A stretch of DNA of 64,000 nt, taken from Jiangella asiatica. Lineage in GTDB: Bacteria; Actinomycetota; Actinomycetes; Jiangellales; Jiangellaceae. Shown one piece after another: positions 1-64,000 of the stretch. The stretch is taken from assembly GCF_004349065.1 (NCBI RefSeq), contig NZ_SMKZ01000016.1, forward strand, positions 62,001 through 126,000, given 5' to 3'. Every line of letters begins with the position of its first letter. The stretch's first letter is position 1. Made by a program: the position numbers and the translations under genes. The notes beneath the pieces are model-generated. The model did not search any database, had not been told where the DNA came from, and saw only the letters and a list, made by a program, of their open reading frames with translations.

Positions 1-750
1 GTCGGAGTGGTCGCGGTCCCACCGGTGGATCAGGTGATGCTGGTGGCCGCGCTCGACCCAGCGGTTGCGCAGCACGGCCGGCGCGGTCTCGCCGACGTCG
101 AACCACTGACCCCAGGACATGTGGTGGTCGTGCAAGTGCTCCAGCGGCAGGTGCCCCTCGGCCTCGAACACGACGCCGTCACGGCGGGCGTCGACCGCGG
201 CGCGCAGCTCCCGACCCTGGTTCATCGTGTCCAGGAAGACGCCATCGGCGTCGACCGTGGCGATCAGGTCGGCCAGTGCCTCAGCGTCACCGACCAGTTC
301 CCGGCGGGTCCCGACGTCCCACGGGTTGTAGTCGAGGAACACCCGCACGCCATGCCCGTGCAGCTCGTCGACGAGGCGGCGCAGGCCCGGCAGGCCGCCG
401 GGGACCTGGCGGTAGAAGTCGAACTGGTTGCGCTCGTCCACGCCGATGCGCGGGTAGGCGTGCCACAGGACGACGGCGTCGTAGCCGCCGAACTGCTCCA
501 CGCCGCGGCGCAGGTACGACTCGACGGTGAACGAGCGGATCGCCGGATCGTGGAACTCCTCGTCCCACAGCATCACCATCGCGCACGAGTAGCACGAGCG
601 CGTCCAGGCGAACTCCGGGCGCTGGTAGCGCCTGGACTCCAGGTCCAGCTCGCGCCGCACCGACTCGCGCCACCGCCGCAGCTCCGCCCGCCAGGCGGCG
701 GCGTCGTCGGGCGGATCCGGCGCGTGGATGACCCCGAAGCCGAACCTCAC
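1..750 (-). CDS. TIM-barrel glycoside hydrolase-like protein, partial (3' end beyond window)
   Basis: The frame is open from a GTG at 750 to the window edge, giving about 250 residues with no stop. It reads as an alpha-amylase/GH-like TIM barrel: a segment ending in GGYDAVVLWHAYPRIG, then DELHGHGVRVFLDYNPWDVG (strand with Asp), then DADGVFLDTMNQGREL and DGVVFEAEGHLPLEH, which resemble the acidic ends of successive barrel strands. There is no signal peptide at the start. The GTG overlaps the stop of the DUF4185 gene upstream (GTGA), so it is the last visible gene of the long minus-strand operon. I cannot assign a GH family; the arabinan context suggests a glycan substrate, which is inference. 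Confidence 0.6.
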   Translation of the reverse strand, partial: MRFGFGVIHAPDPPDDAAAWRAELRRWRESVRRELDLESRRYQRPEFAWTRSCYSCAMVMLWDEEFHDPAIRSFTVESYLRRGVEQFGGYDAVVLWHAYPRIGVDERNQFDFYRQVPGGLPGLRRLVDELHGHGVRVFLDYNPWDVGTRRELVGDAEALADLIATVDADGVFLDTMNQGRELRAAVDARRDGVVFEAEGHLPLEHLHDHHMSWGQWFDVGETAPAVLRNRWVERGHQHHLIHRWDRDHSD

Positions 751-2048
751 GGTAGCGGCAGTCCCAGCGGATCGCGGAAGTGCGGCCCGTAGAGCATGAC
801 GTTCTGCAGCACGTCGTTGTCCGGCGTGCACGGGTTGCCCTCGTCCGGGTCGCACCCGGCCCCGTTCGTGCTGAACACCACCATCGGATCGGTCGGCGAG
901 GTGCCCGGGACGTTGGTGACCATCTGCCCGCCGTAGTTCTGCCGGAGCTGTGGCCAGGTGGTCCCCGCGGTCACGTCGACCGGCTGGCCGGCGCCGTCGC
1001 GGACGACGGTCCACGGTCCGGCCGGCGACGGTGCCCGCCACAGGTACACCTGCGGCCCGAGGAACCACAGCGGACCCTGCTTGGCGGTCATGAGGAAGCC
1101 GCTGCCCCACGGGATGAGGCCGGCGAGCCCGACGGTGTTCGTGTCGGCCGGGAAGTCCAGGGCCATCGGCCGGGCCTGGCCGACCGTGGCCGACCACGTG
1201 CTGCCGGTCCAGTACTGCCAGCTGGACCCGGTGAGCAGCTCGTCGTCCGGTGCGCGCGCGACGTAGACTCCCGGCGCGAACGGCCCGCCCGCCGACGGCC
1301 CGTCGGGCTGGAAACCGCCGGCCCGGCCGTACAGGTACACGTAGCCGCCGTGGTGGAAGATCTTCGAACCGAAGTGCGGCATGTCCAGGGCGTCCGGGTC
1401 GTAGGGCACGGAGCTGACCGAGATCACGTCGAGCGTGGACGCCGACAACGTGAAGATCTTCACCGTGCACACCCGCCAGGCCTCGCCCGGGCAGACGCCG
1501 CTGGCGGTGATCCGGATGACCGCCGGGCTGACGGTGGAGTCGACGTAGCCGCCGGCGGCCCAGAAGATGACGCCGTCCTGGTCGGGCAGGAACGACGTCG
1601 GCGCGGACGTAGTGCCGCGGGTCACCGGGGTGAAGCAGGCGCCGTCCTGCAGCTGGGCGCTGCGGACCATCCGCCAGCCCGGCAGGAGCGCGTCGTTCTC
1701 GTCGATCTGGCCCATGAACGTGTCGCCGAACAGCCAGAGCTCGCGCCCGTCGGGCAGCGAGATAGGCCAGGCGCCGTCACCGCCGGCCCAGCCGCCAGAG
1801 CGGTGGTCGAAAGCCTCCTGGTAGTCGGCCGGGCCGCTCGGAACAGCGTCCAGGCAGTGCGTCGGCCACTCGACGGCGTCGACGGCCAGTGCCGCGTCGA
1901 CGGCCAGTGCCGCGCCGGCGGTCACCCCCGCGTCGGTCTCGGCTGCCGGCGCGGTGCCTCCGGCGGGTGGCGCGGACACCGTCAGTGCCGCCATCGTCAG
2001 CAGACCGGTGGCGATCGCGCTGGCTCTAGCTCTCGGTGGTCGGTGCAT
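747..2048 (-). CDS. Secreted DUF4185 family protein (GH183-like, putative endo-D-arabinanase)
   Basis: About 433 residues. The ATG at 2048 is chosen because GAGGAGG lies just upstream and because the protein then begins with a clear signal peptide (MHRPPRARASAIATGLLTMA, then a hydrophobic stretch ending in an Ala-rich cleavage region). The mature part has the DUF4185 hallmark: DGRELWLFGDTFMGQ near residue 100, and later MPHFGSKIFHHGGYVYLYG, typical of a five-bladed propeller-like fold. DUF4185 is the family renamed GH183 after endo-D-arabinanases were found in it. The start overlaps the end of the solute-binding lipoprotein gene by 23 nt, so translation is coupled. Substrate assignment rests on family and on the GH172 genes elsewhere in the window, not on visible specificity residues. 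Confidence 0.72.
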   Translation of the reverse strand: MHRPPRARASAIATGLLTMAALTVSAPPAGGTAPAAETDAGVTAGAALAVDAALAVDAVEWPTHCLDAVPSGPADYQEAFDHRSGGWAGGDGAWPISLPDGRELWLFGDTFMGQIDENDALLPGWRMVRSAQLQDGACFTPVTRGTTSAPTSFLPDQDGVIFWAAGGYVDSTVSPAVIRITASGVCPGEAWRVCTVKIFTLSASTLDVISVSSVPYDPDALDMPHFGSKIFHHGGYVYLYGRAGGFQPDGPSAGGPFAPGVYVARAPDDELLTGSSWQYWTGSTWSATVGQARPMALDFPADTNTVGLAGLIPWGSGFLMTAKQGPLWFLGPQVYLWRAPSPAGPWTVVRDGAGQPVDVTAGTTWPQLRQNYGGQMVTNVPGTSPTDPMVVFSTNGAGCDPDEGNPCTPDNDVLQNVMLYGPHFRDPLGLPLP

Positions 2049-3765
2049 CGGTGGTGGCCTCCTCGGTGGGTTGTGGTTCGACCCACACCTCGCGCAGTGC
2101 GGGCTCACCGAAGCGGTCGAGGACGGATTCGCGTGCCGAGCCCAGTGCCTCGGCACGCACCAGCCAATGCGAGCGCATGCTGACCACGGGGATCACCGGC
2201 ATCAGCTCGCACACGCGCTGCTCCGCCCGCTCCAGCGCGATCAGTTGCTCCTCCTCGACGTCCAGGCCCGGCCCGGCCTGCCCGCCGAACGGGGTGACGT
2301 CGTTGATGAAGTAGCGGTCCAGCACGGGGTCGCTGAACCGGGCGACGTTGGCCGCCTCGCCCGTCACGACCAGGGACTGCAGGTACTCCTCCGGCGTGCC
2401 CATCCGGTCACCGTCCCAGCCCGTGAGGAAGGGCCCGTCGAAGCCGCCCTCGGCCATGGCCAGGAAGTCCTCCTCCGGCAGCGGCGTCGGCTCGACGGTC
2501 AGTCCGTACGCCGCCCAGGCCGCCACCACCTGGTCGGCGACCAGGGCGTTGGCCGGGTAGCCGTCGTAGAAGTACAGCGGCACGGTCTGCCCGTCCAGGG
2601 CGGCAGGTGCGCTGTCGGTGTCTGGCACGGCGGGCAGCTGGTCCGGGCACGCGTCCTCGTGGTAGGCCGGGCCGACCAGCGGCGGCAGGAAGCCGGTGGC
2701 CGGAACGGCACCGCCGGCGTACGCGGTGTCGGCGATCGCCTGCCGGTCCAGGCCGCGGCTGAGCGCCAGCCGGACCTCGGGGTCCTCGAACAGGTTGCCC
2801 GGCTGCCAGGGCAGCCCCACGTACACCATCAGCGGGTCGTTGCCGGTGACGTAGTTGTCCGGCTCCGCTTCGCTGATCGCGGCCCGCTCGGCGGGCAACG
2901 GCTGGACGATGTCGACCCAGCCGTCGACGTAGGCCTGGTGGGCCTCCTCCGGGGTGGCGAACGTGTAGAAGTGGATCTCGTCGGCGTAGCCGGCGCCGTC
3001 GGCGGTGTAGCCGGCGGGCGAGCCGTTGTAGTGCTCGTTGCGCACCAGCCGGATGATCGGGTCGCCCGGGTTCCACGGCGCGGCCAGCTGGTACGGGCCC
3101 GCGCACACGGGCTGGCGGGCGAAGCGCAACGGGTCGGCGCGGGCCGCCTCGTCGTCGACGATCGCCGTCGCCGCGTTCGCCAGCCGGCGCACCCAGCCCG
3201 CGTCCTCGAGCCGCGGCAGCACGATCTCCAGGCCGAACGGGTCGGAGACGCGGACGCCGGTGAGGTACTCGGTGCTGCGGTCCGGCGGGTCCTCGGTCTC
3301 GCCGCGGATGTGGTCGTATCCCTGCACGTCGCGTAGCAGCGTGGCCATCGACCCGGCGGTCTCCTCGCGGGCCAGCCGGGACAGTGAGTCCACCACGGTC
3401 CGCGCGTCCACCTGGGTGCCGTCCGGGAAGTACACGTCCTCGCGCAGGGACAGCAGGATCCGGGTGCCGCCGTAGTTCGCGTTCGGTGTCCACTCGTCGG
3501 AGATGCCTGGCACCAGCTCGCCGGTGACGGCGTCGGTGAGCAGCAGGGAGTCGCACATCGTGCGTACCACGAGCTGGCTGGCCGGGTCCGAGGCGTCGGC
3601 GGGGTCCAGCGACCGGGGCTGGAGGATACCGACCTTGATCACGCCGCCGGACTGCGCGTCGTCGCTCCCCGACGGCGTCCCGACCTCCTCGGTGGGCAGG
3701 CTCACGCACGAGGTGACGGTCAGCGCGAGCAGCGCCGCGCCCAGGAGCATCTTTCGCATGATCAT
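2026..3765 (-). CDS. Family-5 extracellular solute-binding lipoprotein (SBP_bac_5)
   Basis: 579 residues. The start ATG overlaps the stop of the preceding lipoprotein gene (ATGA). The N-terminus MIMRKMLLGAALLALTVTSC is a lipoprotein signal with lipobox VTSC. The mature protein follows the oligopeptide/oligosaccharide-binding pattern: GGVIKVGILQPRSLDPAD, then VVRTMCDSLLLTDAVTGELVPGISDEW, then LSLREDVYFPDGTQVDARTVVDSLSRL, and a late ALSRGLDRQAIADTAY segment. Such proteins deliver peptides or oligosaccharides to Opp-type permeases; no Opp permease is in this operon, only Liv-type ones. The operon also holds a type-1 binding protein at the other end, so two unrelated receptor types are made together. 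Ligand unknown; a glycan fragment is plausible given the neighbouring GH183-like enzyme. Confidence 0.8.
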   Translation of the reverse strand: MIMRKMLLGAALLALTVTSCVSLPTEEVGTPSGSDDAQSGGVIKVGILQPRSLDPADASDPASQLVVRTMCDSLLLTDAVTGELVPGISDEWTPNANYGGTRILLSLREDVYFPDGTQVDARTVVDSLSRLAREETAGSMATLLRDVQGYDHIRGETEDPPDRSTEYLTGVRVSDPFGLEIVLPRLEDAGWVRRLANAATAIVDDEAARADPLRFARQPVCAGPYQLAAPWNPGDPIIRLVRNEHYNGSPAGYTADGAGYADEIHFYTFATPEEAHQAYVDGWVDIVQPLPAERAAISEAEPDNYVTGNDPLMVYVGLPWQPGNLFEDPEVRLALSRGLDRQAIADTAYAGGAVPATGFLPPLVGPAYHEDACPDQLPAVPDTDSAPAALDGQTVPLYFYDGYPANALVADQVVAAWAAYGLTVEPTPLPEEDFLAMAEGGFDGPFLTGWDGDRMGTPEEYLQSLVVTGEAANVARFSDPVLDRYFINDVTPFGGQAGPGLDVEEEQLIALERAEQRVCELMPVIPVVSMRSHWLVRAEALGSARESVLDRFGEPALREVWVEPQPTEEATTDAPTTES

Positions 3766-5768
3766 GGCACCTCGGGTCGGCTCGCCAGGGTGTAGGCCAG
3801 GTTCTGCTGGAACGTCTCGACGCGGTCCACGCTGCTCACCGTCGAGCGGTACGCCACCGGCAGCCCGCCGAGGGCCGGCGCGAGAGCGAGCGCGTAGCTG
3901 GTCTCGACGTGTCCCTGGTCGTGCAGCAGGTCGGTGTAGCTGCGCATCAGGGCCAGCCCGGAGCGCGGTCCCGCGGCGGGCGCCGACGGGAGCGGCGGCT
4001 CCGGTGGTGCCGCGGTGGCCTCCGGCGGCGTCGGCTCCTCCGGAGGCAAGAGCCGGGTGTCGATGTACTCCTGCGGCGGCGGCTTCGGCGCCGGCTCGGT
4101 GCCCGGTGAGATGACGACGTCGACGGTCCAGGTCTCCACCGGCGTGCCGCACACCTCGACGACGGTGTTCGGCGAGAGGTAGCTCGCGGCCACCACGTCG
4201 CCGGTGCCGTCGGTGCCGACCGAGACGTACTCGGCAGCGGCGGAGCCGGCGACGGGGAACGGCACGATCAGCAGGCCGTCGCCGTCGTTGTAGGTGACGG
4301 TGTGGCCGTCGGGGTGCAGCGTGGACACCAGGTAGATCCCGGGCGCGCCCGGCTCGGGGCGCGCCGGCGGCGGTTCCGTCCCCGCCGCCGGCCCCGGCAC
4401 GACGCGGTACGTCGTCACCGTCACCGAGCCGCCGAGGTCGTCGGCGACCTCGTACTCGAAGTACTCCCGCCCGGTCGGGTCCCACCGCACGTTCCGCACC
4501 GTCCGCACCATCGTGGTCGGGAACTTGCCGGCGTCGGGGCTGACGCCGTTCACCGTGTACGTGCTGACGGCGAAGCCCACGGACGGGGTCCGCATCACGT
4601 AGGTCGCCTCGACCGGCGGGGCGGCGATGCGATCCACGGCCGGTAGCGCCGGGCCGCCCACGGCGTCGGCCGGGCAACCGGCCGGTGGCGGCGGCGGACC
4701 GGGCGGCCGCGGCGCGCCCACCATCCGGGCGCTGATGGTCTGCTCCACCGACGACGTGGCGTCGCTGCCGACGGCGGTGGTCCGGCTGTCCGCGACGATG
4801 ACGCCCCCGAACTGCGTCGCGACGTTGTAGACGGCGTCGACGCTGGCGCTCGGCCCGTCGCCGGCCAGCGGCGCGACGGTGGCGGAGATCTGCACCGGCA
4901 GGCTGTCCAGCCGGGTGCCGCACGCCTCGACCACACCGTCGTCCAGCACCGTGGAGGTGTAGGCGACGTGCTGGGCGGCATCGCCGGTGCCGACGGTGGC
5001 CTGGCCGTGGAAGGTGTCGCCGGCGTAGGCCGGCCAGCGCACCAGCAGCATGCCCTGGCCGGCGTTGAACGGGACCGGCTCGCCGCCGTCGGCCGCCATC
5101 GACATGACGTACATGCCCGGCTGCGCGGGGGTGCCGACACGGGTGGTGCCGACCACCGGCGGGAAAGCCGACGGGTCGAGGCTGGGCGGCGGCTCGCCGA
5201 CATTGACCGGCCGCGGCACGTCCGGGCGGACCACCGAGGCGTCGTCGAGCACGACGCGGTAGGTCGTGGTCGTGGTCCCGTGCGGAGCCTCCACGACGAG
5301 GTCGAAGTCGTAGCTGGTGCCCCCGGCACCGAGCCGGAGGTTGCTCACCGTCCGGGTCATCTCGGCGGGCATCACGGCGTACTCGCCGCCGTCGGTGGAC
5401 ACCGCCTCGTGCCGGCCCTCGGCGAAGAACCGGTACTCGCCCACGGCCGGCGGCGCGACCGGCGACTCCAGCGCCGCCACCACCTGCTGGCGGGGGTCGG
5501 TGAACGGGCACGCCGCGGAGCCCTCGGCCGCCGGTTCCGGCTGGTCGCTCAGCCGCGGGTTGACCACCCAGTTCGCCGGCGGCCCGTCCTCGCCGCCGGC
5601 CAGGTACGGCGGCAGCGCGACCACCCCGGCGGCGAGGCTCGCCTGGTCCAGCCCCAGCTGGGCGAGCTCGCCGCGCACGTCCACCTCGACCTGCTGGGCG
5701 GGGCCGGCGCAGCCGGTCACGGCCAGCACGGCGACGACCGCCGCGGCCCAGCCTCGCTTCGCGTGCAT
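3762..5768 (-). CDS. Hypothetical lipoprotein with an internally duplicated domain
   Basis: 668 residues from the ATG at 5768, which has GAGGAGAG upstream; an upstream ATG at 5801 overlaps the previous stop (ATGA) and is the alternative. MHAKRGWAAAVVAVLAVTGC is a lipoprotein signal with lipobox VTGC. Two copies of a module of roughly 150-200 residues follow. Each contains a (M/V)(T/V)RTV(S/R)N(L/V)R element, then TTYRVV, then a PG(M/I)Y(V/L)(M/V)S element, and ends in a Cys motif (VVEACGTRLDSLPV in the first, VVEVCGTPVETWTV in the second). Long Pro-rich linkers separate the modules. I recognise no family. It sits between the TgpA-like gene and a solute-binding lipoprotein, so an extracytoplasmic scaffold or glycan-contact role is possible but not shown. 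Confidence 0.7.
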   Translation of the reverse strand: MHAKRGWAAAVVAVLAVTGCAGPAQQVEVDVRGELAQLGLDQASLAAGVVALPPYLAGGEDGPPANWVVNPRLSDQPEPAAEGSAACPFTDPRQQVVAALESPVAPPAVGEYRFFAEGRHEAVSTDGGEYAVMPAEMTRTVSNLRLGAGGTSYDFDLVVEAPHGTTTTTYRVVLDDASVVRPDVPRPVNVGEPPPSLDPSAFPPVVGTTRVGTPAQPGMYVMSMAADGGEPVPFNAGQGMLLVRWPAYAGDTFHGQATVGTGDAAQHVAYTSTVLDDGVVEACGTRLDSLPVQISATVAPLAGDGPSASVDAVYNVATQFGGVIVADSRTTAVGSDATSSVEQTISARMVGAPRPPGPPPPPAGCPADAVGGPALPAVDRIAAPPVEATYVMRTPSVGFAVSTYTVNGVSPDAGKFPTTMVRTVRNVRWDPTGREYFEYEVADDLGGSVTVTTYRVVPGPAAGTEPPPARPEPGAPGIYLVSTLHPDGHTVTYNDGDGLLIVPFPVAGSAAAEYVSVGTDGTGDVVAASYLSPNTVVEVCGTPVETWTVDVVISPGTEPAPKPPPQEYIDTRLLPPEEPTPPEATAAPPEPPLPSAPAAGPRSGLALMRSYTDLLHDQGHVETSYALALAPALGGLPVAYRSTVSSVDRVETFQQNLAYTLASRPEVP

Positions 5769-5797
5769 CTGCCGCTCTCCTCTGCCGACGGGCCGGG

Positions 5798-8620
5798 TCA
5801 TCCGGGACTCCCCAGACGCGGATCGGGCTGCGGCGGCGCCTCGCGCACGTTGACGATCTCGTGCACGTCGCCGCGCTGATAGGCCAGCAGGCCCTTGAGA
5901 ATGCGTTCGAGCGCCTCCACCGGCAGGTCCTTGCGCGTCACCACGAGCTGGTAGTAGGTGTCGCCGGGTGCGAACCAGACCACGACGTTGGCGTCGGCGG
6001 CCTCCTTGACGTAGGCGCGCTCCTCACCGATGCGGGAGAAGACGAACTCCCCCGTCTCGATGGAGGCCAGCATCTGCCGCTTCGCCTCGTCCCGGTCCTC
6101 GATGCCGCTCTTGAACCAGGCGATCTGCAGCAGCGCCTGGCGCTGCGATCCCTGGTAGATCTCGTAGACGCGGCCGTCGGTCACCAGCGACTGGTCGGCC
6201 AGGCCGGTGAAGGCCTGCTCCGCAGACGGGCTGCGCAGCAGCGCGAACTCGGCGACGGTCTCCGGCACCACCGGCTGCACCGCTCGCTGCGGGTCCGGCG
6301 GGCCGCTCTCGATGACGACGCTGGAGCAGCCGCCCAGGGTGAAGAACGCCAGCCCGACGACGACGGCCGCGCGCAGCGTCGCCGGCCGGCGCAGCAGACC
6401 TCGCAGCGCCGACCCGATCGCCGTGAGCGGGCCGCGCCGGCGCCGCGGCCACAGGTTCGGGATCTCCCGGGTGTAGGGGTCGCGCAATGACTGCCGCGAG
6501 ATGCCGGCCAGGACCCGCAGCGGCAGCGGCTGGGCCCGCGCCAGCCGCCGGCGCACCGAGCGGGCCAGGTCCTCGGCGAGCTCGGCGTCCTCGATGCGCA
6601 GGTCGCGGGCGAGGTCGCCCCACAGCGCGCGGGTGGTCAGCCAGGCCAGCTCGCGGTGCTCACGGTCCGGCCGCAGCGTGTCGAGGAACTGGATCGGGGT
6701 CAGCGTCGGGTGGCCGATGCCGAAGTCGTTGGCCACGTCGCGCAGGTCGGCGTATGCGACGGCGATGCGCTCGCGCAGCCCGCGGGCCGCCGCCCAGCGC
6801 CGGCGCTTGCCCCGTCGCAGCACCTTCAGCACCGCCGGGTACCACACCCAGGCCAGCACCAGGGCCAGCACCCAGGGCACGATCACCAGCACCCAGTAGC
6901 CGACGAACTCGTAGGCCAGCCGCACGGTCTGCACCCGCGTCGGCACATAGACGAGCAGGGCGCGGTCCTCGCTGGCGGTGACCTCCGGCCGCTCGGCCTC
7001 CGGCGCTGCCTCCACCGGCGGCGGCGCCTGCTCCGGCGACCTGGGCTGCGGCACCCAGCCGATGCCCTCGTGGTAGGTCTCCAGCCAGGTGGCACCGTCC
7101 TCCGGGCGCACCTCGACCACGCCCTCGGCGTTCGGCTCGCGCCCCTCGGTGTAGTAGCCGTAGCCGATCCGCGACGGCACCCCCAGCCAGCGCGCGAGCA
7201 GCGCATCGGCGGCGGTGATCTCGTAAGGTGACGCCTTGGTGCCGGGCTGGACGATGATGTCCTGGGCGCGTTCGGCGGAGACGTCGACCGGCTCGCCGCT
7301 GCCGGCGGCGACGACGTTCTCGTACAGCGCGGTCCGGGCGAACTGCAGCCGTTCGTACTGGCCGTCGGCCTCCGGCGGCGCGGTCAGCAGCAGTTGCTCG
7401 ACCAGAGCCGGGATCTCCGGCGCCGCCAGGAACTCGGACAGCTCCTCCGACGTCGACGGCGGTGCCTCGGCCAGCGTGTCCCGGTCGACCGCCACCGACG
7501 CCACGGTGTACTCGGTACCGTCGGCGATCCGCCCGGTGGACTGGAAGGTCTGGGTGCGTGGGTCGTACTGCGCGGACACCCCGGACAGGGTGGCGACGTC
7601 GCCGCTGACCGGCAGCTCGCGCCCGCCGCCGGCGACGACCGTGATCACGGCCTCCTCGGCGTCGTCCGGGCTCGGCCCGTCGTCGCCGGGCACCGCACCG
7701 GACTCGGGCAGCGGCACGAACCTGTCCGGGTCGTAGGGCGGGGTCAGCCAGGCGTTCTCGTCCACCGAGTAGACGTCGAGCACACCCGTGCGCCAGATGT
7801 GGTCGGTGCCGTCGGGCTCGCTCACCTCGAAGACGACGGCCGCGTCCGACGGTGGCGGCGTGCCGGGCCGCTGCGGCGGGAAGCTGTCGTCGTCGTCGCC
7901 AGCCGGGTAGAGGAAACCGACCTGGCTCAGCCCGGCGACCCCGGCACCGAGCACCGCCACGACGACGGCGCCACGAGCCAGCCGGCGCACCTCGAACCGG
8001 CCGCCGCCGACGCCCTCCTGGCTGAGCCGGACGCCGTAGGAGACACCGAGCCCGGCCAGCACGAACACGAGCGCGACGACGGCGGTGACGGTCTCGCCGG
8101 TGCTGGGCTGCACCAGCATGCCGCCGACGATCACGACCAGCGGGACCGCCAGCGCCAGCCGAGGCATCGCGAACTCCACCGCCAGCGCAACCCCGGTGAC
8201 CACCACCACGGTGCACAGCACCACGACGATGACCCGCCAGCCGGGGTCGAAGGCGATCGGCGGGGTGGAGAGCCCGCCCTGCTCGAACGCGTCGCGGACG
8301 AACCCGGGCAGCTCACCCAGGTCGCCGCCGGAGTCCGGCAGGACGAGCAGCGATCCGGCCACCAGGGCCGCGGGCACCGCCAGCAGCTGCATCAGCGCCG
8401 GCCGGCTCGTGCGGTACGACGCCCAGGCGATCAGCGCGCCGAGCACCGCGCCGCCGATCGCGGTCAGCCGGGCCAGCCCGCCGCCGAAGACGCCGCCGAT
8501 CACCCAGGCGGCGCCCGCACCGCCCAGCAGGGCGGCGGCGGTCGTCGCCAGCACGCCGACGGGCCGGCCGCTCTCCTGCCGCTCGGTCCCCTGCGGCTCG
8601 GTCTGCTGAAGCTCGCTCAT
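5798..8620 (-). CDS. TgpA-like membrane protein with degenerate transglutaminase domain and lipoprotein-like C-terminal extension
   Basis: 940 residues; the ATG at 8620 overlaps the DUF58 stop (ATGA). Order: N-terminal multi-helix TgpA region (about residues 20-240), extracytoplasmic transglutaminase-like domain (about 270-540), one helix near 580, cytoplasmic stretch, then a further hydrophobic segment AAVVVGLAFFTLGGC and about 175 residues at the C-terminus. The transglutaminase core keeps its scaffold (ADALLARWLGVPSRIGYGYY) but the position of the usual GxCxxFA cysteine reads KASPYEIT, the usual HAW histidine reads GATWLETY, and the final Asp reads WVPQPRSP. The triad therefore looks absent. 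The C-terminal part resembles a separate lipoprotein fused in frame, with no internal start codon visible. MoxR-DUF58-TgpA trios are known in actinobacteria; here the trio sits inside a transporter and glycosidase operon. Confidence 0.75.
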   Translation of the reverse strand: MSELQQTEPQGTERQESGRPVGVLATTAAALLGGAGAAWVIGGVFGGGLARLTAIGGAVLGALIAWASYRTSRPALMQLLAVPAALVAGSLLVLPDSGGDLGELPGFVRDAFEQGGLSTPPIAFDPGWRVIVVVLCTVVVVTGVALAVEFAMPRLALAVPLVVIVGGMLVQPSTGETVTAVVALVFVLAGLGVSYGVRLSQEGVGGGRFEVRRLARGAVVVAVLGAGVAGLSQVGFLYPAGDDDDSFPPQRPGTPPPSDAAVVFEVSEPDGTDHIWRTGVLDVYSVDENAWLTPPYDPDRFVPLPESGAVPGDDGPSPDDAEEAVITVVAGGGRELPVSGDVATLSGVSAQYDPRTQTFQSTGRIADGTEYTVASVAVDRDTLAEAPPSTSEELSEFLAAPEIPALVEQLLLTAPPEADGQYERLQFARTALYENVVAAGSGEPVDVSAERAQDIIVQPGTKASPYEITAADALLARWLGVPSRIGYGYYTEGREPNAEGVVEVRPEDGATWLETYHEGIGWVPQPRSPEQAPPPVEAAPEAERPEVTASEDRALLVYVPTRVQTVRLAYEFVGYWVLVIVPWVLALVLAWVWYPAVLKVLRRGKRRRWAAARGLRERIAVAYADLRDVANDFGIGHPTLTPIQFLDTLRPDREHRELAWLTTRALWGDLARDLRIEDAELAEDLARSVRRRLARAQPLPLRVLAGISRQSLRDPYTREIPNLWPRRRRGPLTAIGSALRGLLRRPATLRAAVVVGLAFFTLGGCSSVVIESGPPDPQRAVQPVVPETVAEFALLRSPSAEQAFTGLADQSLVTDGRVYEIYQGSQRQALLQIAWFKSGIEDRDEAKRQMLASIETGEFVFSRIGEERAYVKEAADANVVVWFAPGDTYYQLVVTRKDLPVEALERILKGLLAYQRGDVHEIVNVREAPPQPDPRLGSPG

Positions 8621-9828
8621 CGTCTCACCCCCGTCACGCCGACGACGTGCTCGAAGACCTGCCGCATGGAGCTTCCCGCCGACACCTGCACGAGGTTGCA
8701 GCCGAGCAGGCCGGCCCGGTGCAGCGTCGCCGGCTCGGTGTCGTCCCACACGGTCAGCACGAGGAGGACGGCCACGCCCTGGCTGCGCAGCAGCCGGATC
8801 CGGCGGGCCGCCACCGGGTCGATCTCGGGGGTGACGACGACGTTGTGCGCGTGCCGCATCGGGTCGATCAGCAGCCGCTCCAGTGCCTGGCTCAGCGGCG
8901 CCCGCTCAGTGTCGACGACCGCGAGTTGGTCGAGGAGGCGCACGTGCTGGGTGCGCCCGCGCAGCGGCCCGGCCAGCCGCTCGCTGTTCAGGTCGAGGTT
9001 GAGCCCGAACCCGTTGTCCAGGTGGTGCACGGCCAGCGACGCGGCGACGCTCACGGCGAGCTCGAACGTCTCGCTGGGCGTGCCCGGGCTGTGCCGGCGC
9101 GCGTCGGTGTCGAGCAGGATGTTGACCCGGTCGGTGATGCCTTGCTCGGACTCGCGCACCAGGTAGCGGTCGTACCGGCCGACCGCGCGCCACACGATCC
9201 GGCGCGGGTCGTCGCCGGGCACGTAGTCGCGCAGGCCGTAGAACTCGAACCCGGTCGGCCAGGGCTTCAGCACGGGCGGGCGGACCGGCGGGTCCTCCCA
9301 TTCGCGGGTGGTGATCCGGTCGGTCACCCGCTCCACCCGTGGGTGCACGATGACCTCCTGCGGCTCGACCAGGGTGACGCGCCGCCTGGTCAGCCCGAAC
9401 GGGTCGCTCCACTCCGCAACCAGCGGGCCGACCCGGAAGACCCCTCGGGCCTGCGGGACGAAACCGTAGGTGTGCCGCACGGACCGACCGCCCGGGAGGA
9501 CGGCCACGGGGAACCGGGACGACTGGCCCAGCCGTTCGTCGAGCTCGTCCTCCACGACGACGGTGCTGACCCGTCGCCGCGCGGTCAGCTCCACCTCCAC
9601 CTCGACGCGCCGGCCCGGCCGGACCCGCGGCGGCGGCGTGGACCGGCTGGCCGAGAGCGCGGGGCGTCGCTGGCCGAGCAGCCACGAGACGACGAGCGCG
9701 ACGATGCCGCCGTAGACCAGGAGGAACACCCCCCGGCTCTCCAGCAGCCGGCCGATCGCCCAGCCGGCGGCGCCGAGGACCACGACGGCCACGCCGGCGG
9801 CCGTGAGGCCGAGCCTGCGCTCGATCAT
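8617..9828 (-). CDS. DUF58 domain-containing protein
   Basis: 403 residues. Start ATG overlaps the MoxR stop (ATGA). Two membrane helices lie at the N-terminus (about residues 8-55), followed by a beta-rich region and the diagnostic DUF58 signature FEFYGLRDYVPGDDPRRIVW, then a vWA-like fold segment (VNILLDTDARRH) without a full MIDAS. DUF58 proteins accompany MoxR ATPases and are thought to be their partners or clients in assembling membrane-associated complexes. Its place directly between moxR and the TgpA-like gene fits this. The specific role in this operon is unknown. Confidence 0.88.
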   Translation of the reverse strand: MIERRLGLTAAGVAVVVLGAAGWAIGRLLESRGVFLLVYGGIVALVVSWLLGQRRPALSASRSTPPPRVRPGRRVEVEVELTARRRVSTVVVEDELDERLGQSSRFPVAVLPGGRSVRHTYGFVPQARGVFRVGPLVAEWSDPFGLTRRRVTLVEPQEVIVHPRVERVTDRITTREWEDPPVRPPVLKPWPTGFEFYGLRDYVPGDDPRRIVWRAVGRYDRYLVRESEQGITDRVNILLDTDARRHSPGTPSETFELAVSVAASLAVHHLDNGFGLNLDLNSERLAGPLRGRTQHVRLLDQLAVVDTERAPLSQALERLLIDPMRHAHNVVVTPEIDPVAARRIRLLRSQGVAVLLVLTVWDDTEPATLHRAGLLGCNLVQVSAGSSMRQVFEHVVGVTGVRR

Positions 9829-10838
9829 GCCGGGGTGACTTCCAGGCCCTGCGGGACCTTGACCCGGTGCAGGATCCGGTCGATCACCGCGTCCACCCGC
9901 TCCTCCTGCAGCTGGGCGTCCGGTGTCAGGACCAGCCGGTGGTTGAGCACGGCGCCCGCGATCAGCTTCACGTCGTCGGGCAGCACGTCGTCGCGGCCCT
10001 GGGACGCGGCCATCACCCGTGACGCGCGCATCAGCGCCTCCGCGGCCCTGGTGCTGGCGCCCATGAGCAGCGCCGGGTCGTCTCGGGTGGCCTGCACCAG
10101 GTCGGTGATGTAGTAGAGGATCGGGTCGGCGGTCGTGACGCCGCGAGCCCACACGATCATGTCGATCACCTCGTCGATGGTGACGACGGGCTCGAGGCTC
10201 AGGATGGCCGCCTGCTGCCGGTTCGCTCGCAGCACCGAGACCTCGGCGTCGCGGTCGGTGTAGCCGAGGCTGAGCTTGAACTGGAACCGGTCCAGCTGGG
10301 CCTCCGGCAGCGGGAACGTGCCGGCCAGCTCGATCGGGTTCATGGTGGCGATGACGAAGAACGGCGAGGGAAGGTCGTAGGTCGTGCCGTCGAACGTGAC
10401 CCGCTTCTCCGCCATCGCCTCCAGCAGCGCGGACTGGGTCTTCGGCGTGGCCCGGTTGACCTCGTCGGCCAGCAGCACGTTGGTGAAGACCGGTCCTTCG
10501 CGGAACGTGAAGTCGCCGGTCGCGCGGTCCAGGACGGTGGAGCCGGTGATGTCGGCGGGCAGCAGGTCCGGGGTGCACTGCACCCGCGAGGTGCTGCCGC
10601 TGGTGGTCGCCGCGATGGCGCGGGCCAGGACGGTCTTGCCGGTGCCGGGCAGGTCCTCGAACAGGACGTGGCCCTCGGCCAGCATCGCCACCAGCGCCTG
10701 CCGGATGACGTCGTCCTTCCCCTTGATGACCGTGCCGATGTTGTCGACCATGGCGGTGAAGCGCCGTGCGAACTCGCGGCCCGATCCGATCGTCGGCGCG
10801 GCCACGCTCTCCTCCGGTGGTGCGGGCAGGTGCGTCAT
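9825..10838 (-). CDS. MoxR family AAA+ ATPase
   Basis: 337 residues, ATG at 10838 with AAGGAGAG upstream and overlapping the stop of the MFS-ABC fusion gene (ATGA). Walker A is EDLPGTGKTVLARA (about residues 61-74), Walker B is VLLADEVNRATPKTQSALLEAM, sensor 1 is FFVIATMNPIE, and GTFPLPEAQLDRFQFKLSLGY is the characteristic MoxR stretch. MoxR ATPases are chaperone-like and act on vWA/DUF58 partners, here the next gene. Cytoplasmic. Finding it translationally coupled to an ABC/MFS fusion is unusual. Confidence 0.93.
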   Translation of the reverse strand: MTHLPAPPEESVAAPTIGSGREFARRFTAMVDNIGTVIKGKDDVIRQALVAMLAEGHVLFEDLPGTGKTVLARAIAATTSGSTSRVQCTPDLLPADITGSTVLDRATGDFTFREGPVFTNVLLADEVNRATPKTQSALLEAMAEKRVTFDGTTYDLPSPFFVIATMNPIELAGTFPLPEAQLDRFQFKLSLGYTDRDAEVSVLRANRQQAAILSLEPVVTIDEVIDMIVWARGVTTADPILYYITDLVQATRDDPALLMGASTRAAEALMRASRVMAASQGRDDVLPDDVKLIAGAVLNHRLVLTPDAQLQEERVDAVIDRILHRVKVPQGLEVTPA

Positions 10839-13800
10839 GTGCTCTCTCCTTCGCGATCGCGCCGCGCGGCTCCCGTCAGCCCGGCCTGGGCCAGCGCCGC
10901 GGTGACGTGCGATCCGGATCTCTGCAGGGTGTCGACGGAGGCGGACAGGTACGACTCCACGACCTTCGGGTCGGCGCAGACACCTGCCGGGTCGCCGTCG
11001 GCGATCACCTCGCCGAGGTCCATGGCGACCAGGCGGTCGGCGATCGACGTGACGAGCGGCAGGTCGTGCTCGATGACGATGAGTGCGCAGCCGGTGTCGT
11101 GCACGATCCGGGTCAGCGCCGGGCCGAGCGTCTCGGCCTCGGCCTGGGCCAGTCCGGACGACGGCTCGTCCAACAACAGCACCGCGGGCTCGGCCGCCAT
11201 CACGCAGGCGATCTCGACCGCGCGCCGGGTGCCGGTGGACAGCTCCCGGACGAACTTGTCGGCGTAGGCGCCGAGGCCGAGCAGGTCGACCAGCCCGTCG
11301 ACGCGCTCGGCGATGCGGCGCTCGCGGCGGCGCACCGGCGGCGTCCACAGTGCCGCGAGGACGGCGCTCCTCACCGCCCGCCGCTCGTGTGCCAGCGCGA
11401 TGGTCTCGCGCACGGTCAGAGCCGGGAAGAGCAGCACCGACTGGAACGAGCGGCCCAGGCCGGCGCGGGCCCGGGCGTCTGGCGAGAGCCTCGTCACGTC
11501 GTCGAGGTCCGGGCCGAGCAGCACGGTGCCGCTGTCGGGCCGGGTGTAGCCGGAGACGACGTCGAACAGCGTCGTCTTGCCGGCTCCGTTGGGTCCGATG
11601 ACGCCGACGATCTCTCCCGCGGCTGCCTCGAGCGTGACGTCGTGCAACGCACGCACCCCGCCGAAGGCGGCGCCGATACCGTCCGCGCGCAGGACGGTGG
11701 CGCGCTCGGCGCCGCGCCGCAGCGGGCGGCGGGCCGCCGACCCGGTGACCGCGCCCATGAAGACCGCCCGGACCAGGTCCGGCCGGCCGAGCAGCTCCCG
11801 GGTGGGCCCGTCGAAGCGGATCTCGCCCTTCTCCATGAAGACGGCACGATCGGCGACGGTCAGCGCGACGTTGAGCGACTGCTCGACCAGCACGATGGTG
11901 GTGCCCTCGTCGCGCAGCCGGCGCACGATCGTCAGCAGCTGGTCGACCACCGCTGGGGCTAGCCCCAGCGACAGCTCGTCGATCAGCAGCAGCCGCGGCC
12001 GCATGAGCATCGCCTGCGCCATCGCGACCATCTGCTGCTCGCCGCCGGACAACGTGCCGGCGCGCTGCTGGAGTCGCTGGCGCAGCACCGGGAAGGCCTC
12101 GAACACCTCGGCCGGGATGCCGCCGGCGCGTCCGGCACCGCCCCAGGCGGCGGCGCGCAGGTTCTCGTCGACCGTCATCTCCGGGAACACCGCGTGCCCG
12201 CCGGGCAGCATGACGACCCCGCGCCGGGCCAGCTCGTGCGCCGGTGCGTGGGTGACGTCGACCCCGTCGAGGAAAACCGCGCCGTTGGCGGGCTCGTGCA
12301 GGCCGCAGACGGCCCGCATCAGGGTGGACTTGCCGGCGCCGTTGGTGCCGACCAGGGCGATCGTCTCGCCCTCGTCGACGTCCAGGTCGATGCCGAACAG
12401 GACCTGCGTGCCGGCGTACTCCACCTCGAGGCCGCGGCAGACGATCATCTTGGTGGTGCCGGCCGCCTTGGCCGCCTGGACCACCTGGTCGGCGATGTTG
12501 GCCAGCTCGGCGGCGCGGATGTCGCGCTCCACCGACGACGCCGACGTCAGGAACATGATCCCGCCGAACAGGTAGATCGGCGCCATCGCCAGCAGCGCGC
12601 CGCCGGTGCCCCACTGCTGGTCGGCGTAGCCGGTGAGGAAGGGCGCGAGGATGAGCCCGACGACGGCGAACGGCGCGTACACCTGCATCCCGATGCCGCG
12701 GAACTGGGCCGGCACGATGCGGGCGTAGAGAACGGCGGTGGCCGGCGTGACGGTGGCGCTGGCGAAGCCGAGCACCACCTGGAAGGCGACGACGTAGACC
12801 AGGCCCGGCGCGAACACCATCACGACCAGGCTGACCGCGCCGAGGATCATCAGCAGCGACTGGATGACCACCAGCCGGCTCGGCTTGTGGTCCATGAGCC
12901 GGTCGGCGATCGGCCCGGCCAGCAGCAGACCGGGCGTCGCCACCAGCGCGACGATCCACACCACCCAGGCCCGCTCCGCCGGCGACAGCAGGAACCGGTC
13001 GGCCAGGAACAGGCCGGTGATGAGGAAGATCGGACCGGACACGATGCCGATGACGAGTCCCGCGTACGCCTGGCGGCGCAGGGTGCGGATGCTCCAGGCC
13101 GCCTTCAGCGATGCCGTCATGCTCAGCGGCGGAGGCTCCTGCTCGGCCTGTTCGTCGGAGAGGCCGGCGTCCTTGCGGTCGACCTCGCCGCGGGTCGGCT
13201 CGCGCAGCAGGAACGACAGCAGCACGAACAGCGTGCCGGGGATGGCCAGGGCGATCACCGCCTGCCGCCAGCCGTACATGGTGACCATGACACCGGCGAC
13301 CGGAACGCTCAGCAGCGTCCCGATCTGGCCGCACGCACCGAGGAAGGCGAACACCCGGCCGCGCAGCTTCGGCGCGAAGTAGTCCGCGGTCAGCGGGCCG
13401 CTGGCGGGACCGGCAAGGGTGGTGCCGAGGAAGCCGACGGACCGCGCCAGCACCAGACCGACGAACGACCCGGCCAGGGCCTGCAGGACGATGCTGACCT
13501 GGCCGACGATGCCGCCGACGCGCACGAGCCAGACCCTCTTGACCCGGTCGACCAGGTAGCCCATCGGCAGCGCGGCCAGGATGCCGAGGAACCCGAGCAC
13601 CGAGCCGAGCGCCACCAGGTCCGCGACGCTGACGCCGAACTCGGTGCGGATCTCCGGCGCGACCAGGCCGAGCACCTGAGCGTCCCAGCCGACGAAGATC
13701 GCCGACAGGCCGAACACCAGCAGCGGCATGGCCGGAGCGCCGGTGCCGCGCAGGTCCAGGCTGCGGGCGTAGGTGCGCAGCGATCGGCGCAGCCGGCGCC

Positions 13801-13978
13801 CGCGCGGCTCCGGTGCCGGTGCCAGCTCAGGACCGACGGTCTGCGTCGGCGCCTCGCCACCCTCGGCGCGTTCCCTCGTGGTGGGCACCAGAGCGCGCGG
13901 CCGCGGCGTGGCGGCCAGCGCGGCCAGGTCGTCGCGGGTCGTGTCGGGCGAAGGCGCCCGCGTCGTCGTGTCAGCCAC
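10835..13978 (-). CDS. MFS transporter fused to LivF-type and LivG-type ABC ATPase domains
   Basis: 1,047 residues from a GTG at 13978 (GAGGGAG upstream; 8-nt overlap with the permease gene). Residues of about 80-490 form a 12-helix major facilitator domain; it carries an MFS-like loop (YLVDRVKRVWL after helix 2) and GPIADRLMDHKPSR mid-protein. About 510-745 is a LivF-like ATPase: Walker A GTNGAGKST (about 545), signature LSGGEQQM, Walker B LLLIDEL. About 765-1000 is a LivG-like ATPase: Walker A GPNGAGKTT (about 795), Walker B VLLLDEP, but a degenerate signature LSTGTRRAV. It follows the LivH-LivM fusion, so all four Liv parts are present in two polypeptides, with an extra secondary transporter attached. 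The reading frame is continuous and each domain is complete, so this is a true fusion rather than a misread. Confidence 0.88.
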   Translation of the reverse strand: MADTTTRAPSPDTTRDDLAALAATPRPRALVPTTRERAEGGEAPTQTVGPELAPAPEPRGRRLRRSLRTYARSLDLRGTGAPAMPLLVFGLSAIFVGWDAQVLGLVAPEIRTEFGVSVADLVALGSVLGFLGILAALPMGYLVDRVKRVWLVRVGGIVGQVSIVLQALAGSFVGLVLARSVGFLGTTLAGPASGPLTADYFAPKLRGRVFAFLGACGQIGTLLSVPVAGVMVTMYGWRQAVIALAIPGTLFVLLSFLLREPTRGEVDRKDAGLSDEQAEQEPPPLSMTASLKAAWSIRTLRRQAYAGLVIGIVSGPIFLITGLFLADRFLLSPAERAWVVWIVALVATPGLLLAGPIADRLMDHKPSRLVVIQSLLMILGAVSLVVMVFAPGLVYVVAFQVVLGFASATVTPATAVLYARIVPAQFRGIGMQVYAPFAVVGLILAPFLTGYADQQWGTGGALLAMAPIYLFGGIMFLTSASSVERDIRAAELANIADQVVQAAKAAGTTKMIVCRGLEVEYAGTQVLFGIDLDVDEGETIALVGTNGAGKSTLMRAVCGLHEPANGAVFLDGVDVTHAPAHELARRGVVMLPGGHAVFPEMTVDENLRAAAWGGAGRAGGIPAEVFEAFPVLRQRLQQRAGTLSGGEQQMVAMAQAMLMRPRLLLIDELSLGLAPAVVDQLLTIVRRLRDEGTTIVLVEQSLNVALTVADRAVFMEKGEIRFDGPTRELLGRPDLVRAVFMGAVTGSAARRPLRRGAERATVLRADGIGAAFGGVRALHDVTLEAAAGEIVGVIGPNGAGKTTLFDVVSGYTRPDSGTVLLGPDLDDVTRLSPDARARAGLGRSFQSVLLFPALTVRETIALAHERRAVRSAVLAALWTPPVRRRERRIAERVDGLVDLLGLGAYADKFVRELSTGTRRAVEIACVMAAEPAVLLLDEPSSGLAQAEAETLGPALTRIVHDTGCALIVIEHDLPLVTSIADRLVAMDLGEVIADGDPAGVCADPKVVESYLSASVDTLQRSGSHVTAALAQAGLTGAARRDREGEST

Positions 13979-16259
13979 CGATTCGCTCCCTCGACGCCGG
14001 GTCGTTCGTGCCGTAGCGCCGCAGCGCCCACTGCCCGTCCGGTTCGAACCGGGTCGGCAGGAAGCGGTCGCGGGACCGCCGCTCGTCCAGCGGTGCCTGG
14101 TCCGGCGGTGCGTTCGGGTCGCGGTCGGCGAACAGGCTCGGGACGACGATCCGCTGTCGAGCGGCGACCCGCCGCAGCATCGCGTCGCGCGCGTCGTAGA
14201 GCGCTTGCGCGATGCCGCCGGGCAGCGCCGCCAGCACCAGCAGGCCGACCAGCCCGGAGCCGATCAGCTGGACCAGCTGGTCTGCTCCGAACAGCGTGAG
14301 CACCGCCAGGTACAGCATCCCGAGCACCGGCCCGAGCAGACCGCCGAGCCCGCCGATCACGGCGAACGCGAACAGCGTGATGCTGACCTCCGGTGCGAAC
14401 GCGCCGGGTGTGACACCGCCGAGCAGGTAGGCGAGGATCGCGCCGGCCGCGGCGGCGAGGAATCCGGAGAACGCGAACGCCGTCAGCCGGGTCCGCAGCA
14501 GGTTGATCCCGTAGCTCTGCACGGTGGCCTCATTGTCGCGCGCGGCGATCAGCGCCCGGCCGGTGCGGCTGCGGCGCAGCCCGGCGACCGCGGCCAGGCC
14601 GGCGGCGAGGACCACCGCGGTGACGTAGTACATGGCGCGCTGGCCGCTCAGGTCCAGGCCGAACAGCGACATCGCCGGCATCGCCTGCGGCAGGTGCTCG
14701 CCGAGGTAGTCCGCGCTGAGGAAGACCGTGGTGACGCTGACGGCGAAGGCCAGCGTCATGATCGCGAGGTTGAGCCCGCGCAGCTTCAGCGCCGGCAGCC
14801 CGATCACGACGGCGGCGGCCGCGCCGGCCAGGCCCGCGACCGGCAGCGCCACCAGCAGGTTCAGCTCCAGCACCGCCGTGACCCACGCGCCCACCGCGGC
14901 GAACCCGAATTGGCCGAGGCTGACCTGGCCGGCCCAGCCGGTGAGGACCAGCAGCGACACCGCGACCAGGACGTAGGCGAGGTGCACGCTGAGCACGTTC
15001 GTGTCACTGGGCGACAGCACCCACGGCAGCCCGAGGACGACGACGGCGACGATCACGCCGCCGCCCCGCACCCAGCCCCGCACGACCGGGACTCCGCGCA
15101 GCTCCCGCGGTATCGGTCTGGGTTCCCGGGCGCCCTGCCAGCCCGCCGCCGTGACGACGTCGGCGCGGCTGTCGCGGCGGCGCTGCAGCAGCAACAGCGC
15201 CCCGACGATGACGACGAACCCGGCCTCGAGCGGTGCCGTCGACGACAACGACCAGACCGCCGACTCCTGCACGATGCCGAGGACCGCCGCCGCCAGCGCG
15301 GCCATCCCAAGGCTGGCGAACCGCGCCACCACGGCGACGGCGAGCACCAGCACCAGGGTCCGCACCGGCAGCACCACCACCTCGGACTCCGCGCCGCCGC
15401 TGGCGCCGCTGGAGAAGGCGGTCAGAATGCCGGCGGCGCCGGAGAGTAGGCCCACCAGCACCCAGACCCGCGCCGTCACCCCGGTGGTGTTGATGCCCAG
15501 GGTGCGTGCCCGCGGCTGGTTGTCCGCGGCGGCGCGGATGGCGATGCCGGCCGAGCCGTACCTCAGGTATGCCGCGATCGCCACGACCGCGACCAGCCCC
15601 GTCGCGATGGTGAGGATGCCGTCCAGCCGGATCCGGGCCGGGTCGATGGCGATGTCGAGCGTCCACGGCGGCGGCGAGGCCGCGAGCGGGTTCACCCGCT
15701 CCAGGTCACGCTGGTCCTCCGTGGTCAGCCAGGTCCCGATCTGGCTCTGGAAGGCCATCAGGATCTGCGCGAAGAACACCGTCGCGATGGTCAGGATGAG
15801 CGGGGACTGCCGGGCGAAGCGCTGGACGACCAGCCCGTAGCAGATGATCGAGATCAGCACCGACGCCGCGAGCCCCAGCACGACGGCCAGCGCGAAGTTC
15901 ACCACCTGCACGGTCTGCGACGGGTCGGGCCCGATGCACGAGCCGCAGGCGGAGTCGAAGACCCGCACGAGGAGCCCGCCCTGCATCAGCGACGTGTAGA
16001 GCGCGGCGCCGACCAGCCCGATCTGGATCTGGGCGAAGTTGACGAAGCGGCCGGTGCGGTAGACGAGGATGACGGCGATCGCGTGGAGCAGGATGACGAA
16101 GCCGTTGACCACGCCGATCGACGCGATGCCCAGCGGCAGCCCGTCGCCTGCGAGCACCGCGACGAGCAGCAGCACCACGAGCGCGGCCAGCTCGCCGCGG
16201 TAGGGGGCGGCGGCCAGCGCGGCCCGGGCGCTAGGAAGCGCCTCACCAGCACGAGACAT
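13971..16259 (-). CDS. LivH-LivM fused ABC permease
   Basis: 762 residues; ATG at 16259 preceded by GGAGGG, overlapping the binding-protein gene by 17 nt. The first half (about 20-330) is LivH-like: helix-rich, with GRFVNFAQIQIGLVGAALY and AADNQPRARTLGINT, the latter matching the LivH cytoplasmic loop. The second half (about 400-700) is LivM-like: LVLTGWAGQVSLGQFGFAAVGAW, LPALKLRGLNLAIMTLAFA and AARDNEATVQSYGINLLRTRLTAFAFSGFLAA. A charged tail of about 80 residues follows. Liv permeases import branched-chain amino acids or other small ligands such as urea and amides; the fusion and operon context make classical amino-acid import uncertain. Confidence 0.88.
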   Translation of the reverse strand: MSRAGEALPSARAALAAAPYRGELAALVVLLLVAVLAGDGLPLGIASIGVVNGFVILLHAIAVILVYRTGRFVNFAQIQIGLVGAALYTSLMQGGLLVRVFDSACGSCIGPDPSQTVQVVNFALAVVLGLAASVLISIICYGLVVQRFARQSPLILTIATVFFAQILMAFQSQIGTWLTTEDQRDLERVNPLAASPPPWTLDIAIDPARIRLDGILTIATGLVAVVAIAAYLRYGSAGIAIRAAADNQPRARTLGINTTGVTARVWVLVGLLSGAAGILTAFSSGASGGAESEVVVLPVRTLVLVLAVAVVARFASLGMAALAAAVLGIVQESAVWSLSSTAPLEAGFVVIVGALLLLQRRRDSRADVVTAAGWQGAREPRPIPRELRGVPVVRGWVRGGGVIVAVVVLGLPWVLSPSDTNVLSVHLAYVLVAVSLLVLTGWAGQVSLGQFGFAAVGAWVTAVLELNLLVALPVAGLAGAAAAVVIGLPALKLRGLNLAIMTLAFAVSVTTVFLSADYLGEHLPQAMPAMSLFGLDLSGQRAMYYVTAVVLAAGLAAVAGLRRSRTGRALIAARDNEATVQSYGINLLRTRLTAFAFSGFLAAAAGAILAYLLGGVTPGAFAPEVSITLFAFAVIGGLGGLLGPVLGMLYLAVLTLFGADQLVQLIGSGLVGLLVLAALPGGIAQALYDARDAMLRRVAARQRIVVPSLFADRDPNAPPDQAPLDERRSRDRFLPTRFEPDGQWALRRYGTNDPASRERIGG

Positions 16260-17904
16260 CGTCCGGCCTGCCCTCCGGGTAGAACTTGGACACGGTGTCC
16301 GACGGCCACCCACCCAGCTGGTAGCGCGCACCGCCGTTCACGTAGCAGTACGTGCCCAGCTGCGGGTCGTCGTAGGGGCGGATCGTGGGGTCCCAGTACG
16401 TCAGGCTGACGTCCTCGATGAACGCGTGGTCTCCGACGCCGAAGCCGACCCGCGGCTGGTAGAGCGGTGGAGCCGCGGCGCCGGGGTTGGGGAACTCCGT
16501 CCCCTGCAGGGCCGCGGCGAACGTCTCCGGGGTGAGGTTCGGCCCGGCGCCCTGGATGCCCGACGCGATGATCAGCAGCGACAGGTACAGCTGCTCGACC
16601 GACCGGCCCCAGTTGCTCTGCTGCTCCCGCCCGTAGGCCGGGGTGATGGTGGGGTCGCCCTCGCGGGCGGCGGCGAACCACGGCCGCTCGGGCAGCGGGA
16701 TGGCCTTCGTCGCCGGGGCGAGGCCGAAGAAGTGCGCCAGCTGCTCCGGCGGCCAGAACGGCGCCAGGTTGGCGTCGCTGGCCTGCGAGCCGATGCCGGT
16801 GGACACCCACTCCGGATGCCAGCCCAGCTCCTCGGCGGCGATCATCATCCGGCCGATGAAGTGGTTGCCGCACACGCAGGCCAGCGACGTCACGCCCTGC
16901 GAGCGCAGCCGCGCCAGCGTGGTCTCGGCGCCGGCGATCTCCGACGCGCCGAACTCGAACGTCAGCTCTTGCGGCTCGACCAGGTCCGCGTCGCACGCCT
17001 CCAGGCCGGCCAGCAGCACCGATGGGTCGAACGAGGCGCCGACCGCGTTGCGCTGCACCAGGACGCCGAACCGGCGGGTGTCGTCGTCGAGGTCGTCACC
17101 GGCGTGGATGGCCGGCTGCCCGACCAGGTTCGTGCAGGCCCACTCGACGAAGTGCTGCTGCAGCACGTCGTCGGGCTCGAAGAACGACCACTGGTAGAGG
17201 GCGTTCGGGCCCTCGTTGAGCTCGGCGGCGCTGCGGGTGCCGGCGCCGACGTCGACGCTGATGATGCCGCGCTCGGCGAGCAGGTCGTAGAGCGTGGTGG
17301 CGGTGCCCATGGCGCTGTCCGACGGCGACATGACCGCGAACGCGTTCATCTCGGTGTCGATCTCTTCGGCGTACGCGGCGTACTGGGCCGGGTTGAGCTG
17401 GCTGAGGAACTCCTCGGTCTGCAGGAACTGGACGTTCAGCTCCCGGCCGTAGAACTCGTACCGCTCGTTGAAGTGCGCGACCAGCCCGTTGATGCCCTTG
17501 ACGATCTGGTGGATGCCGCCCGGCATCACGATGTTGATCTGCGTCTCGGTGACGCCCGGCGCCGTCTCGCCGCCGTTGTCCTCGCCGTCCCAGTAGGGCA
17601 CGCACGGCGGCGACATCGGGTCCTCGGTCTGGCGGGGCGGGTCACCGACGCAGCGGCGCACCCTGGACCGGTCGATGCCGGCGTACGGGTTCTCCGCCTC
17701 GGCGGTTGGCTCCGGCGACTCCGTCGCCTCGTCCGGCCCCTCGACCTGCCGCGAGCCCGGCGCCAGCTGCGCCGTCGTCGGCGGCGCCGGCGGGGACGTG
17801 ACCAGAGCGATGCTCGCCGACAGGGCGAGGATGACCAGGACGAGCGCCGCGTGCGCCAGACCCATGGCTCGGCCCAGGCCGGACGTTGGCTTCCTGATCG
17901 GCAC
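16243..17904 (-). CDS. Membrane-anchored type-1 periplasmic binding protein (Peripla_BP_6-like)
   Basis: 553 residues from a GTG at 17904 with GGGAGG close upstream; a TTG at 17922 is the weaker alternative. One N-terminal hydrophobic helix (about residues 12-35) lacks a lipobox Cys, so the protein is anchored or secreted. A Pro/Glu-rich linker follows, then a type-1 binding fold: VTETQINIVMPGG, VDVGAGTRS, LRSQGVTSLACVCGNHFIGRMMIAAEELGW and a C-terminal Cys-containing tail. It is the first gene of the long minus-strand operon and the receptor for the Liv-type permease downstream. Ligand unknown. Confidence 0.8.
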   Translation of the reverse strand: MPIRKPTSGLGRAMGLAHAALVLVILALSASIALVTSPPAPPTTAQLAPGSRQVEGPDEATESPEPTAEAENPYAGIDRSRVRRCVGDPPRQTEDPMSPPCVPYWDGEDNGGETAPGVTETQINIVMPGGIHQIVKGINGLVAHFNERYEFYGRELNVQFLQTEEFLSQLNPAQYAAYAEEIDTEMNAFAVMSPSDSAMGTATTLYDLLAERGIISVDVGAGTRSAAELNEGPNALYQWSFFEPDDVLQQHFVEWACTNLVGQPAIHAGDDLDDDTRRFGVLVQRNAVGASFDPSVLLAGLEACDADLVEPQELTFEFGASEIAGAETTLARLRSQGVTSLACVCGNHFIGRMMIAAEELGWHPEWVSTGIGSQASDANLAPFWPPEQLAHFFGLAPATKAIPLPERPWFAAAREGDPTITPAYGREQQSNWGRSVEQLYLSLLIIASGIQGAGPNLTPETFAAALQGTEFPNPGAAAPPLYQPRVGFGVGDHAFIEDVSLTYWDPTIRPYDDPQLGTYCYVNGGARYQLGGWPSDTVSKFYPEGRPDDVSCW

Positions 17905-17940
17905 GTGACCTCCCGAGGACAACCTCAGAATTAATGTCGA

Positions 17941-17971
17941 CTAGTATGGCAGTACACCTGTTTGGTGTCTA
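17941..17971 (-). promoter_or_regulatory. Promoter of the long operon with overlapping GntR-type operator
   Basis: Read on the minus strand: TAGACA, 17 bp, CATACT, then a leader of about 30 nt to the GTG at 17904. The -10 overlaps plus-strand CTAGTATGGCAG (17941-17952), which matches the recurrent motif CTAGTATRCAAG at 10 of 12 positions and is identical to the copy at 36623-36634. Confidence 0.65.
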
Positions 17972-18007
17972 GATGCGTAACAAGCGGGTCAAATCCTCGG
18001 TCGCGGG

Positions 18008-19072
18008 CTACCGCGGCACCCGCACGAACGTCGGGTAGTACAGCTCCGGCCGGCCCATGAGCATCTCCGAGCGCAGCGCGTTGTTGTTGTAGGTCAGTAC
18101 CAGGTCGCCGCCGGCACCCCGCTGCTCCGGGTGCGCCTTGGCGCCGTAGACGAAGCCGCCCTCCACGTCACCCTCCGGCGGGTGGTAGACGGGCGCGAAC
18201 GGCGTCCACGGCCCCTCGGGTCGCTCGCCCTCGCGCACCACGATGTCGGCGCGGAACAGGCCGTCGGTCTGCACCCACACGAGTCGTCCCGCCGCGTCGC
18301 GATGGACGGTGAACTCGGTCTGCGGCGCGTCGACGGTGGGCGCCGGCACCGTCGGCAGGGGCGCGTGCTCCGACAGCCAGCCGGCATCCGGCCCGAACCA
18401 CCATTCCCGGTCGGTGAGGTGGCCGTCCGCGGCGTCGGCGATGCGCCAGCGGGCCAGGTACTGGCCTCTGGTGTCCGAGCCCGCGCTCGCGTGGGCGTAG
18501 AGGTGGTCGCCGTCGACCAGCAGCGCACCGGCGCCCAGGGTGGTCGCGAACCGGCAGGTGCCGGTGTCCAGGTCACGGACGCGCCACCGGTCGGGGTCGT
18601 CCAGGGGGTTCTCGACCAGCCTCGCCACCCAGCCCACCAGCTCGAAGCTGGCCAGGTTGCCGGCGCGCTCGTACTCCTCCGGCGTCATCTTCCGCGACCG
18701 CACCCGCATCGCGAACAGCAGCAGCCGGCCGTCGAGCAGCACCGCGTTGCACGGCCAGAGGAAGGTGTGGTCGTCGGTGCCGAGGAACGACGCCGGCCGG
18801 CCGTCGGCGCGGCGGCGCCAGAAGAACCGCATCGTGCCGGTGGCCGGGTCCAGCCCGTCCTGGATGCCCACGGAGTTGTTGATCATCGTGGAGTCGGCGG
18901 AGCGGCGCTCGCCGCCACGCGCGGAGATGAAGGTGTCGGCGAAGATCCACACCGCCCGGTCCTCGCCCACCGGTACCGAGTACGCGCTGTCGCCGCCGAC
19001 CCAGAACTCGTCCTCGCGGAACAGCCGGTCCGCCTCATGCCAGTGCTTTCCCGGGTGTTGGGGAGTCATCAT
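18008..19072 (-). CDS. DUF4185 family protein (GH183-like), cytoplasmic form
   Basis: 354 residues from ATG ATG at 19072. Near the N-terminus it has GGDSAYSVPVGEDRAVWIFADTFIS and SADSTMINNSVGIQDG, matching the DUF4185/GH183 pattern of a W-x-F-x-D-T-F strand. Later FLWPCNAVLLDGRLLLF and GGDLVLTYNNNALRSEML fit the remaining propeller blades. There is no signal peptide, so unlike its two paralogues in the window it should stay inside the cell, perhaps acting on imported oligosaccharides. The -10 box CATACT lies 7 nt before the ATG, so the transcript is probably leaderless. It diverges from the SGNH hydrolase gene and shares its operator. Confidence 0.7.
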   Translation of the reverse strand: MMTPQHPGKHWHEADRLFREDEFWVGGDSAYSVPVGEDRAVWIFADTFISARGGERRSADSTMINNSVGIQDGLDPATGTMRFFWRRRADGRPASFLGTDDHTFLWPCNAVLLDGRLLLFAMRVRSRKMTPEEYERAGNLASFELVGWVARLVENPLDDPDRWRVRDLDTGTCRFATTLGAGALLVDGDHLYAHASAGSDTRGQYLARWRIADAADGHLTDREWWFGPDAGWLSEHAPLPTVPAPTVDAPQTEFTVHRDAAGRLVWVQTDGLFRADIVVREGERPEGPWTPFAPVYHPPEGDVEGGFVYGAKAHPEQRGAGGDLVLTYNNNALRSEMLMGRPELYYPTFVRVPR

Positions 19073-19077
19073 GTGTT

Positions 19078-19089
19078 CTAGTATGCAAG
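19078..19089. promoter_or_regulatory. GntR-type operator between divergent genes (perfect consensus)
   Basis: CTAGTATGCAAG matches the recurrent motif at all 12 positions. It contains TAGTAT, a good -10 for the plus-strand SGNH gene, and on the other strand CATACT, a -10 placed 7 nt from the ATG of the minus-strand gene. One bound protein would block both promoters. Confidence 0.7.
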
Positions 19090-19110
19090 CTCCGTCAAGA
19101 GGAGGTGGCC

Positions 19111-19764
19111 ATGGGATTCCTGCTCCAGCCGGGCCAGACGGTCGTGTTCGCCGGCGACAGCATCACCGACGCCGGGCGCACGCTCGACCTGGGTATCGTC
19201 GGCGAGACACCACTCGGCGAGGGATATGTCCGCGACGTGGTCGGGCTGATCGACGCCCGCTACCCCGGCCACGGCCTCGCCGTGCACAACACCGGCATCG
19301 GCGGCATCACCACCGCCGAGCTCACCCACCTGTGGGACGAGCACGTCCTCGCCCGTGAGCCGGACTGGGTCACCATCCTCATCGGCATCAACGACTGCCA
19401 CCGCACGCTGTACGAGGACGGACGCGCCGTCCCGCCCGCGACCTACGAGGCGAACCTGCGCGACATCCTCGACCGGACCCGGGCCGCCGGCGCCAGCGTC
19501 GTGCTGCTCGACCCGTTCTACATGTGGCTGCCCGCAGACCGGGGCGACCAGCCGGGTCAGGTGCTGGAGTTCCTGGGTGCGTACCACCAGGTGGTACACC
19601 GGCTGGTCGCCGAGTACGGCACCTTGCACGTCCGCACGCACGACGTGTTCCAGGAACAGCTGGCCCACCGGCCGCTGCCGGAGATCGGCGTCGAGCCGGT
19701 GCACCCGACGCCCAGCGGCCACCTCGTCATCGCACACGCCCTGCTCGACGTTCTGAGGTGGTAG
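19111..19764 (+). CDS. SGNH/GDSL hydrolase family protein
   Basis: 217 residues; ATG at 19111 with AGGAGG six bases upstream (a GTG at 19105 would sit on the SD). Block I is VVFAGDSITDAGRT (nucleophile Ser), block II has NTGIGGIT, block III is LIGINDCH, and block V is VEPVHPTPSGH. In block V the residue three before His is Glu where Asp is usual. No signal peptide. SGNH enzymes remove acyl groups from sugars or other esters; here, with the GH127 gene starting 3 nt after its stop, deacylation of an arabinan-derived substrate is a reasonable inference. Confidence 0.82.
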   Translation: MGFLLQPGQTVVFAGDSITDAGRTLDLGIVGETPLGEGYVRDVVGLIDARYPGHGLAVHNTGIGGITTAELTHLWDEHVLAREPDWVTILIGINDCHRTLYEDGRAVPPATYEANLRDILDRTRAAGASVVLLDPFYMWLPADRGDQPGQVLEFLGAYHQVVHRLVAEYGTLHVRTHDVFQEQLAHRPLPEIGVEPVHPTPSGHLVIAHALLDVLRW

Positions 19765-19766
19765 AC

Positions 19767-21944
19767 GTGTCCGACCATCGACCCGCCCTGAGCCGGCGGA
19801 CCCTGATCGCGGGCGCCGCGGGCTTGGCCGGCGCCGCTTCGTCGGCCGCCCTGAGGGGCGCCTCCCCCGCGGCCACCGCTGCCACCGTCCCGGCCTCCGT
19901 CACCGACCCGCTGCGGACCTTCGACTTCACCGGCGTCCGGCTGCTGCCGTCGCGGTGGAGGTCCCAGCAGGACCAGGTGGCCGACGACTACCTCCACGTG
20001 CCGACCGACGACTACCTGCACGGTTTCCGAGTGCGCGCCGGCCTCCCGGCACCGGGGCGCGAGCTGGGCGGCTGGTACTCCGACGACGTCTTCCACGACT
20101 TCGGCCAGATCGTCTCCGGCCTGGCCCGGCTGCACGCCGGGTCCGGGCGGCCGGAGCTGGCCGCGAAGGTCGCTGAGCTGGTCGAGGGCTTCGTCGAGTG
20201 CATCGAGCCCGACGGGTACTTCTTTTACACCCGCCACCCGAACTCCGTGCACTACGTCTACGAGAAGGTCCTGTGCGGCCTGCTCGACGCCTGGCTCTAC
20301 TGCGAGGTCGACGCGGCACTACCGGCCTTGCACACCGTCACCGACTGGGCCGTCGACCCGGCGCACCTCGGCCGCGTGCGCGAGCACGGCGGCGGCTGGG
20401 AGGGCGAGTGGTACACCCTCAGCGAGAACCTCTACCGGGCTCACCTGGCCACCGGCGATCCGCGGTATCTCGAGTTCGGCCGGGTGTGGGAGTACCGCAG
20501 CCTCTGGGACCGGTTCTTCGCCGGCGAGAACATCTTCCAGACGCCCGACGGGCAGCCGGTCGGGCACTACCACGCCTACAGCCACGTCAACTCGCTGGCC
20601 GGCCTCGGCGCGGGCCACCGTGTGACCGGCGACCCGTACTACCTCACCGCGCTGCGCAACGCCTACGACGTACTGCGCGGCACACATCTCTGGAGCACCG
20701 GCGGGTACGGGCCGTTCGAGCAGCTCCTCCCCGACGCCGCCGCCCGCGCCGCGACCCTGCAGCCGTGGCACAACCACTTCGAGACGCTCTGCGGCTCGTG
20801 GGCGGCGCTGAAGGTCAGCAAGTACCTCGTCACCGCGACGGGGCAGGCACGCTACGGCGACTGGGCCGAGCAGATGCTCTACAACGGGGTCGGCGCGACC
20901 ATCCCGATGGCCGCGGACGGGCGGGTCCAGTACTACTCCGCCTACTCGCCGCGCGGCGGCCGCAAGGTGCTCGTGTCGCCGTGGTCGTGCTGCACCGGCA
21001 CCCGCCCCCAAGGCGTCGCCGACTACACCGACCAGGTCTTCCTGCACGCCGAGCGTCGCCTGATGGTCAACCTGTTCCTGCCGGCCCGGCTGGAGTGGCC
21101 CACCGGCGACGGCCGGATCGTCGCGCGGGTGGTGACCGACTTCCCGGCCTCCTCGCGGGTCCGTCTCGAGCTCGACGAGGTGCCCGACGTGGGGCTCACC
21201 CTCGGGTTCCGGGCGCCGGGATGGTTGTCGCGCCCGCCGCGGCTGCTCGTCGACGGTGCCTGGCGCCCCGCGCGTCCGGACGCCGACGGCTGGATCGCCG
21301 TGACCCGCCGATGGCACCCGGGCGACCGGCTGGAGCTGGACCTGCCCATGGAGCTGGAGACGACGCCGGTGCTGCCCGACCGGCCCGCGCCGGTCGCCGT
21401 CACCTACGGCCCGGTCAGCGTGGCGTACGCCGCCGGGCGCAATCCGGCCCGCGACCTCGGCGTCGACCAGCTGGTGCGCCGCAGCCAGCGCGCCGCCGGG
21501 CCGGACCTGGCCTGGCGGGTGAGCGGTACGTCGGTCACCGCCCGGCCGTTCTTCGCCTACGGCGAGGACGAGCTCTACTACCTCCACCTCGACCCAGATG
21601 CGGGCCTCTACGTCCGCCTCGACGGCCAGTGGGGTTCGCTGTCGTTCATCTCGGTCACGAGCTTCGCCGGCGACACCGCGTCGTGCGAGTTCGACGGCAC
21701 CGGCCTGCGGTGGGTGTGGGTGGAGGGCGAGAGCAACGGGATCGCCGACGTCGAGGTCGACGGCTCGATCCTCCGAGCCGTCGACCTCTACGGACCGCCC
21801 GGCTCCGCATTGCGCACCACCGAGATCACCGGGCTCGCGCCGGGCCGCCACCACGTGCGCCTCATCTGCTCCGGCCGGCACAACCCCGCGTCGGGCGGCA
21901 TCAGCATCAACGTCGTCGACGTCGAGGCGATCCCGCCCGCCTGA
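19767..21944 (+). CDS. GH127 family glycoside hydrolase (DUF1680, beta-arabinofuranosidase-type)
   Basis: 725 residues from a GTG at 19767 (GAGGTGG upstream). The N-terminus LSRRTLIAGAAGLAGAASSA is a Tat-type export signal. The central alpha/alpha barrel contains NHFETLCGSWAALKVSKYL (Glu339, Cys342) and PWSCCTGTRP (Cys408, Cys409), corresponding to the Glu-Cys3 zinc site of GH127 beta-L-arabinofuranosidases, whose catalytic nucleophile is a Cys. The usual ETC spacing is ETLC here, one residue longer. A beta-sandwich and an extra C-terminal domain of about 120 residues follow. D-arabinan of mycobacteria ends in beta-D-Araf, so an exo-acting role there is possible; the family's known substrates are beta-L-Araf. 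Confidence 0.82.
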   Translation: MSDHRPALSRRTLIAGAAGLAGAASSAALRGASPAATAATVPASVTDPLRTFDFTGVRLLPSRWRSQQDQVADDYLHVPTDDYLHGFRVRAGLPAPGRELGGWYSDDVFHDFGQIVSGLARLHAGSGRPELAAKVAELVEGFVECIEPDGYFFYTRHPNSVHYVYEKVLCGLLDAWLYCEVDAALPALHTVTDWAVDPAHLGRVREHGGGWEGEWYTLSENLYRAHLATGDPRYLEFGRVWEYRSLWDRFFAGENIFQTPDGQPVGHYHAYSHVNSLAGLGAGHRVTGDPYYLTALRNAYDVLRGTHLWSTGGYGPFEQLLPDAAARAATLQPWHNHFETLCGSWAALKVSKYLVTATGQARYGDWAEQMLYNGVGATIPMAADGRVQYYSAYSPRGGRKVLVSPWSCCTGTRPQGVADYTDQVFLHAERRLMVNLFLPARLEWPTGDGRIVARVVTDFPASSRVRLELDEVPDVGLTLGFRAPGWLSRPPRLLVDGAWRPARPDADGWIAVTRRWHPGDRLELDLPMELETTPVLPDRPAPVAVTYGPVSVAYAAGRNPARDLGVDQLVRRSQRAAGPDLAWRVSGTSVTARPFFAYGEDELYYLHLDPDAGLYVRLDGQWGSLSFISVTSFAGDTASCEFDGTGLRWVWVEGESNGIADVEVDGSILRAVDLYGPPGSALRTTEITGLAPGRHHVRLICSGRHNPASGGISINVVDVEAIPPA

Positions 21945-21949
21945 GGGCA

Positions 21950-23032
21950 CTACACGGCAGCCCGAGCCTGCTCCAGGAACTCGGCGACGTCGACGGTCTG
22001 GTGGCGGCGGCTGCTCTCGATCGCGGCGAACATCACGGCCGTGGAGTGCAGGTTCTCATCGACGGCGGTGGGTGCGACCGGTCCGCCGTCGAGCCAGGCC
22101 AGAAAGTCCTCCAGCAGGGTGAAGTGGCCCCAGCGCTCGCCGTCGAGCAAGGGGACCTCCTCGCCGACGGGGACCCAGTCCGCACCCACGTTGTCCGGCG
22201 TGTACCGCTGGATGCGGCGGCGGTCCATGATGACCGTCGCGTTCTCGCACTCGGCGCGCACGTACTCCTGGCCCCAGCCGTTGAGCCCGACGGCGGTCGC
22301 CTTCGCGCCTTCGTAGAGGGCCCGCACGCCGTTCTCGAACTCCATCAGCACCATGCCCTCGGAGTCGCCCTTGTACTCGCCCCACGCCGGGTTCCAGGTC
22401 AGCGCCGACACGGTGGCGCAGCGGGCGCCGGCCAGGTCCACCAGGATGTCGAGGTGGTGGATGGCGCCCTCGATCATCAGCGGGTCGGCCATCTGGTGCC
22501 GGAACGCGCCCCACGAGTTCAGCCGGCGGTTGGCCGAGGTGAACCGGCCGACCAGGTAGTCGAGGGTACCGTTGCGTCCGGAGGCCAGCTCCTCGCGCAA
22601 GGTCGTCTTGTCCTGGTCGAAGCGGTGGCTCATGGTCACCGACATCTTTCGCCCGGCCGCCTGGACCTTCGCCGCGATGCGCGCGCTCGCCTCCAGCGTG
22701 TCCGCGATCGGCTTCTCGGAGAAGATGTGCATGCCGTGCTCCAGCGCCGCGTCGACGACCGTCTCGTGGAACGCCGGCGGGACGACGATGGTGCAGATGT
22801 CGGCCGGGTGGTTCGCCAGTGCCGCGGCCAGGTCGGTGTAGCAGCGCTCGGGCTCCAGGCCCAGGCCCTCTGTCGCGTGCGGCAGCGCGTCGGCGTTCAC
22901 GTCGACGGCGGCCACCACCTCGATGCGCCCGTCGGCCACGAACGGCGGCAGGATGTGCCGGCACCAGGCCATGCCCATGCCGCCGGTGCCGACCTGGATC
23001 ACGCGGTACGGCCGAGTCGCTTCTGCAGTCAT
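21950..23032 (-). CDS. Gfo/Idh/MocA family oxidoreductase
   Basis: 360 residues; ATG at 23032 overlaps the stop of the aldo/keto reductase gene (ATGA). Rossmann motif VIQVGTGGMGMAW at the N-terminus, the family signature HIFSEKPIADT near residue 100, and a C-terminal sheet domain with GAIHHLDILVDLAG. These NAD(P)-dependent enzymes oxidise or epimerise sugars and inositols. It is the last gene of the seven-gene minus-strand catabolic operon that starts at 28108 and is convergent with the GH127 gene. Confidence 0.9.
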   Translation of the reverse strand: MTAEATRPYRVIQVGTGGMGMAWCRHILPPFVADGRIEVVAAVDVNADALPHATEGLGLEPERCYTDLAAALANHPADICTIVVPPAFHETVVDAALEHGMHIFSEKPIADTLEASARIAAKVQAAGRKMSVTMSHRFDQDKTTLREELASGRNGTLDYLVGRFTSANRRLNSWGAFRHQMADPLMIEGAIHHLDILVDLAGARCATVSALTWNPAWGEYKGDSEGMVLMEFENGVRALYEGAKATAVGLNGWGQEYVRAECENATVIMDRRRIQRYTPDNVGADWVPVGEEVPLLDGERWGHFTLLEDFLAWLDGGPVAPTAVDENLHSTAVMFAAIESSRRHQTVDVAEFLEQARAAV

Positions 23033-24021
23033 GACGTGACTTCCTCTGTGTCGGGGACGGGTGCGTCGGGATGGAGCAGTCCTTCGTCCTTCAGCGTGCT
23101 CCACAGCTCGGCCGGTATCGGCGTGCGCAGCAGCCGCAGGTTGTCGTCCACCTCGGCCGGCGACCGCGCTCCGACGACGACGCAGGCCACGGCCGGGTGG
23201 GCGTAGGGGAACCGGATCGCCGCGGCCCGCAGCGGCACGCCGAAGCGGGCGCACACCGCGTCGAGCCGCCGGGCCCGCGCGACGACGGCGGCCGGGGCCG
23301 GCGCGTAGTCGTAGGTCGAGTCCGGGCCCGGCGCGACCAGCAGCCCGCCGTTGAACACGCCGGCGGCGACGATGGAGATGCGCCGCCGGAGCGCCACCTC
23401 CAGCAGCGGCAGCGAGTCCTGCTCGAGCAGCGTGTACCGGCCGGCCAGCAGCATGCAGTCGAACGACGCCTCGGTGGCGAAGCGCAGCAGCGGCTCGGCC
23501 CGCGTCATCCCCAGGCCGACGGCGCCTATGACACCGTCGGCGCGCAGCCGGTCCAGCAGCGGGTACGTCTCGGCGAGCACCTGGTCGTGGTGATCGTCCG
23601 GATCGTGCACGAGCGCGATGTCGACGCGGTCGAACCCGAGCCGGTCCCGGCTCCCGGCGAGCGAGCGCTCCACGGCCGCCGCGGAGAAGTCGAACTCCGC
23701 GTGCACGGGTGGCGTGCCGGCGAACAGCGACTCCGGGTCGATGCCCGGCACCAGGACCCGGCCCACCTTCGTCGACAGGGTGAACGCCGAGCGGTCCTCC
23801 CCCGCCAGCGCGGCACCCACGTAGCCCTCGGACAGCCCGTGTCCGTACAGCGGCGCGGTGTCGAAGTAGCGGATGCCCGCGTCCCAGGCGCGCCGCACCG
23901 TCGCCACCCCCACCTCGCGCGGCAGCGCCGCCGGCCAGCCGCCGAGCGGACCGGTGCCAAGCCCGAACCGGGCGACCCGCACGTCGGTGGTGCCGATCGG
24001 GACGCGTTCGAACGGGTTCAT
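23029..24021 (-). CDS. Aldo/keto reductase, sugar 1-dehydrogenase type
   Basis: 330 residues; ATG at 24021 preceded by GAGAGGAG. The catalytic tetrad is visible: Asp in YFDTAPLYG, Tyr in the same motif, Lys in LSTKVGR, His in ALVHDPDD. The beginning (PIGTTDVRVARFGLGTGPLGG) and the C-terminal AAAIRFPYAHPAVACVVVGARS match the L-fucose / D-threo-aldose 1-dehydrogenase branch, whose members oxidise L-fucose and D-arabinose to lactones. In this locus D-arabinose to D-arabinonolactone would be the first intracellular step; this is inference. Confidence 0.85.
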   Translation of the reverse strand: MNPFERVPIGTTDVRVARFGLGTGPLGGWPAALPREVGVATVRRAWDAGIRYFDTAPLYGHGLSEGYVGAALAGEDRSAFTLSTKVGRVLVPGIDPESLFAGTPPVHAEFDFSAAAVERSLAGSRDRLGFDRVDIALVHDPDDHHDQVLAETYPLLDRLRADGVIGAVGLGMTRAEPLLRFATEASFDCMLLAGRYTLLEQDSLPLLEVALRRRISIVAAGVFNGGLLVAPGPDSTYDYAPAPAAVVARARRLDAVCARFGVPLRAAAIRFPYAHPAVACVVVGARSPAEVDDNLRLLRTPIPAELWSTLKDEGLLHPDAPVPDTEEVTS

Positions 24022-24032
24022 CGCCACTCCTC

Positions 24033-24962
24033 TCAGACCAGCGCGATCGGACGCATGGCGAAGGCCCCGGTCGTCCCGCGGAGCTTGGGCGCCAGCGCGA
24101 CGTAGCAGAAGCGGGAGACGCCGACCGCGGCCAGCTCCTCCAGGTAGTGCAGCTCGCCGAGGTGCACGCCCTGCTCGACCAGGAGGTACGTGTGCACGGG
24201 GTGGACGTTGGCGCCGTCGACCGGTGGCAGGATCTCGACGGTGGAGGTGTCCGCGCCGATCATCATGGCGCCCTTGGTCTCGACCAGCCAGCGGGCGGCG
24301 GCCAGGGTGATCCCGGACGAGTCCGGGCCCGCCAGCCGTTCGTGGTCGGCGCCGTTCTCGCCCCAGTGCCGCAGCGTGCCGGTGCGGATCAGCACGACGT
24401 CACCGGGCCGGATGTCGGTCTCCTGCCGCTCCAGCGCCCCCGCCAGGTGGTCCGGGCCGATGGCGAACCCCGGTCCCAGCTCGGGCTCACCGATCAGTGC
24501 AGGGACGTCCAGCAGCACGCCGGGCGCCACGATCGGGGGTATGCCGTGCGCGCCGCAGCGCAGTGGGCCGAAGTCGCGGCCGTGCTCGGCGTCGGTGAAG
24601 CCGTTGAACCAGTGCCGGTCCTCCCCCGAGACCGCGTGGCACAGCGCGTCGAGGTGGGTGCCGGCGTGGTCGGACAGCATGACCACCGAGGTGTTGAAGC
24701 TGACCCGGTCCGCGCCCGAGTCGGGGAAGCTGCCGTCGCGGTACAGGCCCTCCGGGGTCCGGTAGGCGACGACCTCGGTGCGTGCGTGCGCCGGCGCGAG
24801 GTAGGACGTCCGGTCGACGGTGACGCCGAGGTCGAGGACGCGGCCGTCGCGCACGGCGCCCAGTGCTGCCAGGACGGTGGCCTGGGTCATCGCGTTGAGC
24901 GCGCCGATCTCGTCGGCGTCGCCCCAGGCCCACCCCCAGCCGGTGCCGGGCGTCCAGCTCAT
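24033..24962 (-). CDS. Cyclase family protein (kynurenine formamidase-like)
   Basis: 309 residues; the ATG at 24962 overlaps the preceding stop (ATGA). The metal-binding motif HAGTHLDALCHA of the PF04199 cyclase family is clear, as are RPGDVVLIRTGTLRHWG and GADTSTVE. Members hydrolyse cyclic amides, formamides or lactone-like bonds with Zn or Mn. A lactonase-type step in sugar-acid degradation is possible but untested. Cytoplasmic. Confidence 0.85.
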   Translation of the reverse strand: MSWTPGTGWGWAWGDADEIGALNAMTQATVLAALGAVRDGRVLDLGVTVDRTSYLAPAHARTEVVAYRTPEGLYRDGSFPDSGADRVSFNTSVVMLSDHAGTHLDALCHAVSGEDRHWFNGFTDAEHGRDFGPLRCGAHGIPPIVAPGVLLDVPALIGEPELGPGFAIGPDHLAGALERQETDIRPGDVVLIRTGTLRHWGENGADHERLAGPDSSGITLAAARWLVETKGAMMIGADTSTVEILPPVDGANVHPVHTYLLVEQGVHLGELHYLEELAAVGVSRFCYVALAPKLRGTTGAFAMRPIALV

Positions 24963-25444
24963 CGCGACTCCGCCCGGCCGGCCGCCCGTTCCCCGCGTGA
25001 GATCGGCGGCTGCAGCGCGTAGCCGCGGCCGGCGTAGTCGAACCCGCCCAGCTCCAGCCTCTGCGTGTCGGCGGCCTGCGGCGAGGCGTAGTAGGCGCGG
25101 ATCTCGGTGATCAGCCCGCTGGCCGGGTCGAACGTGTACCACTCGTCGCCGCGCAGCACGGTGTCGGTGAAGGTCTTGAAGTGGGTCCACTCCGCGGCGG
25201 CGCGGCCGCCGCCCGGGTCAGTGAGGATCTGGTCGATCGTCCAGACCGAGCCGAGCGTCTCCACCGCGTGCACCCACCGCCGCGCGATGGTCGCCGCGCC
25301 GACGAACGGGCCGCCGTACATGCCCGGCGGGAAGTAGTGGACCGCATCGTCGGTGAGGCAGGAGGTCATCTTGCCGACGTCGGCCTCGTTGCAGCCGTCG
25401 AAATAGGTGCGGATGACCTGTCTCATGCCCTCGTCGGTCAGCAT
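24959..25444 (-). CDS. SnoaL/NTF2-like protein
   Basis: 161 residues; ATG at 25444 with AGGGAG upstream. The cone-like NTF2 fold is indicated by IRTYFDGCNEADVGKMTSCLTDDAVHYFPPG at the N-terminus and by WTHFKTFTDTVLRGDEWYTFDPASGLITEIRAYYA. Such proteins are small enzymes (isomerases, hydratases) or ligand binders. Its place between the cyclase and hydratase genes suggests a step in the same catabolic route. Confidence 0.82.
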   Translation of the reverse strand: MLTDEGMRQVIRTYFDGCNEADVGKMTSCLTDDAVHYFPPGMYGGPFVGAATIARRWVHAVETLGSVWTIDQILTDPGGGRAAAEWTHFKTFTDTVLRGDEWYTFDPASGLITEIRAYYASPQAADTQRLELGGFDYAGRGYALQPPISRGERAAGRAESR

Positions 25445-25455
25445 GGCGGGACTCC

Positions 25456-26235
25456 CTAGACGAACCGGCACGACACCGTGCCGAGACTGGTGAACGTGGC
25501 CTGGTACGACCGCCCCCGCACGGCCGGCGCGGCACGGGTCATCGACCCCGACAGCACCAGCGATCCGGCTGGCAGATGCCGGTCGTACCCGGCGAGGACG
25601 TTGGCGAGCCAGGCAACCGCCGCGGCCGGGTGACCGAGCACCGCCGCCCCGTCGCCGCGGTACAGCTCGGTGCCGTCCCCGGTGAGCACCACCTGCTCGA
25701 CGACGAGGTCGCGCCCGTCCAACGGCACCGGCGGGCCGAGGACGTAGCGGGCGCTGCTGCCGTTGTCGGCGACGGTGTCGACGAACTCGATCCGCCAGTC
25801 CTCGATGCGGCTGTCGATGATCTCGACGGCGGGCACGACACGGTCGGTCGCGGCCAGCACGCCGGCCGCGGTGGCGTCCGGGCCACGAACGTCCGCGGCG
25901 AGCAGGAAGCCGATCTCGGGCTCGACCATCGGCGCGATCAGCCGGTCGATCGGGATCGGCACTCCGGTGCCGACCACCATGTCGTCGAAGAGCTGGCCGT
26001 AGTCGGGCGTGTCGATGCCGAACAGCTCCTGGATGGCTGTGCTGGTGCAGCCGATCTTGCGGCCGACCAGCCGGGCGCCGTCGGCGGTGCGCAGCCGCGC
26101 GTAGTGCTCCTGCACCTGGTATGCGGCGGCCGGGTCGAGGCCGGGATGCCGGGAGCTCAGCGGTCGCAGCGCGGTCGCCTCCCGCTCCGCGCGGTAGATC
26201 TCGGTGCCCAGGCGCTCGATGGTCGCGGTGTCCAT
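25456..26235 (-). CDS. 2-keto-4-pentenoate hydratase family protein (MhpD/FAH superfamily)
   Basis: 259 residues, ATG at 26235, overlapping the previous stop by one base (TGATG). Metal-site motif VEPEIGFLLAADV, plus GRKIGCTS early and HPAAAVAWLANVLAGYDRHLPAGSLVLSGSM late, are typical of the hydratase/decarboxylase branch. In the archaeal D-arabinose pathway an enzyme of the wider FAH superfamily dehydrates 2-keto-3-deoxy-D-arabinonate to 2-oxoglutarate semialdehyde; a comparable role here is inference. Confidence 0.85.
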   Translation of the reverse strand: MDTATIERLGTEIYRAEREATALRPLSSRHPGLDPAAAYQVQEHYARLRTADGARLVGRKIGCTSTAIQELFGIDTPDYGQLFDDMVVGTGVPIPIDRLIAPMVEPEIGFLLAADVRGPDATAAGVLAATDRVVPAVEIIDSRIEDWRIEFVDTVADNGSSARYVLGPPVPLDGRDLVVEQVVLTGDGTELYRGDGAAVLGHPAAAVAWLANVLAGYDRHLPAGSLVLSGSMTRAAPAVRGRSYQATFTSLGTVSCRFV

Positions 26236-27332
26236 CACGCCACCCGGTAGCGCGCGAACGCGTCGTCGTCGAAGGCCGTGGACGCGCCCGGGGTGTCCGG
26301 CACGTGGAACGTGCCCTGGCGGATGTCGGCGGGCTCGGCGAAGACCTCCTGCAGCCACGGGATGCACTCGATCATCGGGACGGCGGCGTGCCCGGCGCCC
26401 AGGTGCTGGTGAACGCGCATCATATCCGCGTGGTGCGGCACCACCGGGACGTGGTGGGCCTGCGCCATCTCCGCCACCGCCAGCCACTCGGTGATGCCGC
26501 CGAGCCGGGTGACGTCGGCCTGCAGGTAGCCGACATTGCCGCGGCTGACGAAGTCGCGGAACGCCGTGCGCGAGTAGACGTGCTCACCCAGCGCGATCGG
26601 GATGTGGGTGGCGTCGGCCAGCCGGGCGTGGCCCTCGACGTCGTCGGGGTCCATCGGCTCCTCGAGCCAGGTGATGTCGAACGGCTCGAACCGGTGCGCC
26701 CAGCCCAGCGCGCGGGTGCGGTCCCAGCGCTGGTTGACGTCGATCATCAGGTCGACGTCGGGGCCGAGCGCCGCGCGCACCGCGGCGACGCGAGCGACGT
26801 CCTCGCGCGGGTTCGGCTTGCCGATCTTCATCTTCACGCCGGTCCAGCCCTGCTCCACGATCGCGGTCATCTCGTCGACCAGCCGCGGGACCTCGAAGTT
26901 CAGCCAGCCGCCGTCGGTGTTGTACGACGGGACCGAGCCGGCCTTGTGGCCGCCGACCAGGCGCCACAGCGGCAGCTCGCAGGCCTGGGCCTTGAGGTCC
27001 CACAGCGCGATGTCGACCGCCGCGAGCGCCATCTGGGTGACGCCGAGCCGTCCTACCCAGTGCGCGTCGGACCAGTACAGGCGCTCCCAGTGCCGCTGGG
27101 TGTCGCGGGGGTCCTCGCCCAGCAGCAGCGGCGTGTAGACGTCGTCGATGATCCGCGTGATCGCCTCGTCGCCGTGCGACAACGTGCTCGTGTAGCCGGT
27201 GCCGACGAGACCGTCGTCGGTGCGCACGAGCACGCCGGGCAGTCCCCAGCGGTCGGCGCGGTTGAACGCGTCCGTCACCAGTCGCGGGATCGGCACCCGC
27301 AGGATGAAGCTCTCGACCTGGACGATCTTCAC
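26235..27332 (-). CDS. Mandelate racemase/muconate lactonizing enzyme-type sugar-acid dehydratase
   Basis: 365 residues from a GTG at 27332 that overlaps the aldolase stop (GTGA). The enolase-superfamily catalytic set is present: KxK at Lys167/Lys169 (GVKMKIGK), metal ligands Asp198 (MIDVNQRW), Glu224 (TWLEEP) and Glu250 (ALGEHVYS), and a His pair at about 300 (VVPHHADM). This is the mandelate-racemase subgroup, most members of which dehydrate aldonic acids to 2-keto-3-deoxy acids. It would feed the HpcH-type aldolase and the hydratase encoded on either side. Confidence 0.9.
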   Translation of the reverse strand: MKIVQVESFILRVPIPRLVTDAFNRADRWGLPGVLVRTDDGLVGTGYTSTLSHGDEAITRIIDDVYTPLLLGEDPRDTQRHWERLYWSDAHWVGRLGVTQMALAAVDIALWDLKAQACELPLWRLVGGHKAGSVPSYNTDGGWLNFEVPRLVDEMTAIVEQGWTGVKMKIGKPNPREDVARVAAVRAALGPDVDLMIDVNQRWDRTRALGWAHRFEPFDITWLEEPMDPDDVEGHARLADATHIPIALGEHVYSRTAFRDFVSRGNVGYLQADVTRLGGITEWLAVAEMAQAHHVPVVPHHADMMRVHQHLGAGHAAVPMIECIPWLQEVFAEPADIRQGTFHVPDTPGASTAFDDDAFARYRVA

Positions 27333-28108
27333 GGCTCCATCACCGTGACCTCCTTCAGGTAGCGCCCGAACGCGTCGCCGGCCATGGCGATGTCGGCGGA
27401 CAGGGCGACGAACCGTGCGCCCAGCCCCAACCACCGGCGCGCGGCGGCCGGCGTAGGCGCGTACACGGCCGGCGCGACGCCCGCCGCCCCGGCCTGGCGC
27501 AGCAGTTCCCCGACGGCGGCGACGACATCGGCGTGTTCCGGCTGACCCGGCCGCCCGATGGCACCGGCCAGGTCGACCGGGCCGACGAAGACCCCGTCGA
27601 CACCGGGGACGGCGACGATCTCGGCCGCGGCCGCCACCCCCGCCGCCCCTTCGACCATGACCATCACCGCGACGCCGGCGGCGGCGTCGGCCAGGTACGA
27701 CGCCGACCAGCCGTGGCCCGCGCCGCGCACGTACGGGTTCACGCTGCGCGTGCCGTCCGGCGGGAACCGTGCGGCGGCGACCGCGGCCGCCGCCTCCTCC
27801 GGCCCGCCCACGTGCGGGACGATCACGCCATCGGCGCCGGCGTCCAGGGCGCGGCCGATGGCGGTCTCGGACAGCTCGCTCACGCGCACCAGCGCCGCCG
27901 CGCCGGCTCCGTGGGCGGCGGCGACCAGCGGCGACAGCTCCGGCACGTCATACGGGCCGTGCTCGAGGTCGAACACGACGGCGTCGAAGCCCGCGGCGGC
28001 CAGCGTCTCCACGATCTCGACGCGCGGCACCAGCACGAAGGTGGCGGTGAGCCGGGTCGACGGGTCACGCAGACGCGGCCGGAGCGAGAGTCCCGGACCG
28101 GCAGGCAT
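27329..28108 (-). CDS. HpcH/HpaI family aldolase
   Basis: 259 residues from an ATG at 28108. Family motifs: VVFDLEHGPYD, DAGADGVIVPHVGGPEEA, GTRSVNPYVRGAG, MVMVEGAAGV (metal Glu) and GVFVGPVDLA (metal Asp). These class II aldolases cleave 2-keto-3-deoxy sugar acids to pyruvate and an aldehyde. The -10 TAGTAT ends 6 nt before the ATG and no SD is visible, so the mRNA is probably leaderless. It is the first gene of the catabolic operon running down to 21950. Confidence 0.88.
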   Translation of the reverse strand: MPAGPGLSLRPRLRDPSTRLTATFVLVPRVEIVETLAAAGFDAVVFDLEHGPYDVPELSPLVAAAHGAGAAALVRVSELSETAIGRALDAGADGVIVPHVGGPEEAAAAVAAARFPPDGTRSVNPYVRGAGHGWSASYLADAAAGVAVMVMVEGAAGVAAAAEIVAVPGVDGVFVGPVDLAGAIGRPGQPEHADVVAAVGELLRQAGAAGVAPAVYAPTPAAARRWLGLGARFVALSADIAMAGDAFGRYLKEVTVMEP

Positions 28109-28121
28109 ACTGGCATACTAG
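28102..28121. promoter_or_regulatory. Tandem GntR-type operator between divergent aldolase and GH172 genes
   Basis: CTGGCATACTAG (28110-28121) matches 11 of 12 motif positions; CAGGCATACTGG just before it (28102-28113) matches 9. The 8-mer GGCATACT is exactly repeated in tandem at 28104 and 28112. On the minus strand TTGTCG, 18 bp, TAGTAT forms the aldolase promoter. Confidence 0.65.
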
Positions 28122-28154
28122 TGCGGAACTCTCTCGGCCGACAAGGATGGAACG

Positions 28155-29366
28155 ATGAGTCGACACCCGGTCCTCTCCACGTCCCTCGCTACGCTCTTCA
28201 GCGCCCGCCGGGCCCGCAGCCTGCGCGCGTCGTCGTTCGACCGCACCGGCGCCAACCAGGATTTCGTCCGCATCGGCCCAGGTGAGACGTTCACCCTCAT
28301 GGAGCACGACGGGCCGGGCTGCATCACCCACTTCTACTGCGCCCTGGTGCTGCCGGACGTGCGCGACTACCGCAACGCGATCCTGCGGTGCTACTGGGAC
28401 GGCGCCGCCGAGCCGTCGGTCCAGGTGCCGCTCGGCGACTTCTTCGGCATCGCGCACGGGCGCGTACGCGAGTTCGCCAGCCAACTGCTCGTCGTCAACC
28501 CCGGCATGGGCTCGTCGCACGGTCTCAACGCGTACTTCCCCATGCCGTTCGGCTCCGGCGCCCGGATGACCCTGGAGAACCGCGGGTCCACGCCGTTCGG
28601 GGGCCTCAGCGGCGCGTTCTGGTACCACGTCGACTACGAGGCCTACACCGAGCCACTGCCCGGCGACATCCAGCGCTTCCACGCCGCGTACCGGCAGGAA
28701 CGGCCGACGGTACCGGTCGGCGACCAGCCCAACGTGCAGTTCAACGACGAGCCCAACACCGACGGCGCCGAGAACTACGTCGCGCTGGACACGACCGGTG
28801 CCGGCCGGATGGTCGGCCTGCACCTGCAGGTCGACAACACCGCCGGACCGGTGTGGTACGGCGAGGGCGACGACATGGTCTTCGTCGACGGCGAGAGTTG
28901 GCCGCCGTCGATCCACGGCACCGGCAGTGAGGAGATCTTCGGCGGCGGCGCCTCGCCGAAGCACGCCTACGCCGGCCCGTACACGGGGTTCCACCTGGTG
29001 GAGTCGCCGCGCTACGACGGCCGCGTCGCCATGTACCGCTGGTACGTGCACGACCCCATCCACTTCTCCAGCTCGCTGCGGTGGACCGTCGAGCACGGCC
29101 ACGGCAACAACTTCGCCGTCGACTACGCCTCGGTGGCGTACTGGTACCAGGAGCCGCTCGCGACGCCGCACCCGCTGCCGGAGGCCGCGGCGACCCTCCC
29201 CCGCCTGGACGGCTACGACGAGGCGTGGGACGCCCTGCGCCAGGCACGCGACGAGGCCATGCGCGCGGGCTCCGGGCACGACGTCGTCAACGCCGCGAGC
29301 GTCGCGCTCTACGGCGGCGACTACGCGCGGGTCCGTGAGCTGCTCACGCCGCTGCTGGGCGGATGA
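28155..29366 (+). CDS. DUF2961 family protein (GH172, putative exo-alpha-D-arabinofuranosidase)
   Basis: 403 residues; ATG at 28155 with AAGGA upstream. GH172 hallmarks: FVRIGPGETFTLMEHDGPGCITHFY at the start, ILRCYWDGAAEPSVQVPLGDFFG, the acidic WYGEGDDMVFVDGE, the catalytic-region GTGSEEIFGGG, and YRWYVHDPIHFSSSLRWTVEHG. No signal peptide, so intracellular. GH172 includes difructose-dianhydride enzymes and exo-alpha-D-arabinofuranosidases. Followed by a serine hydrolase gene with ATGA overlap. Confidence 0.85.
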   Translation: MSRHPVLSTSLATLFSARRARSLRASSFDRTGANQDFVRIGPGETFTLMEHDGPGCITHFYCALVLPDVRDYRNAILRCYWDGAAEPSVQVPLGDFFGIAHGRVREFASQLLVVNPGMGSSHGLNAYFPMPFGSGARMTLENRGSTPFGGLSGAFWYHVDYEAYTEPLPGDIQRFHAAYRQERPTVPVGDQPNVQFNDEPNTDGAENYVALDTTGAGRMVGLHLQVDNTAGPVWYGEGDDMVFVDGESWPPSIHGTGSEEIFGGGASPKHAYAGPYTGFHLVESPRYDGRVAMYRWYVHDPIHFSSSLRWTVEHGHGNNFAVDYASVAYWYQEPLATPHPLPEAAATLPRLDGYDEAWDALRQARDEAMRAGSGHDVVNAASVALYGGDYARVRELLTPLLGG

Positions 29367-30460
29367 GCCCACCCGCGGGGACGGCACCCGCGCGGGTCAT
29401 GGAGCTCCTGGCCGACCTCGTCGACGGCGGCGAGGTCGGCCTGCAGGTGGCGGCCTACCTGCACGGTGAGCTCGTCGTCGACGCGTGGGCCGGCCTGGCC
29501 GACCGGCGGCACGAGCGCCCGGTCACCGCGGACACGCTGTTCCACGGCTGGTCGGCGGGCAAGGGTGTGACGGCCACCGCGGTGCACGTGGTGGCCGAGG
29601 CCGGCTGGGTGGACTACGACGCTCCGGTCGCCGCCTACTGGCCGGAGTTCGCCGAACGGGGCAAGGGCGCCGTGACGCTGCGACACGCCCTCACGCACGC
29701 CGCCGGCGTGCCGGACCTGCCTGACGGGGTGAATACGCCGGCCCAGCTGCACCGGTGGGACGACGTGTGCGCGGCCGTCGCGGACCTGGCGCCGCGCTGG
29801 GTCGCCGGCGCGGGCACGGGTTACCACGCCTTCACCTTCGGCTGGATCGTTGGCGAGGTCATCCGCCGCGCCACCGGCCGGACCGTCGACGACGTGGTGC
29901 GCGAGGACATCGCCGGCCCGCTGGGCGTGACCGGCTCGCTGTACTGCGCGGTGCCTCCGGACCAACTGCACCGGATGGCGGTGCTGGAGCTGCCGGCGCC
30001 CGACGCCTTGCCACCGCAGCCGCCGGCCCTCGCCGTCGGCCCGGACCTCGGCAACGACCCGGTCTTCCTCACCGCCAGCGTTCCGGCCGTGGGCACCATG
30101 ACCGCGCGGGCCCTGGCCCGCATGTACGCCGCTGTGATCGGGCCGGTCGACGGGGTCAGGCTGCTGCCGCCGGAGCGGGTCCGCGCCGCGTCCGCGGTAC
30201 AGACCTCCGCCGTCGACCAGGTCCTGCTCACACCGCTGCACAAGAGCCTGGGCTACCTCAACGGCCACGCCGGCACCGGCGGGCGCACGACCGCCTTCGG
30301 GATGAATGGCGCCGGCGGCGGCGTGGGCTTCGCCGACCCCGGCAGGGGCTTCGCGTTCGCCCTGATGCGCAACCGGATGAACGGCTTCGCCCCGGCGCCG
30401 CGCGACCCCGCCGAGGAGGTGGCCGCCGCCGTCCGGTCCGCCCTGGCCCTCAGCTCGTGA
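29363..30460 (+). CDS. Serine hydrolase of the beta-lactamase/EstB type
   Basis: 365 residues; ATG at 29363 overlaps the GH172 stop. The SxxK motif is Ser64-Ala-Gly-Lys67 (LFHGWSAGKGVT), the tyrosine motif is GYHAFTFGW, and GMNGAGGGVGFADP lies where the KTG-like third motif is expected. Class C beta-lactamase-fold esterases of this type cleave acyl esters. No signal peptide. Coupling to GH172 suggests it trims acyl groups from the same substrate; that is inference. Its 3' end overlaps the convergent phosphodiesterase gene by 11 nt. Confidence 0.85.
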   Translation: MSPPAGTAPARVMELLADLVDGGEVGLQVAAYLHGELVVDAWAGLADRRHERPVTADTLFHGWSAGKGVTATAVHVVAEAGWVDYDAPVAAYWPEFAERGKGAVTLRHALTHAAGVPDLPDGVNTPAQLHRWDDVCAAVADLAPRWVAGAGTGYHAFTFGWIVGEVIRRATGRTVDDVVREDIAGPLGVTGSLYCAVPPDQLHRMAVLELPAPDALPPQPPALAVGPDLGNDPVFLTASVPAVGTMTARALARMYAAVIGPVDGVRLLPPERVRAASAVQTSAVDQVLLTPLHKSLGYLNGHAGTGGRTTAFGMNGAGGGVGFADPGRGFAFALMRNRMNGFAPAPRDPAEEVAAAVRSALALSS

Positions 30461-31406
30461 CCCGGTCGGCGGGCTCCGGGTGCAGCGGGACCGCGGCCGT
30501 GCCGTCGAGGCCCCAGGCCGGATCGATCTCGACCCCGAGGTGGTGCAGGACCGTCGGCGCGACGTCCACCATTCGCACGCCGGCGCCGGCGGGCCCGCTG
30601 GCCACCGGGGCGTCGCCGCCGGACACCAGGGACCAGATCTGGCGGACCTCCGGCTCGCTGCCCCCGTGCCCGCCCGCGTCGACGTGCCCGTGGTCGGTGA
30701 CCGCGAGGAACAGCCAGTCCTCGTCGTCGTACCCGGGTCGGGCGCGCACCGCCTCCAGGATCGTTCCGATCGCCGCGTCCACCTCGTGGATGGCTCGCAG
30801 ATACTCGTCGGAAAGAGCGCCGAAGTGGTGCGCCGTGTGGTCGCAGTCGAGGAAGTAGACGTAGCCCAGGCCGGGGTCGCCCATCACTAGCTGCTGGATC
30901 ACCCAGTCCGCGATCCGCCGGGTGGAGGACGCGGACGGCCCGGAGCCGTCGTCGTAGTCGACCAGCAGCTTGACCGTCGGACTGCCGATGATCTGGTCGA
31001 TCAGGGGCGGCCAGTCACCGACGGCGAACGTGGCAAGCTCCGGCCGGAGCCCACCCAACCGCGTCAGGACGTCGGGGTAATGCCCCAGCGCGTTGGGGTC
31101 GATCCGGTTGTCGGCGACCAGGTGCTTGTCCGGCCACACTCCGGTGAGGAGGGTGCTGTGCCCGGGCCCGGAGGACGTCACGGCCCCGTGCACGTCGGGA
31201 TCGTGGGTGAGCGTGGGCCCCAGCCGGCCGCGCGCCGCCAGCGCGTCCAGGTGCGGCGTGTCAGCCTCGCGCAGCTTGTCGCGCCGCACCCCGTCGATGT
31301 CGAAGACCAGGACTTTCGGCCGGCGGCCGGCGGCGGCCGGCGTCGCGCCGCCGGCCGGCGCAGCGCCGGCGCCCCGGTCGGGCGCCGGCCAGCTGTCGCG
31401 CGTCAC
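30450..31406 (-). CDS. Alkaline phosphatase / nucleotide pyrophosphatase superfamily protein
   Basis: 318 residues from a GTG at 31406 that overlaps the upstream stop (GTGA). Motifs: VLVFDIDGVRRDKL (metal Asp), SSGPGHSTLLTGVWPDKH around the nucleophile region, VYFLDCDHTAHHFG and AVTDHGHVDAGGHGG (metal His/Asp). Members hydrolyse phosphomonoesters or diesters. It lacks a signal peptide. Following a secreted GH183-like enzyme, it may remove phosphate-linked substituents from a glycan fragment; the substrate is not evident. Confidence 0.85.
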   Translation of the reverse strand: MTRDSWPAPDRGAGAAPAGGATPAAAGRRPKVLVFDIDGVRRDKLREADTPHLDALAARGRLGPTLTHDPDVHGAVTSSGPGHSTLLTGVWPDKHLVADNRIDPNALGHYPDVLTRLGGLRPELATFAVGDWPPLIDQIIGSPTVKLLVDYDDGSGPSASSTRRIADWVIQQLVMGDPGLGYVYFLDCDHTAHHFGALSDEYLRAIHEVDAAIGTILEAVRARPGYDDEDWLFLAVTDHGHVDAGGHGGSEPEVRQIWSLVSGGDAPVASGPAGAGVRMVDVAPTVLHHLGVEIDPAWGLDGTAAVPLHPEPADRVTS

Positions 31407-32872
31407 GAGCCCGCACGATCGGCGAAGGTCACTTTGAGCACCGGGAAGTCCGAGCTGAAGATCGCGGTGGAGTGTGCGTAGGTCACGTACTGGACCCTAC
31501 CGTCCTGCTCGGCGTACTCCGGGTGCGCGAACCCCGCGTAGCTGATCGAGCCCAGGCCGGTCCCGGCCGCCGGCAGCGCCCGGCCGAGGAAGTGCGCCCG
31601 CGACCACGGTCCCTCGGGCCGCTGCGCGACCCGGTAGTGCAGGTCGTTGCTCAGCGGCACGCTGTAGATGGTCATGAACAGCTCGAAGTACGGGTTCCAG
31701 AACACCGAGGAGCCGGCCGCGCCGGCGGTGAGCGCGTTCGGCGTGCCTTCGGCCGGCGCCGGGACGGCGCACGCGATGTCCTTCGACCACGGCCTGGGGC
31801 ACTGCCGCGGGTCGCGGCTCTCCCCCGCGTAGAACTCCCACGCAGAGCGGTCCCAGACAGCGTCCGGCTTGCCCATCAACACTCGCGCGACGCGGCACTC
31901 CGAGGCCAGGAAGCCCCAGCAGCCGTAGGCGTACAGATGGTGGCCGTGAATCATCATGCCCTTGTCGAAGGCCCGGTCCGGCGTCGACGGGTCGGTGTCC
32001 CAGTCCCAGAGCGCGGTCGGGTTGGCGGGGTCGTCCGGGTGGGCCACGACCTGGCGCGCCCAGCCGTCGCCGTCGGCCGGATCCTCCGTCCACACGGCCA
32101 CGCCGAGCCCGACACCGTCGAAGGACAGTCCCCGGCAGGCCTCGACGCGGTTCGCGATGTCCTCGTCGGTGCACGGGAGGGGATTGTTCGGGTCGTCGGG
32201 GTTCGGCCGCTCCGCCAGCCGGTAGTGGTAGCGCGTGATGACGGCGTAGAAGGCCAGGATGCGGTCGCGGGCGTTGTCGGCGACGATCGACCCACCCCAG
32301 ATCGCCAGGTGGTCGCCGCACTGCATCCAGTCGACGCCCGCCGCCGGCTGGCAGCCCGCGGTGTCCGGGTCGGTGTCGGCGTGCTCGTGGCTCCACGCCT
32401 CCTCGTCGTCGTTGAGCTGCACGAACTCGCGCGGCCCGTCGGGTCCGCCGTCGTACTGCCAGTCGCTGATGCTGTCACTCATGTCCAGGTCGTACGTGCG
32501 GGCGCCGGTGTTGCCGAGGAAATTCACGCCGTCGCCGTTGGGTTCGGTCAATCCGGTGTCGCCGAACGACCAGTACGAGAAGCGCAGGCCGCGGCCGTTG
32601 TCGTAGCCGGCGCTCTGGCCGTTGTCGTGCCCGGCGATGAATGCCGGCTCGTCGAGTGGGCTGTACACGGTGCCGTCGGTCGCGGTCTCGTACCGAGGGC
32701 CGTTCGCCAGCGTCTCCGCCGACTCGACCGCGGGAACCGGTGGTGCGGCGGCTGGCTCGGGCGCGCTGGGTGCGCCGTCGCCGGCGGCGTCGGCGGGGAG
32801 TCCCGCCAGGCTCGCGACCAGCAGCGCCGTCCCGGTGAGTGTGGTGGTAACCAAGAGCGCGGGTCTCGGCAT
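31403..32872 (-). CDS. Secreted DUF4185-like protein (GH183-like)
   Basis: 489 residues. The ATG at 32872 has AAGGAGG upstream and opens a signal peptide (MPRPALLVTTTLTGTALLVA, ending near ADAAG). The mature part begins with a Pro/Ala-rich linker and then FIAGHDNGQSAGYDNGRGLRFSYWSFGDTGL, the GHDxGxS...FGDT pattern of DUF4185. Further blades include CGDHLAIWGGSIVADNARDRILAFY and GMMIHGHHLYAYGCWG. It is more divergent from the other two copies, and GH183 membership should be confirmed. Its -10 box TATACT sits inside a perfect operator. Confidence 0.68.
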   Translation of the reverse strand: MPRPALLVTTTLTGTALLVASLAGLPADAAGDGAPSAPEPAAAPPVPAVESAETLANGPRYETATDGTVYSPLDEPAFIAGHDNGQSAGYDNGRGLRFSYWSFGDTGLTEPNGDGVNFLGNTGARTYDLDMSDSISDWQYDGGPDGPREFVQLNDDEEAWSHEHADTDPDTAGCQPAAGVDWMQCGDHLAIWGGSIVADNARDRILAFYAVITRYHYRLAERPNPDDPNNPLPCTDEDIANRVEACRGLSFDGVGLGVAVWTEDPADGDGWARQVVAHPDDPANPTALWDWDTDPSTPDRAFDKGMMIHGHHLYAYGCWGFLASECRVARVLMGKPDAVWDRSAWEFYAGESRDPRQCPRPWSKDIACAVPAPAEGTPNALTAGAAGSSVFWNPYFELFMTIYSVPLSNDLHYRVAQRPEGPWSRAHFLGRALPAAGTGLGSISYAGFAHPEYAEQDGRVQYVTYAHSTAIFSSDFPVLKVTFADRAGS

Positions 32873-32903
32873 GAGATGCCTCCTTGCCCAGTAAGGTGTC
32901 ACG

Positions 32904-32915
32904 CTAGTATACAAG
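32904..32915. promoter_or_regulatory. GntR-type operator between divergent genes (perfect consensus)
   Basis: CTAGTATACAAG matches all 12 positions. It provides TATACT as -10 for the minus-strand DUF4185-like gene and TAGTAT as -10 for the plus-strand UxuA-like gene. Confidence 0.7.
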
Positions 32916-32954
32916 TACTCAAGTCGTTCTGACCAGATTTGGGGTGGATGCACC

Positions 32955-33941
32955 GTGCCGCTGTCCATCAAGCTCGCCGACGCTTTGACGCCGTCCCGCT
33001 CCCAGATGTGGGACCTGTGCCTGCAGCTGGGCGTCACACACGCCGTGTCGAGCATTCCCGAGGGTCCCGAGTACCCGTCGCCATGGGACTTCGACCATCT
33101 GTTCCGGCTCCAGCAGCGCTTCGCCGACGCCGGGATCACGCTGTCGGTCATCGAGTCCGCGCCGGCGGAGATCCAGGAGCCGATCAAACTCGGCCTGCCG
33201 GACCGCGACCGCCACATCGAGCAGTTCTGTCAGCTGCTGTCGAACATGGGGCGGCTGGGCATCCCCGTCATCTGCCACAACTGGATGGCCGGTTTCACCT
33301 GGCAGCGGACCTCGTTCGCGATCGAGGCCCGCGGCGGCGCCCTGGTCACCGGCTACGACCACCAGCGACTCGCGACGGCGCCGCTGTCACCGTGGGGCGA
33401 GATCAGCGAGTCCCAGCTCTGGGAGAACATGCACTACTTCCTGGAGCGGGTCGTGCCGGTCGCCGAGGAGAGCGGCGTGCGGCTGGCAGTCCATCCCGAC
33501 GACCCACCGATATCGCCGATCCGCGGCGTCTCCCGCATTCTCACCAGCCCCGAGGCCCTCAAGCGGGTCATCGATTTAGTGCCCAGCCCGAACAACGGCG
33601 TCACGCTCTGCCAGGGCACGGTGTCGTCGATGGGCGTGGACGTCGTCAAGGCCATCCACCTGCTCGGTTCCACCGGGCGTGTCTTCTTCGTCCACTTCCG
33701 CGACGTCCGCGGCGGGCCGGAGTCGTTCGTCGAGACCTTCCAGGACGACGGCCAGACCGACATGGCCGCCGCCATGCGGGCCTACGCCGACGTGGGCTTC
33801 GACGGGTACCTGCGCGTCGACCACGTGCCCACCATGGCCGGCGAGGACAACCAGGCCCCCGGCTACGAGACGCTGGGGCGGCTGTACGCACTGGGCTACG
33901 TGCGGGGCCTGGTACACGCGATCGAAGGGGACCAGCGATGA
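32955..33941 (+). CDS. Mannonate dehydratase-like TIM-barrel enzyme (UxuA family)
   Basis: 328 residues from a GTG at 32955 with GGGGTGG upstream. UxuA-type motifs: LGVTHAVSSIP, CHNWMAGFTW, LAVHPDDPP (metal His), NNGVTLCQGTVSSMG (Cys region) and FVHFRDVRGG followed by RVDHVPTM. These enzymes dehydrate aldonic acids to 2-keto-3-deoxy acids with Fe or Mn. It starts a tightly packed set with the RraA-like and SDR genes. Whether it acts on mannonate or another aldonate is unknown. Confidence 0.85.
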   Translation: MPLSIKLADALTPSRSQMWDLCLQLGVTHAVSSIPEGPEYPSPWDFDHLFRLQQRFADAGITLSVIESAPAEIQEPIKLGLPDRDRHIEQFCQLLSNMGRLGIPVICHNWMAGFTWQRTSFAIEARGGALVTGYDHQRLATAPLSPWGEISESQLWENMHYFLERVVPVAEESGVRLAVHPDDPPISPIRGVSRILTSPEALKRVIDLVPSPNNGVTLCQGTVSSMGVDVVKAIHLLGSTGRVFFVHFRDVRGGPESFVETFQDDGQTDMAAAMRAYADVGFDGYLRVDHVPTMAGEDNQAPGYETLGRLYALGYVRGLVHAIEGDQR

Positions 33942-34705
33942 CGGCCACGACGACCACCCGGGACGAGCCGCGGCGGCTCGACATCGACGACCTGGAGCGC
34001 ATCGCCCGGTTCCGGCGGGCCGGCTACGGCGGCAACGTCTCCGACGCGCTGTGGCACCTCGGCGTCACCGACACCGTCCTGTCCGCCGAGTTCACTCCCC
34101 TACGCCCCGGCATGGTGCTGACCGGTCGCGCCCTGCCGGTGAAGATCCACTCCCTTGCCGACCAGGGACTGTCGCCGGAGGAGGCCGCGGCCCAGGAGGC
34201 CGCGTGGGAGGCCGAAGGCGGTCATCCGCAAAAGCGCATGATGCGCCGGGTCGCCGACCGGCCCGACGGCACCATCCTGTGCTTCGACACCGGCCGCGAG
34301 ACCCAGGCGGCGCACTTCGGTGAGATGAGCTGCCAGTTGGCCTACGCGCACGGCTGCCGCGGCATGCTGCTGGCTGGCAACTGCCGCGACACCGAGTACG
34401 TCCTGCGGATGGCGGACTTCCCCGTGTACAGCTTCGGCACCCGCCCCAACGCGTTCGGCGGCTGGATCATCACCGACGTGGACCGGCCGATCTACCTGCC
34501 CGGCCACACGACCCACTCGGTGCGGATGACCTCCGGCGACTTCGTCTTCGGCGACAACGACGGTGTCCAGGTCATCCCCGAGGCGCTGGTCGACGAGGTG
34601 CTGTTGCGCGTCGAGAAGACCTTCGAGATCGAGAACGCCGAGCGGGAGCAGATCGCCGCGGGGATGCCGATCGACGAGGTGTACCGGGTCTTCGGGGTGC
34701 TGTGA
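33938..34705 (+). CDS. RraA-like family protein (aldolase/decarboxylase type)
   Basis: 255 residues; ATG at 33938 overlaps the previous stop (ATGA). Contains NVSDALWHLG, HGCRGMLLAGNCRDTEYV and GDNDGVQVIPEALVDEV, the metal and substrate motifs of the RraA/4-hydroxy-4-methyl-2-oxoglutarate aldolase fold. Members in catabolic clusters are retro-aldolases or oxaloacetate decarboxylases rather than RNase regulators. Likely acts on a keto acid made by the neighbouring dehydratases. Confidence 0.85.
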   Translation: MTATTTTRDEPRRLDIDDLERIARFRRAGYGGNVSDALWHLGVTDTVLSAEFTPLRPGMVLTGRALPVKIHSLADQGLSPEEAAAQEAAWEAEGGHPQKRMMRRVADRPDGTILCFDTGRETQAAHFGEMSCQLAYAHGCRGMLLAGNCRDTEYVLRMADFPVYSFGTRPNAFGGWIITDVDRPIYLPGHTTHSVRMTSGDFVFGDNDGVQVIPEALVDEVLLRVEKTFEIENAEREQIAAGMPIDEVYRVFGVL

Positions 34706-34712
34706 GGCCGTC

Positions 34713-35510
34713 ATGGGCGAGTTCACGGGCTCCGTCGCCGCCGTCACCGGCGGCTCCACCGGCATCGGCCGCGCGACGGTGGCGGCGCTCGCGCGCGGCG
34801 GCGCGCAGGTCGTCTACTGCAGCCACGACCCGGCGACGCTGCGTGAGGCGGGCCACGCGCTGGCGGAGTTCGGCGACGACGTCACCGCAGCGCGGGCCGA
34901 CGTCCGGTCCGCGGCCGACATGCGCGGCCTCATCGGGCTGGCCGCCGAGCGCTACGGCGGACTGGACGTGCTGGTGTGCTGCGCCGGAGTCCAGACCTAC
35001 GGCACCGCCGAGGACACCACGGAGGCCGATTGGCACACCGTCATCGACATCAACCTCACCGGGACGTTCCTCGCCGCCAAGGCCGCGATCCCCTACCTGC
35101 GCTCGCGTGGCGGCGGTGCCATCGTCGCCGTCTCCTCGGTCCAGGGCTTCGCACCGGCTCGGCGGGTCCTGGGCTACTCGGTGAGCAAAGCCGGCATCGA
35201 CGCCCTCGCCAGGTCGATGGCGGTCGACCACGCGCCGGACGGCATCCGGGTCAACAGCGTGGCGCCCGGCCCCGTCATGACGCCGCTGGTCACGGTCAGC
35301 GGCAACCCGGACGGCGACGCGGACCGCGACGGCCTGAACCCGGTGATCGCGCCGTCGGGTACACCGAACGGACGGATGGCCGGACCGGACGAGATCGCCG
35401 GTGTCGTGGCGTTCCTCGCCGGCCCGGCGGCCTCGTACGTGACGGGCGCGACGGTGGTGGTGGACGGTGGCATGCTCGCGAACCCGGGACGGGTGCTGCT
35501 GTCGGGCTGA
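34713..35510 (+). CDS. Short-chain dehydrogenase/reductase
   Basis: 265 residues, ATG at 34713, seven bases after the RraA-like stop. Classical SDR: TGGSTGIG cofactor loop, NAG replaced by CAG (VCCAGVQT), catalytic Ser in VSSVQGF, YSVSK for Tyr and Lys, and PGPVMTPL. Such enzymes oxidise sugars or 2-keto-3-deoxy acids; in L-fucose-type pathways an SDR oxidises the 4-hydroxyl before hydrolytic cleavage. Confidence 0.92.
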   Translation: MGEFTGSVAAVTGGSTGIGRATVAALARGGAQVVYCSHDPATLREAGHALAEFGDDVTAARADVRSAADMRGLIGLAAERYGGLDVLVCCAGVQTYGTAEDTTEADWHTVIDINLTGTFLAAKAAIPYLRSRGGGAIVAVSSVQGFAPARRVLGYSVSKAGIDALARSMAVDHAPDGIRVNSVAPGPVMTPLVTVSGNPDGDADRDGLNPVIAPSGTPNGRMAGPDEIAGVVAFLAGPAASYVTGATVVVDGGMLANPGRVLLSG

Positions 35511-35616
35511 GCCTGTCGCGCGATCTTCGCCCGCCACGGCGGCTACACTGCGAAGTGGGGGAAGCTGCCATGGTGACGACTGCGTGAGATTGGTGACACG
35601 CTCGCGATCTGGCGCT

Positions 35617-35628
35617 CTACCATACCAG
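35617..35628. promoter_or_regulatory. Degenerate GntR-type operator upstream of the regulator gene
   Basis: CTACCATACCAG matches CTTGCATACTAG at 9 of 12 positions, 33 bp before the GntR start codon and overlapping a TACCAT -10 candidate. It suggests weak autoregulation. Confidence 0.45.
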
Positions 35629-35660
35629 TATTGCGAAATATCAAGAGTAGGATCACCGCC

Positions 35661-36386
35661 ATGGCAGGACGCCCGCTCGGCGCGGCGCGACGCAATCAGG
35701 TCGGCGTGCTTCGACGCGCCAGTACCCGAACGCATGTCTACACCGTTCTGCGACGCGCCATCGTCTCCCTGGAGCTCCCTCCGGGCCAGGCGCTGTCGGA
35801 GAACGAGCTCGCCGCACGCTACTCCGTCAGCCGTACCCCGGTGCGCGAAGCGCTCATCCGCCTCGCCGACGACGGCCTGGTGGAGGTCGTGCCCCAGCTG
35901 GGCACGTTCGTCTCACGCATCAGCGTGCGCGACGTCGTCGAGGTGCAGTTCATCCGCGAGACCCTCGAACGCGCCTCGCTCCCGCACGCGATCAAGCGGG
36001 TGAGCGCCGCTGACGAGAAACGCCTGCGGCGCCTGCTGGACGAGCAGGAGGAGGCCGAGCTCGAGGGCGACCTGCAGCATTGGTTCACCACCGACGAAAG
36101 CATCCACCGCAGCCTGCTCGAGATCGGCGGGCACCCGAAGATCTGGCCCATCGTGTCCTCGGCCAAGGCCCACCTCGACCGGGTCCGGATGCTCACGCTC
36201 CCCGACCCCGGCCTGCTGCACGAGCTGCACAGCCAGCACCGCGACATCGTCGAGAGCGTCATCGCCAAAGACCGCAGGCAGGCCGACCAGATCCTCCGGC
36301 GCCACCTGCGCCTGGCCGTGGACCTCCTCGAGGCGCTCGAGGCCGAGCATCCCGACTACTTCCTGCTCGACGCCGACGACGCCTGA
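35661..36386 (+). CDS. GntR family transcriptional regulator, FadR/FCD subfamily
   Basis: 241 residues; ATG at 35661 (GTAGGA upstream). N-terminal winged helix: VYTVLRRAIVSLELPPGQALSENELAARYSVSRTPVREALIRLADDGLVEV. The helical FCD domain follows, with candidate metal ligands Asp and His in TDESIHRSL, His in LHSQHRDIV and His in ILRRHLRLAV. FCD-type GntR proteins bind sugar acids, keto acids or other small carboxylates and typically repress catabolic genes by binding TNGTNNNACNA-like palindromes. The motif CTTGYATACTAG, repeated through the window, is of this type, which makes this protein the natural regulator of the locus. Confidence 0.9.
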   Translation: MAGRPLGAARRNQVGVLRRASTRTHVYTVLRRAIVSLELPPGQALSENELAARYSVSRTPVREALIRLADDGLVEVVPQLGTFVSRISVRDVVEVQFIRETLERASLPHAIKRVSAADEKRLRRLLDEQEEAELEGDLQHWFTTDESIHRSLLEIGGHPKIWPIVSSAKAHLDRVRMLTLPDPGLLHELHSQHRDIVESVIAKDRRQADQILRRHLRLAVDLLEALEAEHPDYFLLDADDA

Positions 36387-36597
36387 TACCCCCTGCCGGC
36401 CCGCGTGCGATGTCGGCGACATCACGAGGATTGTGTGTGCTTGACCATGCTTGTATGCCTGGTGAAGCACGAGAACACCTCGTGATTCCCCGCGCCGCCG
36501 AGCCACAGGCGGGGAGGGCAGGGCGGGCTTCCTGCTCGACGCCGACGCCTCGTCGCTGCATGGCGACCCGCGCGGTTCATCGAGTATCGCGTTCCTC
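36387..36597. other. Intergenic region with weak operator and short direct repeat
   Basis: No convincing gene. CTTGTATGCCTG at 36450-36461 matches the operator motif at 9 of 12 positions. The 20-mer CTTCCTGCTCGACGCCGACG at 36528-36547 exactly repeats the last codons of the GntR gene (36359-36378), which looks like a remnant of a partial duplication. Confidence 0.4.
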
Positions 36598-36634
36598 TTG
36601 ACGTGCGGCCATTCTGGTTATACTAGTATGGCAG
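36598..36634 (+). promoter_or_regulatory. Promoter and operator of the GH172-importer operon
   Basis: TTGACG (36598-36603), 15 bp, TATACT (36619-36624). The -10 lies within the perfect 10-bp palindrome ATACTAGTAT (36620-36629), and CTAGTATGGCAG (36623-36634) is identical to the copy at the promoter of the long minus-strand operon at 17941. Confidence 0.65.
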
Positions 36635-36658
36635 GTCATCAAGGAGGCTGGTCAGCAG

Positions 36659-37741
36659 ATGAATCCGATGCTCGGCGAAATCGGCAGCCACATGGGCAAT
36701 CTCCACCGGCTGTCAGACGCCCGTTCTCGTTCGATTTCGGCCGAGAACCCCACAGGTGAGAGGGGTAATGGCGCACTCGCCACCGACGGCCCCGGCGCGC
36801 ACGCCGCCCGCGACCTCGGGCCGGGGTGGAAGATCCGCCCGGCGGTGAGCATCCCCGCCGGCACCACGTTCGACCTCGCCGACATCGAGGGCCCCGGCTC
36901 CATCCAGCAGATCTGGATGACCGCCACCGTCAGCCCACGGCTCCTGGTGCTGCGGGTGTACTGGGACGACCAGGAGAATCCGTCGGTCCAGACGCCGGTC
37001 GGCGACTTCTTCGCCTCCGGGTGGGGACCGTTCGAGCAGATCAGCTCGCTGGCGGTGTGCGTGAACCCGAGCAACGGCTTCAACTGCTACTGGCAGATGC
37101 CGTTCCGCCGGCGGTGCCGGATGACCGTCGAGAACCTCGCCGACAACGACGCCACCCTCTTCTACCAGGTCAACTACCAGCTGACGGACGTCCCCGAGGA
37201 CGCCGCCTACTTCCACGCCCAGTTCCGGCGCACCAACCCGCTCCCCTACCTCGACGTCTACCGCATCCTCGACGGCGTCCGCGGTCCCGGCCACTACGTG
37301 GGCACCTACGTGGCCTGGGGCGTCAACAACAGCGGATGGTGGGGCGAGGGGGAGCTCAAGTTCCACCTGGACGGCGAGACGTCGCCCACCATCTGCGGCA
37401 CCGGCACCGAGGACTACTTCTGCGGCGCCTGGGGGTTCCACGTGGAGGGCCGTTACCAGCCGTTCACCACGCCGTACGCCGGCATGCCGCACGTCATCCA
37501 GCCCGACGGCAGCAGCGCCAACCAGACGCAGACCAGGTTCGGCCTCTACCGGTGGCACATCACCGACCCGATCCGGTTCGAGTCCGGCCTGGACGTCACG
37601 ATGCAGGCGCTGGGCTGGCGAAGCGGCGGCCGGTACCTGCCGTTGCAGGACGACATCGCGTCGGTCGCCTACTGGTACCAGGCTCTGCCGACCGCGCCGT
37701 TCCCGGAGTTCCCGGACCGCGACGCGCTGGAGATCGTCTGA
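36659..37741 (+). CDS. DUF2961 family protein (GH172, putative exo-alpha-D-arabinofuranosidase)
   Basis: 360 residues; ATG at 36659, AAGGAGG 12 bases upstream. GH172 features: TTFDLADIEGPGSIQQIWMT, LRVYWDDQENPSVQTPVGDFFASG, GEGELKFHLDGE, CGTGTEDYFCGAWG (catalytic region) and LYRWHITDPIRFESGLDVTMQ. No signal peptide. It is the first gene upstream of the Opp-type importer genes, which suggests that imported oligosaccharides are trimmed inside the cell. A second, divergent GH172 lies at 28155. Confidence 0.87.
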   Translation: MNPMLGEIGSHMGNLHRLSDARSRSISAENPTGERGNGALATDGPGAHAARDLGPGWKIRPAVSIPAGTTFDLADIEGPGSIQQIWMTATVSPRLLVLRVYWDDQENPSVQTPVGDFFASGWGPFEQISSLAVCVNPSNGFNCYWQMPFRRRCRMTVENLADNDATLFYQVNYQLTDVPEDAAYFHAQFRRTNPLPYLDVYRILDGVRGPGHYVGTYVAWGVNNSGWWGEGELKFHLDGETSPTICGTGTEDYFCGAWGFHVEGRYQPFTTPYAGMPHVIQPDGSSANQTQTRFGLYRWHITDPIRFESGLDVTMQALGWRSGGRYLPLQDDIASVAYWYQALPTAPFPEFPDRDALEIV

Positions 37742-37816
37742 CCATGGTGCGCAGCCCGCGCGCGCCCCGCCTGAAAGTCCTGTCGCGTCGATACGGACGC
37801 AGAGGGGTTGATGACG

Positions 37817-39634
37817 ATGGGTGAGCACGGGCCCGCGCGACTGACGCGGCGCCGGTTCCTCCGCGACAGCGCGGCCGGCGGCGCAGCGCTCGGCAGCGTC
37901 GCTCTCGGCGGTGCCGCGGCGCTGCTCTCCGCCTGCGAGGGCGGTGGCGGCACTCCGGGCGACGACCGGCGCGCCCGGACGGTGCGCTTCGACCTCAACC
38001 GCCGCATCGAGTCGCCGGAGCTGTGGAACCCGCTGGCGCCGGGGTTCCGCGACGACAGCGGGTTCAACGCCGCGCTGTGCGAGCCGCTGTTCATGCTGAA
38101 CTACGAGACCGGCGAGATCGAGCCGTGGCTGGGCTTGGAGTTCACGTCCAACGACACCCTCGACGTGTGGACGCTGCGCCTGCGCGACGGCGTCACCTGG
38201 TCCGACGGCGAGGCGTTCGACGCCGACGACGTCGTGTTCACCACCGAGCTGCTCCGGACCGGCCCGGCCGAGATCAACTTCGGCCATGCGATCGCGATCC
38301 AGCGCTGGGTGGCCGCGGTCCGCGCGGTCGACCCGCTCACCGTCGAGTTCACCCTGACCGCACCGAACCCGCGGTTCCAACTCGACCACTTCGCGGTGAA
38401 GATCGTGCGCTGCATCCCGATCCTGCCCGAGCACATCTGGGCCGGGCAGGACCCGCTCACGTTCCAGAACTACGACCTCGACCAGGGCTGGCCCGTGTTC
38501 ACCGGCCCCTACAAGCTCACCAGCACCGGCCAGAGCCTGGTCACCTGGGAGCGCGACCCCGAATGGTGGGGCGTCGACGCCGGCTTCCAGGAGCTGCCGG
38601 CACCGGAGTTCCTCGAGTTCGAGGTCGCGGAGACCGAGGAGGTCCGGGTCGCCCGGGCCGGGGACAACGAGTTCGACGTGCTCGACGACGTGAGCGGTGG
38701 CGCGTTCGAGACCCTGCGGGCGCGCAACGAACGCTTCGTCAGCTGGTACCCCGAGCTCCCCTACGCCTGGGAAGACCCGTGCACGCGGCTGTTCTCCCTG
38801 AACAACGCCGTCGAGCCGTGGAACGACCGCGACCTGCGCTGGGCGGTGAACTTCGCCGTCGACAAGGACCAGATCGTCGAGATCGCCTACGAGGGCACCA
38901 CCTCCAAGCCGCGGATGTTCTTCCCGCCGTACCCGCCGCTGGAGGTCTACGTCGACCTGCTCGAGGAAGCCGGCGTATTCGAGGAGTATCCGATCCTCGA
39001 CCACGACCCGGACCGCGCGCGGCAGCTGATCGAGTCCAAGGGCTGGACGAGTGACGGCGAGGGGTACTACAGCCGGGACGGAGTCGAGCTGACCCTGCAG
39101 ATCGACGTGATCTCCGAGGGCTCGGAGGGCATCCGACTGGCCAACGTGGTCTCCGAGCAGCTCCAGCTCGCCGGCATCCGCACCACGCTGCGGCGGCTGG
39201 CCTTCGCCACGTTCGCCGAGAACCTCGCGCAGGGTGCCTTCGAGGCCGCGGTCGACTTCTCGGCCTGCGGCTCGGTCAGCGAGCCGTGGTTCTCGATGGA
39301 CCTGTTCCACCAGCGCCGCGTGGTCCCGCTCGGCCAGCCGGCCGACGGCAACGCGGTGCGCTGGGCCAACGCCGAGTACAGCCGGCACGTCGACGCGATG
39401 GCCGGGCTCCCGCTGGGCGACCCCCGGATCGAGGGGCACTTCATCGCCGCTGCCCGCGAGTACCTGCGCGACCTGCCGTTCTTCCCGGCCGCGCACGCCA
39501 AGAAGCTCTACTGCTTCAACACCACCTACTGGACCGGGTGGGCGACGTCGGAGGACAACTACATCCACCCGCCGCCCGCCGTGAACTCCAGTCACCGCAT
39601 CATCCACCACCTGCGCCCGGCCACCGACGGCTGA
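37817..39634 (+). CDS. Tat-exported family-5 solute-binding lipoprotein, copy 1
   Basis: 605 residues; ATG at 37817 is preferred because the paralogue also begins with Met-Gly and because GAGGGG lies 9 bases upstream; 37811 is the alternative. The signal has a twin-arginine (LTRRRFLRDS) and lipobox LSAC. Mature region: LCEPLFMLNYETGEIEPWLG, LRDGVTWSDGEAFDADDVVFT, and RWAVNFAVDKDQIVEIAYEG, all typical of SBP_bac_5. Family members bind peptides or oligosaccharides. It heads the importer set with a collinear paralogue next door. Confidence 0.9.
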   Translation: MGEHGPARLTRRRFLRDSAAGGAALGSVALGGAAALLSACEGGGGTPGDDRRARTVRFDLNRRIESPELWNPLAPGFRDDSGFNAALCEPLFMLNYETGEIEPWLGLEFTSNDTLDVWTLRLRDGVTWSDGEAFDADDVVFTTELLRTGPAEINFGHAIAIQRWVAAVRAVDPLTVEFTLTAPNPRFQLDHFAVKIVRCIPILPEHIWAGQDPLTFQNYDLDQGWPVFTGPYKLTSTGQSLVTWERDPEWWGVDAGFQELPAPEFLEFEVAETEEVRVARAGDNEFDVLDDVSGGAFETLRARNERFVSWYPELPYAWEDPCTRLFSLNNAVEPWNDRDLRWAVNFAVDKDQIVEIAYEGTTSKPRMFFPPYPPLEVYVDLLEEAGVFEEYPILDHDPDRARQLIESKGWTSDGEGYYSRDGVELTLQIDVISEGSEGIRLANVVSEQLQLAGIRTTLRRLAFATFAENLAQGAFEAAVDFSACGSVSEPWFSMDLFHQRRVVPLGQPADGNAVRWANAEYSRHVDAMAGLPLGDPRIEGHFIAAAREYLRDLPFFPAAHAKKLYCFNTTYWTGWATSEDNYIHPPPAVNSSHRIIHHLRPATDG

Positions 39635-39668
39635 CCGGCGCATGGAATCCGAAAGGAGTGTGGTCGCC

Positions 39669-41507
39669 ATGGGTGACGACCTGCCCCGCCCGCTCGGGCC
39701 TGCGGAGCTGTCCCGACGACGTTTCCTCCAGGGCACGGCTGGCTTCGCCCTGGTGCCGATCACCGCGACTCTCGCGGCCTGCGAGGGGGGATCACCGAGC
39801 CCCGGCGGCGAGGGCGACGGCGACAGCCGGCGGGCCCGCACGCTGCGGCTGCCCATCACCTCACGCATCGCCTCGCCGAACCTGTGGAACCCGATGGCGC
39901 CGGGGATGCGTGACGACGCCGGATTCCAGTGCGCGCTCAGCGAGCCGCTGTTCATGCTGAACTACGAGACCAGCGAGATCGAGCCATGGCTGGGCGAGGA
40001 GTTCACACCCAACGAGACCCTCGACGTGTGGACGCTACGCATCCGCGACGGCATCACGTGGTCCGACGGCGAGGTCTACGACGCGGACGATGTGGTGTTC
40101 ACCATCGAGCTGCTCCGGACCGGCCCGGCCGAGATCAACTTCGCGCATGCGATCGAGATGCAGAAGTGGGTCCGGTCGGTCCGCAAGGTCGACCCGCTGA
40201 CCGTCGAGTTCACGCTGACCGCGCCCAACCCGCGGTTCCAGCTGGACTACTTCTCGGTCAAGATCTTCCGCAGCATCGTGATCCTGCCTGAGCACATCTG
40301 GGCCGGACAGGACCCCCTGACGTTCGAGAACTACGACCCCGAGCAGGGCTGGCCGGTGTTCACCGGGCCGTACAAGCTCGCCAGCGCCTCGGAGAACCTG
40401 GTGACGTGGGAGCGCGACCCCAACTGGTGGGGCGCCAAAGCCGGCTTCCAGGAGCTGCCGGAGCCGGAGTTCATCGAGTTCGAGGCCGCCGAGACCGAGG
40501 AGATCCTGGTGGCGCGGGCGTCGAACAACGAGTTCGACTTCCTGGACGACATCACCACCGGCGCGTACGAGACGATGCACGGCCGCAACGAGTCGATGGT
40601 GTCGTGGAACCCGGACCGGCCATACTCGTGGGCCGACCCGTGCACACGGTTGTTCTCGTTCAACACCGCGCTGGCGCCGTGGGACGACCGCGACATGCGA
40701 TGGGCGGTCAACTTCGCCGTCGACAAGGACGAGATCGTCGACATCGCCTACGAGGGTTCGACGACGAAGGCGGCTATGTTCTTCCCGCCGTACGAAGGTC
40801 TCGAGCGCTACGTCCAGCTGCTGGAGGACGAGGGGGTGTTCGAGGAGTTCCCGATCCTGGAGCACGACCCCGACCGCGCCGCACAGCTCATCGAGTCCAA
40901 GGGCTGGACGCGCAGCGGCGACGGGTACTACACGCTGGACGGCCGCGAGCTGACCCTGCAGATCGACACCCCGACGGAGGCGACCGAGCTGTCCCGGTAC
41001 GCCGAGGTCATCGCCGAGCAGCTGGAACGCGTCGGCATCCGGGCCTCGCTGCGACGGCTGGCCTTCCCGACGTTCGCCGACAACATCAAGCTCGGCGAGT
41101 TCGAGGCGGCCAGCGACTTCTCCGCCTGCGGCTCGGTCAGTGAGCCGTGGTACTCGATGGACCTCTACCACCAGCGCCGCGTGGCACCGGTGGGCCAGGC
41201 CTCCGGCGGCGGCGCCACGACGACCGGCGGCAACGGGGTCCGCTGGGCCAATGCCGAGTACAGCCGCCAGGTCGACGCGATGGCCAGCCTGCCGCTGGGC
41301 GACCCCCGAATCGACGAGCACTTCGTCGCGGCGGCCCGCGAGTACCTGCGCGACCTGCCGTTCTTCGCCGCCGCGCACGCCAAGAAGCTGTACAGCCACA
41401 ACACCACCTACTGGACCGGATGGCCGAGCCGGGAGGACGCCTACATCCAGCCGCCGGTGGTCTGGAACTCCAGCCACCGCATCATCCACAACCTGCAGCG
41501 GGCCTGA
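39669..41507 (+). CDS. Tat-exported family-5 solute-binding lipoprotein, copy 2
   Basis: 612 residues; ATG at 39669 with AAGGAG upstream. Collinear with the previous protein throughout: Tat motif ELSRRRFLQG, lipobox LAAC, LSEPLFMLNYETSEIEPWLG, RWAVNFAVDKDEIVDIAYEG, and the same C-terminal HAKKLY...TTYWTGW element. The main difference is a Gly/Thr-rich insertion (ASGGGATTTGGNG) near residue 515. Recent tandem duplication with divergence suggests two related ligands served by one permease. Confidence 0.9.
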   Translation: MGDDLPRPLGPAELSRRRFLQGTAGFALVPITATLAACEGGSPSPGGEGDGDSRRARTLRLPITSRIASPNLWNPMAPGMRDDAGFQCALSEPLFMLNYETSEIEPWLGEEFTPNETLDVWTLRIRDGITWSDGEVYDADDVVFTIELLRTGPAEINFAHAIEMQKWVRSVRKVDPLTVEFTLTAPNPRFQLDYFSVKIFRSIVILPEHIWAGQDPLTFENYDPEQGWPVFTGPYKLASASENLVTWERDPNWWGAKAGFQELPEPEFIEFEAAETEEILVARASNNEFDFLDDITTGAYETMHGRNESMVSWNPDRPYSWADPCTRLFSFNTALAPWDDRDMRWAVNFAVDKDEIVDIAYEGSTTKAAMFFPPYEGLERYVQLLEDEGVFEEFPILEHDPDRAAQLIESKGWTRSGDGYYTLDGRELTLQIDTPTEATELSRYAEVIAEQLERVGIRASLRRLAFPTFADNIKLGEFEAASDFSACGSVSEPWYSMDLYHQRRVAPVGQASGGGATTTGGNGVRWANAEYSRQVDAMASLPLGDPRIDEHFVAAAREYLRDLPFFAAAHAKKLYSHNTTYWTGWPSREDAYIQPPVVWNSSHRIIHNLQRA

Positions 41508-41508
41508 C

Positions 41509-42519
41509 GTGCGCGGTCTCACCTGGGGGTACGTGGCTCGCCGGCTGGGCATGTATGTGTTCACGCTGTGGCTGAGCGCGACCATCATGTTCTTCATCCC
41601 GCGCCTGTCCGGCGACCCGGTCGAGGGCATGGTGGCCCGCATCACGATGCAGTCCGGCCACGTCGCTGGCGGTGAGGAGCTGATCGCGGCGTGGCGGGAG
41701 CGGTTCGGCCTGGACGACCCGCTCTTCGTGCAGTACCTGACCTACCTGCGCAACATGCTCACGTTCGACTTCGGCTACTCGCTGGCGAACTTCCCCACCG
41801 AGGTCAACAGCCTGATCGGCCGCGCGGTCCCGTGGACGCTCGGGCTGCTCACCGTGGCGACGGTGCTGTCGTTCGTGCTGGGCACCGTGATCGGCGCGCT
41901 GCTGGCGTGGCGGCGCACCCCGCGCCTGCTGCGGGTGCTCATGCCCCTCTCGCTGACGTTCACCGCGATCCCGTTCTACATCCTCGGGATCCTGCTGATC
42001 TACCTGTTCGTGTTCACGCTTCGGCTGTTCCCGGTGTCGGGCGGGTATCGCAGCGGGTTGACGCCCGACGCGTTCGATCCGGCCTTCGTGAACAGCGTCA
42101 TCCAGCACGGCACGCTGCCGGCGCTGTCGATCGTCGTCGCCAGCATGGGCGTGTGGGCGCTGGGCATGCGCGGCATGATGATCACCGTCGAGGGTGAGGA
42201 CTACCTCACGCTCGCCAACGCCAAGGGCCTGCGGCCGGGCCGCATCCTGTTCCAGTACCAGATCCGCAACGCCATGCTCCCGCAGGTCACCGCCCTGGTG
42301 CTCGGCCTGGGCGGCCTGGTCGGCGGCACCGTCCTGGTGGAGTACCTGTTCGGCTATCCCGGCACCGGGGCGCTGCTCTACCAGGCGATCACGAACGCCG
42401 ACTTCACCCTGATCCAGGGCATCGTCTTCATCCTCATCCTCACAACGGTCACAGCGGTGTTGATCATCGATCTGGTCTACCCGCTGCTGGACCCGCGCAT
42501 CACCTACGAGAGGAGGTGA
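41509..42519 (+). CDS. Opp/Dpp-type ABC permease (first subunit, DppB-like)
   Basis: 336 residues from a GTG at 41509, one base after the preceding stop. Six helices; N-terminal RRLGMYVFTLWLSATIMFFIPRLSGDPV, the binding-protein-dependent transport EAA loop LTLANAKGLRPGRILFQYQIRNAMLPQVTAL, and the C-terminal FGYPGTGALLYQAITNADF are diagnostic of DppB. Works with the next permease and two ATPases. Confidence 0.93.
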   Translation: MRGLTWGYVARRLGMYVFTLWLSATIMFFIPRLSGDPVEGMVARITMQSGHVAGGEELIAAWRERFGLDDPLFVQYLTYLRNMLTFDFGYSLANFPTEVNSLIGRAVPWTLGLLTVATVLSFVLGTVIGALLAWRRTPRLLRVLMPLSLTFTAIPFYILGILLIYLFVFTLRLFPVSGGYRSGLTPDAFDPAFVNSVIQHGTLPALSIVVASMGVWALGMRGMMITVEGEDYLTLANAKGLRPGRILFQYQIRNAMLPQVTALVLGLGGLVGGTVLVEYLFGYPGTGALLYQAITNADFTLIQGIVFILILTTVTAVLIIDLVYPLLDPRITYERR

Positions 42520-42522
42520 CGG

Positions 42523-43436
<914 letters not shown>

Positions 43437-43440
<4 letters not shown>

Positions 43441-44420
43441 CCGGCGACCAGAACGTGCTGCGGGTCAGGGACCTGCGGGTGCACTACGGCACCGGCCGCG
43501 GCGACATCATCGCCGTCAACGGCGTCAGCTTCGACGTGCGCGCCGGCGAGACCCTCGGCCTGGTCGGCGAGTCAGGCTCCGGCAAGTCCACCACGGCGAT
43601 GGCCCTGCTGCGGCTGGTGTCGCCGCCGGGACGGATCGTGGGCGGCACGGTCATGCTGCACGGCGAGGACCTGCTGGCCGCCGACGAGCGCACGCTGCGG
43701 CGCCGGCGCTGGTCGGAGGTGTCGCTGATCCCCCAGGGCTCGATGAACTCGCTGAACCCCGTCCTGCGGGTGGGCGACCAGATCGTCGACGTCATCCGCA
43801 CCCACGAGGGCCGCGCTCGCGGTGCCGCGCTCACCGAGCGGGTGACCGGCCTGCTCGAGACGGTGGGACTGCCGCCACGGGTGATGCGCCTGTACCCGCA
43901 CGAGCTGTCCGGCGGGATGAAGCAGCGCGCGTGCATCGCGATGGCCATCGCGCTGAGCCCGTCGCTGATCATCGCCGACGAGCCGACCAGTGCCCTGGAC
44001 GTCGTCGTGCAACGCGTCGTGGCCCGCACCCTGATGGAGGTGAAGGACCGGCTGAACAGCTCGATGATCCTGATCGGCCACGACATGGCGCTGCAGGCGC
44101 ACCTGGTCGACCGGATCGCGGTCATGTACGCGGGCAACATCGTGGAGATCGGCCCGGTCGCGGAGATCTTCCGCGACCCGCGGCACCCGTACACGCGCCA
44201 CCTCATCGCGTCGGTGCCGTCCATCCACCGGCGCAAGCCGATCGTCCCGTCTGAGCTGCGCTTCCCCGACCACGGCCGAGGCACGCTTCTCAGCCGAGGA
44301 CGGCAGATGTCCAGTCGGCGGCGTCCAGTTGATCTGTACGAGGTCAGTCCCGGCCACTTCGCCGCGCGCGCCGACGACGAGACCTGGGCCGTCACCGAGG
44401 AGGACCCGACCCATGCCTGA
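43437..44420 (+). CDS. Opp/Dpp-type ABC ATPase (DppD-like)
   Basis: 327 residues; ATG overlaps the permease stop (ATGA). Walker A GESGSGKST, Q-loop LIPQGSMNSLNP, signature LSGGMKQR, Walker B LIIADEPTSALD, switch IGHD. The C-terminus has the HPYTRHLIASVPS oligopeptide-transporter element but no Cys cluster, unlike many OppD proteins. Confidence 0.93.
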
Positions 44421-45258
44421 GCCGCTGCTCGCCGTCCGCGGCGCCACCAAGGTCTACGGCAAACGCCAGAACGCCGTCACGGCCCTGCGCGACGTCGACC
44501 TCACCATCGCCGACGGCGCCGCCAGCATCACGACCATCGCCGGCGAGAGCGGCAGCGGGAAGACGACGCTGGCCGACGCGATCCTCGGCTTCACCGGGCT
44601 CACGTCGGGCAGCATCACCTACCGCGGCCGCGACCTCGCCGGGCTGAGCCGCCGCGGGCGGCTGGAGTACCGCCGCGAGGTGCAGGCGATCTTCCAGGAC
44701 CCCTTCGGCGTCTACAACCCGTTCTACCGGATGCGGCACATCTTCGACGTCGCCGTCCGCCGCTTCGACCTGGCACCGGACAAGCGGGCCGCCCAGCGGC
44801 TGGTCGACGAGGCGCTGGCCGTGGTCGGGCTGCGGGCGGACGAGGTGCTCGACAAGCACCCGCACCAGCTCTCCGGCGGCCAGCGACAGCGGATGATGAT
44901 GGCGCGCGCGTACCTGCTCAAACCGCGGCTGATCGTCGCCGACGAGCCGGTCTCGATGGTGGACGCGTCGGTGCGCGCGATGATCCTCGACATCATGCTC
45001 CGGCTTCGCGACGAGCACGGCATCTCGTTCCTCTACATCACCCACGACCTCAGTACGGCGTACCAGATCGGTGACGACATCTGCATCCTCTACCGCGGCG
45101 AGATCGTGGAGCGCGGCGAGACCCGCGCCGTCATCGACGCGCCGCAACACGAGTACTCGAAGCTGCTGATCGGTTCGATCCCGGTGCCCGACCCCGAGGT
45201 CGTGTGGGACCTCGACGCACCGGTGAGCCTCACCGGCGAATCCGCACGAACTCCCTGA
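44413..45258 (+). CDS. Opp/Dpp-type ABC ATPase (DppF-like)
   Basis: 281 residues; ATG at 44413 overlaps the previous gene by 8 nt. Walker A GESGSGKTT, Q-loop IFQDPFGVYNPF, signature LSGGQRQRMMMARA, Walker B LIVADEPVSMVD (Val-Ser where many have Thr-Ser), switch ITHD. Completes the importer started at 37817. Its 3' end overlaps an antisense gene remnant. Confidence 0.93.
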   Translation: MPEPLLAVRGATKVYGKRQNAVTALRDVDLTIADGAASITTIAGESGSGKTTLADAILGFTGLTSGSITYRGRDLAGLSRRGRLEYRREVQAIFQDPFGVYNPFYRMRHIFDVAVRRFDLAPDKRAAQRLVDEALAVVGLRADEVLDKHPHQLSGGQRQRMMMARAYLLKPRLIVADEPVSMVDASVRAMILDIMLRLRDEHGISFLYITHDLSTAYQIGDDICILYRGEIVERGETRAVIDAPQHEYSKLLIGSIPVPDPEVVWDLDAPVSLTGESARTP

Positions 45259-45325
45259 CCTGCTCGGTCATGGCCCGCCCGGTGGGCAGCCGCTTCATCG
45301 ACGAGGCGCCGTAGAAGCCCGACGG
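45230..45325 (-). pseudogene. C-terminal remnant of a PEP-hydrolase-like TIM-barrel gene
   Basis: The minus-strand frame ending at 45230 reads SGFYGASSMKRLPTGRAM followed by a short charged tail and a stop. GFYGASSMERLP-like sequence is the C-terminal signature I recall for the TIM-barrel (PEP hydrolase-like) proteins usually encoded beside Tm-1-like/UPF0261 genes. Only about 30 residues remain, directly downstream of the Tm-1-like gene, so the partner seems to have been deleted when the importer operon was joined here. Confidence 0.5.
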
Positions 45326-45327
45326 AC

Positions 45328-46536
45328 TCAGGCACGGTAGGCGTCCAACCTGCGCGCCATCGCGGCGGCGAACGCGGGGTCGTTGACATCCAGGTCGAGC
45401 TCGACCAGCTCGACGACGCCACGGTCGACGGTGTCGCGGATCGCGTCGAACAGCGCGGCGTCGGCGACGGGGTCGTGGAACGGCCCGCCCTCGACGGCGA
45501 TCGCCGAGACCCCGCGCAGCGGCAGGAACAGCGAGGCCGGCCCGGTGGCGGCGCAGAGCCGGGTCGCCAGCCGCCGGCCCAGCTCGGCGCACTCGGCGGG
45601 GGTGGTGCGCATCAGCGTGACGCTCGGGTTGTGGACGTAGAGCAGTCGGTCGGCGAACTCGGCGGGCACGGTGTCGCGGGGGCCGAAGTTCACCATGTCC
45701 AGCGCCCCGACCGAGACCACCTGCGGGAGCCCGGCCGCGGCGGCCGCCGTCAGCCTGGTCTCGCCGGCCGAGAACACGCCGCCCACCAGCTCGTCGGCCA
45801 GCTCCGTCGTCGTCACGTCCAGCACGCCGGCCAGCCACCCGGTGGCGGCCAGCTCCTCCAGCGTCCGCCCGCCGATCCCGGTCATGTGGAAGACCAGCAC
45901 CTCGTAGCCGAGATCCTCCAGCAGCTCCCGGGCGGCGGTCACGCACGGCGTGGTGACGCCGAACATGCTCGCCGCGACCAGCGGCCGGTCGTCGTCGGCC
46001 GGCGGCATCTGCACGCTCACCATCCCGGCGACCGCGGCGGCGGCGTTGGCGAGGATGCGCCGCGACAGCCGGTTGACCCCGGCCACGTCGGTGACGCTCG
46101 GGACGAGGACGAGGTCGGTCACGCCGACGTACGGGCGGGTGTCGCCGGAGGCAGCCGTCGAGACGATGACCTTGGGCACCCCGAGGGGCAGCGCCCGGAA
46201 CGCCTCCGCGGCGATCGACGTGCCACCGGTGCCGCCGAGCGCCAGGGCGCCGTGGATGCGTCCGTCCCGGTGCAGCTCGGACAGCACCGCGGCCGCGCCG
46301 CGCGCCATCGCCGTCACGGCGGCACCCCGGTCCGCGGCCGCCGCGAGGTCGGCCAGCGAGACACCGGCCGCCGCGGCGACCTCGGCCCGCGGCACGTCGG
46401 CGGCCAGCCCGGGGGTGCCCAGGACGCCGGCGTCCACGACCACGACGCCGACACCGGCCTCGGCCAGCAGGTCACGGACGAACGCGTACTCCGCGCCCTT
46501 GGTGTCGAGTGTTCCGAGCAGTGCGACCGTCGCCAT
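45328..46536 (-). CDS. Tm-1-like/UPF0261 family ATP-binding protein
   Basis: 402 residues; ATG at 46536 with AGGAGG upstream. Starts with VALLGTLDTKGAEYAFVRDLL, then GALALGGTGGTSIAAEAFRALPLGVPKVIVSTAASGDTRPYVG and LRTTPAECAELGRRLATRL, all diagnostic of UPF0261. The family includes the plant Tm-1 resistance protein; bacterial members are of unknown function and often sit in sugar or carboxylate clusters. Last gene of the four-gene operon from 49394. Its usual downstream partner is reduced to a remnant. Confidence 0.9.
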   Translation of the reverse strand: MATVALLGTLDTKGAEYAFVRDLLAEAGVGVVVVDAGVLGTPGLAADVPRAEVAAAAGVSLADLAAAADRGAAVTAMARGAAAVLSELHRDGRIHGALALGGTGGTSIAAEAFRALPLGVPKVIVSTAASGDTRPYVGVTDLVLVPSVTDVAGVNRLSRRILANAAAAVAGMVSVQMPPADDDRPLVAASMFGVTTPCVTAARELLEDLGYEVLVFHMTGIGGRTLEELAATGWLAGVLDVTTTELADELVGGVFSAGETRLTAAAAAGLPQVVSVGALDMVNFGPRDTVPAEFADRLLYVHNPSVTLMRTTPAECAELGRRLATRLCAATGPASLFLPLRGVSAIAVEGGPFHDPVADAALFDAIRDTVDRGVVELVELDLDVNDPAFAAAMARRLDAYRA

Positions 46537-46557
46537 GGTGTCCTCCTGCCGCTCGGG

Positions 46558-47163
46558 TCACTTCGCGGCCACGGCCGGGCCGTGGGTGTGCTCCCACAGG
46601 TGGCCGCGCCGCAGCTCGCCGCGCATCGTCGTCTCGAAGAACACCGCCAGTACCGGATCGGTGACCAGCGGGAAGTCGTGATGGCTGCCCATCCTGGTGG
46701 CCACGCAGTCACCGGGGCCGACCTCGTAGAGCACGTCCTCCGACGAGGCCGTGCCGCCGCCGCGCAGGACGATCCAGTACTCGTCGCAGTCGTGGTAGTG
46801 CCGGTCGAAGTTCGTCTCCTTGGGGTAGGACGCCGGGTCGCCGATGTCGCCCAGCTCCTCGGCCTTGGCCACGCCGAACAGGCCGGCGCCGCCGCAGTCC
46901 TCACCCCAGTGCCCGCCCAGCAGCACGACGGTCGCCTCGTCGTCGGACCGCACGGTGTGGTCGCCGGCTGGCACGTCGAGCGTGCCGCCGCGCTCGACCG
47001 CCTTCTCACCGACCGTGCACCGGCCCTCGACGACCACCAACTTGTTCGCCGGGTGGGCCGCCGCCCAGCGGTGTTCACCGCCCGGCGGCAGCGTCGCGAT
47101 CTCGAACCGCTCGAGCTCGCACCAGTCGGGCCGGCCACGCAGGTCGTCACGGAACACGGGCAT
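46558..47163 (-). CDS. Cupin domain protein
   Basis: 201 residues; ATG at 47163 with GGGAGG upstream, overlapping the PmoA-family gene by 17 nt. Two cupin halves: the first ends in DVPAGDHTVRSDD, the second has the metal-type motif FDRHYHDCDEYWIVLRG and GPGDCVATRMGSHHDFPL. The two-domain arrangement resembles sugar-phosphate isomerase-like or sensor cupins. Substrate unknown. Confidence 0.82.
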   Translation of the reverse strand: MPVFRDDLRGRPDWCELERFEIATLPPGGEHRWAAAHPANKLVVVEGRCTVGEKAVERGGTLDVPAGDHTVRSDDEATVVLLGGHWGEDCGGAGLFGVAKAEELGDIGDPASYPKETNFDRHYHDCDEYWIVLRGGGTASSEDVLYEVGPGDCVATRMGSHHDFPLVTDPVLAVFFETTMRGELRRGHLWEHTHGPAVAAK

Positions 47164-48091
47164 CGGAGGTTTCCTCCCTGTGCTGTCGTCGGACGGCCGT
47201 CACCGCGGCGTCGGCGGTGGCATGGTCCCACGCGCCGGCCGCGACGACCAGGTCGTAGTGCAACGTGAGGCTCGCACCGTCGGCGAGCCGGTGTGCGCGG
47301 TCGAAGAACGGCGCCGGGCAGACGCACGCGTACGGCTGGGACCGCACGAACCACTGGGTCGGGTGGCCGACGTTGTCCGGGTGGTCGACGAACACGAGTG
47401 TCGACGCGCCGTGCCCGTCGTCGTGCCGTCCGACGTAGGCCAGCCACGCGGCACGCTCCCCCATCATCGCCGGACCGCCCGGTCCGTCCGCGGCGAGGAT
47501 CGTGCCGTGGCTGAGGTCGCGCTGGCCACGCCAGAAGAAGCCGCTGTACCCCGCGTCGGGCCGCCCGTTCGTGGTGGGGCTGCCGAACTCGATGGCCGAG
47601 CCGCGCACGTTGGTCAGCGTCGTGGTGAACGCCAGCACCCACGCCTGCCCGCCGGGCAGCAGCCGCACGCCGATCCGGCGCACCTCCGACAGCCAGTGCT
47701 CGCCGTGCTCGGTGAGCCAGCGCAGCCTCTCCACGGCCTCGACGCGGCCGTCGCGGACCTCGACCCGGTCGAAGGAGTCGTGCACCTGCGTCCCGTTGTT
47801 CAGCACGTGCTCGATGTCGCCGTTCGGCCGCAGGATCTGCATGCCGCCGCCCCAGAAGTTGGCGTCGTCGACGTTCGGCATCGCCAGCGAGATGCCCTTG
47901 TGCCACGGATGGTCCCACGGCCGGTGCAGCGTCACCAGGTCGCCTGCGACGGTGCGGACCGGGTGGAAGTACGGCTGCGGCGCCTCGACCTGGTCGGCGT
48001 CGCTGAGGTAGGTGTACCTGCACAGTTCCGTGCCGCCGTACATCACCGCCAGGGCGGTCCGCCCGGCGGCCTCGGCGTCGAGCTCGAGCAC
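47147..48091 (-). CDS. PmoA family protein (DUF6807)
   Basis: 314 residues from a GTG at 48091, GGAGG six bases upstream. Contains PYFHPVRTVAGDLVTLHRPWDHPWHKGISLAM and NFWGGG, the family signature, and a C-terminal WFVRSQPYACVCPAPFFD. Despite the name the family is unrelated in function to particulate methane monooxygenase and typically occurs in sugar-degradation clusters. Function unknown. Confidence 0.85.
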   Translation of the reverse strand: MLELDAEAAGRTALAVMYGGTELCRYTYLSDADQVEAPQPYFHPVRTVAGDLVTLHRPWDHPWHKGISLAMPNVDDANFWGGGMQILRPNGDIEHVLNNGTQVHDSFDRVEVRDGRVEAVERLRWLTEHGEHWLSEVRRIGVRLLPGGQAWVLAFTTTLTNVRGSAIEFGSPTTNGRPDAGYSGFFWRGQRDLSHGTILAADGPGGPAMMGERAAWLAYVGRHDDGHGASTLVFVDHPDNVGHPTQWFVRSQPYACVCPAPFFDRAHRLADGASLTLHYDLVVAAGAWDHATADAAVTAVRRQHREETSDARVP

Positions 48092-48107
48092 GCGATCCTC
48101 CGTTCGC

Positions 48108-49394
48108 TCAGCTCCGCCAGGGCGGGGCGGGGATGTCGGCGAGCTCGGCCAGCCCGGCCAGCCCACCGCTGTCGACGTGCTTCACCGGCGCCCAGTCCGC
48201 GTTCGGCAGCAGCGGGAACCACTCGGGCCGGTCGAGGTCGCGGTCGTACGGGTAGGTGCCGAGCTTGTGGTACAGCTCGTTGTAGTAGGCCAGGCGCTCG
48301 GGGTCGAGGGTCACGCCGAGTCCAGGTCCGTCGGGCACGGCGATCGAGCCGTCCCGGTACTCCAGCTTTCCGCCGACGATGACGTCGTCGTCCAGGTGGT
48401 GGTAGTGGGCGTCGGCCGCATAGGTCAGCGACGGCAGCACCGCGCTCATGTGCAGCATGGACGCCAGCTGGATGCCCAGCTCGCCGGACGAGTGCACCGA
48501 AACCGGCAGCTGGAAGGTCTCGCACACACCGGCCGCCTTCACGCAGGCGCGCATGCCGCCCCAGAACGTGGTGTCGAGCAGGATCACGTCGACGGCAGGG
48601 TCGCGGACGTTCGAGGCCAGCTGCTCGAAGTTGACCACGACGGCGTTGGTGGCCAGCGGGATGCGCACGGCCTCGCGCACCAGCCGCATCCCGTTCAGCC
48701 CCCACACCGGGTCCTCGTAGTAGTCGTTGTGGAGGTCCTCGATGGCGCGGCCGAACCGGATCGCGTCGTCCATGGCGAACACACTGTTGGGGTCGTAGCG
48801 CACCCGGTCGTCCGGGAAGGCCTCGGCCAGCGCCCGGAAGCAGGCCAGCTCGTACGCCGGCTCGAACACGCCGCCCTTGAGCTTGTGCGTGGTGAACCCG
48901 TGCTCGTCGCGCAGCTCCTTGGCGTGCGCGACGAGCTGGTCGGGCGTGTACACCTCGCCGGTGCCGGTGGCGGGGTTGTCGTAGCGGAAGAAGAGGTAGC
49001 TGGCGAAGGGGACGCGATCGCGGACCTTGCCACCGAGCAGCTGGTACACCGGCACGCCGAGCGCCTTGCCGCAGATGTCCAGGCAGGCGAACTCCAGCGC
49101 GGCCAGCAGCTGGGTGCGGTTGTTGTACAGCGACGCGGTCGGGTTCGCGATCTTGAACCGCAGTGCCTCCAGGTCGAACGGGTCGTGCCCCAGGAGATAC
49201 GGCTTGAGCCCGGCGAAGGCCAGCTCGGCGCCCTGCCCGCCGCCGCCCATCTCCCCGACGCCGGTCAGACCCTCGTCCGTGTCGACCTCCACGATGGTGC
49301 GCACGAAGCGACCCCAGTGCGCGCCGTTGGAGTGCCGCAGGGACGCTTCGAGCGGCACGGTGACCGTCGTCGCCCGGATGTTGGTGATCTTCAT
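48108..49394 (-). CDS. Glucarate dehydratase-like enolase superfamily enzyme
   Basis: 428 residues; ATG at 49394, GGGGAG upstream. The GlucD-type catalytic set can be read: KxK Lys171/Lys173 (THKLKGG), Asp201 (RYDPNS), Glu227 (YYEDP), Asn250 (PLATNAV), Asp274 (LLDTTFWGG) and His301 (SVHSSGELG). The Asn in the third metal position distinguishes the glucarate dehydratase subgroup from the mandelate racemase subgroup found at 26235. Product would be a 5-keto-4-deoxy or 2-keto-3-deoxy acid. Confidence 0.9.
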
Positions 49395-49412
49395 TCCGCT
49401 CCCCGTCGCTTG

Positions 49413-49448
49413 CTTGCATACTAGTCTTCCAGAATTCTAGTATCGCCG
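49413..49448 (-). promoter_or_regulatory. Two GntR-type operators upstream of the dehydratase operon
   Basis: CTTGCATACTAG (49413-49424) is a perfect match and contains the minus-strand -10 TAGTAT. CTAGTATCGCCG (49437-49448) matches 8 of 12 positions and lies in the -35 region, centre-to-centre 24 bp away. The 118-nt gap between the flanking genes holds nothing else. Confidence 0.65.
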
Positions 49449-49512
49449 GTTCGCCGTGTCCATGGACGGGTCACGACGTCGGCACGGCGAGCCCGGGCGC
49501 CGGCGGCCGTCC

Positions 49513-51627
49513 TCACGCCCGCGAGGACCGGTGCGCTCCCCCGCGGTCGATCGTGTAGTCGACCCCCTGGCAGGCCAGGCCGACCAGCCGGGCCTGCGGA
49601 TCGAACCGGTCGACCAGCTCCGGCCGGGCGGAGACGGTGCCGGCCAGGTCCGCCGTCACGCCGAACACGCCCTCCAGCACCAGTGAGACCCAGGACCCGT
49701 GCGACGAGCACGCCCAGTCGCTGATGTAGGGCACCTCACAGGGCGCCTTGCGCGCGCCGCCGCCGTCGGCGTCGATGACCCGCTCGTCGAAGTGCGCCTG
49801 GCCGAACGGCCCTTGCCGGGCGGTCCGCGCCAGGCCCGTCATCCACTCCGCGGCGACCTCCGGACGGCCCATCCGGATGAGGGCCATGGCGGCCTCCGAC
49901 GGCCAGGCCGTGTACGCGCCGTTCCACTGGTGGTCGGGACGGACGCTGAAGACGGCGTCCTCGTCGCGCGACGAGAGCGCGCGCAGCCACGTCGGCGTCT
50001 GGAGCTCGGCCTGGAAGAACGCCGTCATCTGCGCCCGTTGCTCGGCGCTCAGGTCACCGCCGAGCAGGCTGCCGATGGTGGCGAAGTCGTAGCAGTGCCG
50101 CACCGGGCGCTTGCTGCCGTCGGGGTGCCGTGCGTACCAGTACCCCTCGCCCTCGACGTACAGCTCCCGCAGCGAGGCCAGCACGTCGGCGGCCTCCGCG
50201 CGCAGCACGCCCGCGCCGGACCCGTCGCCGATCACTTCGGCGATGTCGGCGGCGGTGCGGAGGTTGAAGACGTTCGCCGCGTTCAGCCCGGCCACCTCGT
50301 GCACGTAGCTGCTGACGCACTCCAGCAGGTTGCCCAGGGCGCCGTAGTCGGCCAGGCCGCCGGGAGTCTTGAACTGCCGCCAGGCGCGGGCGTAGCCGGC
50401 CAGGTGGTCCCAGACCGTGCCGCCGTCGCCCACCCGGTGCCGTAGCCAGCGGTGGTCGCCGCTCCAGCGCAGGTACTCGCGGGCGGAGCGGATCATCGCG
50501 AAGTCGTTCACCGCGTACCACATGCCGATCGGTGCGCCGGTGACGGACTCCGTCGCCATGCAGGTGTGGACGTCGGTGCGCATCCAGTGCTCCAGCTGAC
50601 GGCGCATCGGCTCGGGGTCGAGCAGCCCGTGCACGATCGAGCTCAGGCTGAAGTCCCACAGGAAGGTCGACGTCTGCCAGTACCGCGGCATCAGCGTGTC
50701 GTAGCTGGGGTCGAGGACCGCGACCGGCCGTTCGCGGCGGAAGTACATGACGCCGACGATCCCGGTGAGGTACAGGCGACGCAGCGTGTCGTCGGAGGTC
50801 TCCAGCAGCGGCAGCCGGCCGGTGTAGCGGCCGCCCCCGGTGAACACGGCCGCCAGCTCGTCGTCCCAGAACCGCTCCGCTCTGGTGACCGCGCCGGACG
50901 GGTCGCGCGCGATGTCGTCGTACACCGCCAGGCAGCCGGCCCGGTCCGCCCCCATCACGTGGACGTAGGCGACGGTGGTTCGCGCCGGGTGGCCGCCGGG
51001 ACCGAGCGTCAGCCGGGCGGTGAGCCGGCCGGGCGCGGCGTCGGTCTCCACTCGCCCGTCGACCGCCACGACGCCCTGCACGGCCACCGCGGCACTGTGC
51101 CGGGCCGTCGCCACCCAAACCCGCCGCGCCGCGTCCACGTCGAGGGCGTTGTCGCCCTCGTGGTAGGGCAACCAGCCGGTCAGCGCCTCGTGGGTCGCCC
51201 CGATGGTGGAGCGGACCGCCAGCCCCAGCTCGACCGAGCGGTCCGCGCCGCCGAGGTTCTCGACGGTGACCAGCACGACGGCCGCCATCCGGCCGGGCAC
51301 GAGCACCGTCGTCGAGGTCAGGCGCAGGCCCGAGCAGGTCATCGAGCGCTCCACCCGGTCCGGCCGCCAGGTGAACGTGATCGGCTCGCCGTAGGACGGC
51401 AGGTAGCGCCCGTCGAGGTAGAGCGACGCGGTCACGGTGTCCGCGTGGGCGTACGGGGCGAAGTTGAGGCTGCGGATGCCGGTGAGGTCGAGATCGGCCT
51501 GCAGGCAGCCGAGATAGTTCGTCAGGGCCGGCGGGTTGAACACGTCGCCGTGCCGGTGCCGGAGCGGTGCGCTTCGCAGGTCGTCCACTCGTGGGAAGGC
51601 GTCGGTCGCGGCGTGCGCGGTCGTCAT
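49513..51627 (-). CDS. Alpha/alpha-barrel glycosidase-like protein (six-hairpin fold)
   Basis: 704 residues; ATG at 51627 with GGAGGT upstream; no signal peptide. The N-terminal half is beta-rich (LNFAPYAHADTVTASLYLDGRYLPSYGEPITF...). The C-terminal half is helical with paired aromatic/acidic motifs, among them MPRYWQTSTFLWDFSLSSIV, MWYAVNDFAMIRSAREYLRWSGD, VRPDHQWNGAYTAWPSEAAMALIRMG and DWACSSHGSWVSLVLEGVFG. This layout fits six-hairpin glycosidases such as GH63, GH116 or GH127-like enzymes, but I cannot assign the family. An exo-beta-D-arabinofuranosidase has been described in GH116, which makes this one a candidate for the remaining arabinan activity. Confidence 0.65.
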   Translation of the reverse strand: MTTAHAATDAFPRVDDLRSAPLRHRHGDVFNPPALTNYLGCLQADLDLTGIRSLNFAPYAHADTVTASLYLDGRYLPSYGEPITFTWRPDRVERSMTCSGLRLTSTTVLVPGRMAAVVLVTVENLGGADRSVELGLAVRSTIGATHEALTGWLPYHEGDNALDVDAARRVWVATARHSAAVAVQGVVAVDGRVETDAAPGRLTARLTLGPGGHPARTTVAYVHVMGADRAGCLAVYDDIARDPSGAVTRAERFWDDELAAVFTGGGRYTGRLPLLETSDDTLRRLYLTGIVGVMYFRRERPVAVLDPSYDTLMPRYWQTSTFLWDFSLSSIVHGLLDPEPMRRQLEHWMRTDVHTCMATESVTGAPIGMWYAVNDFAMIRSAREYLRWSGDHRWLRHRVGDGGTVWDHLAGYARAWRQFKTPGGLADYGALGNLLECVSSYVHEVAGLNAANVFNLRTAADIAEVIGDGSGAGVLRAEAADVLASLRELYVEGEGYWYARHPDGSKRPVRHCYDFATIGSLLGGDLSAEQRAQMTAFFQAELQTPTWLRALSSRDEDAVFSVRPDHQWNGAYTAWPSEAAMALIRMGRPEVAAEWMTGLARTARQGPFGQAHFDERVIDADGGGARKAPCEVPYISDWACSSHGSWVSLVLEGVFGVTADLAGTVSARPELVDRFDPQARLVGLACQGVDYTIDRGGAHRSSRA

Positions 51628-51692
51628 CGAGGACCTCCATCTCCCGCCTGCGGCGAGACATCGGGAACCGTGGCGTCACCGGAGCTGGCGCT

Positions 51693-51704
51693 CTAGCATA
51701 CAAG
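51693..51704. promoter_or_regulatory. GntR-type operator between divergent glycosidase and lactonase genes
   Basis: CTAGCATACAAG matches 11 of 12 positions. It contains TAGCAT as a plus-strand -10 and TATGCT as a minus-strand -10. Confidence 0.65.
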
Positions 51705-51734
51705 TACCCAGTACGCCGACTGCGAGAGGCGACG

Positions 51735-52583
51735 ATGACGATCGAGGTCTTCTTCGACGGGCTTCTGTCCGAGCCCCGTCTGGACCATCCGGAGGGCGTC
51801 GCGGTCCATCCCGACGGGAGCGTCTGGTGCGGCGGCGAGCGCGGCCAGATCTACCGCATCGAGGACGGTCGGATCGAGCAGGTGGCCAGCACCGGCGGGT
51901 TCTGCCTCGGGTTGGCCTTCGACTCCCAGGCCAACCTCTACGTGTGCGACCTGGCCCACGCCGCGCTCTTCCGGTTGCCCGCGCACAGCGACCGGCCCGA
52001 GCGGTTCGCCGACGGCGCGGACGGCCGGCGCTTCGTCGGGCCCAACTTCCCGGCGGTCGACGCGGCTGACCGCGTGCTGGTGTCGGACAACGGCCACGCC
52101 GACCGGGCCGGCCCGGGGATCTTCGCCTTCGAGCCAGACGGCGCCGGCCGGCTCTGGCACGCCGGACCGTTCCACTTCGCCAACGGGCTCGCGTTCGACG
52201 CCGACGACACCGTCTTGTACGTGGCCGAGACCTGGGCGCGCAGGGTCACCGCCATCGACGTGCGGCCCGACGGCTCGGCCGGCCGGTCCCACGTCGTGGT
52301 GGAGCTTCCCGGCATGCTGCCCGACGGTCTCGCCGTCGACGCGCGGGGGCGGCTGGTCGTCACCTGCTATGAACCGAGCCGGCTGCTGAGCGTCGACCCG
52401 AACACCGGCGACTGGTCGGTTCTGGCCGAGGACCCCGACGCTCACCTGCTGTGCCACCCGACGAACGCCGCGTTCCAGGGCGACGCCCTGCTGGTGGCCA
52501 ATCTCGGCCGGTGGCACCTGTCGAGGATTCCCGGCGTCGGCACGGGCCTGCCACTCCCCGCGTTCCGCCGCCCTCTCCCATGA
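51735..52583 (+). CDS. SMP-30/gluconolactonase family lactonase
   Basis: 282 residues; ATG at 51735, GAGAGG upstream. Six-bladed propeller with LDHPEGVAVHPDGSVWCGGERGQIYRI (metal Glu), FCLGLAFDSQANLYVCD, VGPNFPAVDAADRVLVSDNG (metal Asn), FANGLAFDADDTVLYVAET and LPDGLAVDARGRLVVTCYEP (metal Asp). Hydrolyses aldonolactones, fitting a place between the aldo/keto reductase and the enolase-superfamily dehydratases. The stop codon lies inside a strong inverted repeat. Confidence 0.9.
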   Translation: MTIEVFFDGLLSEPRLDHPEGVAVHPDGSVWCGGERGQIYRIEDGRIEQVASTGGFCLGLAFDSQANLYVCDLAHAALFRLPAHSDRPERFADGADGRRFVGPNFPAVDAADRVLVSDNGHADRAGPGIFAFEPDGAGRLWHAGPFHFANGLAFDADDTVLYVAETWARRVTAIDVRPDGSAGRSHVVVELPGMLPDGLAVDARGRLVVTCYEPSRLLSVDPNTGDWSVLAEDPDAHLLCHPTNAAFQGDALLVANLGRWHLSRIPGVGTGLPLPAFRRPLP

Positions 52584-52594
52584 TCATGGGAGAG
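52573..52594. terminator. Perfect inverted repeat at the end of the lactonase gene
   Basis: Arms CTCTCCCATGA and TCATGGGAGAG meet without a spacer, giving a 22-bp perfect palindrome that contains the TGA stop of the lactonase gene. No T-run follows. It separates the sugar regulon from the arsenic island and could act in both directions. Confidence 0.45.
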
Positions 52595-52608
52595 TGGGCC
52601 GGCGATTC

Positions 52609-52662
52609 TCAGCAGCAACCGGTGTCGCAGCAGTCCACCACCAGGTCGTCGCAGCAGTCCAT
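52609..52662 (-). CDS. Cys-rich 17-residue peptide (possible metallopeptide)
   Basis: The ATG at 52662 is preceded by GGGGAGGTGA at good spacing, one of the best SD sequences in the window. The whole product is MDCCDDLVVDCCDTGCC: six Cys in three CC pairs, two of them inside DCCD. It lies downstream of a 74-residue gene on the same strand and next to an ArsR gene with a CxC sensor. Acidic CC-rich peptides could bind As(III), Cd or Zn. No known family comes to mind; being so short it would escape gene finders. Function is inferred only from composition and place. Confidence 0.5.
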   Translation of the reverse strand: MDCCDDLVVDCCDTGCC

Positions 52663-52714
52663 CGTGGTCACCTCCCCTCGCAGGTCGTCCCCGACGGGTC
52701 CGGCCGGCGGCCGG

Positions 52715-52939
52715 TCAGCACACCGCGCAGCAGGCAGTGCCGCGGCAGGCGATGCCTCGACTGGCGGTGCCTCGGCCGGCGGCCAGGGCACCCCAGGCGT
52801 CGCGGAGTCGCGACACCGTGCGCGCCAGGCCGCCCGGCCGCCCGCGCGTGGCCTGCGCGACGAGGCGCCCCCTTTCAGCCGCGGCGAGCAGCTCGCGCCG
52901 GTGTTCAGCCGCGAGTGTGTCGGACAGGTACGGGTGCAT
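52715..52939 (-). CDS. Small hypothetical protein with Cys-containing tail
   Basis: 74 residues from ATG at 52939 with GAGGAGG upstream. The first half, MHPYLSDTLAAEHRRELLAAAERGRLVAQ, is an amphipathic helix of a type I recognise in short actinobacterial hypothetical proteins. The tail ends CRGTACCAVC (four Cys), which is unusual for that type. The 17-residue Cys peptide is encoded 52 nt downstream on the same strand, so the two may share a transcript starting in the repeat-bearing region shared with arsR. Confidence 0.6.
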   Translation of the reverse strand: MHPYLSDTLAAEHRRELLAAAERGRLVAQATRGRPGGLARTVSRLRDAWGALAAGRGTASRGIACRGTACCAVC

Positions 52940-52978
52940 CGCGCCTCCTCGGCGACATCGGTGCGGCCCGGAACATCC

Positions 52979-53042
52979 GAACCTTGTTTCGACGTTCATC
53001 TAAGCACTGATTCGACGATTTTCAAAGCAGTAATTCGACAAT
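52979..53042. repeat. Three direct repeats at exact 23-bp spacing in the divergent arsR promoter region
   Basis: AAGCANTRATTCGACRAT occurs at 53002-53019 and 53025-53042, with a degenerate third copy at 52979-52996. The hexamer TTCGAC starts at 52988, 53011 and 53034. On the minus strand TTGAAA, 17 bp, TAGATG may form the promoter of the small genes. Likely regulator binding sites. Confidence 0.6.
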
Positions 53043-53082
53043 CATGGAAACAGTTGACCGTCCCGGGTAGCCTGGAGCCACC

Positions 53083-53448
53083 ATGACCATCGACACGTTG
53101 AACGCCGACACACCCGCGGCCGCCCGGCCGCTCCCGGTCCTGAACGCCTGTTGCGTGCCGACCTCGACCATGGGCGACGACGATGCCGTCTCGCTGGCCG
53201 GCATGTTCAAGGCGCTGGCCGACCCGGCCCGGGTCAAGATCCTCTCGATGCTGCTCAACGCCGACGAGGTGTGCGCCTGCGACGTGTCGGACGGCATCGG
53301 AAAGACCGCGGCCACGACGAGCCACCACCTGAAACTGCTCCGCGACGCCGGCCTCGTCACCGGCGACCGGCGCGGCACCTGGGTCTACTACCGCGTCGTG
53401 CCCGAGCGCCTGGCCGCCATCCGCGACGCGCTCGCCCTCACGCGCTGA
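53083..53448 (+). CDS. arsR: ArsR/SmtB family metalloregulator
   Basis: 121 residues; ATG at 53083 with CTGGAG upstream. Winged helix: LAGMFKALADPARVKILSMLLNADEVCACDVSDGIGKTAATTSHHLKLLRDAGLVTGDRRGTWVYYRV. Cys64 and Cys66 (DEVCACDV) are where classic ArsR holds As(III) (ELCVCDL), and Cys23-Cys24 near the N-terminus could complete the site. It diverges from the Cys-rich small genes and probably controls them through the 23-bp repeats. Confidence 0.9.
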   Translation: MTIDTLNADTPAAARPLPVLNACCVPTSTMGDDDAVSLAGMFKALADPARVKILSMLLNADEVCACDVSDGIGKTAATTSHHLKLLRDAGLVTGDRRGTWVYYRVVPERLAAIRDALALTR

Positions 53449-53472
53449 CGTATCCCGCCGCGCGCCGCGGCC

Positions 53473-53817
53473 TCAGCAGCAGACCTTGAGGTAGGCCTGG
53501 AGGTCGTCGAGAGCGCTGACCATGCCGTCGCGGTCGGCGCGGTAGTACACCGTCTTTCCCTCCCGCCGGGCGGTCACGATGCCGCCGCGCCGCAGGAGCT
53601 TGAGCTGCTCCGACGCGGTGGACTGACCGATGCCGGCAAACTGCGCGACCTCGCCGACCGACAGCTCGGCGCCCCGCGCGAACAGCAGCATGATCTTCTG
53701 CCGGGCAGGGCTGGCCAGAGCCTTGAGGAAATCGTGCGTGGCGTCGCTCAGCTCGACCAGGTCCTCGGCCACCAGCGGCAACGACCTGCGCTCCCCCGCC
53801 GTCACGACATCGCCCAC
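53473..53817 (-). CDS. ArsR family transcriptional regulator
   Basis: About 114 residues if translation starts at GTG 53817; the frame stays open further upstream and the start is uncertain, with no SD visible. Winged helix: LSDATHDFLKALASPARQKIMLLFARGAELSVGEVAQFAGIGQSTASEQLKLLRRGGIVTARREGKTVYYRADRDGM. No CxC in the recognition helix region; the product ends in KVCC, two Cys at the extreme C-terminus that may be the sensor. Convergent with arsR and divergent from the ArsO-like gene; it presumably binds the dyad at 53851. Confidence 0.85.
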   Translation of the reverse strand: MGDVVTAGERRSLPLVAEDLVELSDATHDFLKALASPARQKIMLLFARGAELSVGEVAQFAGIGQSTASEQLKLLRRGGIVTARREGKTVYYRADRDGMVSALDDLQAYLKVCC

Positions 53818-53847
53818 GGCACCGAGGATACGCAACGCATCGTCATT

Positions 53848-53875
53848 TTGACATATCGCGATTTGGCGATATGTT
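53848..53875 (+). promoter_or_regulatory. Leaderless promoter with perfect ArsR-type dyad
   Basis: Perfect -35 TTGACA (53848-53853), 16 bp, -10 TATGTT (53870-53875), then 6 nt to the GTG at 53882, so the transcript should begin at the start codon. Arms ACATATCGC and GCGATATGT, separated by 6 bp, span both boxes (53851-53874). Confidence 0.75.
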
Positions 53876-53881
53876 GATCGC

Positions 53882-54961
53882 GTGACCACACCTCCACACC
53901 CAGTGATCGTCGTCGGCGCCGGCCAGTCCGGCCTCGCCGCCGCACGCGCCGTCCGCGATGCCGGCCTGCCGCTGATCGTCCTGGAAGCGGGCGCTCGGCC
54001 GTCGGGGTCCTGGCCCCACTACTACGACAGCCTGCGGCTGTTCTCCCCCGCCCGCTACAGCGCGATGCCGGACTACCCGCTCGACGGCGACCCGGACCGC
54101 TACCCCACCCGCGACGAGCTAGCCGGCTACCTCGACAGCTACGCCCGCCACCTCGCCGTCGACATCCGCACCGGCACGACCGTGACCGCGGTCGAATCCG
54201 ACGGCCCCGGGTTCGTCGTGCACACCGCCGACGGCGACAGCCTGCCGGCCGCGGGCATGGTCGCGGCGTCCGGCTCGTTCGGCCGCCCGGTGACGCCGGA
54301 CCTGCCCGGGCAGGACGGTTTCGCCGGCGAGCTGCTGCACGTGGCGGACTACCGCAACCCGGCTCCGTACGCCGGGAAACGCGTCATCGTCGTCGGCGGC
54401 GGCAACTCCGGCGTCCAGGTCGCCCACGAGCTCGCCGGCGTCGCCGACCTCACGCTTGCGACCCTCGCGCCCATCTCCTTCCTCCCCCAGGTGATCCGCG
54501 GCCACGACCTGCACCACTGGCTCGAGGTCACCCACTTCGACCACCTCCCCGGCGCTTGGCTGCGCCACATCGTGCGCAAACCGCTGGTGCTGGACACCGG
54601 CCCGTACCGCGCGGCCATCGAATCGGGCCGGGTGGATCGCCGCGCGATGTTCACCGCCTTCGAGGGCGACCAGGTCGTCTGGCCCGACGGCACCCGCGAG
54701 CGGGTCGACGCCGTCATCTTCGCCACCGGGTACCGGCCGAACGTCGGGTACCTGCGGCCACTCGGTGCCCTGGACGACAATGACCTGCCGCTGCACGCCG
54801 ACGGCATCTCCACGACCCATCCCGGTCTGGTGTACCTCGGGCTGGAGTTCCAGCGCTCCTTCTCCTCCAACACCGTCCGCGGCGTCAGCCGCGACGCCGA
54901 CCACGTCGTCGTCCCACTCGCCGCCCACGTCCAGCAGGCGCACGCGATCATCGGCCTGTGA
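53882..54961 (+). CDS. ArsO-like flavin-dependent monooxygenase/oxidoreductase
   Basis: 359 residues from GTG 53882. FAD motif VIVVGAGQSGLAAARAV, second nucleotide motif RVIVVGGGNSGVQVAHELA, and VDAVIFATGYRPNVGYL typical of flavin-containing monooxygenases. Homologues named ArsO are common in ars operons, though their reaction is not firmly established. Overlaps the MFS gene by GTGA, so a flavoenzyme-exporter pair is made together. Regulated by the dyad at 53851. Confidence 0.85.
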   Translation: MTTPPHPVIVVGAGQSGLAAARAVRDAGLPLIVLEAGARPSGSWPHYYDSLRLFSPARYSAMPDYPLDGDPDRYPTRDELAGYLDSYARHLAVDIRTGTTVTAVESDGPGFVVHTADGDSLPAAGMVAASGSFGRPVTPDLPGQDGFAGELLHVADYRNPAPYAGKRVIVVGGGNSGVQVAHELAGVADLTLATLAPISFLPQVIRGHDLHHWLEVTHFDHLPGAWLRHIVRKPLVLDTGPYRAAIESGRVDRRAMFTAFEGDQVVWPDGTRERVDAVIFATGYRPNVGYLRPLGALDDNDLPLHADGISTTHPGLVYLGLEFQRSFSSNTVRGVSRDADHVVVPLAAHVQQAHAIIGL

Positions 54962-56274
54962 GACGAAACCAGCCGGCCGCCGGTCCCCGGCGAGCGCTGG
55001 CCGCGCTGTGCCTCACCCAGATCGTCGGCTGGGGCGTCCTCTACTACTCCTTCCCGGTCGCGCTGCCGGCCATCACCGCCGACACCGGCTGGTCGGAACC
55101 GTCGACGACGGCGGCATTCTCGGCCGCGCTCGTGGTCGCGGCCCTCGCCGGGATCGTGGTCGGCCGGGTCATCGACGGGCACGGACCCCGCTGGGTGATG
55201 ACGTCCGGGTCGATCGTCGGCGTCGGCGCCACCCTGGGCGTGGCGGCCGCGCCGGGGGTCGGCTGGTTCGCCGCGGCCTGGGTGGTCGCCGGCGTCGCGC
55301 AGGCCGGGACCCTCTACGCGCCGGCGTTCACCGCGCTGACCCGTTGGTACGGTGCGGCCCGAACCCGCGCGCTGACCGTGCTGACCCTCGTCGCGGGGCT
55401 CTCCAGCACGATCTTCGCCCCGGCCACCGCAGCGCTGCTCGATCACCTGTCGTGGCGGGAGACCTATGTGGTGCTCGCGGCCATCCTGGCGGTCACGACG
55501 ATCCCCGGGCACGCGGTCGGCCTGAGCGCGCCCTGGCCAGCCGCCGACCACACGGCGCGCTCGTACCTGCGGAACGGCCACGTCCGGGCCGTGGCCACGA
55601 GCCGGGCGTTCATCTGCCTCACCATCTGCGCCGCGCTGACGGCGTTCGCGCTGTTCGCCGCCACCATCCACCTCATCCCGCTGCTCACCCACCGCGACCT
55701 GTCGATGTCGCTCGCCGCGTGGGCGCTCGGGCTGTCCGGTGCCGGGCAGCTGCTCGGCCGCATCGGCTACGCGCCGTTGTCTCGCCGCACCACGCCACGC
55801 GCCCGCACCGTCGCCCTCCTGGCCGCGGCCACGGCGACCATCGGCGCCGTGGGACTGCTCCCGGGCCCGGCGGCCGTACTTGGAGCCGCCAGCATCGCCC
55901 TGGGCATCGCCCGCGGTGCGTTCACGCTGCTGCAGTCGACCGCGGTCAGCGACCGCTGGGGCATCGCCGGCTTCGGCACCCTGTACGGGATCCTCAACGC
56001 GCCGACCACGGTCGCCATGGCGATCGCGCCCTGGGCCGGCAGCGCCATCGCCCAGGTCGTCGGCGGCTACCCGGCCATGTTCGCCGTACTCACCGCGATC
56101 GCCGGCGTCGCCGCCGTCGTCGCGTTGGGCACGTCAGCCAGACCTGAGCTCAGCGAACGAGCTGAGCCACCTGTGCGGGCAGGACGTGCTCGCGGACCCA
56201 GGCCTGGGTGGCCAGCTGGGTGGCGTCCCAGGGCGAGCCGAGCGGCGGGGTGTAGGAGAGGTCGAGCTCGCTGA
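54958..56274 (+). CDS. MFS transporter of the arsenic island
   Basis: 438 residues from GTG 54958 overlapping the ArsO-like stop. Twelve hydrophobic segments; early LTQIVGWGVLYYSFPVALPAI, GRVIDGHGPRWVM between helices 2 and 3, and FGTLYGILNAPTTVAMAIAPWAGS late. Resembles monocarboxylate/oxalate-type MFS permeases. The last 40 or so residues are Arg/Pro-rich and are encoded antisense to the 3' end of the convergent flavoprotein gene (about 125 nt shared). Substrate unknown; an arsenical is plausible. Confidence 0.85.
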   Translation: MRRNQPAAGPRRALAALCLTQIVGWGVLYYSFPVALPAITADTGWSEPSTTAAFSAALVVAALAGIVVGRVIDGHGPRWVMTSGSIVGVGATLGVAAAPGVGWFAAAWVVAGVAQAGTLYAPAFTALTRWYGAARTRALTVLTLVAGLSSTIFAPATAALLDHLSWRETYVVLAAILAVTTIPGHAVGLSAPWPAADHTARSYLRNGHVRAVATSRAFICLTICAALTAFALFAATIHLIPLLTHRDLSMSLAAWALGLSGAGQLLGRIGYAPLSRRTTPRARTVALLAAATATIGAVGLLPGPAAVLGAASIALGIARGAFTLLQSTAVSDRWGIAGFGTLYGILNAPTTVAMAIAPWAGSAIAQVVGGYPAMFAVLTAIAGVAAVVALGTSARPELSERAEPPVRAGRARGPRPGWPAGWRPRASRAAGCRRGRAR

Positions 56275-57559
56275 AGGCCTCGACCGTCATGCGGTGGAAC
56301 AGGGCGGCGGCGTAGGTGTCGACGCGCTTGGCGGTCTCGGTGCCGCGCGGGCCGACGAGCTGCGCGCCAAGCAGGAGGCCGGTGTCGCGGTCGCCGGTGA
56401 CGCGGATCGTGATCGGCTGGGCGCCCGGGTAGTAGGCCTTGTGGTCGTCGGGGGTCGCGGTGCTGCTGACCGGCGCGAAACCGGCCGCCATGGCCTCGTG
56501 CTCCCGCAGGCCGGTGCGGGCCGCGACGAGGTCGAACACCTTCACGACCTGGGTGCCGAGGCTGCCGGCGAACCGCGCGGCTGCGCCGAGCGCGTTCTCG
56601 CCGGCGACCCGGCCCTGCTTGTGCGCGGTGGTGCCCAGCGGGAGGTAGGTGACGCCGAGCTGGCGGTGGTGGGTGACGACGCAGTCCCCGGCGGCCCAGA
56701 CGTGCGGCAGCCCAGTGGCCATCGTCTCGTCGACGACGACGGCGCCGCGCGGCCCGGTCCGCGCCCCGGCCGCGGTCAGCAAGCCGGCGTCGGGGCGGAC
56801 GCCGACCACCACGAGGACCAGGTCTACGTCCCAGGCCAGCGGCTCGCCATCCGGGCCGGCGCCGTCGACGTGCAGGCGCGCTGGACCGGAATCGCCGCGG
56901 GCGATGCCGGTGACGGTCGAGCGCGTGTGTACGGTGACGCCGTTGCGGTCCAGCTCGGCGTGAACCAGGGCGCCGAGCTCGTGGTCGATGGTGGGCAGCA
57001 CCTCGGACAGCATCTCGACCTGCGTGACGGCGATCCCGCGTGCGGTCAGCCCTTCGGCCATCTCCAGCCCGACGTAGCCGGCGCCGACGATGAGCGCCGT
57101 CGAGGGCTGGAGCCGGTCCAGGCTCCGCTCCAGTGCGAACGTGTCGTCCATCGAATGCAACACGTGCACGCCGTCCGCGGCGCCGAGATCGGCCAAGCCG
57201 GCGATCGGCGGGCGGACGGGCACCGCGCCGGTGCCGACGATCAGCTCGTCGTAGGCCAGGGTCGTCTCACCGCCGTCCTTCTCACGCACGGCCAGGCGTC
57301 GCGCGTCGACGTCGAGGGAGGTGGCCAGGGTGTCCAGCCGCAGCCGCATGCCGGTGGCCTCGAGGTCGGCGTGGGTGCGGTGCGCCAGGTTCGACCAGTG
57401 ACCGACCTCACCAGAGATGTAGTACGGGATGCCGCAGATGGAGAAGTTCGGATAGGCGTCGGCGACCACCACGGTCACCTCGGCCGACGGGTCCAGCTCG
57501 CGGGCGCGCAGCGCGGCGGAGATGCCGGCGTCGCTGCCGCCGATGACGACGAGGTGCAC
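56150..57559 (-). CDS. FAD-dependent pyridine nucleotide-disulfide oxidoreductase (CoA-disulfide reductase/NADH oxidase family)
   Basis: 469 residues from GTG 57559 (AAAGG upstream). N-terminal VVIGGSDAGISAALRA, single redox Cys42 in NFSICGIPYYISG as in CoA-disulfide reductases, NAD motif ALIVGAGYVGLEMAEGL, and the C-terminal dimerisation domain with YYPGAQPITIRV and DLSYTPPLGSPWDATQ. Transcribed with the aquaporin gene (10-nt gap). It may reduce a low-molecular-weight disulfide or an arsenic-thiol adduct. Confidence 0.85.
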   Translation of the reverse strand: MHLVVIGGSDAGISAALRARELDPSAEVTVVVADAYPNFSICGIPYYISGEVGHWSNLAHRTHADLEATGMRLRLDTLATSLDVDARRLAVREKDGGETTLAYDELIVGTGAVPVRPPIAGLADLGAADGVHVLHSMDDTFALERSLDRLQPSTALIVGAGYVGLEMAEGLTARGIAVTQVEMLSEVLPTIDHELGALVHAELDRNGVTVHTRSTVTGIARGDSGPARLHVDGAGPDGEPLAWDVDLVLVVVGVRPDAGLLTAAGARTGPRGAVVVDETMATGLPHVWAAGDCVVTHHRQLGVTYLPLGTTAHKQGRVAGENALGAAARFAGSLGTQVVKVFDLVAARTGLREHEAMAAGFAPVSSTATPDDHKAYYPGAQPITIRVTGDRDTGLLLGAQLVGPRGTETAKRVDTYAAALFHRMTVEAFSELDLSYTPPLGSPWDATQLATQAWVREHVLPAQVAQLVR

Positions 57560-57569
57560 GAGATGCCTT

Positions 57570-58319
57570 TCAGATTCGGGCTTGCGTGGGTTCGAGCTGT
57601 GGGACGACGACGGCGTCGGCGGCCCGGCCGGCGGTGGGGTACAGGACCATGACGAGCAGCACCCCGACGGCGCCGCCGGCCACCTGCGCACCCACGAAGG
57701 CCGGGACGGAGGACGGCGCGATGCCGGCGAAGGTGTCGGTGAACATCCGCCCGGCCGTGACGGCGGGGTTGGCGAACGACGTGGAGCTGGTGAACCAGTA
57801 CGCCGCCCCGATGTAGGCGCCGACGGCGGGCGCGGACAGCGCGCCGCGGCCGGTGCGCGCCAGCGCGAAGATCAGCAGAACCAGCCCGGCGGTGGCGACC
57901 ACCTCACCGACCAGGAGGCCGCCGCCGGTGCGACCCGTCGCCGCCATACCGGCCGGGACCTCGAACATGAGGTTCGCCAGGACCGCGCCGCCGATGCCGC
58001 CGGCGCACTGCGCGGCCACGTACCCGGTGACCTCCCCGGGCCGTGGCCCGGCACCTGACGACCGGCCCAGCCACCACTGCGCGAGGGTCACCACGGGGTT
58101 GAGGTGGGCCCCCGAGACCGGTCCGAACACCAGGATCAGCACCGTGAGTCCCAGCACCGTGGCCGTGCTGTTCTCCAGCAGCTGCAGCCCGACGTCGTCC
58201 GGCGACAGCCGCTGGGCCGCGATCCCGGAGCCGACGACGACGGCGACCAGCAGGCAGGTGCCGAGGAATTCGGCCAGCAGACGCCGCCAGAACGCCGGCG
58301 CCGAGTGGATCGCGCTCAT
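57570..58319 (-). CDS. Aquaporin/glycerol facilitator (AqpS-like)
   Basis: 249 residues; ATG at 58319. Six helices with the two pore motifs HLNPVVT (Val for Ala) and FANPAVT. In Sinorhizobium meliloti an aquaporin replaces an arsenite pump: ArsC makes As(III) inside and the channel lets it flow out. The same logic fits here because no ArsB or Acr3 gene is in the island. The -10 CAAGAT lies 6 nt before the ATG, so the mRNA is probably leaderless. Confidence 0.9.
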   Translation of the reverse strand: MSAIHSAPAFWRRLLAEFLGTCLLVAVVVGSGIAAQRLSPDDVGLQLLENSTATVLGLTVLILVFGPVSGAHLNPVVTLAQWWLGRSSGAGPRPGEVTGYVAAQCAGGIGGAVLANLMFEVPAGMAATGRTGGGLLVGEVVATAGLVLLIFALARTGRGALSAPAVGAYIGAAYWFTSSTSFANPAVTAGRMFTDTFAGIAPSSVPAFVGAQVAGGAVGVLLVMVLYPTAGRAADAVVVPQLEPTQARI

Positions 58320-58325
58320 GACGAC

Positions 58326-58357
58326 ATCTTGACCGGACGAGGTAGCTCAGTCAAGAT
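58326..58357. promoter_or_regulatory. Symmetric divergent leaderless promoters built on one inverted repeat
   Basis: Plus: TTGACC, 17 bp, CAAGAT, 7 nt, ATG (58365). Minus: TTGACT, 17 bp, CAAGAT, 6 nt, ATG (58319). The arms ATCTTGAC (58326-58333) and GTCAAGAT (58350-58357) each serve as -35 for one direction and -10 for the other. An ArsR-type repressor bound here would shut both. Confidence 0.75.
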
Positions 58358-58364
58358 TGAGACA

Positions 58365-59036
58365 ATGAACGCTGAGCGAACAGCGCTGGAGAGGCGGGCC
58401 GCCAAGCACGCGGCGCTGTCCGACCCGGCGCGGCTGCACATCGCCGACCTGCTCAGCCTCGGTGACCTCTCCCCCAGCGAGCTGCAGGACCGCCTCGGCA
58501 TGCCGTCGAACCTGCTCGCCCACCACCTCAAGGCCCTGGAAGCCGCGAACCTGCTGAATCGCGGCCGCTCCGAGGCCGATCGGCGCCGCAGCTACGTCCG
58601 GCTCGCGCCCGCCGCGCTGGACGACCTCGTCCCGGGCGCCGTCGGCACGGCGCATCGGGTGGTGTTCGTGTGCACCGCCAACTCCGCCCGCTCCCAGCTG
58701 GCCGCGGCGCTCTGGCGGCAAGCCAGCGCCATCCCCGTCACCTCCGCCGGCACCCATCCTGCCGAGCGCGTCGACCCCGGCGCGGTCGCCGCCGCGCGCC
58801 GGCACGGCATCGCGCTGCGTGCCACCCGGCCCCGCATGCTGCGCGACGTCACCGCCGACGACGACTTCGTGATCACCGTCTGCGACCACGCACACGAGGA
58901 GCTCGGCGAGGTCGGCGGGCTGCACTGGTCCGTTCCCGACCCCGTCCCCGCCGGCACCGACGACGCCTTCGACGCCACCGTGGCCACCCTCGCCGACCGC
59001 GTCGGCGACCTCGCCCCGCGACTCGACCCCGCCTGA
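58365..59036 (+). CDS. ArsR-ArsC fusion (regulator with LMW-PTP arsenate reductase domain)
   Basis: 223 residues from ATG 58365. Residues 1-90 form an ArsR-type winged helix (AALSDPARLHIADLLSLGDLSPSELQDRLGMPSNLLAHHLKAL). Residues of about 97-220 form an LMW-phosphatase/ArsC domain with the P-loop Cys103-TANSA-Arg109 and later CDHAHEELGEVGGLHWSVPDP (acid Asp). Such fusions are known in actinobacteria. It diverges from the aquaporin gene, precedes arsC, and could couple sensing to reduction. Confidence 0.88.
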   Translation: MNAERTALERRAAKHAALSDPARLHIADLLSLGDLSPSELQDRLGMPSNLLAHHLKALEAANLLNRGRSEADRRRSYVRLAPAALDDLVPGAVGTAHRVVFVCTANSARSQLAAALWRQASAIPVTSAGTHPAERVDPGAVAAARRHGIALRATRPRMLRDVTADDDFVITVCDHAHEELGEVGGLHWSVPDPVPAGTDDAFDATVATLADRVGDLAPRLDPA

Positions 59037-59048
59037 CAGGAGCCCGCC

Positions 59049-59708
59049 ATGTCGCACGCCTACCAACGCGCACCCATCACCCTGGACCAGCAGTACGCGC
59101 TCACCGCCGCCGCCTCCCGGCTGGCCGGCGAGTTCGACGGCACCTACGGGGCGGAGACGATCGAGCGGTTCCTGCACACGTCCTACGACCAGTTCGCCGG
59201 TCGCGCCGTCGTCGCCAACTTCCTGCCGTTGCTGGCCGAGCGGTTCGCCCGGCAGCGGCTCACCGCACTCGCCCGGGTCGAGGGCCGGCACGACGACGGC
59301 CGCCCCACCGTCCTGTTCCTCTGCGTCCACAACGCCGGCCGCTCCCAGATGGCCCTCGGCTTCTTCCAGCACCACGCCGGCGACCGCGCCGTCGCCTGGT
59401 CCGGCGGCTCCGAACCGGGCGACCAGGTCAACCCGATGGCCGTCGCCGCGATGGCCGAACGCGGCATCGACATCTCCGCCGAGTACCCCAAGCCCTGGAC
59501 CGACGAAGTCGTCCGCGCCGCCGACGTCGTCGTCACCATGGGCTGCGGCGACGCCTGCCCGGTCTTTCCCGGCAAGCGCTACGAGGACTGGGCCCTCGAC
59601 GACCCCGCCGGGCAGGACCTTGCCGCCGTCCGCCCCATCCGCGACGAGATCGAACGCCGCGTCCTCGCCCTGCTCGACCGGCTCGAGGTCGTGGCCGGCG
59701 ACTCATGA
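59049..59708 (+). CDS. arsC: Arsenate reductase, LMW-PTP type with N-terminal three-helix domain
   Basis: 219 residues; ATG at 59049 with AGGAG upstream. An N-terminal helical domain of about 75 residues precedes the catalytic domain, with P-loop Cys92-VHNAG-Arg98 in LFLCVHNAGRSQMA, then Cys166 and Cys170 (TMGCGDACPVFPG) and the Asp loop DWALDDP. This resembles actinobacterial ArsC enzymes that use mycothiol/mycoredoxin or thioredoxin; which one cannot be told here. Makes As(III) for export. Confidence 0.9.
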   Translation: MSHAYQRAPITLDQQYALTAAASRLAGEFDGTYGAETIERFLHTSYDQFAGRAVVANFLPLLAERFARQRLTALARVEGRHDDGRPTVLFLCVHNAGRSQMALGFFQHHAGDRAVAWSGGSEPGDQVNPMAVAAMAERGIDISAEYPKPWTDEVVRAADVVVTMGCGDACPVFPGKRYEDWALDDPAGQDLAAVRPIRDEIERRVLALLDRLEVVAGDS

Positions 59709-61360
59709 CGCGTCCCGGTGGCGCCAGCGCAGCCGGCGGCCTCCCGGACGTGCTGGTCGTCGGCGCCGGGCCGACCGGGCTCGCGCTGGCCGCCGAGCTG
59801 CAGCGCTACGGCGTGCGGTTCAGGCTCGTCGACCGCACGCCCGACCGGGTGCGCGAGTCGCGGGCGCTGGCCATCCAGCCCCGGACCCTGGAGGTCCTGG
59901 CCGGGATCGGCGTCACCGGCCAGCTCGTCGCTCAGGGCAACCGGACGGTCAACCTGCGCCTGCACGCACGCGGGCGCACTTTGTCGATACCGCTGTTCGA
60001 CATCGGCCTGGCCGATACCGCGTACCCCTACCTGCTGTTCCTCTCCCAGACCGAGACCGAGCAGATCCTCGGCGACCACCTGGCGCGCCAGGGCGTCCGG
60101 CCCGAGCGCGGCGTCGAGCTGGTGGGACTGGACCGGCGCGACGACACGGTGACGTGCCGGCTGCGCACGGCCGGGCGAGCGGACGAGACCGTCACGGCGC
60201 GCTACGTCGTGGGCTGCGACGGCGCGCACAGCGCCGTGCGCGACCTCGCCGGCATCGCCTTCGAGGGCCTCACCTATCCGCAGACCTTCGTGCTGGCCGA
60301 CCTCGAGGCCGACGGCATCGAAGCCGGCGCGGCGCACGCGTTCCTCGGCGCCCGAGGCATCCTGTTCTTCTTCCCCCTCCAGACGCCGGCATCGTGGCGG
60401 CTACTGACGATGCGACCTGGCGGTAACGGGCCACCGGCCGGCGCTCCGGCACCGGACACCGCAACCGTCACCCTCGATGAGCTGCAGGCGCTCGTCGACG
60501 CCGCGTCGCCGTTCCCGGTCCGGCTGCGCGACCCCGTGTGGGCCACCGACTTCCGCATCGCCAACCGCGGCGCCACACGGTACCGGTCCGGACGGGTGTT
60601 CCTGGCCGGAGACGCCGCACACATCCACAGCCCGGCCGGAGCCCAGGGCATGAACACCGGCATCCAGGACGCCGTCAACCTGGGCTGGAAGCTCGCCCTG
60701 GCCGTCAGCGGCCGCGCCCGCCCGGCGATACTGGACACCTACGAGACCGAGCGGGCGCCCGTGGGGCGCCGAGTGCTGCGCTTCACCGACCGCGCGTTCA
60801 CCATCGGCACGTCCATGAACCCGGCGCTCCGGACGGCCCGCTCGCGCGTCGTTCCCTACGTCGCGCCGCTGGTGACCCAGTTGCGCCGGGTCCGCGGCTA
60901 CGGCTTCCGCACCATCGCCCAGCTCGCCATCCACTACCGCCGAAGCCCGCTCTCGGCCGGCGGCACCCGACTCGATCGGGGACCGCGGCCCGGCGACCGG
61001 CTGCCCGACGCTCCCGTCGTGCGTGCTGGGCGGGTGACGACGCTGCACGCGGAGCTGGGCGGGCCCGGCTTCCACCTGCTGCTGTGCGGGCCCGCCGGCC
61101 AGTGGCCGGTCTCGGCCGGTGACGACGTCGCGGCCCGGTACCCCGGGCTGATCTCGATCCACCACCTCAGCAGCGACGACGGACCCGCCGCACCGCCCGA
61201 CGCGCTGATCGACCGCACCGGCCGCGTCGCGCACCGGCTCGGCGTCCGACGCCGGGCCGCGTATCTGCTCGTCCGCCCCGACGGCCACGTCGCGCATCGC
61301 GGCGGTACCGATCTCGCCGGCCTTCGCGCCCATCTCGACCACTGGCTCACCCCAGCCTGA
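59705..61360 (+). CDS. FAD-dependent aromatic-type monooxygenase (PF01494)
   Basis: 551 residues; ATG at 59705 overlaps the arsC stop (ATGA). FAD motif VLVVGAGPTGLALAAEL, DG motif VVGCDGAHSAVRDLAG, and GD motif VFLAGDAAHIHSPAGAQGMNTGIQDAVNLGWKLA. The C-terminal thioredoxin-like domain (from about 415) is that of phenol hydroxylase/RIF-monooxygenase relatives. Its tight coupling to arsC raises the possibility of organoarsenical oxidation, but a passenger role is equally possible. Confidence 0.88.
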   Translation: MTRPGGASAAGGLPDVLVVGAGPTGLALAAELQRYGVRFRLVDRTPDRVRESRALAIQPRTLEVLAGIGVTGQLVAQGNRTVNLRLHARGRTLSIPLFDIGLADTAYPYLLFLSQTETEQILGDHLARQGVRPERGVELVGLDRRDDTVTCRLRTAGRADETVTARYVVGCDGAHSAVRDLAGIAFEGLTYPQTFVLADLEADGIEAGAAHAFLGARGILFFFPLQTPASWRLLTMRPGGNGPPAGAPAPDTATVTLDELQALVDAASPFPVRLRDPVWATDFRIANRGATRYRSGRVFLAGDAAHIHSPAGAQGMNTGIQDAVNLGWKLALAVSGRARPAILDTYETERAPVGRRVLRFTDRAFTIGTSMNPALRTARSRVVPYVAPLVTQLRRVRGYGFRTIAQLAIHYRRSPLSAGGTRLDRGPRPGDRLPDAPVVRAGRVTTLHAELGGPGFHLLLCGPAGQWPVSAGDDVAARYPGLISIHHLSSDDGPAAPPDALIDRTGRVAHRLGVRRRAAYLLVRPDGHVAHRGGTDLAGLRAHLDHWLTPA

Positions 61361-61378
61361 CGAACGTCAGTACAGCGT

Positions 61379-61396
61379 GTCGTGTATCGTCACGAC
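61379..61396 (+). promoter_or_regulatory. Dyad overlapping the -10 of the third ArsR gene
   Basis: Arms GTCGTG and CACGAC flank TATCGT (61385-61390), a -10 box 7 nt before the ATG at 61398, again implying a leaderless, autoregulated transcript. A second short dyad, CTGACG-AA-CGTCAG, lies at 61357-61370. Confidence 0.55.
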
Positions 61397-61397
61397 C

Positions 61398-61733
61398 ATG
61401 ACCCTCACGGTGACGGTGTCCCATGCCGAGGCGGTGACCCGCCTCGGCCGCGCGCTCTCCGACGAGACCCGGACCCGCATCCTGCTGGCCCTGCGGGAGG
61501 CCCCGGCATCGCCGTCCGATCTCGCCGACACGCTCGGGGTGTCGCGGCAGGTGATGTCCAACCAGCTGGCGTGCCTTCGCGGCTGCGGCCTGGTGACGGC
61601 CGAACGCGACGGCCGGTTCGTCTGGTACCGCCTCGCGGACCAGGGCATCGCCGACGCCCTGGGCGAGCTGCTGACGGTGATGCTCGTCGTCGACCCGGAC
61701 TGCTGCTCGGCGCAGGGGTGCACCTGCTCATGA
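61398..61733 (+). CDS. ArsR family metal sensor with Cys-rich C-terminus
   Basis: 111 residues from ATG 61398. Winged helix: VTRLGRALSDETRTRILLALREAPASPSDLADTLGVSRQVMSNQLACLRGCGLVTAERDGRFVWYRLAD. The C-terminus VVDPDCCSAQGCTCS supplies four Cys, and Cys in LACLRGCG may add to the site, as in CmtR-like Cd/Pb sensors. Coupled by ATGA to the cation transporter gene, which it probably controls. Confidence 0.88.
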   Translation: MTLTVTVSHAEAVTRLGRALSDETRTRILLALREAPASPSDLADTLGVSRQVMSNQLACLRGCGLVTAERDGRFVWYRLADQGIADALGELLTVMLVVDPDCCSAQGCTCS

Positions 61734-62428
61734 GCCGGCCCGAGGTCACAGCCGCACCCAGCCCGCACCGCCGGGCGGTCCTGCGCCGCCGCGTGCGCCT
61801 GGTCGTCGCCGCCACGATCACCTACAACGTCATCGAGGCGGTCGTCGCGATCGCCGCCGGCACCGCGGCGTCGTCGTCGGCGCTGATCGGCTTCGGACTG
61901 GACTCGACGGTCGAGGTCGTCTCGGCGGCCGCGGTCGCCTGGCAGTTCGCCGGCAGAGATCACGAGGCCCGGGAGCGGGTCGCGCTGCGGCTCATCTCCG
62001 TGTCGTTCTTCGCGCTGGCGGCCTACGTTGGCGTGGAGGCTGTCCGGGCGCTGGCCGGCGCGGCTGAGGCTGCGCACAGCACCGTCGGCATCGTCCTGGC
62101 CGCGGTGAGCCTAACCGTGATGCCCGGTCTGTCGTGGATCGAGCGCCGCACCGGTCTGGAGCTCGGCTCCGCCAGCGTCGTCGCCGACTCCAAGCAGACC
62201 CTGATCTGCAGCTACCTGTCCGCCGTCCTCCTCGCCGGCCTGGTCCTCAACTCCGCCGCCGGCTGGTGGTGGGCCGACCCGCTCGCCGCGTTGGTGATCG
62301 CCGCGTTCGCCGTCCGCGAGGGCGTCGAGGCCTGGCGCGGCGATGCCTGCGCCGCCGCGTCCGGCGCCCTGCTGGCCGATCCGGAGGCCGAGCCCGGCTG
62401 CGACGACGGCTGCGACTGCTGCTCGTGA
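61730..62428 (+). CDS. Cation transporter of the CDF-like type
   Basis: 232 residues; ATG at 61730 overlaps the regulator stop. About six helices with IGFGLDSTVEVVSAAAVAWQF in helix 2 and SASVVADSKQTLICSYLSAVLL in helix 5, corresponding to the metal-site helices of cation diffusion facilitators. The large cytoplasmic domain of classical CDFs is missing; instead the protein ends PGCDDGCDCCS, a four-Cys tail that echoes the sensor's tail. Likely exports a soft divalent cation. Confidence 0.82.
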   Translation: MSRPEVTAAPSPHRRAVLRRRVRLVVAATITYNVIEAVVAIAAGTAASSSALIGFGLDSTVEVVSAAAVAWQFAGRDHEARERVALRLISVSFFALAAYVGVEAVRALAGAAEAAHSTVGIVLAAVSLTVMPGLSWIERRTGLELGSASVVADSKQTLICSYLSAVLLAGLVLNSAAGWWWADPLAALVIAAFAVREGVEAWRGDACAAASGALLADPEAEPGCDDGCDCCS

Positions 62429-62542
62429 CCAGCGCCGGCGGTCACCGGCCGGGGTCGTCTTCACTCCCATCCACGCCATGCTGGCTTTGCCGCTCGCGCT
62501 GATCATGTTTGTCTCGCCGTCGTCGGCGGCGACGGCGCGGCC

Positions 62543-62571
62543 GCCCCGACCCGGGCGAGGGGGCATTTTTT
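62543..62571 (+). terminator. Probable intrinsic terminator after the metal island
   Basis: A GC-rich hairpin (GCCCC paired with GGGGGC) is followed by ATTTTTT, the only clear T-run hairpin in the window. The rest of 62429-62648 holds no gene I can support. Confidence 0.5.
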
Positions 62572-62648
62572 GCACGGCGCTCGAACCATTCCTGGGTCTC
62601 GTCCGTAGCAACTGATGTAGTTGTCCACCAAGTTGACAAAGGAGTCGC

Positions 62649-63167
62649 ATGAAAGCGAACGCACGTGTAATGCGCAGCTTTGGCGCCATGGTGTTGACCA
62701 TCGGCGCCCTTGTGGCCGGGACATCCGGGGCCGGCGTCAGCGCCGCCGACGACCTGCCCACCCCGGCCACCCCAGCCGCACCGGAACTGGTCAGCGCGGT
62801 CGTCACGGGGTGCCAGGCGCCGTGCGCGCTGGGGGAGACCGGAGAGGTCGCCGTGACCTACAACGCACCACCGGCCACCGAGCCCGATGTGTCGATCGGC
62901 ACAATCATCTACTTCGATGGTGTGCGCATCAACGGCTTCAGGCACACCCTCGGCGGCAATCCAAGGACGCGTTGGTTCCTCATCTGTGCCTCGCGCACCG
63001 AGCCCAGCTCGGACTGCATCAACCCCATCACTCGGGTCGATGCACTGCGGGGTGCCGAGACGATCACTGCGAGGTCCTACGCCATCACGGGCAACCCGGA
63101 CGACGGCACCCAGCGGATCAGCGAGCTGTCGGAGCCGAGCAACGCGATCGTAGCGACGCAAGGCTGA
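62649..63167 (+). CDS. Small secreted protein of unknown function
   Basis: 172 residues; ATG at 62649 with AAAGGAG upstream. A signal peptide ends near AGVSAADD, followed by a Pro/Ala/Thr linker and a beta-rich domain of about 130 residues with four Cys (CQAPC, ICASR, DCIN) that could form two disulfides; VAVTYNAPPATEPDVSIGTIIYFDGVRINGF suggests an Ig-like fold. Codon and base use look less GC-biased than neighbours. No family recognised. Confidence 0.7.
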   Translation: MKANARVMRSFGAMVLTIGALVAGTSGAGVSAADDLPTPATPAAPELVSAVVTGCQAPCALGETGEVAVTYNAPPATEPDVSIGTIIYFDGVRINGFRHTLGGNPRTRWFLICASRTEPSSDCINPITRVDALRGAETITARSYAITGNPDDGTQRISELSEPSNAIVATQG

Positions 63168-63179
63168 GGAACCCACTCG

Positions 63180-63450
63180 GAGCCGTGCGCCGGCGTCGCC
63201 GAGGGCGAGGGCGCGGACGGCGTTGCACATGACGGTGACTGGCTGGTGCTCCGCGACGGCGCTCATCGCGGCGGGCAGGGCGTCCACCGGCACGTAGGCG
63301 CTGGAGATGAAGATCATCGGGTAGGCCAGCATCGACATGCCCTGGGCGCCCTGCGGGTTGCCGGTGAGCAGGCCCATGTAGATGAACAGCCACACGAAGG
63401 CGAACCCGCACACGATGCACAGCCCGAAGGCCAGCAATGCCTCACCGAGG
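63180..63450 (-). pseudogene. Fragment of an ABC-2 type transporter permease
   Basis: About 90 residues of permease sequence without start or proper end: LGEALLAFGLCIVCGFAFVWLF, GNPQGAQGMSMLAYPMIF, ISSAYVPVDALPAAM and AEHQPVTVMCNAVRALALG. This is the conserved C-terminal half of DrrB/NodJ-like permeases. The frame then runs into unrelated sequence at both ends, so it is a remnant. Confidence 0.7.
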
Positions 63451-63465
63451 CTGCCGGCGCGGCGT

Positions 63466-63593
63466 GGGTGCCGGGCGGGCACCTGGGCGCCGTCTTCGCC
63501 TTCACGGTCACCGGCGGGCGGATCGTCGCCATCGACGTGATCTCCGACCCCGAGCGCATCCGGCAGCTCGACGTGGAGCTCCTCGACGCGTAG
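63466..63593 (+). pseudogene. C-terminal fragment of an ECF41 (SigJ-like) sigma factor
   Basis: The frame ending at 63593 closes with AVFAFTVTGGRIVAIDVISD and PERIRQLDVELLDA, matching the end of the SnoaL-like extension of ECF41 sigma factors. Nothing of the sigma domains is upstream; instead the antisense ABC-2 permease fragment begins. Remnant abutting the end of ku. Confidence 0.6.
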
Positions 63594-63601
63594 GACGGGT
63601 G

Positions 63602-64000
63602 TCAGGCGGACTTGCGCTTGGCCGCGGTCTTCTTCGCGGCCGTCTTCTTGGCCGTGCGCTTCTTGGCCGGTGCCGCCGACTTCTCCGCCCGGCCCTGCTT
63701 GGCCTCCTCGACGCTGCGGCGCAGGGCATCCATGAGATCGACGACCTTGCCCTCGGCGGGCTCGGCCTCGGGCGGGGTGACGACCTCCTGGCCCTCGGCC
63801 TTGGCGTTGACCACCTCGAGCAGCGCCTCGCGGTACTCGTCGTGGTACTCCTCGGGGTCGAAGTCGCCGGCGAGAGTGTCGATGTACGACTCCGCCATCG
63901 CCATCTCCTGCTTGCGGACCTCGACGTCCTCGTCCAGGAAGTCGAACTCGGGCCGGCGGATCTCGTCCGGCCACAGCATGGTCTGCACGATCAGCACGCC
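63602..64000 (-). CDS. ku: Ku DNA-end-binding protein, C-terminal part (5' end beyond window)
   Basis: About 132 residues are visible up to the window edge. LIVQTMLWPDEIRRPEFDFLDED and EMAMAESYIDTLAGDFDPEEYHDEYREALLEVVNAKAEG are the end of the bacterial Ku core and its minimal C-terminal region; AAPAKKRTAKKTAAKKTAAK is the Lys-rich extended tail of actinobacterial Ku, which helps DNA binding and end threading. Acts with LigD in non-homologous end joining. Only the C-terminus is in the window. Confidence 0.92.
   Translation of the reverse strand, partial: GVLIVQTMLWPDEIRRPEFDFLDEDVEVRKQEMAMAESYIDTLAGDFDPEEYHDEYREALLEVVNAKAEGQEVVTPPEAEPAEGKVVDLMDALRRSVEEAKQGRAEKSAAPAKKRTAKKTAAKKTAAKRKSA

Follow-up and report, generated by a model that had tools for sequence, protein, structure and literature searches.

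Overlapping divergent promoters with apparently leaderless transcripts and a predicted shared operator between arsRC and an aquaporin gene in Jiangella asiatica

Overlapping promoters that diverge, leaderless mRNAs and autorepression by ArsR proteins are each already known. Bidirectional promoters in the sense of Warman and Grainger have a shared, pseudo-symmetrical -10 element, with two divergent start sites that usually lie 10, 18 or 23 bp from each other, and at the bidirectional promoter PacrA/acrR of E. coli the repressor AcrR represses both arms (Warman et al. 2026, PMC12825309). In Streptomyces and Mycobacterium, between roughly a fifth and a quarter of transcripts are leaderless (PMC4895711, PMC8780764, PMC3898074). 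A reductase together with the channel AqpS forms an arsenate-resistance pathway (PMC4531530), and in one survey the ars operons that carry a MIP gene had no other transporter (PMC4435449). The figure legend of PMC6514093 lists Microbacterium sp. A33 with an ArsR-ArsC2 fusion. We found no report of a characterised ArsR-ArsC operator in the open-licence literature.

Here we describe a locus of Jiangella asiatica, located in a 64,000-nucleotide stretch of genomic DNA (the window), in which a gene for an ArsR-ArsC fusion (arsRC) and an aquaporin gene point away from each other. Its features are as follows.

56150-57559, minus strand: gene for an FAD/NAD(P) disulfide oxidoreductase, 10 nt below the aquaporin gene
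57570-58319, minus strand: aquaporin/aquaglyceroporin (MIP) gene, 249 aa
58326-58331, minus strand: putative aquaporin -10, CAAGAT, judged by sequence and by start-codon spacing in relatives
58326-58357, no strand: inverted repeat ATCTTGAC-N16-GTCAAGAT, formed by the interlocked hexamers
58329-58334, plus strand: putative arsRC -35, TTGACC; TTGAC with a 17-18 nt spacer in 61/61 aquaporin loci and 24/33 other loci
58347-58360, no strand: predicted ArsRC operator site 1, TCAGTCAAGATTGA, overlapping the arsRC -10 and the aquaporin -35; TCA-N7-TTGA is kept in loci lacking the aquaporin
58349-58354, minus strand: putative aquaporin -35, TTGACT (GTCAA core on the plus strand), which tracks the presence of a divergent unit
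58352-58357, plus strand: putative arsRC -10, CAAGAT, of the xAnnnT type; xAnnnT in 61/61 aquaporin loci and 31/33 other loci
58362-58375, no strand: predicted ArsRC operator site 2, ACAATGAACGCTGA, at a 15-bp spacing from site 1; it takes in the arsRC ATG and codons 2-4
58365-59036, plus strand: arsRC, ArsR helix-turn-helix fused to an ArsC/LMW-PTP domain, 223 aa
59049-59708, plus strand: gene for a stand-alone arsenate reductase with an N-terminal three-helix domain, 12 nt below arsRC

The oxidoreductase gene is probably co-transcribed with the aquaporin gene. Judged by ArsRC, the nearest named relatives belong to Jiangella (79-84% identity). A second ArsR-family gene, whose best match is CmtR-like and under its NCBIfam cutoff, lies at 61377-61733, 1.7 kb downstream of the stand-alone arsC gene.

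ArsRC carries an ArsR-type helix-turn-helix: Pfam HTH_5/HTH_20 scored above cutoff, and NCBIfam HTH_metalloreg fell under its own (47.9 vs 55). Across 89 aligned fusions only two cysteines were conserved, and both of them, C103 of the CX5R loop and C173, belong to the ArsC domain. The ArsR half has no conserved cysteine; the usual arsenite sites of the ArsR domain lack one, and it does not look like a classical As(III)-binding ArsR. This cysteine pattern suggests a non-classical sensor.

On the plus strand, TTGACC, 17 nt, CAAGAT and 7 nt lead to the ATG at 58365; on the minus strand, TTGACT, 17 nt, CAAGAT and 6 nt lead to the ATG at 58319. Each -35 shares three bases with the opposite -10, which creates the inverted repeat, whose arms ATCTTGAC (58326-58333) and GTCAAGAT (58350-58357) are complementary at all 8 of 8 positions and stand 16 nt apart. 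The 45-bp intergenic gap would hold two fully overlapping divergent promoters of the housekeeping type. Because the two opposite-strand -35/-10 sets share DNA and each is conserved with its gene, the arrangement falls under the established term overlapping divergent promoters. A preliminary description of this DNA had proposed these hexamers, spacers, start codons and shared arms on both strands, and every coordinate proved right to the base. Its term "face-to-face", though, is the wrong word: the promoters diverge, and both polymerases would leave outward. A generic sigma-70 scan returned zero promoter hits, because CAAGAT agrees with TATAAT at only three of six positions. CAAGAT also lacks the first T of the usual actinobacterial -10, TANNNT (PMC4895711, PMC3898074), a point that counts against the explanation favored below.

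The repeat stands out from the genomic background. In the 7.03-Mb genome the pattern ANNTTGAC-N16-GTCAANNT occurs twice, against zero for a reversed-pattern control, and only the site at 58326-58357 recurs at arsRC in other Jiangella genomes. Searched together with a downstream arsRC ATG, the pattern turned up in 8 genomes out of 198 from the class; each of the eight belongs to Jiangella, and the match always falls at the arsRC locus (control 0). The exact pattern misses other families, in which the spacer is 18 nt or the -10 differs, or which are absent from the 198-genome sample; the alignments described below include them. A loose pattern with three mismatches was uninformative, matching 13 places per strand in the genome scan versus 4 for the reversed control. 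By the exact counts, the putative shared-repeat layout is not a product of chance.

We then compared the upstream regions of 113 arsRC loci (arsR-arsC fusions from Actinobacteria), of which 99 could be anchored. The core of the minus -35, GTCAA, was present in 57/61 loci with a divergent aquaporin, 3/3 loci in which the FAD reductase gene has moved up into its place, 2/2 loci at contig edges and 3/33 others. Scored by whether a divergent unit starts at the promoter, and leaving out L076 and the contig-edge loci, GTCAA occurred in 62/63 loci with such a unit and 0/23 without. Twelve plasmid loci fetched later gave 8/8 with a divergent unit (Frondihabitans, Arthrobacter, Paenarthrobacter, Agreia, Cnuibacter) versus 0/4 without (Rhodococcus, Streptomyces, Mycobacterium, Mycolicibacterium; Fisher exact 1/495). 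Within Jiangella itself, the aquaporin-less paralogs L011, L101 and L109 lack GTCAA and keep the rest of the right-hand side. The plus promoter, by comparison, is mostly retained in loci both with and without the divergent aquaporin. Its -10 drifts in aquaporin-less loci (GATTAT, GAATAT, TATTAT and others), as interlocking predicts: where the aquaporin is present, the arsRC -10 would be held to CAAnnT because the aquaporin -35 needs GTCAA. All 8 contrasts drawn from the best protein tree agreed in direction, two of them on strongly supported branches; a test restricted to those branches (two pairs) and one with aquaporin presence scored naively (five pairs) each had too few pairs for significance.

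Several individual loci differ in what lies beyond the divergent promoter. The only GTCAA-bearing loci among the 33 others are L061, L070 and L076. In L061 and L070, what remains of an aquaporin start, or a short ORF at the corresponding position, runs on into an arsC gene. The aquaporin is truncated or internally deleted in L061 and L154, and L070 has a short ORF instead; the divergent promoter and near start codon are kept. L076 (Nocardioides immobilis) retains the minus promoter without an aquaporin; the open frame that starts 6 nt below this promoter has 28 codons, two of them for cysteine (MSNTCPAGCHNDIL...). In L149, L151 and L152, from Rhodococcus and mycobacterial plasmids, arsRC adjoins the phosphate-binding transporter gene pstS, which is divergent in L149 and L152.

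The distance from the minus -10 down to the aquaporin start codon is 6-11 nt in 58/61 aquaporin loci: 56 of the 61 have an in-frame ATG or GTG at 6-10 nt, and L005 and L038, whose tblastn match is partial, have a start at 8-11 nt that was identified by visual inspection. In the three exceptions (L054, L130, L140) the first in-frame start is 24-41 nt off, and these are exactly the loci without TTGACT or TTGATT. In five loci, where the hexamer is CAAGGA, CAAGGC or CAAGAA, moving one base further gives an xAnnnT that could serve, with a spacer of 18 nt. For arsRC, the -10 and the ATG are 7 nt apart in every aquaporin locus that retains GTCAA. From this spacing we infer that both mRNAs start at or within a few bases of their start codons, which would be ordinary for the phylum given the share of leaderless transcripts in Streptomyces and Mycobacterium. 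The preliminary description had placed two leaderless promoters on a single inverted repeat. The counts of 62/63 versus 0/23 and 8/8 versus 0/4 back the two promoters, and relatives conserve a spacing of 6-11 nt from each -10 to its start codon, too short to accommodate a Shine-Dalgarno sequence. Because GTCAA tracks the divergent unit and the near start codons hold in 58 of the 61 loci, a pair of overlapping, divergent, apparently leaderless promoters is well supported, and the comparison of relatives indicates that the divergent layout is kept by selection.

Conservation does not stop at the arsRC -10. In the locus alignment the conserved block runs on through TCAgtcAAgATTGAG and then TCAatgAAcATTGAG, two copies of TCA-N8-TGA at 15-bp spacing, the second of which is degenerate in the window (ACAATGAACGCTGA versus TCAATGAACATTGA). 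The pair is kept with or without the aquaporin and is unique as a pattern in the 7-Mb genome. G+C at the third position is 15% for arsRC codon 3, 11% for codon 5 and 40% for codon 6, compared with about 70-96% for most other codons up to 30. These values support a constraint at the DNA level on the putative tandem sites that reaches into the first arsRC codons. The pair also precedes apparently leadered starts of arsRC paralogs in some loci, among them ones from Herbiconiux and Plantibacter, so the predicted operator would be independent of the start codon. Being independent of the aquaporin, unique in the genome and present ahead of leadered starts, the pair appears to be neither a by-product of the promoters nor a translation signal. 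We therefore predict that these conserved tandem sites over the arsRC -10 and start codon are the ArsRC operator. A more distant group of arsRC loci (L063, L067, L071, L073-L075, L082, L083) carries TTGAGTCA repeats in tandem ahead of a start that appears to be leadered.

The right arm alone was considered as the operator and rejected: GTCAA varies freely in aquaporin-less loci while TCA...TTGA stays. It is also very unlikely that the inverted repeat as a whole is an ArsR operator, with promoters elsewhere and leadered transcripts. Sites of the ArsR family do have dyad symmetry, and a tandem site overlaps the right arm, but where the divergent gene is missing, the left arm beyond TTGAC and the right-arm GTCAA vanish while the tandem site stays, and in 58/61 loci 6-11 nt separate the hexamers from the start codons.

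We consider it likely, from the sequence comparisons, that two divergent, near-leaderless promoters share a tandem operator through which ArsRC co-represses, and arsenic co-induces, both transcripts. Besides the atypical -10, three points weigh against this reading: the small number of tree contrasts on strongly supported branches, the degenerate second site in the window and an ArsR domain whose usual arsenite sites lack cysteine. The promoters would drive arsRC rightward and the aquaporin and FAD reductase genes leftward. The ArsR-ArsC fusion, the presumed binder of the tandem sites, would repress its own promoter and that of the aquaporin together, and arsenic, the presumed inducer, would release both. 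ArsC would then reduce arsenate, and the channel would let arsenite out. The tandem sites lie across the aquaporin -35 and, for arsRC, across the -10, the start site and the first codons; this operator, which the preliminary description had missed, is what predicts co-repression and co-induction. Joint control is also likely because reductase and channel act in one pathway, and co-expression is expected from the known reductase-channel pathway and from MIP-containing ars operons without another transporter. The centre of the tandem site falls towards arsRC, as it would if ArsRC controlled arsRC alone and the aquaporin were constitutive; yet operator site 1 (58347-58360) covers the aquaporin -35 (58349-58354), and we regard a constitutive aquaporin as quite unlikely.

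The preliminary description had further held that polymerase cannot occupy both promoters, so that the two genes compete in an economical switch. Exclusion stands as a consequence of geometry if both promoters are real, since the two polymerase footprints would overlap completely, but it probably matters, if at all, only at strong activity. A switch in which mutual exclusion makes expression of one gene suppress the other is unlikely. In E. coli, one strongly activated arm can repress the other, whereas competition at bidirectional promoters is negligible at basal strength (PMC12825309), and AcrR represses both arms, which leaves the switch a minor rival. With one predicted operator common to both promoters and products in one pathway, opposite regulation would have no obvious use. 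More speculatively, and with considerable doubt, the locus may represent an interlocked class of its own, in which every -35 overlaps the opposing -10, neither mRNA has a leader and the operator extends across the start codon into the first codons; here exclusion after joint induction would set the channel-to-reductase ratio, and the ArsC-domain cysteines would sense arsenic.

About 50 bp of DNA thus packs two promoters, a predicted operator and two start codons, and the arrangement is kept over wide actinobacterial distances. Aquaporin-less relatives lack exactly the minus-strand promoter bases, so promoter and operator function can be separated without experiment. As a small, naturally occurring example, the locus lends itself to tests of how polymerases exclude one another at overlapping promoters and of translation from leaderless mRNAs; it might also serve as a part for arsenate reporters.

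Among known systems, the arsRC2 cluster of Microbacterium sp. A33 reportedly also has an ArsR-ArsC fusion in an actinobacterial ars cluster, but is said to drive an ACR3 operon and not a divergent aquaporin. The AqpS pathway of Sinorhizobium meliloti likewise pairs an arsenate reductase with an aquaglyceroporin for arsenite exit; the account of that pathway in PMC4531530, as far as it covers these points, describes no ArsR-ArsC fusion or overlapping leaderless promoters. The prpD / Rv1129c pair of M. tuberculosis (Cortes et al. 2013, PMC3898074) is a divergent regulator/target pair for which leaderless mRNAs were mapped; its genes differ from arsRC and the aquaporin, and the likeness covers gene arrangement and leaderless mRNAs. 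As in E. coli PacrA/acrR, an autorepressor and a transport gene diverge from overlapping promoters, and there the repressor shuts both. The present locus is not a bidirectional promoter of the Warman and Grainger kind, its -10s (58326-58331 and 58352-58357) being separate. PacrA/acrR has a shared -10 and start sites 10-23 bp apart; at arsRC, in contrast, each -35 overlaps the opposite -10, the predicted starts are about 45 bp apart and the transcripts look leaderless.
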